Shown here: positions 1 to 34,956 of the stretch, piece by piece
Numbering within the stretch: the stretch's first letter is position 1
Layout: every line of letters begins with the position of its first letter
From: a virus
Length of the DNA stretch: 34,956 nt
IMG/VR virus record: IMGVR_UViG_3300042453_000037
Coordinates: 1-34,956 of that record
Direction: 5' to 3' (one strand)
Notes under the pieces: generated by a model
What the model was told of the DNA's origin: nothing
Seen by the model: only the letters and a program-made list of their open reading frames with translations
The model's database searches: none
Translations under genes and position numbers: made by a program

Positions 1-127
1 CAATTCAAGAACGGCATGATGGGCGCTGGCGTATTGGGCTTTGATGAAGTCAATATGTCTCAGTCTATCAAGCAACACACTACTGGTTCACGCAGCGCAA
101 GTGCTTCTACATTGGTTAAGACCCCCG
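1..127. repeat. Terminal direct repeat, copy 1 (contig ends overlap)
   Basis: Bases 1-127 are identical to 34830-34956. Both copies lie in the same frame of the capsid gene, so joining the ends restores one uninterrupted 403-codon gene. A length of exactly 127 is a common assembly k-mer size, so this is most likely an assembly overlap that marks a circular or circularly permuted genome rather than a biological terminal repeat. The unique genome length is then 34,829 bp. Confidence 0.95.
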
Positions 128-645
128 GCGTTACTTCCGAAGGTTCTTCTACCATCTTGTTGGAACAAGGCTCTGTGACTACCACCATCAAAGCTGGTGA
201 CGTGTTCACTATCAGTGCTTGCAATGCAGTCAACCCACAGACCCGTGAAACCACTGGTTCCTTGTTCCAATTCGTAGCCTTGGCTGATGCCACTGCTGTG
301 TCGGGTACTTGGACTGTGACCGTTGCTCCTATGTACTCTGCAAATACTGCTTTGGCTACTATGGATGCTTTGCCTGCAACTGGCGGCACTGTAACCTTTG
401 TTGGTACTGCTTCTACTGCATACGCACAGAACTTGGTCTATCACAAAGATGCGATCACCTTCGCTACTGCTGACTTGTTGCTGCCTCAAGGCGTTGACAT
501 GGCTTCACGTGCGGTTCATAACGGTATCAGCTTGCGTGTTGTGCGCCAGTACGATATTAACAATGACCGTATGCCTTGCCGTATTGACGTTTTGTACGGT
601 TACAGCACCATCCGTCCACAGATGGCTTGCCGTATCTGGGGCTAA
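1..645 (+). CDS. Major capsid (coat) protein, C-terminal part
   Basis: This is the 3' part of the coat gene that begins at 34263. Base 1 is the first base of a codon, and the reading frame continues exactly from base 34829, giving 403 residues in total. P22 coat gp5 is 430 residues, so the size suits the family. The place in the order portal, scaffold, coat, gp4-like, gp10-like supports the call. The protein forms the procapsid shell on the scaffold. The gene ends at a TAA followed six bases later by a strong hairpin terminator. The P22-like identity rests on gene order and general sequence character, not on an alignment. Confidence 0.88.
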   Translation, partial: QFKNGMMGAGVLGFDEVNMSQSIKQHTTGSRSASASTLVKTPGVTSEGSSTILLEQGSVTTTIKAGDVFTISACNAVNPQTRETTGSLFQFVALADATAVSGTWTVTVAPMYSANTALATMDALPATGGTVTFVGTASTAYAQNLVYHKDAITFATADLLLPQGVDMASRAVHNGISLRVVRQYDINNDRMPCRIDVLYGYSTIRPQMACRIWG

Positions 646-651
646 ACAAAT

Positions 652-671
652 GGGGCTTCGGCCCCGTTTTT
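652..671 (+). terminator. Rho-independent terminator after the coat gene
   Basis: A GGGGC stem (652-656), a TTCG tetraloop (657-660), a GCCCC stem (661-665), one G and then five T residues (667-671). The UUCG loop is exceptionally stable. It probably separates very high coat expression from the downstream genes, with some read-through. Confidence 0.85.
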
Positions 672-699
672 CGTATTAACATTTTTAAGGAAAATTATC

Positions 700-1107
700 A
701 TGGCTCTCCCTAATGGCGCAGGTGGTTATCAAGTTGGTGCAGGCAATCGATCAGAAACTGTCATGGGCGCAATGGCTGTCCCTCAAACGGCTACTGCTAC
801 TGCAACCTTAACAGCAGCGCAAATTGTTAACGCAATGTTGGTGGCTAACCCATCTACATCTGCTGCAACATACACGCTGCCTTTGGGAACTGCAATTGAC
901 ACTGCTGTTCCTAACGCTACTGTTGGTAGCACTTTTGACTTGGCAATCGTCAACATCGGCACTTCTTCTGGTGCGGTGACATTGGCTGTTAACACTGGTG
1001 TAACCGATGGCGGCAACGCTTTGGTTGCTATCGCTGTGACAACTAGCCAGTTGTTCCGCTTCCGCAAGACTGGCGAAGGCACTTACGTTGTGTATCGCTT
1101 GGGCTAA
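700..1107 (+). CDS. Probable capsid decoration or head-surface protein
   Basis: A 135-residue protein rich in Ala, Thr and Val, with a long alternating beta-type pattern and few charges. It is encoded directly after the coat gene and between two hairpin terminators. Short beta-rich proteins of this composition directly after the coat gene are typically capsid decoration proteins. The ending (FRKTGEGTYVVYRLG) resembles the last strand of such proteins. A ribosome binding site (AAGGAAAA) precedes the ATG. The role is inferred from position and composition; no motif proves it. Confidence 0.6.
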   Translation: MALPNGAGGYQVGAGNRSETVMGAMAVPQTATATATLTAAQIVNAMLVANPSTSAATYTLPLGTAIDTAVPNATVGSTFDLAIVNIGTSSGAVTLAVNTGVTDGGNALVAIAVTTSQLFRFRKTGEGTYVVYRLG

Positions 1108-1114
1108 ACCAAAT

Positions 1115-1130
1115 AGGGGCTTCGGCCCCT
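1115..1130 (+). terminator. Hairpin after the decoration-like gene
   Basis: AGGGGC (1115-1120), TTCG loop (1121-1124), GCCCCT (1125-1130). The stem-loop core is the same as the terminator at 652, but it is followed by GTTCTT rather than a clean T run. It is probably a weaker terminator or an mRNA 3'-end stabiliser. Confidence 0.65.
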
Positions 1131-1149
1131 GTTCTTAAAGGAATAAATC

Positions 1150-1371
1150 ATGCCTACAAATAGTAAACCGATTGGTGTTGCGTATGAAGACCCGCAATTG
1201 GACGGCGCAATCATGGGTAAAACCGGAGGAACTGCTGGTTTTTACGGTACTACCCCGATTGTTCAAGCTGCTGCAATTACGGCTGTCTCTAATACCGCAA
1301 GTGGTACTGAGTTGGCAACCGCCATTAACGCACTTCGCACTGCGTTGAAAAACCTCGGCATCACTGCCTAA
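1150..1371 (+). CDS. Small head- or fibre-associated protein with KPIGVAY N-terminus
   Basis: 73 residues. The N-terminus (KPIGVAYEDPQLDGAIMG) matches the start of the 153-residue protein at 28650 in a KPIGVAYxDxxxDGxIxGxT pattern. Similar openings occur in phage structural proteins, so it may be a particle-binding segment. The rest is Ala/Thr-rich and ends in a predicted helix. An AAAGGA ribosome site lies before the ATG. It sits in its own unit between two hairpins in the coat-proximal region. The exact function is unknown. Confidence 0.65.
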   Translation: MPTNSKPIGVAYEDPQLDGAIMGKTGGTAGFYGTTPIVQAAAITAVSNTASGTELATAINALRTALKNLGITA

Positions 1372-1374
1372 ATT

Positions 1375-1401
1375 AAAAGGGGGCGTAAAAACCCCCTTTT
1401 T
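1375..1401. terminator. Hairpin terminator, symmetrical A/T flanks
   Basis: AAAAGGGGG (1375-1383) pairs with CCCCCTTTT (1392-1400) around an 8-base loop, followed by one more T. The A run and the T run make it capable of working in both directions. It lies between the 1150 and 1405 genes. Confidence 0.75.
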
Positions 1402-1404
1402 CCT

Positions 1405-1611
1405 ATGAACATTTATCTCTCTCATCCCGTCCACGGACGCAAAGTTGCCACTATGGAACTTGAAGCCGTTTACGATGAAACAAACGGCTGGACGCGGTAT
1501 ACTCTAGATACGCCCTCGGAATCCGAAGATGCGGCCCCTGTGAATGCACTGGGAACAAAGCGCAAATATGTTCGCAAAGTAGAAACTGAGACTGCAACCG
1601 AAGGGATTTAA
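1405..1611 (+). CDS. Small phage protein in head-tail region, function unknown
   Basis: 68 residues with an acidic middle and a basic tail (KRKYVRKVE). The segment HPVHGRKVATMELEAVYDE followed by NGWTRY looks like a compact conserved phage family often found near capsid genes, but I cannot name a function. There is no evident Shine-Dalgarno before the ATG, which follows the terminator by only three bases, so translation may need read-through mRNA or the real start may differ. The stop is two bases before the gp4-like gene. Confidence 0.6.
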   Translation: MNIYLSHPVHGRKVATMELEAVYDETNGWTRYTLDTPSESEDAAPVNALGTKRKYVRKVETETATEGI

Positions 1612-1613
1612 TT

Positions 1614-2327
1614 ATGGCAACCACCGCTGGCGATCAAATCAATCGGGCGCTTCGGCTGCTCGGCGTGCTTGCCGAAGGTGAAACGCCATCCGCAGCGACA
1701 TCGCAAGATGGACTGACTGCGCTAAATCAGATGATTGACTCGTGGAATACAGAACGTCTATCTGTATTCTGCACCCAAGATCAAATCTTTACATGGCCTG
1801 CGGGGGAGATTACTCGCACGCTTGGCCCAAGTGGTGATTTTGTAGGCAATCGCCCAGTCTTGTTTGACGATGCTACCTATTACCGTGACGCAGGCACAAA
1901 TGTGTCTTTTGGCATCAAGTTTATCAATCAGCAGCAGTACGATGGCATTGCCGTTAAAACTGTAACGTCAACGTATCCACAGGTCATTTTTGTCAACATG
2001 ACCTACCCTGACGCTACGATGACGGTGTACCCAAAGCCCACAAGGGACTTGGAGTGGCACTTCATTTCGGTTCAAGAACTGAGCAACCCAGCCGTACTGA
2101 CAACTAATCTGACATTCCCACCAGGCTACCTGCGTGCGTTTGTCTACAACTTGGCAATGGAGATTGCACCTGAGTTTGGTGTTGAACCCAGCCCCCAAGT
2201 CACTCGTATTGCCATGACCAGCAAGCGCAACTTGAAACGCATCAACAACCCTGATGACATCATGTCCATGCCTTACTCACTCATAGCAACTCGTCAACGC
2301 TTCAACGTCTATGCGGGTAACTACTAA
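1614..2327 (+). CDS. P22 gp4-like tail accessory / head completion protein
   Basis: 237 residues. The opening (AGDQINRALRLLGVLAEGE) and the segment DGLTALNQMIDSWN are typical of the P22 gp4 family, which forms a ring below the portal and starts tail assembly after DNA packaging. It is longer than P22 gp4 (166 residues), as in many relatives. It is followed with a one-base TAATG overlap by the gp10-like gene, the same pairing as in P22. Family assignment is from recalled motif and gene order. Confidence 0.8.
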   Translation: MATTAGDQINRALRLLGVLAEGETPSAATSQDGLTALNQMIDSWNTERLSVFCTQDQIFTWPAGEITRTLGPSGDFVGNRPVLFDDATYYRDAGTNVSFGIKFINQQQYDGIAVKTVTSTYPQVIFVNMTYPDATMTVYPKPTRDLEWHFISVQELSNPAVLTTNLTFPPGYLRAFVYNLAMEIAPEFGVEPSPQVTRIAMTSKRNLKRINNPDDIMSMPYSLIATRQRFNVYAGNY

Positions 2328-3775
2328 TGCAAACACCGATTCTGGGCGCGTCATATGTCGCACGCAGTATCAACGCTGCGGATAACCGACTTGTAAACCT
2401 TTTTCCAGAGGCTACCGCCGATGGTGGCAAGACTGCGGGATTCTTTAACCGTACACCAGGCTTAAAGTTCCAGCAAGCCATAGGCACTGGCCCTATTCGG
2501 GCGCTATGGGCGCACCAGACCAACGGCAGTGACTTCTATGTTGTATCGGGTACTGAGTTCTACAAAGTCACTGGGTTAACCGCTACACCCACCAAATTGG
2601 GTGATGTGACTGGGACTGGCCCAGTGTCGATTGCTGACAACGGCACACAGATGTTCTTGGCCTGCAATCCTGACGGGTTTATCTACAACGAAGTTACCAA
2701 TGTATTTGCCAAGATCACCGACCCTGACTTTACAGGTGCGGTGACTGTGGGCTACCTAGATGGATACTTTGTCTACAACGAACCCAACTCCCAAAAGGTG
2801 TGGGTAACTGAATTGCTAGATGGTACTTCGGTTGACCCGCTTGACTTTGCGTCTGCTGAAGGCTCACCAGACGGCTTGGTTGCGATCAACATTGACCACC
2901 GAGAAGCGTGGCTGTTTGGTACTGATTCGATTGAGGTCTGGTATGACGCTGGACTGGCTGACTTCCCCTTAACGCGCATCCAAGGGGCTTTTAACGAAAT
3001 TGGATGTGTAGCTGCATTCTCCATTGCAAAGCTAGACAATGCCCTATTCTGGCTTGGCACGGATGCCCGTGGACAAGGAATCGTTTACCGCGCCAACGGC
3101 TACACAGGCGTTAGAGTTTCTACCCATGCCATTGAGTACGCCATTGCCCAGTACGGCAACATCTCAGACGCTGTGGCCTACACCTACCAGCAAGAGGGTC
3201 ACGCCTTCTATGTGCTGACATTCCCTACTGGTGATGCCACTTGGGTCTACGATGTGTCTACCCAAGCGTGGCATGAACGTGCTGGCTGGAACACTGCCCT
3301 TGGTGAATTTACTCGCCATCGTAGCAACTGCCAATGTAACTTTGGCGGCAACACGGTAGTCGGTGACTATGAGAACGGCAATATCTACACCCTTGACCTT
3401 GAGGTCTATGCTGACAATGGCGGCATCCAGAAGTGGTTGCGGTCATGGAGAGCATTGCCAACTGGCGCAAATAACCTCAAGCGCACAGCGCAGCACAGCC
3501 TTCAACTTGATTGTGAGTCGGGTACTGGCTTAGTCACAGGCCAAGGCAGCGACCCTGAGATCATGCTGCGCTTTTCTGACGATGGTGGTCACACATGGTC
3601 CAACGAGCATCTAAGCAAAATGGGCAAGATCGGCGAGTATTACCGCCGTGTTTTTTGGCGCAGACTCGGCATGACCCTCAAGCTGCGTGACCGTGTTTAC
3701 GAAATATCGCAGACTGACCCAGTTAAGGCGGTCATCATGGGTGCTGAATTAGTAATTAGTCCCACCAACGCCTAA
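2327..3775 (+). CDS. P22 gp10-like packaged-DNA stabilisation protein (tail hub)
   Basis: 482 residues; P22 gp10 is 472. The start (GASYVARSINAADNRLVNLF followed by PE) is the characteristic opening of the phage stabilisation family, and the body alternates short beta strands with Gly/Asp turns as expected of its beta-propeller. In P22 it binds the gp4 ring, holds packaged DNA in and carries the tailspikes and needle. The gene overlaps both neighbours by one base (TAATG), implying translational coupling. Confidence 0.85.
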   Translation: MQTPILGASYVARSINAADNRLVNLFPEATADGGKTAGFFNRTPGLKFQQAIGTGPIRALWAHQTNGSDFYVVSGTEFYKVTGLTATPTKLGDVTGTGPVSIADNGTQMFLACNPDGFIYNEVTNVFAKITDPDFTGAVTVGYLDGYFVYNEPNSQKVWVTELLDGTSVDPLDFASAEGSPDGLVAINIDHREAWLFGTDSIEVWYDAGLADFPLTRIQGAFNEIGCVAAFSIAKLDNALFWLGTDARGQGIVYRANGYTGVRVSTHAIEYAIAQYGNISDAVAYTYQQEGHAFYVLTFPTGDATWVYDVSTQAWHERAGWNTALGEFTRHRSNCQCNFGGNTVVGDYENGNIYTLDLEVYADNGGIQKWLRSWRALPTGANNLKRTAQHSLQLDCESGTGLVTGQGSDPEIMLRFSDDGGHTWSNEHLSKMGKIGEYYRRVFWRRLGMTLKLRDRVYEISQTDPVKAVIMGAELVISPTNA

Positions 3776-5196
3776 TGGCTACAACGCCTAATATCACCCA
3801 AATCACGGCCCCCCGTGTCCCCTTGATTGATCCTCGCACGGGGTTAATGTCAAGAGAGTGGTATCGGTTTTTTTATAACCAGTATGTGATTACTGGAAAC
3901 GGTACTGGGATTACGCCCGTTGCCAGTGGTGGTACAGGCTTGAGTGCTATTCCTACCAACGGTCAATTGTTGATTGGTAACGGATCAGGGTATACCCTAA
4001 ACACCTTGGGCGCTGGTACTGGCATCACCGTTACAAATGGGGCTGGGACAATCGTTGTTGCCAACTCGGGGGTTTTAAGCTATTCGGCGGGTACAACAGG
4101 GCTAACTCCATCAACAACCACCACTGGCAACGTGGTGCTGGGCGGCACATTGATTGCAGCCAATGGCGGCACTGGGTTTGCCTCTTACGCCGTTGGCGAT
4201 TTAATATACGCAGACACCACTACTACATTTGCAAAACTGTCAATTGGGACAACAGGTCAGGCACTTGTGTCAAATGGTACTGCGCCAGTTTGGGGTGCGG
4301 TTGGTATCAGTGGTGGCGGCACAGGGCAAACGACTGCCTCTGCTGCTTTTAATGCGTTGTCCCCAATAACGACAACTGGCGACTTAATTATCGGGAACGG
4401 TACAAATAGCGCAACTCGGCTTCCCATTGGCACAAATGGATATGTATTGACATCCAACGGCACAACAGCCACTTGGTCTGTCAGTGGTGGCGGGGTAACA
4501 TCGTTTAGTGCGGGAACAACAGGGCTTACACCTAGCACCGCAACAACGGGTGCTGTGACTCTTGCTGGAACACTTGCCGTGGCAAACGGTGGCACAGGTG
4601 TTACAACATCTACTGGTTCGGGCAATGTTGTTCTATCTACAAGCCCCACAATTACGACCCCAACAATAAGCCAGTTAACAAGTGCTTCAGCAACAAGTCT
4701 TGTCTTGCAAAGTGCAGGGACAACAGCGTTAACACTAGACACCTCGCAAAATGCCACCTTTGCTGGCTCTGTTAAGCCCTTATCGACAAGTGGAATTATT
4801 GGGACAACAACAAATAACAACGCCAATGCAGGGTCTGTTGGCGAGTATGTCTCCTCTAGTGTTACGGGTGTAAGCCTTAACACCACCGCAGCAAATGCAA
4901 CCTCAATTTCTTTAACGGCTGGGGACTGGGATGCTAGGATAGTGTTGTCTTCGGGCGGCGCTAGTGCCACTTGTACCGCCGTGCTTATAGCAATCAACAC
5001 AATTTCTGGCGATGTCGGTACTCAGAGTGTTGACAATTTGTGGGTTGCCGCCGATGTTGTTAATGGTTTGGTGGGTGGGGCATTCACTAAAAGAATCTCC
5101 CTTTCGTCTACAACAACGGTTTATGCTATTGCAAGAACAGCGGGTGGGACTTGTACCTTTACCGCAGTCACACTAAGCGCAAGGAGAATACGATGA
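3775..5196 (+). CDS. Tail fibre / tail appendage protein with GGTG repeats
   Basis: 473 residues. A short N-terminal segment (residues 1-45, including PLIDPRTGLMSREWYRFFYN) is the usual particle-attachment opening of this fibre type. A long Gly/Thr/Ser region follows with repeated GGTG elements (SGGTGL, NGGTGF, GGGTGQ, NGGTGV), and then a C-terminal domain (about 355-473) that probably contacts the receptor. Two 32-residue units, at 4081-4176 and 4504-4599, are clear internal duplicates. It occupies the place of the P22 tail needle gene, but I see no needle-like coiled coil. Confidence 0.75.
   Translation: MATTPNITQITAPRVPLIDPRTGLMSREWYRFFYNQYVITGNGTGITPVASGGTGLSAIPTNGQLLIGNGSGYTLNTLGAGTGITVTNGAGTIVVANSGVLSYSAGTTGLTPSTTTTGNVVLGGTLIAANGGTGFASYAVGDLIYADTTTTFAKLSIGTTGQALVSNGTAPVWGAVGISGGGTGQTTASAAFNALSPITTTGDLIIGNGTNSATRLPIGTNGYVLTSNGTTATWSVSGGGVTSFSAGTTGLTPSTATTGAVTLAGTLAVANGGTGVTTSTGSGNVVLSTSPTITTPTISQLTSASATSLVLQSAGTTALTLDTSQNATFAGSVKPLSTSGIIGTTTNNNANAGSVGEYVSSSVTGVSLNTTAANATSISLTAGDWDARIVLSSGGASATCTAVLIAINTISGDVGTQSVDNLWVAADVVNGLVGGAFTKRISLSSTTTVYAIARTAGGTCTFTAVTLSARRIR
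4081..4176 (+). repeat. Internal fibre repeat, copy 1
   Basis: Encodes a 32-residue unit with SAGTTGLTPST near its start and ANGGTG at its end. It is repeated with substitutions at 4504-4599 in the same frame, which suggests duplication of a fibre shaft module. Confidence 0.75.
4504..4599 (+). repeat. Internal fibre repeat, copy 2
   Basis: Second copy of the 32-residue unit at 4081-4176, again containing SAGTTGLTPST and ending ANGGTG. The DNA has drifted more than the protein, so the duplication is not recent. Confidence 0.75.
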
Positions 5197-5378
5197 GGTA
5201 CGCAATAGCCCGTCAAGATGGATTGACTGAGGTTCGGGAAGATGAGTACGGCCTACCTGATGGCGCAATTGAGTTAAATGACCAACAATATCGTCAACTG
5301 ACAAGCGGTGACTATATGTTGGAAAATGGCTTAATAGTGGATAATCCCAACAAACAACCTGCTTTTGGAACAAACTGA
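5193..5378 (+). CDS. Small acidic protein following the fibre gene
   Basis: 61 residues. The start at 5193 is chosen because an AAGGAG site stands 7 bases upstream and the ATG overlaps the fibre stop in an ATGA. An in-frame ATG further upstream lies inside the fibre gene without such a site. The protein is acidic and ends in NPNKQPAFGTN. A place right after a fibre gene fits a fibre chaperone or accessory, but no motif proves it. Confidence 0.6.
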   Translation: MRYAIARQDGLTEVREDEYGLPDGAIELNDQQYRQLTSGDYMLENGLIVDNPNKQPAFGTN

Positions 5379-5908
5379 TGCAAGTCACTTACGGTAAAGG
5401 TTTTGAGGTTGCGCCAAACGCTCCAGTAAAGGTGCGTTTTCGTGAGGCTATTCTTACCGTGCAGGATGGAATGCAAAAGTTGATTGACGAGGGTGCTATT
5501 GAATCAAATCTTGACGACTGTGTGTTAAAGCACTACTTTACGCCAAAGGATGAGAAGTACGGCTGCTGCACCTATGCCCGTGAAATGATGATCCCAAAAG
5601 GAACATTGATCATTGGAAAGATTCATCGCCACCAGCATTTGAACTTTATTTCCAAGGGCAGGGTCAAGGTTTTTACCGAGTTTGGAGAAAAGCACCTTGA
5701 GGCCCCATGCACTTTTATCTCTGAGGTTGGGCTAAAGCGTGCGGTTTATGCTGAAGAAGATACCCTGTGGACTACGGTTCACTTGACAGAATTCGACAAA
5801 GAGGCCGAATTGGATAAAATAGAGACAGAAGTCATTGCCCCGTCTTATGACGATATGGGTTTAATCGCATCAACTGCTGCATCGCAGTTACAAGGAGAAG
5901 TATTATGA
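5378..5908 (+). CDS. Cupin-fold (RmlC-like) protein of unknown role
   Basis: 176 residues. The central part (about 70-140) has the alternating strand and turn pattern of a single cupin barrel, with metal-ligand-type histidines in IHRHQHLNFISKG and a later GLKRAVYAEED segment matching the second cupin motif. It also has a cysteine pair in YGCCTY. The start overlaps the previous stop (TGATG) and the end overlaps the next gene by four bases. Enzymatic activity cannot be inferred; it could be an assembly factor or a small-molecule-binding protein of the particle. Confidence 0.6.
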   Translation: MQVTYGKGFEVAPNAPVKVRFREAILTVQDGMQKLIDEGAIESNLDDCVLKHYFTPKDEKYGCCTYAREMMIPKGTLIIGKIHRHQHLNFISKGRVKVFTEFGEKHLEAPCTFISEVGLKRAVYAEEDTLWTTVHLTEFDKEAELDKIETEVIAPSYDDMGLIASTAASQLQGEVL

Positions 5909-6624
5909 CATGGGGCGTTGTAGCAACAATAGGTGGGAATTTATATAGCGCATCCGAAAACCGTAAAGCGGCATCACAGGCCGCTGACGCAGCAACTAGG
6001 GGTAGGGAAGAGTCAATGGCTTTTCAGCGTGAGATGCTAGACAAACAACTAGGATTGACCGCCCCTTATCGTGAAGGTGGTGCTACTGCCCAAAATAAAT
6101 TGATGGAACTTTTGGGTATTGGCACTAACACTGGGGGTGCTGAGTATGGTAAGTACGGTAAAGATTTTGGGATGTCTGACTTTGTTACTGACCCGGGATA
6201 CCTTTTTAGGTTAACTGAAGGTCAAAAAGCTATTGACCGCAGTGCTGCTGCCCGTGGTGGTACGCAATCTGGTGCGGCACTTAAAGCAGCAACTCGATAC
6301 GGTCAGCAAGCAGGTTCGCAGGAATACGGTAATGCGTATGAGCGCTATAACACTAACCGCACCAATCGGCTTGCACCTCTTGGCAGCATAGCCACTATGG
6401 GTGCAAATGCTGCTACCAATAACGCTACTCAAGTGGGTAACTATGGCACAAGTGGTGGCAAACTACTGACTGACACAGGTGTAGATCAAGGCAATGCTCT
6501 TTTGGCAGCACAGCGTTCTAATGCCTCGGCTTACGGTGATGTTGCAAAAAGTTTAGGCAGCATGGATTTTTCTAAATTTAATCTTAATACTGCACCTTGG
6601 ATTGGTGGCGGTAGCGTCTGGTAA
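5905..6624 (+). CDS. P22 gp7-like DNA ejection (pilot) protein
   Basis: 239 residues. The N-terminal helix (ENRKAASQAADAATRGREES) is amphipathic, and the middle contains a GYLFRLTEGQKAIDRSAAAR segment followed by a GGTQSGAALKAATRYGQQ run, a pattern I associate with podovirus internal proteins of the gp7 type. In P22 gp7, gp20 and gp16 are ejected ahead of the DNA and form a channel across the cell envelope. Here it is the first of three consecutive genes of that kind. It overlaps the cupin gene by four bases (ATGA). Confidence 0.7.
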   Translation: MTWGVVATIGGNLYSASENRKAASQAADAATRGREESMAFQREMLDKQLGLTAPYREGGATAQNKLMELLGIGTNTGGAEYGKYGKDFGMSDFVTDPGYLFRLTEGQKAIDRSAAARGGTQSGAALKAATRYGQQAGSQEYGNAYERYNTNRTNRLAPLGSIATMGANAATNNATQVGNYGTSGGKLLTDTGVDQGNALLAAQRSNASAYGDVAKSLGSMDFSKFNLNTAPWIGGGSVW

Positions 6625-6643
6625 CTCCAGCTAAAGGAATATC

Positions 6644-8068
6644 ATGGCACTTAATTTTGACCTTCTTCAGCCTGCAAACATTCGTGAGAATTTTATGGCT
6701 GGGCGAAAAGAAGCACAGGACATGGAAACAGGTAGATTGCAACAGCAAGAAGCCCGAATGAAATTAGAAGACTTCCAGCAAAAACAAGCTGGGTTAGATA
6801 GGTTTTTGGCTAAAGCCAAAGAGCGTGGAAAAGATGGCGATCCCTTAGATATTGCAAATGATTATTACGAATGGACAGTTTCTCAGCGTAATCCCGAACT
6901 TATAACTCAAGCCATAACTTTGGCGCAAACAGCAGCGCAGCGCAAGAAATTTAATGCAATGCAGAACCCCAACCAATTGGCTGGCACTGCACGGCCTGCT
7001 GCCCCTATTGCTGGCGCACTTGGTAGTGGCACGTTTGACCCTAATGCCTCCGCACCTACCAATGCCCTTGCTCCTACGGCAGCGCCATCGGTAATGACAC
7101 CTAGCAATGCCCTTGCTTTTAGAGCAGCAGCACCCGTTGCGCCTGCAAAGGCAGATAGAGTTGCTGAAATTAAAAGCAGACTTTCTCAATTAAACGAGTT
7201 TCCTGATGTTCCACAGGCAAAAGCTGAAGCAGCACTGCTTTTGGAAGAAGTCAAACGTTTGACTACACCTCAGATTGTTGCTTCTGGCAGTTCCGTGTAC
7301 AACCCGCAAACAGGAACTTTTACGCAAGCACCTGAACGTGTAGATACTGATTTGATTCGGAATTACAACGCAGCCAAAAATGATGGATTTGTCGGTAGTA
7401 TTCTTGATTATCAGCAAAGAATTGCTGCGGCTGGTCGCGCACCTGCAACACCTTCAGCACCCGTGGCTGTTATTGGGCCAAATGGTGAAGAAATATTTGT
7501 TTCACGCGAAGAAGCACTTAGTAAAAGAATGACTCCTGCAAGTGGTGCAAGACTTAAACCAATTCCAACGCAAATCAACCAAGCAATTATTAAAAACGTC
7601 CAAACACTTAAACAGCTTGATGACACAATTGCATTGCTTGGAAAAAACCCTGATGCTACTGGTTACAAGGGATATTTGCCTAATGTGGTTCTAAGTCGCG
7701 TAGACCCAGAAGGCGTTGATGTGCGTGCTGGCATTGCGGATATTGGATCATTGGTACTGCATGAGCGAAGTGGAGCAGCGGTTACAGCAGCAGAATCTCC
7801 AAGACTGTTGCCTTTTATTCCTTTGGCAACCGATGACAACGCTACGGCAGTTAAAAAACTTAAACGTATGCGTGAAATTGCAGCGGCAGATCAATTGGGT
7901 TTGACAGAAACTTACAGCGAAGATCAAGGGTATAAAGCAAATCCGTTGGTTGGAAAAGATAAGGCTGCTCCAGCGGCTGCGCCAGCCATTCCTACAATTT
8001 ACGCAACTAATGGCAAACAACGATTGCAGTCTACTGATGGCGGCAAGAATTGGACTCCAGTTAAATAA
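6644..8068 (+). CDS. Probable internal virion / DNA ejection protein (gp20 position)
   Basis: 474 residues; P22 gp20 is 471. The first 90 residues are highly charged helix with many Gln and Lys, then comes an Ala/Pro-rich linker (about 100-170), a helical middle, and a C-terminal segment ending GKQRLQSTDGGKNWTPVK. Gene order (gp7-like, this, gp16-like) and length support the assignment. There is a good AAAGGA ribosome site. Sequence motifs alone would not identify it. Confidence 0.6.
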   Translation: MALNFDLLQPANIRENFMAGRKEAQDMETGRLQQQEARMKLEDFQQKQAGLDRFLAKAKERGKDGDPLDIANDYYEWTVSQRNPELITQAITLAQTAAQRKKFNAMQNPNQLAGTARPAAPIAGALGSGTFDPNASAPTNALAPTAAPSVMTPSNALAFRAAAPVAPAKADRVAEIKSRLSQLNEFPDVPQAKAEAALLLEEVKRLTTPQIVASGSSVYNPQTGTFTQAPERVDTDLIRNYNAAKNDGFVGSILDYQQRIAAAGRAPATPSAPVAVIGPNGEEIFVSREEALSKRMTPASGARLKPIPTQINQAIIKNVQTLKQLDDTIALLGKNPDATGYKGYLPNVVLSRVDPEGVDVRAGIADIGSLVLHERSGAAVTAAESPRLLPFIPLATDDNATAVKKLKRMREIAAADQLGLTETYSEDQGYKANPLVGKDKAAPAAAPAIPTIYATNGKQRLQSTDGGKNWTPVK

Positions 8069-8077
8069 GGAAAAATT

Positions 8078-9769
8078 ATGGCTTTGCCCGAAGGATTTAC
8101 ATTAGAACAGCCAACACAGGCTGCTGGTACGCTTAATCTTCCTGCGGGATTTAAACTTGAGCCTAAGTCGTTCAACGCTTATAAAATGATAATGAACGCG
8201 CCAGAAAGTTTGTATAAAAACACCATTGGCGGCTTGGTTGAGGCGGTAAGCAGCCCATTGCAGACAGGCCAGGCTCTAGCTGATGTTGTTGCTGGCGGTG
8301 TGTATAAAGCGTTGCCAAAACCATTTCAGCGTGGACTGGCTGCAATTGAAGCCTCACCTTACAACCCACTTGGCAACCCTGCGGCACTGCAACGCGCTCA
8401 AAATGTTGCTAGTGGTTTTGGGCAAGAGTTGGTTAGACCCTACACTAGCACCGAAGGCTTCCAACGCACAATGGAAGAAGACCCTTTTAGGGTTGTCGGT
8501 GATGTGTCTATGTTGTTGGGTGGCGGTTCGGCTATGGCTAAAGCTGCAAATATAAGCCCTAGTGCAAACAGAGCCGCGAATATGTTGACTCAGGCATCTA
8601 ATGCCATTAACCCAGTAAATGCATTGCTTAAAACTGGTCAGCTTGTAACTAAGGGAGTCCCGCAACTTGTTGCAAGCGGAATTGGTTTAACCACTGGTGT
8701 TGGTGGTGATACCGTAAAAGAAGCATTTAAAGCAGGTTTAAAAGGCAAAACAGCGTTTAAAGAAAATATAAGTGGCAATGCACCAATCACGCAAGTGCTT
8801 GACGATGCAAGGGCTAACCTTGCTCAAATCAATGCTAACAAGCAAGCTGACTATCGATCTGGCATGGTTAACATTGCAAACGATAAAGCCATTCTTGATT
8901 TCACTGGAATTGACAACGCCTTAACAAACGCAGAAAAATATTCTAAATTTAAAGGAAAGATTGTTAATGAAACCGCAGATAATTTATTAACTTCTATTCA
9001 GAAAACAGTAAACGATTGGAAGCAATCAAACCCTGCTGATTTTCATACGCCAGAAGGTTTAGACCAATTAAAACAAGCTGTTTGGGGTGAAATTGAAAAA
9101 TTGCCACAAGGATCAAAGCAAGCATATTCTGCTGGCAAAGATGTTTACAACGCAATTAAGTCAGAAATTACCGCACAATCTCCGACTTACGCCAATGTAA
9201 TGAAGGAATACACAGATGCTAGTGAGTTAATCCATGAAATTGAACGATCTTTATCATTGGGTAAAAAGGCTTCTGCCGACACAGCATTGAGAAAATTACA
9301 ATCTTTAACAAGAAACAATGTAAATACAAATTATGGTCAACGCCAGGCATTAGCGCAACAGCTTGTAGAAGGCGGTGGCAATGAATTGATGCCAGCGTTA
9401 GCAGGCCAAGCAATGAGCAGTTTTGCACCAAGAGGTTTAGCAGGACAAGGCGGCGCTCTTGGTGCTGGTTTAGCTGCTTTTTCTAATCCTTACACAGCCG
9501 CTGCTTTGCCTTTTATGAGTCCTAGATTGATGGGCGAAGCTGCTTATGGCGCTGGTAGGATTGGGGCTGGTGTAAATGCTTTAGCGCAACCAGTTCAAAA
9601 CGCCCTTGCACCTACTATTGCCAACGCACAAAGGTTAGCATCTAGAGTGCCTATGACTGCTGAACAAGCTAAGATGTTAGCGTTGATAGCAGCTAGAACT
9701 GGCAACATTCCAAGATTAGAAGCATCGGGAATGACAACAGACAACCCAACGGGTCGATTTACACAATAG
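8078..9769 (+). CDS. Probable internal virion / DNA ejection protein (gp16 position)
   Basis: 563 residues; P22 gp16 is 609. It opens with two related short motifs (LPEGFTLEQP and LPAGFKLEPK), has a Gly/Ala-rich hydrophobic region (about 40-215) that could enter a membrane, a long helical section (about 240-420), and a second Gly/Ala-rich segment (about 425-500). The combination of membrane-active and helical parts fits the largest ejection protein. It is the third of three consecutive ejection-type genes before the second fibre. Confidence 0.6.
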   Translation: MALPEGFTLEQPTQAAGTLNLPAGFKLEPKSFNAYKMIMNAPESLYKNTIGGLVEAVSSPLQTGQALADVVAGGVYKALPKPFQRGLAAIEASPYNPLGNPAALQRAQNVASGFGQELVRPYTSTEGFQRTMEEDPFRVVGDVSMLLGGGSAMAKAANISPSANRAANMLTQASNAINPVNALLKTGQLVTKGVPQLVASGIGLTTGVGGDTVKEAFKAGLKGKTAFKENISGNAPITQVLDDARANLAQINANKQADYRSGMVNIANDKAILDFTGIDNALTNAEKYSKFKGKIVNETADNLLTSIQKTVNDWKQSNPADFHTPEGLDQLKQAVWGEIEKLPQGSKQAYSAGKDVYNAIKSEITAQSPTYANVMKEYTDASELIHEIERSLSLGKKASADTALRKLQSLTRNNVNTNYGQRQALAQQLVEGGGNELMPALAGQAMSSFAPRGLAGQGGALGAGLAAFSNPYTAAALPFMSPRLMGEAAYGAGRIGAGVNALAQPVQNALAPTIANAQRLASRVPMTAEQAKMLALIAARTGNIPRLEASGMTTDNPTGRFTQ

Positions 9770-9784
9770 TCAAGGACTAATCTT

Positions 9785-11032
9785 ATGGCATCACTTACCC
9801 CCACACCAAAGCAGCAGATTTACGGCAGCGATGGCAACCCGTTAGTCGGTGGCAAGATTTACACCTACGCCGCTGGCACAACGACTCCATTGGCAACCTA
9901 CACGGATGCTGGTGCTGGTACAGCCAACACCAACCCGATCATCTTGAATTCGTTAGGTCAGGCTAATATCTGGCTAGGCTCATCCTCGTACAAGTTCAGC
10001 GTATATACAGCCGCCGATGTGCTGCTGTACACCGTGGACAATATCAGCGCACCCCTTGATTCTGCTGGATTAACCACCGCACTTGCATCACCTCCACCCA
10101 TCGGTAGCACTGCGCCTAACACTGGCGCATTTACCACATTGGCTGCGACCACTGGCACAATCACTACGGTTAACTCCACCACAGTCAATGCGACTACGGC
10201 CAACGCCACCACCATCACTGCAACTGGCACAGTTACCGCTGAAACTTTGACTTTTGAAGGTGGCGGGTCAATGACTAGACCATCAGAGTTGGGCATTCAG
10301 CCAATCTCTGCATCAATAGCTGCCAATGCTTTAACAATCACACTAGACCCAACAACGCTAGATTTCCGTTCAACCACAGGGTCTAGTGGCACGGTTACTC
10401 CAGTTACCTTGGCTACGGCTGCAACACTCGTTGTGCCATCAGGGGCAACCCTTGGTACAGTGTCGGGAGTTCAGTCTCAGTTGATCGTTGTTGCAATTAA
10501 TAACGCAGGAACAATTGAACTTGCTGTGATTAACATCTCAGGTGGTGCAGCTATAAATGACGGAATTGTCAGCACTACTGCAATAAGTGCGTCATCACCT
10601 AGTAATACAGCTTTCTATTCAACAACTGCAAGAACAGATGTTGCATATCGAGTTGTTGGTTTTATCCAATCAACCCAAGCTACCGCTGGAACTTGGGCAA
10701 CCGCACCTTCGTATGTTCAAGGATTTGGCGGTATAGTTTTGACTGGCTTAAACAGTTTAGGTTTTGGACAAAACTGGACAAATGTAACAAGCAGCCGTGC
10801 GTTAGGCACTACCTATTACAACACCCAAACCAAACCCATTAACGTGTATTTAGAAGCCTTGGTTTCTGCTGGCAATCGAGCTACCATTACATTAAATGGG
10901 CTTGTTTTTGGTAGCGTGTTGTCTTACACATCGGGTCAGGCAACTGTAATGCTGATCATACCCCCCGGAAATTCGTACTCCCTTCAAGCAACGGGCAGCG
11001 GGACTTTAACTAATTGTTACGAACTTCGTTAA
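9785..11032 (+). CDS. Tail fibre / tailspike-type protein with head-binding-like N-terminus
   Basis: 415 residues. Residues 1-90 (QIYGSDGNPLVGGKIYTYAA, then NTNPIILNSLGQANIWL and LLYTVDNI) resemble the head-binding fold found at the N-terminus of P22-type tailspikes and related fibres. A Thr-rich linker follows (about 110-160, with PIGSTAPNTGAFTTL), then a beta-rich C-terminal part ending in CYELR. It occupies the tailspike place at the end of the structural block. No catalytic beta-helix is obvious, so receptor binding rather than polysaccharide cleavage is likelier. Confidence 0.75.
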   Translation: MASLTPTPKQQIYGSDGNPLVGGKIYTYAAGTTTPLATYTDAGAGTANTNPIILNSLGQANIWLGSSSYKFSVYTAADVLLYTVDNISAPLDSAGLTTALASPPPIGSTAPNTGAFTTLAATTGTITTVNSTTVNATTANATTITATGTVTAETLTFEGGGSMTRPSELGIQPISASIAANALTITLDPTTLDFRSTTGSSGTVTPVTLATAATLVVPSGATLGTVSGVQSQLIVVAINNAGTIELAVINISGGAAINDGIVSTTAISASSPSNTAFYSTTARTDVAYRVVGFIQSTQATAGTWATAPSYVQGFGGIVLTGLNSLGFGQNWTNVTSSRALGTTYYNTQTKPINVYLEALVSAGNRATITLNGLVFGSVLSYTSGQATVMLIIPPGNSYSLQATGSGTLTNCYELR

Positions 11033-11043
11033 CAGGAAATAAA

Positions 11044-11316
11044 ATGCCACATTACAAAGCACCCGACAATTCCCTGCATTTTCTTGATTCTGCTGAATAT
11101 GAATCCATGCTACCCGCTGGCAGTGTTCAGATCACAGACGCAGAAGCCGAGGCACTGCGCCCAGTTGCGCCAGAACTGACTTACGCCCAGAAGCGTGCTG
11201 CTGAGTATCCACCAATGTCTGACTACCTTGATGGCATCGTCAAGGGCGATACGGCGCAAGTAAACGCCTATGTTGCCGCGTGCCTAGCAGTCAAAGCCAA
11301 GTACCCCAAGGAATGA
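11044..11316 (+). CDS. Small protein after the fibre, possible fibre assembly factor
   Basis: 90 residues. The ATG at 11044 follows an AGGAAA site with correct spacing; an earlier in-frame ATG inside the fibre gene lacks one. The C-terminal half (YAQKRAAEYPPMSDYLDGIV, ending AVKAKYPKE) is a segment common in small phage proteins encoded next to fibres. It is mostly helical and acidic. Fibre chaperone is a guess from position. Confidence 0.6.
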   Translation: MPHYKAPDNSLHFLDSAEYESMLPAGSVQITDAEAEALRPVAPELTYAQKRAAEYPPMSDYLDGIVKGDTAQVNAYVAACLAVKAKYPKE

Positions 11317-11317
11317 C

Positions 11318-11539
11318 ATGGACTACCAAGTATTCTTTAATGCAGCCCTTGGACTAGCAGCGTTTCTTGGTGGGTGGACACTTAACGGCATTACTAAGGC
11401 CATTGAGCGCCTTGATACCGATGTGCGGAATATGCCAATGCACTACTTGAGTAAAGACGATTACCGCAACGACATTCGAGAAGTTAAAGAAATGCTTGGC
11501 AAGATTTTTGACAAACTCGACACCAAAGTGGACAAGTGA
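11318..11539 (+). CDS. Membrane-anchored small protein in lysis region
   Basis: 73 residues. One N-terminal hydrophobic segment (about 5-25, FNAALGLAAFLGGWTLNGI) is followed by a charged helix (YLSKDDYRNDIREVKEMLGK) predicted to form a coiled coil and face the cytoplasm or periplasm. This layout resembles XhlA-like or other small holin-associated proteins. It starts two bases after the preceding gene and overlaps the next by four bases (GTGA). Confidence 0.6.
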   Translation: MDYQVFFNAALGLAAFLGGWTLNGITKAIERLDTDVRNMPMHYLSKDDYRNDIREVKEMLGKIFDKLDTKVDK

Positions 11540-11706
11540 TTGATGTTGCATCAGCACAGATACCTTGGCCCAACACGGAACAAAAGATCGTGCTGGTGTG
11601 CCGTGTCGTGCTGCCGCAAGAAAAGTATGGGGCTAATGAGTTTCTAGACAAAGACGGGAGGGTGTGCCGCTGGGTTCTGGAGGTCAAGAATGATCGACCC
11701 AATTAG
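11536..11706 (+). CDS. Small GTG-initiated gene of unknown function
   Basis: 56 residues from a GTG that overlaps the previous stop as GTGA; it overlaps the next gene by 17 bases. The frame fills an otherwise empty 150-base gap. The protein includes IPWPNTEQKIVLVCRVVLPQ and a later VCRWVLEVKND, with two cysteines and a beta-like pattern. I do not recognise it. Coupling with both neighbours is the main support. Confidence 0.5.
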   Translation: MIDVASAQIPWPNTEQKIVLVCRVVLPQEKYGANEFLDKDGRVCRWVLEVKNDRPN

Positions 11707-12163
11707 CGCATTTGCCATAGCACAGGGTGCTATAAAAGGTATCCAAGCTGCTATAAAAATGGGCAAGGATGTCCAAGGCATCACAAACGATGTGATGAAG
11801 TTCTTTGATGCCAAGGACAAGGTAGCCAAGGAAGCGGTCAAAGACCCAAAGAAGAAGTACAGTTCAGACACCAGTCAGGCCATGAGTACCGTCATGCAGT
11901 TGCATGAGTTAAACAAGGCCGAGGAAGAACTGAAGTGGCACTTTATAAACCAAGGTCAAAGTGCCTTGTGGACGCAGATCGTATTGGAGCGCAATTCGAT
12001 TGTGCAGCGGCGCAGAACGCAAGAGATACTAGATGCTAAAGCGGCTAAGAACCGCAAGCAAGAGATTGACGAAGCCATCACAATGGGGCTTTGCATACTG
12101 GTAGCCGCTGCCATATTTATGCTAGTGGCTTGGGGTGTAATTGCAATGAAAGGAAAGTTGTGA
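11690..12163 (+). CDS. Phage protein with C-terminal membrane anchor
   Basis: 157 residues. The N-terminal part starts MIDPISAFAIAQGAIKGIQA and is followed by Lys/Asp-rich helices; about 90-130 is a long charged helix with RRRTQE; about 130-152 (GLCILVAAAIFMLVAWGVIA) is a clear transmembrane segment. The topology suggests a tail-anchored cytoplasmic protein. It lies between small lysis-region genes, so a role in holin control or envelope disruption is possible but unproved. Confidence 0.65.
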   Translation: MIDPISAFAIAQGAIKGIQAAIKMGKDVQGITNDVMKFFDAKDKVAKEAVKDPKKKYSSDTSQAMSTVMQLHELNKAEEELKWHFINQGQSALWTQIVLERNSIVQRRRTQEILDAKAAKNRKQEIDEAITMGLCILVAAAIFMLVAWGVIAMKGKL

Positions 12164-12777
12164 GCGAAGGAACTTTAAACGCCAATTCAACCCTTGACAA
12201 AGTTCTTGGGTATGTGGATTCGCCATTTAAACTTGCCGCCATCCTTGTCATGGGCGTAGTTGCTTTTGCTGGTTATTTTGTGTACACAAACCAAGACTTG
12301 CTGATTGGGGCTTACAAAGAATCCAAGAAGATACCCAGCATTGCCGAGGACAGGGTGGAGGACGCCTCCGCCCACCTGTTCAAGACCACCAACGCCACTA
12401 TCGTTGCGGTGTTTAAAGTCAACCCTATGTTTGGCACTCGTGTGCTGCACCGAGCCTATGCCAAGGACGGACGGGATAAAACCAATGACGGGCTGGATGT
12501 TGGCCTGTTTACAAACAACGCAGCCAACAATGCTGACGTTGTTAAATTGATGGCAAACGAAATCCCTTGCGGTGAGTACCGCACAGCGCAGTCTGAAATG
12601 GGTATTTGGTACATCAACAAGGGCGTGACCTTCACTTGCAGAATCAGTGTTCCACCAGAGCCGGGGCGGTTTGTGGGGCAGATAACCGTGGGGTGGGAAA
12701 CCGAACCCGAAAACTTAGAATCAGCACGAACCATGCTGAGTATTGCTGCAACCATGCTTTCAAGGAGTAAACAATAA
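12160..12777 (+). CDS. Membrane-anchored protein of the lysis region, unknown function
   Basis: 205 residues. The start is taken as the GTG at 12160, which overlaps the previous stop (GTGA) and has AAAGGAAA upstream; an in-frame ATG at 12091 lies deep in the previous gene and lacks support. One hydrophobic segment (about 25-46, LAAILVMGVVAFAGYFVYTN) near the N-terminus is followed by a soluble domain with two cysteines (IPCGEY and FTCRIS). This is an N-in anchored layout with a likely periplasmic domain, as in inner-membrane spanins, but the domain is not coiled coil. Confidence 0.65.
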   Translation: MSEGTLNANSTLDKVLGYVDSPFKLAAILVMGVVAFAGYFVYTNQDLLIGAYKESKKIPSIAEDRVEDASAHLFKTTNATIVAVFKVNPMFGTRVLHRAYAKDGRDKTNDGLDVGLFTNNAANNADVVKLMANEIPCGEYRTAQSEMGIWYINKGVTFTCRISVPPEPGRFVGQITVGWETEPENLESARTMLSIAATMLSRSKQ

Positions 12778-13268
12778 TGGACTGGTTAAAACAAATTGCA
12801 CCTACTATTGCAACCGCAATGGGTGGCCCGTTGGCTGGCATGGCTGTGTCTGCTATCTCCAAAGCCATAGGCGTTGACCCTGACAAAGTTGGCGACCTAA
12901 TATCAAACAACAAACTTTCAGCAGAACAAATTGCCCAAGTAAAAATTGCGGAGATTGAATTGCAGAAACAAGCGCAGGAACTTGGCCTTAACTTTGAAAA
13001 GTTGGAAGTTGAAGACCGCAAATCAGCGCGGGATATGCAAGCCTCAACCAAGTCAATTGTGCCGCCCTTGCTGGCTGGCACTGTGACTGTCGGCTTCTTC
13101 GGTATTATGGGGATGATGTTTTTTAACAAAATTGACAGCAGCAACCCCGCTATTTTAATGATGCTTGGCTCACTGGGTACGGCTTGGACAGGCATCATTT
13201 CTTATTATTTTGGCTCATCGGCAGGCTCTCAGGCTAAAACAGATTTATTGTCAAAGGCAGCAAAATGA
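12777..13268 (+). CDS. Holin, 3TM gene-transfer-release type
   Basis: 163 residues. A hydrophobic N-terminal helix (about 7-31), a charged helix containing DRKSARDMQ (about 80-88), and two strong transmembrane segments (about 95-117 and 124-146) match the layout of the GTA/phage 3TM holin family. Holins permeabilise the inner membrane at the lysis time. Its stop overlaps the endolysin start (ATGA), the usual holin-endolysin pairing. Confidence 0.8.
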   Translation: MDWLKQIAPTIATAMGGPLAGMAVSAISKAIGVDPDKVGDLISNNKLSAEQIAQVKIAEIELQKQAQELGLNFEKLEVEDRKSARDMQASTKSIVPPLLAGTVTVGFFGIMGMMFFNKIDSSNPAILMMLGSLGTAWTGIISYYFGSSAGSQAKTDLLSKAAK

Positions 13269-13693
13269 ACCTAAGCCCACACTTCACCCTTGCAGAATTG
13301 ACCGTCACCGACCATCGAGAGTTTGACAACAGCCCAACCCAAGAGGAAATCAGCAACTTGCAACGCTTGGCACAATTGCTGGAACAGGTCAAAGATACCC
13401 TTGGTGGCAAGCCCGTGATGATTAACTCTGCCTTTCGGTGCAAACAGGTCAATGACGCTGTGGGCAGCAAAGATTCAAGCCAGCATCGTCACGGCTGCGC
13501 TGCCGACTTTCGTGTACCCGGCGTTACCCCCGATGAGGTAGTCCGTGCTGTGATTGCTGCGGGTTTACCATTCGATCAAATCATCCGTGAGTACGACCGC
13601 TGGACACACATCAGCATCCCTAATGTGGATGGCGGCACACCCCGTGGGTCAGCGTTGATTATCGACAAGGCTGGCACTAGACAGTTTGCGTAA
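13265..13693 (+). CDS. Endolysin, peptidase M15 family (L-Ala-D-Glu or D-Ala-type peptidase)
   Basis: 142 residues. The zinc-site motif of M15 peptidases is visible as S72-x-H74-x-x-G77-x-A79-x-D81, with the third ligand H115 in WTHIS. INSAFRC (53-59) is the conserved strand before it. Such enzymes cut peptide cross-links of peptidoglycan. There is no signal peptide, so export depends on the holin upstream. The last 45 bases are overlapped by an oppositely oriented gene, and no terminator separates them. Confidence 0.9.
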   Translation: MNLSPHFTLAELTVTDHREFDNSPTQEEISNLQRLAQLLEQVKDTLGGKPVMINSAFRCKQVNDAVGSKDSSQHRHGCAADFRVPGVTPDEVVRAVIAAGLPFDQIIREYDRWTHISIPNVDGGTPRGSALIIDKAGTRQFA

Positions 13694-13831
13694 CTCAACC
13701 ATAGCATCCTTGAAGTCACCCTGCAACTGCTCAATGGTGTCCTGTTGCTGCTGCATCTTGCGATAGGCATCAATGGAGAACTGGGCAAGGTTCTCATGTG
13801 ACCATGCTGCAAAGTTAGGTAAGTCGCTCAT
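13649..13831 (-). CDS. Small helical protein, last gene of leftward operon
   Basis: 60 residues, largely one helix: MSDLPNFAAWSHENLAQF followed by a Gln-rich stretch (QQQQDTIEQL) and a Leu-rich end. It looks like a small oligomerising protein. The start overlaps the previous stop by four bases (ATGA). The 3' end runs 45 bases into the endolysin gene on the other strand. Function unknown. Confidence 0.6.
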   Translation of the reverse strand: MSDLPNFAAWSHENLAQFSIDAYRKMQQQQDTIEQLQGDFKDAMVELRKLSSASLVDNQR

Positions 13832-14001
13832 CCTGCTTCCTTTAAGTATTCGATTAGTTTATTCTGGGCTTGTTGTATAGCCTTGGTCTTACTGTTGAAT
13901 CGTTGACCGATGCGCTTGGCAAGAGTCTTGTCATCGTAATATGCTTTAGCAAATGTTTTTGCCAATTCAACAATTTCCTTTTGTTCTTTTTCAGTAAGCA
14001 T
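13828..14001 (-). CDS. Small Lys-rich helical protein
   Basis: 57 residues (starts MLTEKEQKEIVELAKTF, ends IEYLKEAG). The sequence suggests a helix-turn-helix-like arrangement (DDKTLAKRIGQRFNSKTKAI), so a small DNA-binding protein is possible. It overlaps the next gene by ATGA, and a 19-codon frame ends inside its start. The sequence before it (ACCATTCATG) has no strong ribosome site, so translation probably depends on coupling. Confidence 0.55.
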   Translation of the reverse strand: MLTEKEQKEIVELAKTFAKAYYDDKTLAKRIGQRFNSKTKAIQQAQNKLIEYLKEAG

Positions 14002-14050
14002 GAATGGTCTTGGGTGTATCGCAAAAGTTAACTACTAATTTGATGGTCAT
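13991..14050 (-). CDS. Possible 19-residue coupling peptide
   Basis: A 19-codon frame (MTIKLVVNFCDTPKTIHAY) that starts in an ATGA overlap with the preceding 210-residue gene and stops 11 bases inside the start of the next gene. It exactly bridges the only gap in a chain of overlapping genes whose following member has no ribosome site, so it may serve to carry ribosomes across. It could equally be a chance frame. Confidence 0.3.
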   Translation of the reverse strand: MTIKLVVNFCDTPKTIHAY

Positions 14051-14679
14051 GTGTTTTTCTCCTCAATTGTATAAAACCAGTCGTCCCCTGCGCTCCACTT
14101 GCGTGTACCGTCCACCGTCCAGAACCTTTGTGCGGCTTGGAAGTCGGGGAATTTTGTCTCCGCAGGAATCAATGACTGGTCGTACCACAGGCAGCGATTA
14201 TTGGGCTGGCAGGCAAACTGACCATTGTCCAAGGCGATCCAGTTAAAGGATTTATGCTCCTCGGCCTGCTCAGTAAACCCTGTGTCCAAGTCCATGCCAT
14301 CGGCGCAAAAGTCCACCGTAAACAGGTAACGCCCAAAGTGCCATTGCTTATCTTTGCCCAAAAACTTCACGCCCAAGTTGCGTAAGCCGATCTTCTCCAC
14401 GATGGTGAATCGGTAGCCCATGCAGTCCCACAGTTGCAAGGTGTCGATGGGAAGGTCGCCATGCTCCGCTTGCCACACATAGGCATGGATCGGTAGCTTG
14501 TCGTACAGCGCACCATAGGCAGGCAGTAGCGACTCGATGCGGAACACTTGACCACGCAGGGCTTTTAGGCTAACCCATACGGCGGGTTCAAGTTCCCCAT
14601 GCCCCTTTGTAAAGTTGTATAAAAACTCACGCCTGACAAAGCATTTAAGCGGGGGTAATGATGCGATGATGTAACTCAT
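14047..14679 (-). CDS. Conserved-looking phage protein, function unknown
   Basis: 210 residues. It opens with MSYIIASLPPLKCFVRREFL and is rich in aromatic residues (about 16 Tyr/Trp), with motifs GQVFRIESLLPAYGALYDKL and WTVDGTRKWSAGDDWFYTIE. It looks like a compact soluble alpha/beta protein; no transmembrane segment. I believe similar proteins occur in other phages without a known function. It is coupled to both neighbours by four-base overlaps and is by far the largest gene of the small-gene cassette. Confidence 0.65.
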   Translation of the reverse strand: MSYIIASLPPLKCFVRREFLYNFTKGHGELEPAVWVSLKALRGQVFRIESLLPAYGALYDKLPIHAYVWQAEHGDLPIDTLQLWDCMGYRFTIVEKIGLRNLGVKFLGKDKQWHFGRYLFTVDFCADGMDLDTGFTEQAEEHKSFNWIALDNGQFACQPNNRCLWYDQSLIPAETKFPDFQAAQRFWTVDGTRKWSAGDDWFYTIEEKNT

Positions 14680-14846
14680 GTGTTCTTCTCCTTGAGTTTG
14701 GCTTCGATGGCTTGATAAACAAGAACTCTTGTTGGTTCTATGTCAGGGTTAAACATCACCAATTCGTAACACTCATCGACTTCTCGTTCCGTCAGCCCTA
14801 CCCAAGGGCGTTGGTAAACTTGGATGTTATCGTCTTGGTCTTTCAT
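14676..14846 (-). CDS. Small acidic phage protein
   Basis: 56 residues, not starting with a strong promoter but coupled on both sides by ATGA overlaps. Contains RPWVGLTEREVDECYELV, a WVGLT segment seen in many very small phage proteins, and ends IEAKLKEKNT. An AGGAGG-like sequence (GGAGGTGG) stands just before the ATG. Function unknown. Confidence 0.6.
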   Translation of the reverse strand: MKDQDDNIQVYQRPWVGLTEREVDECYELVMFNPDIEPTRVLVYQAIEAKLKEKNT

Positions 14847-15055
14847 TCCACCACCTCCTGCTTTGCGGTTAACCCCTCAAGGCGTTTAATCCGTGCCACG
14901 TTGTAGGCAACGATGGCGGTGTGGTACTCCATGCTCGATTGATGGCGTAGCTTGGTGCGCTGCGCTTGTATCAGTTCTTCGGCGATCAGTTCCGCAGGGG
15001 TCGGCATTACCCAGTGGTTTATCAGCCATTCCCATACGTTCTTTAAGTGGTTCAT
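14843..15055 (-). CDS. Small helical protein, unknown
   Basis: 70 residues. The N-terminal part (HLKNVWEWLINHWVMPTPAE) is Trp-rich and amphipathic, and the rest is a long helix with LIAEELIQAQRTKL and IKRLEGLTAKQEVVE. The pattern suggests an oligomeric or membrane-peripheral protein. It is coupled by ATGA overlaps to both neighbours. Confidence 0.6.
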   Translation of the reverse strand: MNHLKNVWEWLINHWVMPTPAELIAEELIQAQRTKLRHQSSMEYHTAIVAYNVARIKRLEGLTAKQEVVE

Positions 15056-15270
15056 TTTGTTTCTCCTCTTGCTCGAATTATTGTTGCACAGCTATATCCA
15101 TCTTTAAAGCCGCCCCATTCTTCACACTCCTTCGCACACGCCTCACGCTCGGCTGCTGCTACTAGGGCGGCAAAGCGTTCAAACACGGGTAACAAATCTC
15201 TTTCTACCCATGTCATGTGGTCAGCCATAGCACCAGAGGCTTTAGCCATGTCCATTAGTTCTTGGTTCAT
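15052..15270 (-). CDS. Small helical protein with CAKECEEW motif
   Basis: 72 residues. FERFAALVAAAEREACAKEC is a helix typical of a widespread short phage/prophage protein type that ends in a conserved A-I-R-A-R-G segment (TIIRARGETK here). Two cysteines are spaced by three residues (CAKEC). Function unknown. Coupled to neighbours by ATGA overlaps. Confidence 0.65.
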   Translation of the reverse strand: MNQELMDMAKASGAMADHMTWVERDLLPVFERFAALVAAAEREACAKECEEWGGFKDGYSCATIIRARGETK

Positions 15271-15482
15271 GCTTCCCTCGCTTTCATCATTGCGTCTGCT
15301 AGTCGGTATGCACTCTCGGCTGCAAACTGGCGAAGTAGTACAGGGTCTTCTAAGCCCTCATTCTCCAACGCGGTCAAGAACCACGTTATCGACTTAGCTG
15401 CAAAATAATCACGCAGGGTCATGCCGTTTGACTCTCCTCCATGCTCAAATAGTGTGGTTGGAAATGCTGATATGTCGTTCAT
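15267..15482 (-). CDS. TLRDYFAA family small protein, copy 1
   Basis: 71 residues. Contains GMTLRDYFAAKSITWFLTAL and a C-terminal SAYRLADAMMKAREA. The TLRDYFAA and AYxxADxMxxxR elements recur in the 55-residue protein at 17504, so the two genes are paralogues. The TLRDYFAA motif is common in small proteins of enterobacterial prophages, but I know no firm function. ATGA overlap on both sides. Confidence 0.7.
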   Translation of the reverse strand: MNDISAFPTTLFEHGGESNGMTLRDYFAAKSITWFLTALENEGLEDPVLLRQFAAESAYRLADAMMKAREA

Positions 15483-15685
15483 TTGAATATGCTCCTTGCT
15501 AATACGGTTTTACTGGGTTCGCACTGCTTGGTCTGTGCTTTGGTATCACTGAAATACCCAATGGCAAAGCAGATGGCGGCAACGATGCCGACACACTTAG
15601 CAAATGTCATAAGGCTGCGCCACATTTTTTCCCATGTTGATGGGGTTTCTTCGTCTTCTACCAATTGGATTCTTATCTTGCTCAT
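15479..15685 (-). CDS. Small membrane protein, first gene of the coupled cassette
   Basis: 68 residues. The ATG at 15685 is preferred over an upstream in-frame ATG at 15769 because of a GGAGAC site eight bases before it and the promoter and operator in between. A charged N-terminus with KIRIQLVEDEE is followed by one transmembrane segment (about 27-46, FAKCVGIVAAICFAIGYFSD) and a basic tail. Function unknown. Confidence 0.6.
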   Translation of the reverse strand: MSKIRIQLVEDEETPSTWEKMWRSLMTFAKCVGIVAAICFAIGYFSDTKAQTKQCEPSKTVLARSIFK

Positions 15686-15707
15686 TTCTTGTCTCCTTCG
15701 TTGATTG

Positions 15708-15732
15708 AGTATAAATTCTAGCATACCGCTAG
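15708..15732 (-). promoter_or_regulatory. Leftward promoter region with operator O4
   Basis: The operator CTAGCATACCGCTAG lies at 15718-15732: a CTAGCA-N3-CGCTAG site of the same design as the three sites in the divergent control region. On the minus strand it abuts two -10-like hexamers, TAGAAT (15715-15720) and TATACT (15708-15713); no good -35 is seen. Transcription would begin about 15 bases before the gene at 15685. The operator also covers the stop codon of the upstream gene. Confidence 0.6.
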
Positions 15733-15929
15733 AAAGGGATGGAATCCCACTCCCACACATTGCAGTCAACCATGCCTGTCAACCACTCTTTTGGTGGCTT
15801 GGCGGTAAATTCTTGGCATACCCCTGACTGTAATTTTGTACAGGTTTGGCAGTTGACCTGTATCTTGTCAATCTGCGTTAGCTGTTGCTTCAAGTGTGTC
15901 TTGATGGCGTTCAATTCGATCAAATTCAT
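15729..15929 (-). CDS. Small cysteine-containing protein, unknown
   Basis: 66 residues. The N-terminal helix (LIELNAIKTHLKQQLTQIDK) is followed by a Cys motif, C-x2-C near residue 27 (NCQTCTKLQSGVCQEF) with a third and fourth cysteine further on, which could bind zinc. The ATG has an AGAGGT site eight bases upstream. Its first 62 bases overlap the end of the helicase gene in another frame. Confidence 0.6.
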   Translation of the reverse strand: MNLIELNAIKTHLKQQLTQIDKIQVNCQTCTKLQSGVCQEFTAKPPKEWLTGMVDCNVWEWDSIPF

Positions 15930-17517
15930 ATTCTTTTACCTCTGTAAATTTTCCGTTTCGGCGTGTTGCAATGCGAGTGGGTTGGGCAATTGAGTTGTTG
16001 GACAACCACTTCAAAACTCCCTCAACACCCGATGGCAAATCATTCAATGTGCGTTTGCACCACCAGTTAATTGCCTTTTGCCGTGCGTAGCCTATATGAT
16101 CAAAGCACACCCACTCGCTGGCGCAGCGCAATAGGCCATCGTAGTAATCCACCCGCATACTGTCAGGCTTGCCTTCTTTGCGGTGCAGCTTGTAGTCAAC
16201 CCTGCTGACATCGTGCCAAATCAATTCGGCTGATTGGGCAGACAGCAGGGCGGCGTAGGACACCTTCACATCTTTGACTTCAGCCACTGGCTCTCTAATG
16301 ATTGCGCCACAGGCGGTGCAGACCAGTGCAGATGCAAGGTTGCGCTCTCCACAGTCAGGGCAAACGCAAAATGGGGCTTCTTGCGGCCCACCCGTGCGCT
16401 TGGCTCGCCCTTTGATCGTGTCTACTGGCCCCAAGCGTTCCACAGTGTCGGTAAAGTCAAGCACCAAACAGTCATCTTTGCCATCAGCAATGCGAGTGCC
16501 TCGACCCATGCCTTGGACATACAACACTGGCGACTTGGTTGGCCTACACCACAGGATGCAATCCACATCAGGCACATCAAAACCCACCGACAAGGCTAAG
16601 ACAGTTACCAAGCAGCGGATGTCGCCAGTCTTAAAATCTCGGATCAGGTCGGCGCGTTCTTTAGGCGGCGTTTCACCGCAGACAACCTCACTTAAAACAC
16701 CCAACGAATTAAGTCGATCTGAAAGGCTTTCGGCGTTTTTGACACTAGGTGTAAAGGCTATCCATTTGAGGCGGTCAGATGCCAGTTTGGTGGCTTCTAC
16801 GGCTACCTGTGACAAGTATTTTTCAACCACATCGGACAACTCACCAACCTTGTAGTCACCATTGGAGATGCCGACTGAACTGGCATCAATGCGGATGTGC
16901 ATCGGGGCGGCTGGCGGTACGAGGGGGGCGATAAATTTGGCATCAAGCAACTCACGCATTGACACTCGGCTGGCGATCCCAGTGAACAGCGGATCGTCAC
17001 CGTCAGTCAGCCAAACCTGATTACCCCTAAACGGCGTGGCTGTCATGCCCACGGTCCGAAAGTGGCAAATCTCACCTAGCTTGGACAGAAAGCTGCGGTA
17101 CATCCCCTGTGCCTTGGTGTCCACCAAGTGCGCCTCGTCAATGATGACGCACTTGATGTCACCCAATAGGTGGGCGCTTTTGTGTATGCTGCCAATGGTG
17201 GCAACAATCACATCGGCGTTGTGCTGCTTCTTGCCTAGGCTTGCGCTGACAAACCCCACATGGATGCGGTCAGGCAACAGGGCTTGCAACTTGGTAGCGT
17301 TTTGCTCTGCCAACTCCTTAGATGGCACAAGCACCACCGTGCGGGGGTGGTAGTCAGGCCACTGATCCCACATCTGGCGCACAATCTCGGCGCAGATCAC
17401 CGACTTACCTGCGGCGGTTGGAAGCACTAACAGCGGAATGTCAGCGCTGCTTTGGTGCTTTGTCCACCAGTCAAATAGGTCGGTGACTGCGCGGGACTGA
17501 TAGTCACGCAGGATCAC
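15868..17517 (-). CDS. SF2 DEAH-box helicase
   Basis: 549 residues. Motif I PTAAGKS (33-39), DEAH (127-130), TATPF (159-163) and motif VI QGMGRGTR (335-342) give a complete SF2 helicase core of the RecQ/UvrB-like phage type. A four-cysteine zinc ribbon (C386, C389, C400, C403) and an extra C-terminal domain follow. It probably unwinds DNA in replication or recombination alongside the nuclease and Sak4-like ATPase encoded just upstream. All motifs are intact. It overlaps the preceding small gene by 14 bases. Confidence 0.88.
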   Translation of the reverse strand: MILRDYQSRAVTDLFDWWTKHQSSADIPLLVLPTAAGKSVICAEIVRQMWDQWPDYHPRTVVLVPSKELAEQNATKLQALLPDRIHVGFVSASLGKKQHNADVIVATIGSIHKSAHLLGDIKCVIIDEAHLVDTKAQGMYRSFLSKLGEICHFRTVGMTATPFRGNQVWLTDGDDPLFTGIASRVSMRELLDAKFIAPLVPPAAPMHIRIDASSVGISNGDYKVGELSDVVEKYLSQVAVEATKLASDRLKWIAFTPSVKNAESLSDRLNSLGVLSEVVCGETPPKERADLIRDFKTGDIRCLVTVLALSVGFDVPDVDCILWCRPTKSPVLYVQGMGRGTRIADGKDDCLVLDFTDTVERLGPVDTIKGRAKRTGGPQEAPFCVCPDCGERNLASALVCTACGAIIREPVAEVKDVKVSYAALLSAQSAELIWHDVSRVDYKLHRKEGKPDSMRVDYYDGLLRCASEWVCFDHIGYARQKAINWWCKRTLNDLPSGVEGVLKWLSNNSIAQPTRIATRRNGKFTEVKEYEFDRIERHQDTLEATANAD

Positions 17518-17671
17518 GGCTGCGCTCCTCCAACATCAAGTCAGCATACTGATAGGCCGACCTTACGGCTGTCTTCTCATGGGTAGCGCCAGCAGCCAAC
17601 TTACCCTGCAAGGCGGCAGCGGCAAAGTAGTCGCGCAGCGTGATCTCTTGTATTGGTATTGGCGTGGTCAT
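17504..17671 (-). CDS. TLRDYFAA family small protein, copy 2
   Basis: 55 residues. The ATG at 17671 is chosen because it overlaps the preceding stop (ATGA) and has AAAGGGAAA upstream; the alternative ATG at 17689 would include that ribosome site in the coding sequence. QEITLRDYFAAAALQGKLAA and SAYQYADLMLEERS match copy 1 at 15267. Function unknown. Confidence 0.65.
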   Translation of the reverse strand: MTTPIPIQEITLRDYFAAAALQGKLAAGATHEKTAVRSAYQYADLMLEERSRDPA

Positions 17672-18750
17672 ACAAATTTCCCTTTCCATTCTTTGCGTAG
17701 GTCGGTCACAAACTCATTCACCAGCGCAGATTTCTCTTTACAGGCGTGTATCTCAGCGCTGGCAAGGTGTGCCACATCAACCGCAGGGTCACCGTTGACA
17801 AACTGCTTGTCGCCCATCTGGTACACCACCGCGTCACCAACCATGTCAACGGGGTGCGCTGTCTTGGCAAGCAAGATTGGGATGTATCGGTGGGAGTTAC
17901 ACCCAGTGCGCTGCTTCATTACTGGCAAGTCTTTCTGATGGGCTGCACAACTCCAACGGGCTTTGCCATCCATCTCAGGCGTGGCGTGGGCGCATGATCG
18001 GCAGGTTGGGGCTGGGACATCACTACCGTGGCAGATGCTGTGGTAGTCACAGAACTTGCACTCGTACCATGATGGGTCGGTGCTGATCCCCACAGGCGGC
18101 TCGGATGCCGTAATGATCGCCAATGCCTTGTTGACAATGTCTTTGGCCTCGGCTGCGTCATAGTCGATGCGCTCGGTGTAGATGTCATCGTTGTCCTTGT
18201 TGACCACAATGTAGATTGCTCGGCGGCATCCATCGTCACCAAACTCTGCAATCGACCAATGCATATATGATTGCATCTGCGCGTAGTGTTCGGGCTTGGA
18301 CTGCTTTACGCCGGATTTCTGCATTTCCTTGTAATACTTGTCAGACGATGTCTTGATCTCCAAGATGTGTGGCGACTTCGGTGCTTGGGGTAAGCCAGTC
18401 ACGATGCCATCACAGTTGCCTTGGAAGTGGTGTCCAGTCTCAGGCTCGGACCACCCAAACTGTTTGCCAGTGTTGGGGTTGATGTCAAACACCGTGCAAC
18501 CGATGGCACGCAGGTCGGCATAGACCCGTGGCTCTTGCAAGTGTCCAGTCTGAAAGACTCGGTACAAGCGGCCTGGGAACTCCGCAGGCTTAGACCAGCG
18601 GAATGAGTACCAGTGCTGGCGCAGACAAGGCTTGCCAATGGCAGATGCCCCAAGGTATGGACGCTGTGACTCAACACCGTACTTTGCCTTGTAATGAGCA
18701 AAGATGGCATCGGTCACAGGATCTACCACCGCAGCGGGTAGTGCTGCCAT
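17668..18750 (-). CDS. PD-(D/E)XK nuclease (RecB/Cas4-like exonuclease)
   Basis: 360 residues. The nuclease core is visible: D114 in NCDGIV, E131-x-K133 in LEIKTS, and a QxxxY motif at Q158-Y162 with YAQMQSYMHW. A glutamate in GHLQEPR (E73) is the usual first acidic residue. A cluster of cysteines follows in CKFCDYHSICHG and CRSCAH, which may bind metal. Such enzymes trim DNA ends for single-strand annealing recombination. It is encoded next to DUF669 and Sak4-like genes, a consistent recombination module. Confidence 0.8.
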   Translation of the reverse strand: MAALPAAVVDPVTDAIFAHYKAKYGVESQRPYLGASAIGKPCLRQHWYSFRWSKPAEFPGRLYRVFQTGHLQEPRVYADLRAIGCTVFDINPNTGKQFGWSEPETGHHFQGNCDGIVTGLPQAPKSPHILEIKTSSDKYYKEMQKSGVKQSKPEHYAQMQSYMHWSIAEFGDDGCRRAIYIVVNKDNDDIYTERIDYDAAEAKDIVNKALAIITASEPPVGISTDPSWYECKFCDYHSICHGSDVPAPTCRSCAHATPEMDGKARWSCAAHQKDLPVMKQRTGCNSHRYIPILLAKTAHPVDMVGDAVVYQMGDKQFVNGDPAVDVAHLASAEIHACKEKSALVNEFVTDLRKEWKGKFV

Positions 18751-18752
18751 AA

Positions 18753-19232
18753 TTACTTCTTAGCCCAAGCTGGTGCTTTAGACACGGGTGCAGCGGGAGC
18801 AGCATCAACCACAGGCGCTAAGAATGCAGGTACAGAACCACCAGCAGACTCGTAGCCCTTAATGTTGTTGCTGGCTTGGTACTCGCCTTTGGCCTCACGC
18901 ACCACCACCTTGATGGTGACTGGTTTGTGGTGCAAGGCGGCAGTGTCTTGCAACTTGATGACATTCACGGCATGGCACAGGGCAGAAAGCTGCGACTGGG
19001 CAATGCGTTGGGTGTCTTCGTTGCTGTGCTGGATGTTGAGGTTTTCCCAGATACGGCGACCCTTGTACTGACCGTCAATGATCTCAAAGGTCAGCTTGAG
19101 GCCAGTGCCATTGCCTGATTTCAAGGGCTGCACATCGGAGTCAACACACTGTGCGAGGTAAGTGCCAGCGGGAACTGGGCCAGATGATGCTTGGGGGGCA
19201 ACGGTAGATGCGTCAAAGTTAATAGAAGCCAT
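18753..19232 (-). CDS. DUF669-type protein, probable ssDNA-binding
   Basis: 159 residues. The region AGTYLAQCVDSDVQPLKSGN and the segment LKLTFEIIDGQYKGRRIWEN are typical of the DUF669 family, encoded beside Sak4-type recombinases in many phages and thought to bind single-stranded DNA. A low-complexity Ala/Pro/Lys tail (VSKAPAWAKK) follows, as in SSB-like proteins. It begins 35 bases after the ATPase gene and ends two bases before the nuclease gene. Confidence 0.78.
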   Translation of the reverse strand: MASINFDASTVAPQASSGPVPAGTYLAQCVDSDVQPLKSGNGTGLKLTFEIIDGQYKGRRIWENLNIQHSNEDTQRIAQSQLSALCHAVNVIKLQDTAALHHKPVTIKVVVREAKGEYQASNNIKGYESAGGSVPAFLAPVVDAAPAAPVSKAPAWAKK

Positions 19233-19267
19233 TTTGTTTTCCTAAAAGTTAAAGTTGGACTGAAAGA

Positions 19268-20014
19268 TCAAGATTGCGCTGCGGTCAGCGCGTCTTGGAA
19301 TGCCGCCCAGTCAAGCGGCATATTGGTGAGGCCAAAGCGGTTTCCACCGCAATGTGCTGGATGAGGTTCAACATGAAGGATGCGTTCTCCTGTCGTGGTT
19401 GCCTTGGTTTCCTTGTTGCCAAAGCCAGCATCTGTTTTGCTGGTGAAGATACGGTAGCCTGCGTAGCCAACCACATCAGCCCACTCAAGCACCAGTCCTG
19501 CGGCACGGTCGTGCAGCTTTAGAACATGGCTGTCATAGCCTTCGGTCAGCGGGTCTTCAATGCGCTTGATCTTGTCGTGGGCAATCAAGATGATGCCCAT
19601 GCCCTTCTGAGCGCGTAGGACTTCCAAGCCAGAAAGCAGGTTGCGCCATTCTTCGGCGGCTGCGACATAGCCCTTGCCAAAGCCTGGTGCTTCGATGTTC
19701 TTCCAGTTGTTGGCCTTGCACACATAGTCCTGCACCAACGGCTCAAGCCAGTCGAGCGAGTCCAAGAACAGGGTTTGAAACTCGTGGTCTTGGTTGATGA
19801 GCGTGTCGATGGCAGCGTAGACATCCTGCAAGCTGGATGCCAGCGGGAAGGCGTTGGCGTTAACAGCGTCAGCACCGTCTTCAGTCAGGATGCCGATGGC
19901 GTTGGGTGACATGGCGGCAAAGGTAGTCTTACCAATCTTGCCTTGGCCTACCAAGACAATCTTGGGGGCGCGTACTCGTTTGGTTTTGGATATTGATTTA
20001 AGGTCGAATGCCAT
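19268..20014 (-). CDS. Sak4-like recombination ATPase (RecA-fold, AAA_24)
   Basis: 248 residues. Walker A GQGKIGKTT (23-31) and Walker B TLFLDSLD (81-88), with a conserved IILIAHDKIKR strand and a C-terminal NMPLDWAAF. This is the pattern of the phage Sak4/AAA_24 group, RecA-related proteins that promote single-strand annealing with an SSB partner. The DUF669 gene immediately downstream is its usual companion. Confidence 0.82.
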   Translation of the reverse strand: MAFDLKSISKTKRVRAPKIVLVGQGKIGKTTFAAMSPNAIGILTEDGADAVNANAFPLASSLQDVYAAIDTLINQDHEFQTLFLDSLDWLEPLVQDYVCKANNWKNIEAPGFGKGYVAAAEEWRNLLSGLEVLRAQKGMGIILIAHDKIKRIEDPLTEGYDSHVLKLHDRAAGLVLEWADVVGYAGYRIFTSKTDAGFGNKETKATTTGERILHVEPHPAHCGGNRFGLTNMPLDWAAFQDALTAAQS

Positions 20015-20016
20015 GA

Positions 20017-20385
20017 TTAGTCTTTCAGTTCAATGGATGGTTTTGCGGGTTTGGTTGTGATGTAGTCGGCAGCTTCCGCATAGGCGGCTGCGTCAAGGTC
20101 TTGCAAGGCGCGGAGGTGGGCGAGGTCAACCTCTGCTTTCCAGCGGAATGCCTTTTGAGCGTTCTTGCTGATTGCATCCCATGCGGTCTGCACGGCTGCT
20201 GTGTCTACTGAGCGTGTCAGCTTCCAGCTAATCTTAAATTCCTCATCGTTGTGAGTGCCTTCGCCATTGGCTGGCTTGGCAAACTGGGCTTCGATCAGCC
20301 CTTCAATTTTGAGGCGGTCGGTCTTGGCTGCTGTTTCAGCGGCTTTGGCAGCGCGTAAGGCTGCAATGAGTTCAGCTATTGACAT
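20017..20385 (-). CDS. Recombination-module protein of unknown function
   Basis: 122 residues. The first 35 residues form a strong Ala/Lys coiled coil (IAELIAALRAAKAAETAAKT), and the second half is Ala-rich helical and ends ITTKPAKPSIELKD. It lies two bases before the Sak4-like gene, so it probably works with it. I recognise this as a phage protein type commonly placed beside Sak4, without a defined function. Confidence 0.6.
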   Translation of the reverse strand: MSIAELIAALRAAKAAETAAKTDRLKIEGLIEAQFAKPANGEGTHNDEEFKISWKLTRSVDTAAVQTAWDAISKNAQKAFRWKAEVDLAHLRALQDLDAAAYAEAADYITTKPAKPSIELKD

Positions 20386-20638
20386 GGTAGTTCTCCAGTT
20401 GGGTTAGTGCGGCTTCTTCGATTTCGTTGACAAGGTACTGCAACAAAATATGGGCAATGTCTTCGCCGTAATGGTAGGCAGAGACAAGGGTTAGGTTTCC
20501 TTGGAAGGTGGGGGAGTACAGCAAGCTGATTGATCCACCAGCCTCAGAGGGTGTGTGTTCCAAGTGGCAGGTCAGGGTCACACCTTCGCAGTCGGCGGTA
20601 AACTCAACCATGCCTGCGGGACAAGCGGGTGTTTTCAT
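20372..20638 (-). CDS. Hypothetical early protein
   Basis: 88 residues. The start is placed at 20638 because that ATG overlaps the preceding stop (ATGA); an in-frame ATG four codons earlier lies inside the previous gene. It contains three cysteines in the first third and a beta-rich pattern (LTCHLEHTPSEAGGSISLLY), then a helix (HILLQYLVNEIEEAALTQL). It overlaps the next gene by 14 bases. I do not recognise it. Confidence 0.55.
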   Translation of the reverse strand: MKTPACPAGMVEFTADCEGVTLTCHLEHTPSEAGGSISLLYSPTFQGNLTLVSAYHYGEDIAHILLQYLVNEIEEAALTQLENYHVNS

Positions 20639-20778
20639 GCTGCCCACCAAGCAACCAAGGCGGCTGCGAGAGCGATGCCGATGGCGGTAGCCAGGGCAAC
20701 ATCTTTGAAGGTGGTAGAGGTAGATGCGTCCAACGAGCGTGGGCGCATATCAATGTAGTGGAGGCGGTGCTTGTTCAT
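20635..20778 (-). CDS. Short single-pass membrane protein
   Basis: 47 residues. A basic N-terminal part (MNKHRLHYIDMRPRSLDA) is followed by one hydrophobic segment (about 27-46, ALATAIGIALAAALVAWWAA) ending at the C-terminus. It is coupled to the next gene by ATGA. A hairpin (20796-20809) lies between it and the gene upstream. Function unknown. Confidence 0.55.
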   Translation of the reverse strand: MNKHRLHYIDMRPRSLDASTSTTFKDVALATAIGIALAAALVAWWAA

Positions 20779-20795
20779 GGTTTGCTTTCGTTGTG

Positions 20796-20809
20796 GGGGC
20801 CGTAGCCCC
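20796..20809 (-). terminator. Intercistronic GC hairpin in leftward operon
   Basis: On the minus strand GGGGC, TACG loop, GCCCC. No T run follows, so it is not a classical terminator. It lies between the first gene of the leftward operon and the rest, and could attenuate transcription or protect mRNA ends. Confidence 0.45.
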
Positions 20810-20820
20810 TATGGGTTTGA

Positions 20821-21066
20821 TTAAAGAGCGACTACTTGTGACCAAGAAGCAAGTAAAGCAACTGGAACATCTTTTTTAGCGACTTGAGGAGTTGCAACGC
20901 CGTTAAGAAAATATGCAACGACTTCGGTTGCCAAATCAAAACGCTCACGAGAAGTGCGACCCAATGAACAAACTTCGTCAACTGACTTATCAAACACACG
21001 AACACAATTTGTTGCGCCCATGAATCCAACTACTGGATAAATTACTGCTGTTGTTGCTTTTACCAT
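20821..21066 (-). CDS. First gene of the leftward early operon, unknown function
   Basis: 81 residues. The ATG at 21066 has GGAAAC six bases upstream, whereas a longer frame from 21156 would run through the promoter and has no ribosome site. The protein opens MVKATTAVIYPVVGFMGATN and has a helical middle (SLGRTSRERFDLATEVVAYF). It is the promoter-proximal gene of the operon, a place often used by phages for host-takeover or regulatory proteins. I do not recognise it. Confidence 0.6.
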   Translation of the reverse strand: MVKATTAVIYPVVGFMGATNCVRVFDKSVDEVCSLGRTSRERFDLATEVVAYFLNGVATPQVAKKDVPVALLASWSQVVAL

Positions 21067-21123
21067 TTTGTTTCCTTTGGCCTTTCGGCGTGATACCAAG
21101 AACAATTTCGTTGGCATAAAAGA

Positions 21124-21153
21124 ATTATCTAGCAGATTGCTAGTCTGCGTCAA
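21124..21153 (-). promoter_or_regulatory. Leftward early promoter (PL-like)
   Basis: On the minus strand, -35 TTGACG (21148-21153), an 18-base spacer and -10 GATAAT (21124-21129); each hexamer matches the sigma-70 consensus in five of six positions. Operator O1 fills the spacer. The transcript would begin near 21117 and read the whole recombination operon. Confidence 0.75.
21129..21143. promoter_or_regulatory. Operator O1
   Basis: CTAGCAGATTGCTAG: perfect six-base arms CTAGCA and TGCTAG around a three-base spacer. It lies between the -35 and -10 of the leftward promoter, where a bound repressor would block RNA polymerase. The likely ligand is the Cro/YdaS-like protein encoded at 21252. Confidence 0.8.
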
Positions 21154-21180
21154 CAACTATTTGCAAAAAAACCAAACTAA

Positions 21181-21196
21181 AAACCCTTAAGGGTTT
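21181..21196. promoter_or_regulatory. 16-bp perfect palindrome in control region
   Basis: AAACCCTTAAGGGTTT is a perfect inverted repeat with no spacer. It lies midway between operator O1 and the O2/O3 pair and does not share their sequence, so it may bind a second regulator, possibly of the host. Confidence 0.5.
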
Positions 21197-21213
21197 GTAC
21201 TAAGCATTTATTT

Positions 21214-21239
21214 CTAGCAGCACCCTAGCGTCATGCTAG
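21214..21239. promoter_or_regulatory. Overlapping operators O2 and O3
   Basis: O2 is CTAGCAGCACCCTAG (21214-21228; two mismatches in the right arm) and O3 is CTAGCGTCATGCTAG (21225-21239; one mismatch). They share four bases, and their centres are 11 bp apart, one helical turn, so dimers would sit side by side on the same DNA face. O3 ends 12 bases before the start codon of the regulator gene, so autorepression is likely. Confidence 0.7.
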
Positions 21240-21251
21240 ACTTCGCGTCCT

Positions 21252-21476
21252 ATGACCACACAAATCACCCCATTTGAGCGCCAACGGCTCGCTAAAAAAG
21301 TTGGTATCAGCGAGCAGTATCTTTACCAGTGCCTCACAGGGCGCAGGGAGATGTCTGCTTATGAGGCTGTCAGGGTAGAGCAGGCTAGCGAGGGCGTGCT
21401 GTCTCGCAAGATGCTGTGCCAAGAGAGTTGGAAAGACATTTGGCCTGAATTAAGCATGGCCCACACCAAAGCATAA
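21252..21476 (+). CDS. Cro/YdaS-like helix-turn-helix regulator
   Basis: 74 residues. RLAKKVGISEQYLYQCLTGR is a helix-turn-helix, and the ending QESWKDIWPEL is the signature tail of Cro/YdaS-type proteins. It is the only recognisable DNA-binding regulator of the genome, is divergent from the recombination operon, and is bordered by the CTAGCA operators. There is no ribosome site before the ATG, and a TAGACT sequence (21237-21242) stands about ten bases upstream, so it may be translated from a leaderless mRNA. Confidence 0.8.
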   Translation: MTTQITPFERQRLAKKVGISEQYLYQCLTGRREMSAYEAVRVEQASEGVLSRKMLCQESWKDIWPELSMAHTKA

Positions 21477-21508
21477 ACATTCACATCCAACCAGGACAAA
21501 GAACAACA

Positions 21509-23566
21509 ATGACATCCCTAACAACAATATTCCCAAATGGTTTTGCGGCTGCTACTGAAAGCCAAGACTTGATCAACCCAGAGGAGGGGTTTCGGCAGCA
21601 CTGTGAGGCATCGGGCTTGCTGGTCAAGGAGATCATCCCTGACGGTGAGATTCACCGTGTGGCGCATATATCAAGCAAAAAGGGTGCATTGGATGGTTGG
21701 TACATCCTGCACACCAGCGGGAAAATACCTGTGGGGATCGCTGGCTGCTGGAAAGAGCCAACCTTTGAGGCTAAGTGGGTGGCTGACATTGGGCGGTCTA
21801 TGTCGTTCACTGAGCGCTTTGAACATGACAAGTGGGTTTCGGAGATCAAGGCCAAGAAGGAAGCTGATCGGTTGGTGTCGCAGGCGGTAGCTGCTGAGAA
21901 GGCAGAGGATGAGGTGGGGACATATGCTGATGCGTCTGCTGACCATCCTTACTTGGTGCGAAAGCACATAGAACCACACGGGATCAAGATTGATCGCGCT
22001 GGTCGGTTGGTTGTGCCAGTCATTGACCAGCACGGTGAGATTCTGTCGTACCAAACCATTGATGCGGAGGGGAACAAGCGGTTTCTAAAGGGTGGCAAGA
22101 TCGAGGGTGGGTTTTATGAACTGCGCGGTAATAGGAAGATTGTGTTTGTGGGTGAGGGGTTTGCTACCTGTGCATCAATCCATGAGGCAACGGGCTACAC
22201 GGTGATGGTGGCGTTTGACTGTGGGAATCTTGCCAAGGTAGCCAAGAGCGCCAAGGAGATGTTCCCTAGTGCCAAGATCGTGATCGGCGCTGACAATGAC
22301 CAGTGGACAGAGGGCAATCCTGGCGTGACAAAGGGTCGTGCGGCTGCGGGGCTGGTGTTTGGTGAGATTGTCTACCCAACCTTTAGTGAGTCTGACATGA
22401 CGGACAACAAGCCCACAGACTTCAATGACCTGCACTGCTTGCAGGGGCTGGATGCCGTAAAAGACCAAATTGAGCGCGTGGCTGGGCCAGTCAAAGACAA
22501 GCTGGCGTTTGAGTTCAGCAGGGTGGACAGCCTGCAACTGACAGAGATCAAGTGGATCGTGGATGATTACATTGAATCTGACTCCCTAGCGCAGGTGTTC
22601 GGTGACCCAGGCGGCGGTAAGTCGTTTGTAGCCATCGACATTGCTTGTTGCGTGGCAACGGGGTCGGCGTGGCACGGTCACCAAGTCAAGCAAGGGGCTG
22701 TGTTTTATATCGCAGGTGAAGGGCATAACGGTCTTGCACGGCGGTTTAAGGCATGGGAACTGGGCAACGGTATCTCCTTATCAGGCGCACCAATCTTTAA
22801 AAGCCACAGGGCAGCGCAACTGTATGACGCAACAGAGGCTGCGCTGGTGGCTGTGTCGATTAAGCAACTCAGCGAGGAGGCTGGCTGCATCCCATCCATG
22901 ATCGTGATCGACACATTAGCGAGAAATATGGGCGGTGACGAGAACAGCACTCAGGACATGAATGCCTTTATCCAGCACATTGATAACTACCTACGCCAAG
23001 TGTGGAATTGCTCGGTGATCATTGTCCACCACAGCGGGACAATGGACAAGGACAGGGGGCGGGGGTCTAGCGCCTTAAAGGGTGCGCTGGATGCTGAGTA
23101 CCGTGTGGCGCTGGACTCAGGCACTAAAACCATCCAGTTTGAGAACAAGAAGATGAAGGATGCGGAAATGCCCATTCCTAAGAACTTTCAGATAACTCAG
23201 GTCGATTTACCGATCCTTGATAAGCACAACCTGCCAGTCAAGGGGGCGTACCTGACCACTGTGGACATCAGCGGGTTGGTGAGCCAAGTACAGAAAAAGA
23301 CCTACCTTTCGCCAAACCAGATACAGGTGATGAAGTGCTTGGTGATGTTAGAAACCAAGCGATTCCAAGACCAACAAGCTCACCCAGTGAGCTATGACGA
23401 GTGGCGTGAAAGTGCCAAAGAACACAATGTAAAGAACAATAGGTTCTGGGAAGTGGTCAAGAATTTGGTGTCCAAGGCGATGGTTGTGGAGGTCAATGGT
23501 GGGTACAAGAGCCATCCGAAAGCATCCGAAAGTGAGCCAAATAGTATAGTTTCGGATGACAAATAA
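21509..23566 (+). CDS. Toprim primase-helicase (RepA/AAA_25-like), replication initiator
   Basis: 685 residues. Domain order: an N-terminal region (1-140); a Toprim domain with E216 in VGEGFAT and acidic residues in GADND (260-264); a RecA-like hexameric helicase domain with Walker A GDPGGGKS (365-372), Walker B MIVIDT (464-469) and HHSG (507-510); and a C-terminal winged-helix-like segment (about 600-667). It synthesises primers and unwinds DNA for replication by the host polymerase, since the phage encodes none. Two CATCCGAA repeats and one reversed copy of the iteron cluster lie within its last 54 coding bases. Confidence 0.85.
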   Translation: MTSLTTIFPNGFAAATESQDLINPEEGFRQHCEASGLLVKEIIPDGEIHRVAHISSKKGALDGWYILHTSGKIPVGIAGCWKEPTFEAKWVADIGRSMSFTERFEHDKWVSEIKAKKEADRLVSQAVAAEKAEDEVGTYADASADHPYLVRKHIEPHGIKIDRAGRLVVPVIDQHGEILSYQTIDAEGNKRFLKGGKIEGGFYELRGNRKIVFVGEGFATCASIHEATGYTVMVAFDCGNLAKVAKSAKEMFPSAKIVIGADNDQWTEGNPGVTKGRAAAGLVFGEIVYPTFSESDMTDNKPTDFNDLHCLQGLDAVKDQIERVAGPVKDKLAFEFSRVDSLQLTEIKWIVDDYIESDSLAQVFGDPGGGKSFVAIDIACCVATGSAWHGHQVKQGAVFYIAGEGHNGLARRFKAWELGNGISLSGAPIFKSHRAAQLYDATEAALVAVSIKQLSEEAGCIPSMIVIDTLARNMGGDENSTQDMNAFIQHIDNYLRQVWNCSVIIVHHSGTMDKDRGRGSSALKGALDAEYRVALDSGTKTIQFENKKMKDAEMPIPKNFQITQVDLPILDKHNLPVKGAYLTTVDISGLVSQVQKKTYLSPNQIQVMKCLVMLETKRFQDQQAHPVSYDEWRESAKEHNVKNNRFWEVVKNLVSKAMVVEVNGGYKSHPKASESEPNSIVSDDK

Positions 23567-23697
23567 TCATCCGAATTAGCATCCGAATCATCCGAAAGCA
23601 TCCGAATTCATCCGCGTGACTGCCACTCCAATCATCCGAAACTATCCTCCTAGGTATACATACCTAGGATGGATTCGGATGGAAAGCAGTTCGGATG
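23513..23697. repeat. Iteron cluster CATCCGAA, candidate replication origin
   Basis: Ten exact copies of an 8-mer within 185 bases: CATCCGAA forward at 23513, 23523, 23568, 23580, 23589, 23599 and 23633, and reversed TTCGGATG at 23551, 23674 and 23690; a partial CATCCG stands at 23609. Several starts are 9-12 bases apart, close to one helical turn. The cluster begins in the 3' end of the primase-helicase gene and fills the noncoding gap to RusA. This is the layout of iteron origins. Confidence 0.75.
23648..23669. repeat. 22-bp inverted repeat within the iteron cluster
   Basis: Arms TCCTAGGTAT (23648-23657) and ATACCTAGGA (23660-23669) pair perfectly across a two-base spacer. It separates the forward iterons from the final two reversed ones. 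It may be a dimeric protein site or, as single strand, a hairpin. Confidence 0.7.
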
Positions 23698-23749
23698 ATG
23701 TAGGAAGGATGGCGGTGGGTTTTTGGGGAATTGAGAAAAAGGTGAAAAT

Positions 23750-24085
23750 GTGATTGAACTGGATGTGGATATAAAGGTGGTCAGCGTTGCCAACTTGCGG
23801 ATGTATTGGGCGGTGAAAGCACGGTTGACCAAGGATCATCGTAAAAAGGCGTATAACGCACTTTGTGCGGTGGCTGCACCTCCGACCCCACCTTGCACGA
23901 TCGTGTTGACCAGAGTTGCTCCTAGAGCTTTGGATGGGGATAATCTGCAATCAGCGTTTAAGGCGGTGAGAGATGGGGTTGCTGATTGGCTTGGGGTTGA
24001 TGATGGGGATCAGCGCTTGGATTGGCAGTATCGCCAGCGCTCGGCTGGTGTGAAGGTGTACAGGGTTGAGATTGAGGTGATCTGA
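23750..24085 (+). CDS. RusA-type Holliday junction resolvase
   Basis: 111 residues from a GTG with AAGGTG upstream. The RusA pattern is clear: D62-x-D64-N65, K71 and the D84-D85 pair in LDGDNLQSAF, KAVRDGVADWLGVDDGDQ. RusA family enzymes cut four-way junctions as metal-dependent dimers and help resolve recombination or replication intermediates before packaging. It lies just after the iteron cluster. Size fits the family (about 120). Confidence 0.85.
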   Translation: MIELDVDIKVVSVANLRMYWAVKARLTKDHRKKAYNALCAVAAPPTPPCTIVLTRVAPRALDGDNLQSAFKAVRDGVADWLGVDDGDQRLDWQYRQRSAGVKVYRVEIEVI

Positions 24086-24125
24086 TTGTCGTCAGAATGG
24101 CGTTTGGGTTACTTTGTTGGGGGTT

Positions 24126-24184
24126 ATGCATTTTGTGCATGGGGTTATGTAAGTTATGCGTTGTCAAGTGTCGCCTTGGGCGAC
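24126..24184. promoter_or_regulatory. Inverted repeats ahead of the small terminase gene
   Basis: In the 141-base gap between RusA and the terminase gene two hairpin-forming repeats stand out: ATGCA-TTTTG-TGCAT (24126-24140) and GTCGCC-TTG-GGCGAC (24170-24184). GTTATG occurs three times between 24123 and 24159. No T run follows, so termination is unlikely; a regulatory or packaging-site role is possible. Confidence 0.45.
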
Positions 24185-24226
24185 TCGCGGCAACATTTCT
24201 ATTGATTACGCGTACGCGCAGGGGTA

Positions 24227-24751
24227 ATGATGAAGACTTTGGCTGAAAAAACGACAAAAAACGGTGCAATCATGGGCAGACCAGTGAAATGGCCCCAAGA
24301 TCATCCAGTTTGGGGTGAGATCGTTTACAGGGTCAGCGCAGGCAAAAGCCTGTCTACCGTGCTGCGCGATCCCGATCTCCCGTCTTGGCCTATGTTCTAC
24401 GCCATGATGGATCAAGACCCGAAGCTGCGCCAGGCTTACGACAAGGCAGTCCAAGACCGTGCAGACCGCATGGCTGACGAGATACTGGAGTTGTCAGACA
24501 TGGAGATGCCCGAAGGACTGGAAGGCGCTATGGCCTCGGCATGGGTACAGCAAAAGCGTATGCAGGTGGACGCACGCAAGTGGATCGCCAGCAAGCTCAA
24601 GCCCCGCACCTATGGCGATCGCATCGATGTCGCGGTGACCGATACACGCATCTCGGTGATCGATGCATTGGAGGCAGCACAGGCTAGAGTGGTAAAGCAA
24701 CTGACTGTTCAAGATGTGACAGATGTTGTCCCAAAAGAGACGTCTACTTAA
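24227..24751 (+). CDS. Terminase small subunit
   Basis: 174 residues. Helical and charged, with GRPVKWPQDHPVWGEIVYRV at the N-terminus, then a helix-turn-helix-like segment (GKSLSTVLRDPDLPSWPMF) and a C-terminal acidic part. WIASKLKPRTYGDRIDV is a segment typical of small terminases of this type. It recognises the packaging site and feeds DNA to the large subunit. The start may be at 24227 or the adjacent ATG at 24230, which has a better spaced AGGGG. Confidence 0.8.
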   Translation: MMKTLAEKTTKNGAIMGRPVKWPQDHPVWGEIVYRVSAGKSLSTVLRDPDLPSWPMFYAMMDQDPKLRQAYDKAVQDRADRMADEILELSDMEMPEGLEGAMASAWVQQKRMQVDARKWIASKLKPRTYGDRIDVAVTDTRISVIDALEAAQARVVKQLTVQDVTDVVPKETST

Positions 24752-25066
24752 TACGATGACCATTATGTTAATAGCCAAGTCGGTTATCAACAGGATATAC
24801 AGACCGAAAGGGTCATGTCATGTGTTATGCACAGGGTAATGTGGACATCATGTCATTTGCCCTGTGGATAAGTCGGGGTCTGCGGATGCGGAATGGTAGG
24901 CGTTCGCATCTGGCACGGCATCGGGCGGCATGGCCTGCGGTGGGTGGCCCGACCGACTGGCCCGATGGGGGGGGGTAGGGCCGGCGCGAAAGGGCCGAGG
25001 TAACGGTGGCCCCAGACACAATTTTATTTTTATTTTTTTATAAATTGATTTATCATCCCACCCAAT
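24752..25066. other. Origin- or packaging-site-like noncoding region
   Basis: A 315-base gap without a credible gene. It holds three related 12-mers: TTATCAACAGGA (24784-24795), TTATGCACAGGG (24825-24836) and, inverted, TTATCCACAGGG (24860-24871). They contain DnaA-box sequences; the third is a perfect TTATCCACA. CATGTCAT occurs at 24814 and 24849. Next come about 120 bases of 73% GC (24901-25020) with nine consecutive G residues (24967-24975) and TGGCCCGA twice, and then a 30-base tract with one G or C only (25021-25050). This could be a second origin or a cos/pac site beside the terminase genes. Confidence 0.6.
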
Positions 25067-26497
25067 ATGCCAACCTACAACAACGCCCTGACCAACCAGC
25101 CAGCCAACCGTTTGGCGTTCCCAAGTTCAATCGGCCCCGTGCCGAGGAACGAATACCTTGGTGCGTTGTCTGACTTCTTGGCAAAGAGTTACTCGCCAGA
25201 GCGCACACAGCAGATGCAAGGCATCTCGCAATTGTTAGGTATTCCAGCGGTCAGCCGCACACTAGACATGATGTCGTATGGTGACCCCCTCACAACTGGC
25301 GCTGGTGGACTCGGTGGAACAACAAGGGTAAAGCCTGATGTGCTAGAAGCAGCAATGACAGTAGCCCCACTGGGTAAGCCTGCAACGATGGCAACACTCC
25401 AAGCGGCACGACTGGCAAGACAGGCTGCAATGGCTGGTGGTAAAGCTGGTGAGCGTTACGCAGAGAGAGTAGTCCCACAGATTATGGAAAGAGGTGGGCT
25501 AGGTGCTGAGATGCTGCAAGGTTTGTCGCAGGGGGCAAGAAGCAATGCTGTACCACCATCTGGCAGAAGTGGCTTTGGTGCTTTTGATCTAAGGTATGAC
25601 CCACGGGTTTTAGAGCAACCTAGATTGCAATCAATGACCCGCGACATTCAATTGAATCCAAATGTGCAGACAGCACCAACGGTTTCTTTGGCTGACTTTG
25701 AAGGTAGGCCGTTTATTACGAGCATGGCTGATCGCACAGCCGCAGGTGGTAAGTTGGTTGGTATTGACAATGTGCCGTTTAACAGGCCAGTAGAGTTGTT
25801 AGGCGGTCAGGACTTTATGTTCAACAACCCAGGCTTGGTTTGGTCATCTGGCAATGCGCCATCAAAGGCGTTGATGAAGTATGCCGATGAGATCAAAAAT
25901 ATTACTGGGCAAAATCCGTTGTATGTGCCTTATCGCATGGCTCCGACTGGCGGTGATTTTGCACAAATGACTGGTGAGACTATGTTGTCTTACGCTGATG
26001 CGGCTATGAACAAGACGCAAAAAAATAAGTTTGATAAGTCAATTAAGAAATTTATTCCTGACTGGGCTGGGGTGTCTGATCCAACAAGTGTTGCTCAGTT
26101 TAGGGCTGCGCCAGACAGCAAGCGCAAGGCCATCAAAAAAATGATGGATAGAGACTTCCGAGATGAAGGTGGTTTAAATATTGGTGGCGCAAGATTGGCT
26201 GTGTCCGATCCAGCGCAATTGGCAGCGCAAGAGGGTGGCATTCAAAATGTGGGTGAGATATTTGCAGGCAGTCCAATACTTAAATCAAGCCACCCAGCTT
26301 ACCCAGGCGGTGTGCAAGGTCAAGGCATTGGCACATTGGCTGAAGACCGCAATATTTTTGAATTGTTGCCAGGCGTTGTGAAGGCGCGAGGGATACCTGA
26401 CCCAAAAAATCCAAGGGCTTCAGATTTAAGGGCAATGCAGATGCACCCTTACGCTGGCATCATCACCAACGAGTTGCTCAAGAATCTTGGCTATTGA
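25067..26497 (+). CDS. Large protein between terminase genes, unknown function
   Basis: 476 residues. The N-terminal part (1-150) is helical; a central domain (about 205-330) contains RPVELLGGQDFMFNNPGLVW, SSGNAPSKALMKYAD and NPLYVPYRMAPTGGDF; a third part (about 355-476) has RDEGGLNIGGARLAV and GGVQGQGIGTLAEDRNIFEL. Parts resemble domains I recall from large polyvalent proteins of phages, but this is not certain. There is no ribosome site; TATCAT (25051-25056) stands ten bases before the ATG, so translation may be near-leaderless. Packaging, virion or effector roles are all possible. Confidence 0.55.
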   Translation: MPTYNNALTNQPANRLAFPSSIGPVPRNEYLGALSDFLAKSYSPERTQQMQGISQLLGIPAVSRTLDMMSYGDPLTTGAGGLGGTTRVKPDVLEAAMTVAPLGKPATMATLQAARLARQAAMAGGKAGERYAERVVPQIMERGGLGAEMLQGLSQGARSNAVPPSGRSGFGAFDLRYDPRVLEQPRLQSMTRDIQLNPNVQTAPTVSLADFEGRPFITSMADRTAAGGKLVGIDNVPFNRPVELLGGQDFMFNNPGLVWSSGNAPSKALMKYADEIKNITGQNPLYVPYRMAPTGGDFAQMTGETMLSYADAAMNKTQKNKFDKSIKKFIPDWAGVSDPTSVAQFRAAPDSKRKAIKKMMDRDFRDEGGLNIGGARLAVSDPAQLAAQEGGIQNVGEIFAGSPILKSSHPAYPGGVQGQGIGTLAEDRNIFELLPGVVKARGIPDPKNPRASDLRAMQMHPYAGIITNELLKNLGY

Positions 26498-26684
26498 ACA
26501 AGAACTTTGGATTAAAAGTGGCAGCAAACTTTTCACCGTATCGATCAGCCAAAAATGATTTGACCGATTCTTCGGTGACAGATTGCACGCCAGTAACCAC
26601 GCAGCGCGTTTCGTGCAGACCAAGTGCCTCCAACATTTTGGATGGCATCTTGACTTCGGTGTTAACTATTGGGGATAGAATCAT
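26478..26684 (-). CDS. Antisense small gene between terminase-side genes
   Basis: 68 residues. It is the only leftward gene in the packaging block. The sequence reads like a real protein: MLEALGLHETRCVVTGVQSV followed by TEESVKSFLADRYGEKF. An extended -10 (TGATAGAAT) is placed so that its transcript would begin at the ATG at 26684. An ATG two codons earlier is also possible. It overlaps the end of the 25067 gene by 20 bases. Function unknown; a lone gene with its own promoter in a late block is the layout of a moron. Confidence 0.55.
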   Translation of the reverse strand: MILSPIVNTEVKMPSKMLEALGLHETRCVVTGVQSVTEESVKSFLADRYGEKFAATFNPKFLFNSQDS

Positions 26685-26690
26685 GCCCAT

Positions 26691-26718
26691 ATTCTATCAA
26701 ATGGCTAGATAAATGCAA
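26691..26718 (-). promoter_or_regulatory. Promoter of the antisense gene
   Basis: On the minus strand, TTGCAT (26713-26718), a 16-base spacer, and TAGAAT (26691-26696) preceded by TG-A, an extended -10. Six bases separate the -10 from the ATG at 26684, which would give a leaderless mRNA. The -35 lies over the start codon of the large terminase gene. Confidence 0.5.
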
Positions 26719-28239
26719 CTCCCAATCTACAAAGGCGAAGACGAACAGAAGTTGATGATTGAACTTTGGTCGCCAGCAATCGCTGATGACCTAGAGGCTT
26801 TTGTCCTTTACGCCTTCCCTTGGGGTCAAAAGAACACCCCACTGGCGAAGTTCAGTGGCCCACGCAAGTGGCAGCGCGAAGTTCTCCGCAATGTGACTAC
26901 GCACATCAGGGCGCAAAAGGGCAAGGTTAACTTTGATACGATTAGGGAGGCAGTATCCAGCGGTCGAGGCATTGGCAAGTCTGCGCTTGTCAGTTGGCTG
27001 GTCTTGTGGATGCTAACTACCCGCATTGGTGGCTCAGTGGTTGTCTCTGCCAACAGTGAAAACCAACTTAGATCAGTCACATGGGCAGAGTTGACCAAGT
27101 GGTCGGCAATGTTGATTAACGCCCATTGGTGGGAAATATCAGCGACCAAGCTAGTGCCTGCCAAGTGGTTGACTGACTTGGTTGAGAAAGACCTCAAAAA
27201 AGGTACGCGCTACTGGGCCTGTGAGGGCAAGCTGTGGTCAGAGGAGAACCCCGACTCCTACGCAGGTGTCCACAATCAGGACGGCATGATGCTGATCTTT
27301 GATGAGTCCAGCGGTATCCCCGACCCGATTTGGGAAGTTGGCGCAGGCTTCTTTACCGAGAACACCCCTGATCGGTACTGGTTTGCATTTTCCAACCCAC
27401 GGCGCAACAGTGGCTATTTCTTTGAGTGCTTTCACTCCAAGCGCAACTTTTGGACAAGTCGGTCGGTAGACGCACGGACGGTGGAAGACACCGACAAGGC
27501 GATCTACGAGCAGATCATTGCCGAGTACGGCGAAGATTCAAGCCAAGCACGGGTTGAGGTCTACGGCGAATTCCCAGCCAGTGGCGAGGATCAGTTCATT
27601 GGCTCTTTGTCGGTAGACGATGCAATGAAGCGCCCCAAGTACAAGGACATGACTGCCCCCATCGTCATTGGTGTCGATCCCGCCCGCGGTGGCATGGACA
27701 GCACGGTGATTGTGGTGCGACAAGGCAGAGACATCATTGCTATCAAGCGCTTTAAGGGTGATGACACCATGACAACGGTGGGCAATGTGATCGATGCCAT
27801 CGAGGAGTACAAGCCAGCCTTGACCGTCATTGATGAGGGTGGGCTTGGCTACGGGATACTTGACAGACTAGCAGAACAACGCTACAAAGTGCGTGGGGTT
27901 AACTTTGGATCGAAAGCAAAGCAGTCTATTGCGTTTGGGAACAAACGCGCTGAGATGTGGAATGACATGAAGAACTGGCTAAAGACTGCCAGCATTCCAA
28001 GTGACCGACAACTGAAGGCAGACCTGATTGGCCCAATGAAGAAGCCAAACTCGTCAGGTACAATTTTCTTGGAAGGCAAGAAGGAAATGAAATCAAGAGG
28101 CTTGGCAAGTCCCGATGCAGCAGATGCGCTAGCGGTGACCTTTGCGTTTCCAGTTGCCCACCGAGAATACAATGGCAGAATGGAACGCCGAGTCGTACAA
28201 GAACGCGGTGCTGTATCAACTGGATGGATGGGGTCTTAA
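26713..28239 (+). CDS. Terminase large subunit
   Basis: 508 residues. The ATPase is marked by Walker A GRGIGKSA (84-91) and Walker B MMLIFDES (192-199). The nuclease domain has acidic residues in GVDPARGGMD (320-329), IDEGGLG (about 374-380) and SPDAADALA near the C-terminus. It pumps DNA into the procapsid and cuts the concatemer. All motifs are intact and the length is normal (P22 gp2 is 499). It ends a single base before the next gene. Confidence 0.92.
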   Translation: MQLPIYKGEDEQKLMIELWSPAIADDLEAFVLYAFPWGQKNTPLAKFSGPRKWQREVLRNVTTHIRAQKGKVNFDTIREAVSSGRGIGKSALVSWLVLWMLTTRIGGSVVVSANSENQLRSVTWAELTKWSAMLINAHWWEISATKLVPAKWLTDLVEKDLKKGTRYWACEGKLWSEENPDSYAGVHNQDGMMLIFDESSGIPDPIWEVGAGFFTENTPDRYWFAFSNPRRNSGYFFECFHSKRNFWTSRSVDARTVEDTDKAIYEQIIAEYGEDSSQARVEVYGEFPASGEDQFIGSLSVDDAMKRPKYKDMTAPIVIGVDPARGGMDSTVIVVRQGRDIIAIKRFKGDDTMTTVGNVIDAIEEYKPALTVIDEGGLGYGILDRLAEQRYKVRGVNFGSKAKQSIAFGNKRAEMWNDMKNWLKTASIPSDRQLKADLIGPMKKPNSSGTIFLEGKKEMKSRGLASPDAADALAVTFAFPVAHREYNGRMERRVVQERGAVSTGWMGS

Positions 28240-28494
28240 ATGAAGAAGACGGTTTCATTATCTGTTGGGCGTGGCGAGAAGCTGGCTACATCCAAGGGCG
28301 CGGGTTTGACTGAAAAAGGAAGACAGAAGTACAATGCGGCAACTGGCTCTAACCTTAAAGCGCCAGCCCCTAGTCCAAAGACCAAGGCAGACCAAGGTCG
28401 CAAGGATTCATTTTGTGCAAGAATGGGCGCAGTGGCAGCTAATGCCAAAGATGGCGAACGTGCCAAAGCAGCCCTTAAACGATGGAAGTGTTAA
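28240..28494 (+). CDS. Small basic phage protein (DUF6321-like)
   Basis: 84 residues, strongly basic. KGAGLTEKGRQKYNAATGSN, a proline-rich linker, and DSFCARMGAV ending in KAALKRWKC form a pattern I recall as a conserved short phage family encoded next to terminase or portal genes. It may bind DNA or act in packaging. It starts directly after the terminase stop. Confidence 0.7.
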   Translation: MKKTVSLSVGRGEKLATSKGAGLTEKGRQKYNAATGSNLKAPAPSPKTKADQGRKDSFCARMGAVAANAKDGERAKAALKRWKC

Positions 28495-28496
28495 TC

Positions 28497-28649
28497 ATGG
28501 CTACAAAACCTGGCTTGTACGCTAACATTCATGCTAAACAAGCACGCATCGCCGCTGGCTCAAAAGAGAAAATGAACAAGGTCGGCAGCAAGGCAGCGCC
28601 TAGCGCAGCCGACTTCAAGCAAGCAGCCAAAACTGCGAAGAAGAAGTAA
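28497..28649 (+). CDS. Small Lys/Ala-rich protein before the portal
   Basis: 50 residues. GLYANIHAKQARIAAGSKEK and SAADFKQAAKTAKKK match a short phage family usually encoded between terminase and portal. It is highly basic and probably contacts DNA or capsid. The gene fills the gap between its neighbours exactly (two bases before, none after). Confidence 0.7.
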   Translation: MATKPGLYANIHAKQARIAAGSKEKMNKVGSKAAPSAADFKQAAKTAKKK

Positions 28650-29111
28650 ATGAGCTTTACCAAACCAATTGGTGTTGCGTACCTCGATCAAGACATTGAT
28701 GGCGGCATCATTGGTCGCACCGACCCCCAGTTTATGCGCGGCACTACGGTGTACGCCACTGAGGAGTTGGGCTACTGCTCGTGCGCTTTTGGTGAGGTGA
28801 CTCAGTTGACCAGCAAATCTACTGCTGTAACACTGAACACCCCAACTGGACGCATTACTATGGACGATGCGTCACTAGGCAATAATACGACAGTCGTTTT
28901 TCGCATGAACAACAGCATTATTAAAACCAATGATGTGTTAATCTTGAACATATCAGGCGGCGTGGCTAGTGCGGGTAATTATTTGGCTTATGTTGCCGAT
29001 ATTGGCACAGGCTACGGCGACATTGCACTGGCTAACCGCAAGGGTGGTGGTGGCTCTTTAAGTGAAGCTGTGAAAATCACCTTTAGCACTATTCACAACC
29101 GCGACGATTAA
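28650..29111 (+). CDS. Beta-rich head protein with KPIGVAY N-terminus
   Basis: 153 residues. It begins TKPIGVAYLDQDIDGGIIGR, similar to the protein at 1150, and continues with GEVTQLTSKSTAVTLNTPTG, RITMDDASLGNNTTVVFRMN and SLSEAVKITFSTIHN, a beta-sandwich pattern common in phage structural proteins of the head-decoration or head-fibre kind. The place between terminase and portal suggests a virion component, but its exact location is not known. Confidence 0.6.
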   Translation: MSFTKPIGVAYLDQDIDGGIIGRTDPQFMRGTTVYATEELGYCSCAFGEVTQLTSKSTAVTLNTPTGRITMDDASLGNNTTVVFRMNNSIIKTNDVLILNISGGVASAGNYLAYVADIGTGYGDIALANRKGGGGSLSEAVKITFSTIHNRDD

Positions 29112-29119
29112 GGATAACT

Positions 29120-29269
29120 ATGCCACTCGTCAAATCTAAGTCACCCGAAGCATTCCGCAAGAATGTGAAGGCCGAAGTTGCCGCTGGCAAACCCGTCAAG
29201 CAAGCCGTGGCAATTGCGTATTCAGTAAAACGTGAGGCTGCTAAACCAGCCCCAAAAGGTAAGAAATAA
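29120..29269 (+). CDS. Small basic phage protein
   Basis: 49 residues. LVKSKSPEAFRKNVKAEVAA, GKPVKQAVAIAYSVKREA and a Lys-rich tail make up a very common short phage protein type near the portal gene. Basic; function unknown. The stop overlaps the portal start by one base (TAATG), and AAGGAT stands before the ATG. Confidence 0.7.
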   Translation: MPLVKSKSPEAFRKNVKAEVAAGKPVKQAVAIAYSVKREAAKPAPKGKK

Positions 29270-31494
29270 TGGCTGATTACACAGGGATTGCCGCTGCTGG
29301 CGCTGTATCAAACGGTGGTTCTGCAAAGGACAAGAGCAGTTCCGACATTCTCGCTACCGCACGCAGTCGCCTAGACATGGCGATCTCTGCGTTGTCAGAG
29401 TCGCGTGAAGATGAGATTGATGATTTGCGTTTCTACGCTGGCTCACCTGACAATCATTGGCAGTGGCCTGCTGACGTACTTGCTACCCGTGGTGCAGTAC
29501 AAGGCCAAACGATCAACGCACGTCCGTGCCTGACAATCAACAAACTACCCCAGCACGTTAAACAAGTTACGAATGACCAAAGACAAAATAGACCAAGTGG
29601 TAAGGTCATTCCTGCTGACGACAATGCAGACGTGGAAATTGCCGAAATCTTTAACGGACTGGTACGCCACATCGAATACATCTCTGATGCCGATGTCGCC
29701 TACGACACAGCGTGCGAGAACCAAGTCTCCTATGGAGAGGGATACATCCGGCTGCTGACTGAGTATTGTGACGAGAACACATTTGACCAAGACATCAAGA
29801 TTGGGCGAATCCGCAATTCCTTTAGCGTCTACATGGACCCGACCATCCAAGACCCTTGCGGCGCGGATGCAAAGTATTGTTTTATCACCGAAGACATCCC
29901 GAAAACAGAATACGAGCGCCTGTACCCCAATTCAGCGCCCATTACAACTTTGCAATCTTTGGGTGTGGGCGACCAGTCCATCTCCAACTGGCTCAATGAG
30001 AACACAGTCCGCATTGCTGACTACTACTACATTGACTATGACCGCGCTACATTGAATTTGTACCCTGGCAACTTGACAGCGTTTGAGGGTACGCCCGAAG
30101 ACAAACAATTTAAGGCAATCTATGGAAAACCTAAAAAATCTCGTGAATCTGATCGTGTCAAAGTTAAATACTGCAAGATCAACGGCTATGAAATTCTTGA
30201 AGAGCGTGATTGGGCGGGGAAATACATCCCAGTAGTCCGAGTCGTTGGCAATGAATACGAGGTTGATGGGCGTTTGTACCTGTCTGGCCTAGTCCGAAAT
30301 GCAAAAGATGCACAGCGGATGTACAACTACTGGGTATCTCAGGAAGCTGAAATGCTGGCACTTGCACCAAAAGCCCCATTTATCGGCTACGGTGGTCAGT
30401 TTGAAGGCTACGAAGACAAGTGGAAGACCGCAAACACAACTAACTGGCCTTACCTAGAGGTAAACCCTGATGTGACTGACGGTTCTGGCGCTGTTTTGCC
30501 ATTACCACAACGCGCCCAGCCCCCAATGGCATCTAGCGGCCTGTTGCAAGCTAAAGCTGGCGCTTCCGAAGACATCAAATCAACAACTGGTCAATATAAC
30601 GCTTCTTTGGGCATGGGAAGCAACGAACGCTCAGGAAAAGCAATTCTTGCGCGTCAACGTGAAGGTGATGTGGGTACTTACCACTACGGCGACAACCTCG
30701 CCCGTGCGGTGCGCCACATTACTCGCCAGATTGTTGACCTTGCTCCCAAAATTTACGACACACAGCGCGTGGCTCGGATCATTGGCGAAGACGGCGAAAC
30801 CGACATGGTCAAGATTGACCCTATGCAGCAAGAACCAGTCAAGAAAATCATTGATCCTATGAACCCATCGGTGGTTATAGACAAAATTTACAACCCTTCC
30901 GTGGGTAAGTACGATGTGGTGGTGTCAACAGGCCCGGGCTACGCAACCAAGCGCCAAGAGGCACTTGAGGCAATGGCTCAGTTGCTGCAAGGCAACCCAC
31001 AATTGTGGCAAGTGGCTGGCGATCTGTTTGTCAAGAACATGGATTGGCCCGGCGCACAGGAAATGGCAAAACGCTTTGCCAAGACCATTGATCCCAAACT
31101 CATGGAAGACGGCGACAAGTCGCCGGATTTGCAAGCTGCTGAACAACAGATGGAGGCAATGGGGCAAGAGATGGAACAAATGCACCAGATGCTTCAGAAT
31201 GTCGGCAAGTCGATTGAGATGCAAGACATGAAGCGCAAGGACTACGAGGCTGAGATCAAAGCCTACCAAGCCGAGACACAACGCATTAGCACAGTCCAAG
31301 CCAGTATGTCACCAGAGCAGATTCAGGACATCGTGATGGGTACAATTCACGCAGCAATGGATTCTGGCGATATTGTGAACGGCTCACCAGAAATGCGTGA
31401 ACCCGCAGAAATGCCTGAGATGCCTGAGATGCCAATGGAACAACAGGGTATGGAGCAAATGCCACCACAAGGAATGCCAAATGAAATGCAATGA
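29269..31494 (+). CDS. Portal protein, P22 gp1 type
   Basis: 741 residues; P22 gp1 is 725. Typical features: an N-terminal region with SRLDMAISALSESREDEIDD and LRFYAGSP, then INARPCLTINKLPQHVKQVT and NDQRQNRPSGKV (about 83-115), a core with DPTIQDPCGADAKY and the stem region with NERSGKAILARQREGD. The C-terminal part is a long Gln/Met-rich helical barrel with MPEMPEMPMEQQ at the end. It forms the twelve-subunit ring for DNA entry. Confidence 0.92.
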   Translation: MADYTGIAAAGAVSNGGSAKDKSSSDILATARSRLDMAISALSESREDEIDDLRFYAGSPDNHWQWPADVLATRGAVQGQTINARPCLTINKLPQHVKQVTNDQRQNRPSGKVIPADDNADVEIAEIFNGLVRHIEYISDADVAYDTACENQVSYGEGYIRLLTEYCDENTFDQDIKIGRIRNSFSVYMDPTIQDPCGADAKYCFITEDIPKTEYERLYPNSAPITTLQSLGVGDQSISNWLNENTVRIADYYYIDYDRATLNLYPGNLTAFEGTPEDKQFKAIYGKPKKSRESDRVKVKYCKINGYEILEERDWAGKYIPVVRVVGNEYEVDGRLYLSGLVRNAKDAQRMYNYWVSQEAEMLALAPKAPFIGYGGQFEGYEDKWKTANTTNWPYLEVNPDVTDGSGAVLPLPQRAQPPMASSGLLQAKAGASEDIKSTTGQYNASLGMGSNERSGKAILARQREGDVGTYHYGDNLARAVRHITRQIVDLAPKIYDTQRVARIIGEDGETDMVKIDPMQQEPVKKIIDPMNPSVVIDKIYNPSVGKYDVVVSTGPGYATKRQEALEAMAQLLQGNPQLWQVAGDLFVKNMDWPGAQEMAKRFAKTIDPKLMEDGDKSPDLQAAEQQMEAMGQEMEQMHQMLQNVGKSIEMQDMKRKDYEAEIKAYQAETQRISTVQASMSPEQIQDIVMGTIHAAMDSGDIVNGSPEMREPAEMPEMPEMPMEQQGMEQMPPQGMPNEMQ

Positions 31495-31843
31495 TTTTAT
31501 GGGAATGCTATTCCTAGCCCGTGATGTGACCCACAGTGTTCACTTGAACACCCGCAGTTACTCCAAGCACGTTGCGCTCAATATCTTTTATGAACGCATC
31601 GTTGGCGCTGCCGATGACTTTGCCGAGGCTTACCAAGGCAGACACGGTATGATTGGGCCAATTAGCCTGATGTCTGCCAAGAAAACGACCAATGTGATCG
31701 AATTCTTGCAAGACCAGCTTGACGAGATCGAAAAGTGCAGATATGAAGTAGTTGACAAGTCAGACTCATCGCTGCAACAATTGATTGACAACATCATTGA
31801 AATTTATTTACGCACGATTTATAAGCTGAAATTCTTAGCATAA
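31481..31843 (+). CDS. DUF5856 / Dps-like helical phage protein
   Basis: 120 residues. The ATG at 31481 has AAGGA eight bases upstream and overlaps the portal end by 14 bases; an in-frame ATG at 31499 is an alternative. A four-helix pattern is seen: MLFLARDVTHSVHLNTRSYS, IFYERIVGAADDFAEAYQGR and the terminal IDNIIEIYLRTIYKLKFLA. This matches what I recall of the ferritin/Dps-like DUF5856 family found in many aquatic phages. Metal or DNA binding is a family guess. Confidence 0.65.
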   Translation: MKCNDFMGMLFLARDVTHSVHLNTRSYSKHVALNIFYERIVGAADDFAEAYQGRHGMIGPISLMSAKKTTNVIEFLQDQLDEIEKCRYEVVDKSDSSLQQLIDNIIEIYLRTIYKLKFLA

Positions 31844-31853
31844 GGAGAATATT

Positions 31854-32156
31854 TTGGAACTCTTAAACCCTCTGGCAGACACTAATTTTCCAGCCAAGTC
31901 CATTTCTTACACTGGCACTGCTGGCGTAACTGGTGCTTGGCCTGCTGGCGCTCAAGGCGTGGTGGTTTGGTCTGACCAAGCCTGCTATGTGTTAGTCGGC
32001 GAAGGTGTTACTGCTACAACAGCAAGCACACCCTTGCCAGCAAATGTACCTGTTCCGTTCAAAGTGCCTAGTAGCGTCAGTGGTCAATGGCGCGTGAGTG
32101 CAATCCAAGTGTCCACTGGCGGCACGATCTACTGCAAACCAATTAACATCCAATGA
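31854..32156 (+). CDS. Small virion-associated protein, unknown
   Basis: 100 residues from a TTG start with GGAG nine bases upstream. The protein is beta-rich (PAKSISYTGTAGVTGAWPAG, VVVWSDQACYVLVGEG, VSAIQVSTGGTIYCKPINIQ). Short proteins of this pattern occur in phage head regions. It overlaps the glycine-rich gene by four bases (ATGA), suggesting the two products act together. Function unknown. Confidence 0.6.
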   Translation: MELLNPLADTNFPAKSISYTGTAGVTGAWPAGAQGVVVWSDQACYVLVGEGVTATTASTPLPANVPVPFKVPSSVSGQWRVSAIQVSTGGTIYCKPINIQ

Positions 32157-33025
32157 GCTTTTTTGGCATTCCCATCCGTAATGGTCTTGCCATTGGGCTT
32201 GGCAATACTATTGGATTGTCTTCTAACCCATCAACCGCATTTCTTACAGACTATTTAATAGTTGCTGGTGGTGGCGCTGGAAGTTTTAATTACGGTGGTG
32301 GTGGTGGTGCGGGTGGCTTACTTTCAAGTACTGGGCTAGTTACCAATCTCAACATTTCGTATATTGTTACTGTTGGTGCTGGTGGTACGGGTTCAGCCGG
32401 AAGTCAAGGCACTTCGGGTTCAAATTCCGTTTTTAATACGTTTACTGCTATTGGCGGTGGCTATGGTGGTTGTGCCACAGTAGGCCAAAACACTGGCGCA
32501 AGCGGTGGTTCTGGCGGCGGTGGTGGCGGTAACAAAACAGGAGCAGCGGGTGGCGCAGGAACATCAGGACAAGGTAACGCTGGCGGTGCGGCTGTTGGTG
32601 CTGCTGTCAGTGGTGCTGCTGGCGGTGGCGGTGGCGCAAGTGCAGTAGGTGGTACTGCAACATCGGGCGTTGCTGGTGCAGGCGGCGCAGGTACAGCAAG
32701 CAGCATAAGTGGCAGTAGCGTCACCTACGCTGGCGGCGGTGGCGGCAATGCTGATGGGACACAAGGCGCAGGCGGCGCAGGTGGCGGCGGTGCTGCTGGC
32801 AATCCCGGCACTAATGGCACTGCCAATTTGGGTGGTGGCGGTGGTGGATCAGGTACATCTTCTGGCAACGGCGGTTCTGGTGTTGTGATTATTAAAATCC
32901 CAGACACGCGCACAGCCACTTTCTCAGAAGGCGTGACATCAAGCGTATCTACTGCGGTGTCTGGTTATAAAATTTACACCGTAACCGCAACATCCACAAC
33001 ATCTGAAACAGTCACCTTCAGTTAA
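32153..33025 (+). CDS. Glycine-rich adhesin-type protein
   Basis: 290 residues. After a short N-terminus (SFFGIPIRNGLAIGLGNTIG) and a VAGGGAG start of the repeats, about 200 residues are dominated by glycine runs (GGGGGAGG, SGGGGGGN, GGGGGAS), with Ser, Ala, Thr and Asn between. The end (GVVIIKIPDTRTATFSEG) is a beta domain. Glycine-rich runs of this kind form polyglycine-II bundles in T2 gp38-like receptor adhesins. Its place among head genes, away from the fibres, is unusual. Confidence 0.65.
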   Translation: MSFFGIPIRNGLAIGLGNTIGLSSNPSTAFLTDYLIVAGGGAGSFNYGGGGGAGGLLSSTGLVTNLNISYIVTVGAGGTGSAGSQGTSGSNSVFNTFTAIGGGYGGCATVGQNTGASGGSGGGGGGNKTGAAGGAGTSGQGNAGGAAVGAAVSGAAGGGGGASAVGGTATSGVAGAGGAGTASSISGSSVTYAGGGGGNADGTQGAGGAGGGGAAGNPGTNGTANLGGGGGGSGTSSGNGGSGVVIIKIPDTRTATFSEGVTSSVSTAVSGYKIYTVTATSTTSETVTFS

Positions 33026-33035
33026 GGAAATTAAA

Positions 33036-33395
33036 TTGGCTCACTTTGCAAAACTTGATGAGAACAACATTGTGACTTTTGTCACGATGGGCCGTCAGGA
33101 AGACGATGGCAAAGAAGCAGAATTGACTTTGCGTTCTGGTTATACCTATAAGCAAACCTCGTATAACACCCGTGGTGGTGTTCATGCTAATGGCGGCACA
33201 CCTTTTCGCAAGAATTACGCTGGAATTGGGTATACCTATGACAGCCAGCGTGACGCATTTATTGCACCACAGCCATTTCCAAGTTGGACAATGAGTGAGC
33301 AAACCTGTTTATGGTCTGCCCCAATCCCAATGCCTACTGATGGCTCTTATACTTGGGATGAGGCAACAACATCTTGGGTTAGCACTAGTGCATAA
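33036..33395 (+). CDS. Conserved-looking phage protein, possibly virion-associated
   Basis: 119 residues from a TTG start with AAGGAAA upstream. AHFAKLDENNIVTFVTMGRQ, SYNTRGGVHANGGTPFRKNY, AGIGYTYDSQRDAFIAPQPF and PSWTMSEQTCLW form a protein type that I recall as frequent in aquatic phages. It is soluble and rich in aromatic residues. An A/T-rich inverted repeat (33399-33415) follows the stop. Function unknown. Confidence 0.68.
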   Translation: MAHFAKLDENNIVTFVTMGRQEDDGKEAELTLRSGYTYKQTSYNTRGGVHANGGTPFRKNYAGIGYTYDSQRDAFIAPQPFPSWTMSEQTCLWSAPIPMPTDGSYTWDEATTSWVSTSA

Positions 33396-33465
33396 CCGAA
33401 ATATCTGATATATTTGTAAAAACCGTACCAGCGAGGTTCACTGGGGAATCGAAGGATTCATTGAA

Positions 33466-34242
33466 ATGACTGAAGAAGTCCAAAACCTAGCGGAAGTTGA
33501 CTCCGTGCCAACACCAAGTGAGACGGCCTCACCGGAAGTTGTAGAAGTTACGCCGGAGACACCAGAGGTAGTCAGCAAGTCATTCTCGCAAGAGGAACTT
33601 GATGCTGCAATTGGTAAACGCCTCGCAAGAGAGCAACGTAAATGGGAACGAGAGCAAGCAAATCGCCAAGCGGAAACGCAGGTGATGAAGGCTGCACCAA
33701 CGGCAACCGTTGACCAGTTTGAAAGCCCCGAAGCCTATGCGGAAGCATTGGCCTATTCAAAGGCTGAAGAATTGATCGCTAGACGAGAAGCCGCCAAGCA
33801 GCAATCGCAGGTTCTTGAGAGTTATCACGAGCGTGAAGAAGAAGCGCGGAGCAAATACGAGGACTTTGAACAAGTTGCGTATAACCCCAAGCTGACAATT
33901 ACAAATGTGATGGCAGAAACGATCCAATCCTCGGATGTTGGCCCCGACTTAGCCTATTGGCTTGGGACTAACCCTAAAGAAGCAGACCGTATTTCCAGAA
34001 TGTCGCCACTCGGTCAGGCAAAGGAAATCGGAAAGATTGAGGCTAAATTAGCTTCTGATCCTCCGGTGAAAAGATCAACGTCTGCGCCAGCACCTATTTC
34101 GCCAGTTACTGCCCGATCTTCTGGATCACCAGCACTTGACACTACTGACCCACGCTCTATCAAGAGCATGACAACCTCGGAGTGGATTGCGGCTGACAGG
34201 GCAAGACAGATGAAAAAGTGGCAGTCACAGGCTAACCGCTAA
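33466..34242 (+). CDS. Capsid scaffolding protein
   Basis: 258 residues; P22 gp8 is 303. An acidic N-terminal region (TEEVQNLAEVDSVPTPSET), then a long charged coiled coil (about 45-125, with QEELDAAIGKRLAREQRKWE), and a basic C-terminus (WIAADRARQMKKWQSQANR) of the type that binds coat protein. Position immediately before the coat gene is diagnostic. It drives procapsid assembly and leaves before or during packaging. Confidence 0.85.
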   Translation: MTEEVQNLAEVDSVPTPSETASPEVVEVTPETPEVVSKSFSQEELDAAIGKRLAREQRKWEREQANRQAETQVMKAAPTATVDQFESPEAYAEALAYSKAEELIARREAAKQQSQVLESYHEREEEARSKYEDFEQVAYNPKLTITNVMAETIQSSDVGPDLAYWLGTNPKEADRISRMSPLGQAKEIGKIEAKLASDPPVKRSTSAPAPISPVTARSSGSPALDTTDPRSIKSMTTSEWIAADRARQMKKWQSQANR

Positions 34243-34262
34243 CTTTTTTAAGGACTTTTAAA

Positions 34263-34956
34263 ATGTCAAACAGTATCCTAACGATCGACATGATCACCCG
34301 CAAGGCTCTCGAAATTCTTGAGAACAACCTTGTTTTGACCCGCAATGTAAACCGCCAGTACGACGACAGCTTTGCTGTTGAAGGTGCGAAGATCGGTTCA
34401 ACCCTGCGTATCCGTTTACCTGACCGCGCTTTGGTTACTGACGGTGCTGCCTTGCAAGTGCAAGACGACAACGAACAGTTCACCACGTTGTCTGTAAACA
34501 ACCAAAAGCACATTGGTGTCAACTTCACATCTGCTGAATTGACCATGCAATTGGATGACTTTGCAGAGCGTGTTCTCAAGCCTCGTATCAGCCAATTGGC
34601 ATCTTCTATTGATGCTGACGTTGCTAATGCGTACAAAACCATCGGTAACACCGTTGGAACACCCGGCACTACTCCTTCGACTTCTTTGGTCTTGTTGCAA
34701 GCCCAACAGAAATTGAACGAAAACGCTGCTGTGATGTCCCCACGTTACGCAACCGTAAACCCTGCTGCTAACGCTGGCTTGGTTGAAGGCATGAAGGGTC
34801 TGTTTAATCCAACAGATACCGTTAGCCGCCAATTCAAGAACGGCATGATGGGCGCTGGCGTATTGGGCTTTGATGAAGTCAATATGTCTCAGTCTATCAA
34901 GCAACACACTACTGGTTCACGCAGCGCAAGTGCTTCTACATTGGTTAAGACCCCCG
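34263..34956 (+). CDS. Major capsid (coat) protein, N-terminal part
   Basis: The gene begins MSNSILTIDMITRKALEILE with AAGGAC upstream and runs off the end of the window; it continues from base 1 (base 34830 equals base 1). The full protein is 403 residues. RQYDDSFAVEGAKIGSTLRI and the conserved NQKHIGVNFTSAELTMQLDD are the kind of segments found in P22-like coat proteins. The terminal 127 bases are the duplicated overlap. Confidence 0.9.
   Translation, partial: MSNSILTIDMITRKALEILENNLVLTRNVNRQYDDSFAVEGAKIGSTLRIRLPDRALVTDGAALQVQDDNEQFTTLSVNNQKHIGVNFTSAELTMQLDDFAERVLKPRISQLASSIDADVANAYKTIGNTVGTPGTTPSTSLVLLQAQQKLNENAAVMSPRYATVNPAANAGLVEGMKGLFNPTDTVSRQFKNGMMGAGVLGFDEVNMSQSIKQHTTGSRSASASTLVKTP
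34830..34956. repeat. Terminal direct repeat, copy 2
   Basis: This is the exact second copy of bases 1-127. It lies inside the 5' part of the major capsid gene. It should be counted once in the genome; anything annotated in both copies is the same locus. Confidence 0.95.

Follow-up and report, generated by a model that had tools for sequence, protein, structure and literature searches.

A repeat array and winged helix at the end of a phage primase-helicase gene as a probable, exchangeable replication origin

A dense cluster of short repeats at the 3' end of a primase-helicase gene raises the question of where a freshwater phage starts copying its DNA. The gene is located in the virus record IMGVR_UViG_3300042453_000037, the whole of which (34956 bp, here called the window) was analysed, and which has matches to P22-like portal, coat and small terminase proteins. 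As judged from sequence comparisons, the repeat cluster is most likely the start site itself. We put at roughly 85% the probability that the array is a replication origin, putatively bound by a C-terminal winged helix of the primase-helicase, and that the winged helix, the array and an adjacent dyad form a recombining specificity cassette attached to a constant catalytic body (Table 1). The P22-like coat match at the start of the window (16-645) spans only the C-terminal profile positions 256-423. Because of this partial coverage, the genome is probably circularly permuted, with the record cut within the coat gene (window 16-645 and 33466-34956).

Exact copies of the 8-mer CATCCGAA/TTCGGATG start at positions 23513, 23523, 23568, 23580, 23589, 23599 and 23633 on the forward strand and at 23551, 23674 and 23690 on the reverse strand, in agreement with the ten copies, seven forward and three reverse in 185 bases, that a preliminary description had reported. 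The whole window contains 11 copies against 0.87 expected, with a maximum of 3 across 100 shuffles. In 300 window shuffles, CATCCGAA never occurred more than twice per 185 nt, and unrelated 8-mers reach at most three separate copies per 185 nt anywhere in the window. The sole copy outside the cluster is a stray at 5951, and the window holds neither a second cluster nor a similar density elsewhere. The primase-helicase ORF ends at 23566, which places three repeats inside the coding end and seven in the gap to the next ORF start at 23750, as had been described. The spacing of 9-12 bp between many repeat starts is likewise seen, in the main block of exact direct repeats at 23568-23606, where it corresponds to about one helical turn, and a partial repeat, CATCCGCG, is present at 23609. 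Direct repeats that are spaced by about one helical turn and adjoin an initiator gene are a general feature of iteron origins, and the array shows such repeats beside the proposed initiator gene. The tail of the window protein, SHPKASESEPNS, is encoded by the iterons, and in class C loci (L026, L030, L050, L053 and others; classes are defined below) the last 25 codons (EPKLTESVTES...) are the iteron array read as codons.

Table 1. Features of the putative origin region, in window coordinates.
Feature	Position	Strand	Basis or remark
Primase-helicase / proposed initiator, 685 aa	21509..23566	+	Toprim, RecA-type AAA_25 helicase, C-terminal winged helix (predicted)
C-terminal winged-helix domain (predicted), residues 596-668	23294..23512	+	AlphaFold2, VIA-align, iteron-class match
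Recognition helix (predicted), residues 643-655	23435-23473	+	Within predicted winged helix
Iteron array	23513..23697	.	Ten exact CATCCGAA, 7 + / 3 -, first three within primase-helicase gene
Long imperfect dyad (hairpin/cruciform, putative)	23620..23689	.	Sequence, fold, covariation in relatives
Apical palindrome CCTAGGTATACATACCTAGG, TACA/TATA centre	23649..23668	.	Sequence
Next gene, RusA-like by motif DGDNLQSAFKAVRDGVADWLGVDDGD only	23750..24085	+	Outside the putative swapped cassette

The primase-helicase matches the Pfam families AAA_25 (4e-35) and Toprim_3 (3e-8) and the PHROGs families of DNA primase and helicase. AAA_25 is its only helicase family, and neither a D5 nor an SF3 helicase family was found in it (Pfam, E 0.001). 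A sequence and profile search of the PDB returned a weak match to RSF1010 RepA (1g8y, E 0.07) and nothing else, and a search of bacterial genomes gave only partial matches that were confined to the primase part. No DNA polymerase was matched among the window proteins scanned, as is expected for an initiator that passes synthesis to the host. The AlphaFold2 model of the full-length protein was poor (pLDDT 44), with residues 600-670 as its best part, and the C-terminal domain was therefore modelled alone. With 55 relatives, the domain reached a pLDDT of 83, about 93 in the core, and showed the order helix-helix-helix-strand-strand. Archaeal MCM gives the top VIA-align match of this model, through its C-terminal winged helix (Z 10.0, 64 residues, 1.7 A), and the winged helices of ORC2 and Cdc6 are also in the list, while Foldseek gave nothing under E 0.001. 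The assignment to the winged helices draws on the order of the secondary structure elements and on VIA-align, which indicate a fold and not a function.

A scan of IMG/VR yielded 80 loci that are 79-100% identical. The array is located 3' of the primase-helicase gene in 79 of these, the 80th (L072) being cut at the gene end, and each locus contains one dense array of one motif. In most relatives the array starts no more than 60 nt past the stop codon, and in nine (L013-L017, L023, L049, L063 and L079) it lies 0.7-1.4 kb downstream, beyond cargo genes. The arrays fall into five motif classes (CATCCGAA, GTACCGAA, GAACCGAA, ATCCGGAT and GTCCGGA), with 33 loci for CATCCGAA, which is the window's own class (class A), 22 for GTACCGA(A), 17 for GAACCGAA, 5 for GTCCGGA and 2 for ATCCGGAT. 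More than one class was present in 10 of the 12 samples that yielded at least two loci. Absence of the repeat from close relatives had been proposed as evidence against an origin; the array itself is there in 79 of the 80, but the same motif in only 33, and such a test needs care because the relatives retain the array yet alter its sequence. The stretch between the gene stop and the array is also an insertion hot spot (L013, L014, L015, L023, L049, L063, L079), where the cargo includes PAPS-reductase-like, methyltransferase and unassigned genes, some of which begin in an ATGA that overlaps the stop codon of the primase-helicase.

Comparing the array DNA with phage records gave nothing useful, and aligning against viral contigs brought up mostly loci that were already known. 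In the reverse direction, three close exact copies of CATCCGAA were sought in 2.9 million viral contigs, which gave 60 places, and this gene with its winged helix adjoins the array in 50 of the 60 contigs. Among the remaining ten, L279 is the same array truncated close to where the fetched stretch ends, L286 starts within an array, and the others inspected look like coding or simple repeats, with the exception of L330. The latter contains TTCGGATGTCG repeats and inverted TTCGG copies (8208-8274) in a fetched stretch without this primase-helicase, and another replication gene, whose motif resembles this one, is possibly involved.

The motif class agrees without exception with the C-terminal domain and with no other gene tested, the neighbouring genes being partly covered. 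On the tree inferred from residues 596-668, the class changes four times, which is the minimum for five classes, as compared to 16 changes for residues 1-590, 14 for the next gene, 15 for the small terminase, and 10-12 (46-54 rows) or 6 (36 rows) for the upstream genes. Nearly all residues that are most informative on class are located in positions 593-680. When 45 thinned loci were compared by the recognition helix, the nearest neighbour shared the class in 44 of 44 testable cases; by each quarter of the body it did so in 58-66%, with 34% for shuffled labels. Residue 647 is a Tryptophan in proteins with TCCG motifs and a Lysine or Arginine in those with ACCG motifs, and residue 649 is an Alanine with CCGG and other residues with CCGA. 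Since the C-terminal tree has just four class changes, these helix residues are candidate rather than proven determinants of specificity.

The borders of the exchanged segment are sharp. In all 14 pairs with near-identical bodies and different classes, the similarity drops abruptly between residues 580 and 612, and pairs of different class that are at least 97% identical over residues 1-570 fall to 0.3-0.6 beyond residue 590. In the nine pairs inspected at the DNA level, the identity is about 0.9 up to nucleotide 1740 of the gene (codon 580), while over the last 210 nt of the gene it falls to about 0.6 in eight pairs and to 0.80 in a near-minimal class D/A pair (L008/L005). In the next gene it is back to about 0.9 in most of the nine, the exceptions being one pair at 0.80 and L015/L049 at 0.29. 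Because the pairs are about 90% identical up to codon 580, and mostly so again in the next gene, but differ between, the winged helix and the array, with the dyad, appear to be swapped between phages as a specificity cassette. Phages thus seem often to switch to another start signal and to keep the remaining machinery. The next gene (23750-24085), which the preliminary description had called RusA, does carry the motif DGDNLQSAFKAVRDGVADWLGVDDGD, but neither Pfam nor PHROGs matches it at E 0.001.

Because the domain and the array adjoin, linkage by itself explains part of the association between them. Linkage could also be the whole explanation, in which case the array and the domain, which are adjacent in most loci, would merely travel together and the repeat would have no protein partner. 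This is very improbable, since the match persists across 0.7-1.4 kb of cargo that is itself exchanged, the array is kept everywhere while its sequence changes, and the left class border coincides with that of the domain in all 14 pairs. The loci L013, L014 and L015, all of class E, contain unrelated cargo, and the domain-array match holds in each, while homologous cargo, 59-71% identical, is found in L013 and in the class B loci L023, L063 and L079. The cargo has its own history, so that the cargo loci separate linkage from function.

The preliminary description had not mentioned the long imperfect dyad, whose parts are an outer stem, a pair of inverted iterons and an apical palindrome; two of the ten repeats lie in it, inverted relative to each other. 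A dyad of 70-90 nt terminates the array. In the class A dyad (twelve sequences), 95.4% of the cells pair and 11 pairs (37 cells) show changes in both partners, with a one-sided change in one cell, whereas slid controls are at most 47% paired and have at most 3 pairs of this kind. In the class B dyad (ten sequences), the paired share is 98.8%, with two-sided changes in 18 cells and one-sided changes in none; here the outer iteron helix and the middle helix were left out of the covariation count because the register differs between sub-groups, and classes C, D and E were likewise left out. Across 41 distinct apical stems, distant phages included, the four central variable positions are Watson-Crick paired in 164 of 164 cases and contain all four pair types and no G-T. 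The pattern suggests that selection preserves the symmetry of the dyad over its sequence and tolerates no wobble. Covariation without wobble is the expected behaviour of a hairpin or cruciform in DNA and not of an RNA, pointing to the former. If the dyad instead acted as a hairpin or terminator in a transcript, with the repeats as by-products, its strong strand fold (94 nt, about -45 kcal/mol when computed with RNA parameters) would be accounted for, but selection on RNA would leave G-U intermediates in the 41 stems, eight of the ten repeats are located outside the dyad, and neither a terminator-like site nor an Rfam match was found at the dyad, making an RNA element highly improbable.

The repeats could also be operators through which the primase-helicase or another regulator controls its own or downstream transcription, with replication starting elsewhere. 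Repressors too have winged helices, and the arrays sit between two genes and overlap a gene end. The array is, however, placed 3' of the gene and away from its promoter, contains no sigma-70-like promoter that we could find, and is still linked to the gene despite inserted cargo genes; the matched protein is a primase-helicase, and a long covarying dyad is unusual for operators. An operator array is therefore improbable.

Similar arrays are present in phages whose proteins are only 32-40% identical to that of the window, namely Salicola phage CGphi29 (repeat TGTCCCC), Idiomarinaceae phage 1N2-2 (TGTACCG), Alteromonas phage PB15 (TGAACC) and Roseobacter phage CRP-406 (TTCCAGC). In all four, the repeats are located right after or partly within the gene end and a palindrome lies inside the array. 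A set of 97 distant loci was compiled from three further searches and these four phages. At least five copies of one 7-mer were found near the gene end in 56 of the 97, as compared to within the gene bodies in 2 of the 97, and by this 7-mer count about 40 of the 97 have no array of at least five copies. The distant loci contain at least 20 clearly different motifs. Independent switches of domain and motif are seen in L190/L193 (body 98%, C-terminus 54% identical), L232/L250 (96% and 27%) and L182/L185 (94% and 20%), the last two loci coming from one sample, and L173/L174 form a near-minimal pair (AGTTGCG versus AGTTACG, C-terminus 83%). With body identity taken into account, motif sharing correlates with identity at the C-terminus at 0.42, whereas the reverse comparison yields no correlation (0.06). 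About 30 relatives of the Salicola-phage primase-helicase (L203-L214 and about 20 more) have no detectable repeat array at the gene end, and in this sub-group either the origin may have moved or the repeats may have decayed. The distant phages also bear on whether the array could serve, near the terminase genes, in packaging (as a pac site) or in recombination. The small terminase gene is located about 0.5 kb downstream in the window, but it is independent of the iteron class (15 changes) although pac recognition should track it, and the Idiomarinaceae, Alteromonas and Roseobacter phages keep the array at the primase-helicase with no terminase annotated beside it. A pac site is thus extremely unlikely.

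By analogy with SaPI/SCC, P4, RSF1010 and pRN1 (PMC7581432, PMC4234260), we infer that the winged helix would bind the iterons 3' of its own gene and that the bound proteins would assemble the RecA-type helicase at the array. The adjacent dyad would then melt or extrude into a DNA hairpin, primers would be made by the Toprim part, perhaps at the dyad, and the host polymerase would continue. Recombination of the winged helix, array and dyad would give a new origin type with the same catalytic body. GC skew, which had been suggested as a guide to the replication start, shows no clear switch along the window and leaves the origin unmarked.

The preliminary description had interpreted the repeats as iterons of an origin beside an initiator gene. 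This part agrees with their position, with the single array per locus and with the tie between class and domain, but the lambda-type layout that it also proposed does not hold. In lambda, the iterons are located inside the initiator gene O, and the O protein has an N-terminal binding domain, no helicase and a separate helicase loader. The window resembles this system in having a phage initiator that putatively binds iterons, but seven of the ten copies are 3' of the gene and the protein contains a helicase domain. The layout is instead like that of SaPI/SCC, P4 and pRN1, because an initiator-helicase with a putative C-terminal DNA-binding domain is followed by a probable origin 3' of its gene. 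The helicase of P4 alpha belongs to SF3, whereas the window protein has AAA_25, and we know of no cassette exchange in P4.

SaPI Rep/ori and SCC Cch2 are initiator-helicases in which the C-terminal domain recognises iterons directly downstream of the gene (PMC7581432, with reference to Ubeda 2007). The window iterons are also directly 3' of the putative initiator gene, and the predicted fold and the class match suggest the C-terminal domain as their reader. The systems described there differ in having a D5/AAA+ helicase and in residing on staphylococcal islands, rather than a RecA-type AAA_25 helicase with Toprim in tailed phages, and the phages here add a long covarying dyad and many motif classes. 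The P4 alpha protein combines a Toprim primase, a helicase and a C-terminal winged helix that binds origin repeats (PMC4234260). The Toprim primase is present here too (Toprim_3, E 3e-8) and a C-terminal winged helix is predicted, but a dyad of this anatomy is not described for P4 there. For pRN1 ORF904 and the proposed BIP-1 phage origin, a stem-loop of about 100 nt lies 3' of a winged-helix replication gene, with low conservation in sequence and high conservation in structure, and neither iterons nor specific binding were found (PMC4234260). The stem-loop in the window is likewise located 3' of the gene, with structure kept over sequence, but the protein contains Toprim and AAA_25 instead of an archaeo-eukaryotic primase and an SF3 helicase. 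RSF1010 oriV, with its RecA-type hexameric helicase and its combination of iterons with hairpins for priming, resembles the putative origin here, but there the functions are divided among three proteins, RepA, RepB' and RepC, and the iterons are bound by RepC as a protein separate from the helicase (PMC4234260). Origins in which iterons lie at the 3' end of the gene for an initiator-helicase are a known kind. The RecA-type helicase fused to a Toprim primase, the structured dyad and the large-scale exchange of specificity appear to be new, being undescribed in the literature found, with subscription papers mostly outside it.

Exchange of an origin together with its binding domain has a precedent in the RepA protein of PLE satellites, where it occurred at least twice and was driven by a phage nuclease that cuts the origin (PMC8263062). 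The RepA_N domain is N-terminal in an unrelated protein, and the exchange concerns a few satellites, whereas a large phage family is involved here. Lambda is arrested by extra or ectopic copies of its own origin, and its origins are type-specific (PMC4488673). By analogy, pressure from nucleases or from arrest by the phage's own origin could favour rare origin types. A broader reading, to which we give somewhat less than an even chance, is that a large group of tailed phages, most of it uncultured, trades origin specificity freely as a module, consisting of a small winged helix, iterons and a DNA-level hairpin, that exists in dozens of specificities and is swapped like the recognition domain of a restriction system, probably since sharing an origin type with a competitor, a satellite or an origin-directed nuclease is costly. 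The recognition helix, with Tryptophan 647 for TCCG and Lysine or Arginine for ACCG, would in that case represent a partial protein-DNA code.

The loci provide many natural pairings of an initiator domain with its putative cognate site, near-minimal pairs included, with which the recognition of origins by winged helices may be worked out and tested. They also supply predicted origins for many environmental phages. Finally, they make the driver of origin switching testable, be it coinfecting phages in competition, satellites using a borrowed initiator or defence directed at the origin, drivers for which the PLE satellites (PMC8263062) and the arrest of lambda by ectopic origins (PMC4488673) are precedents.
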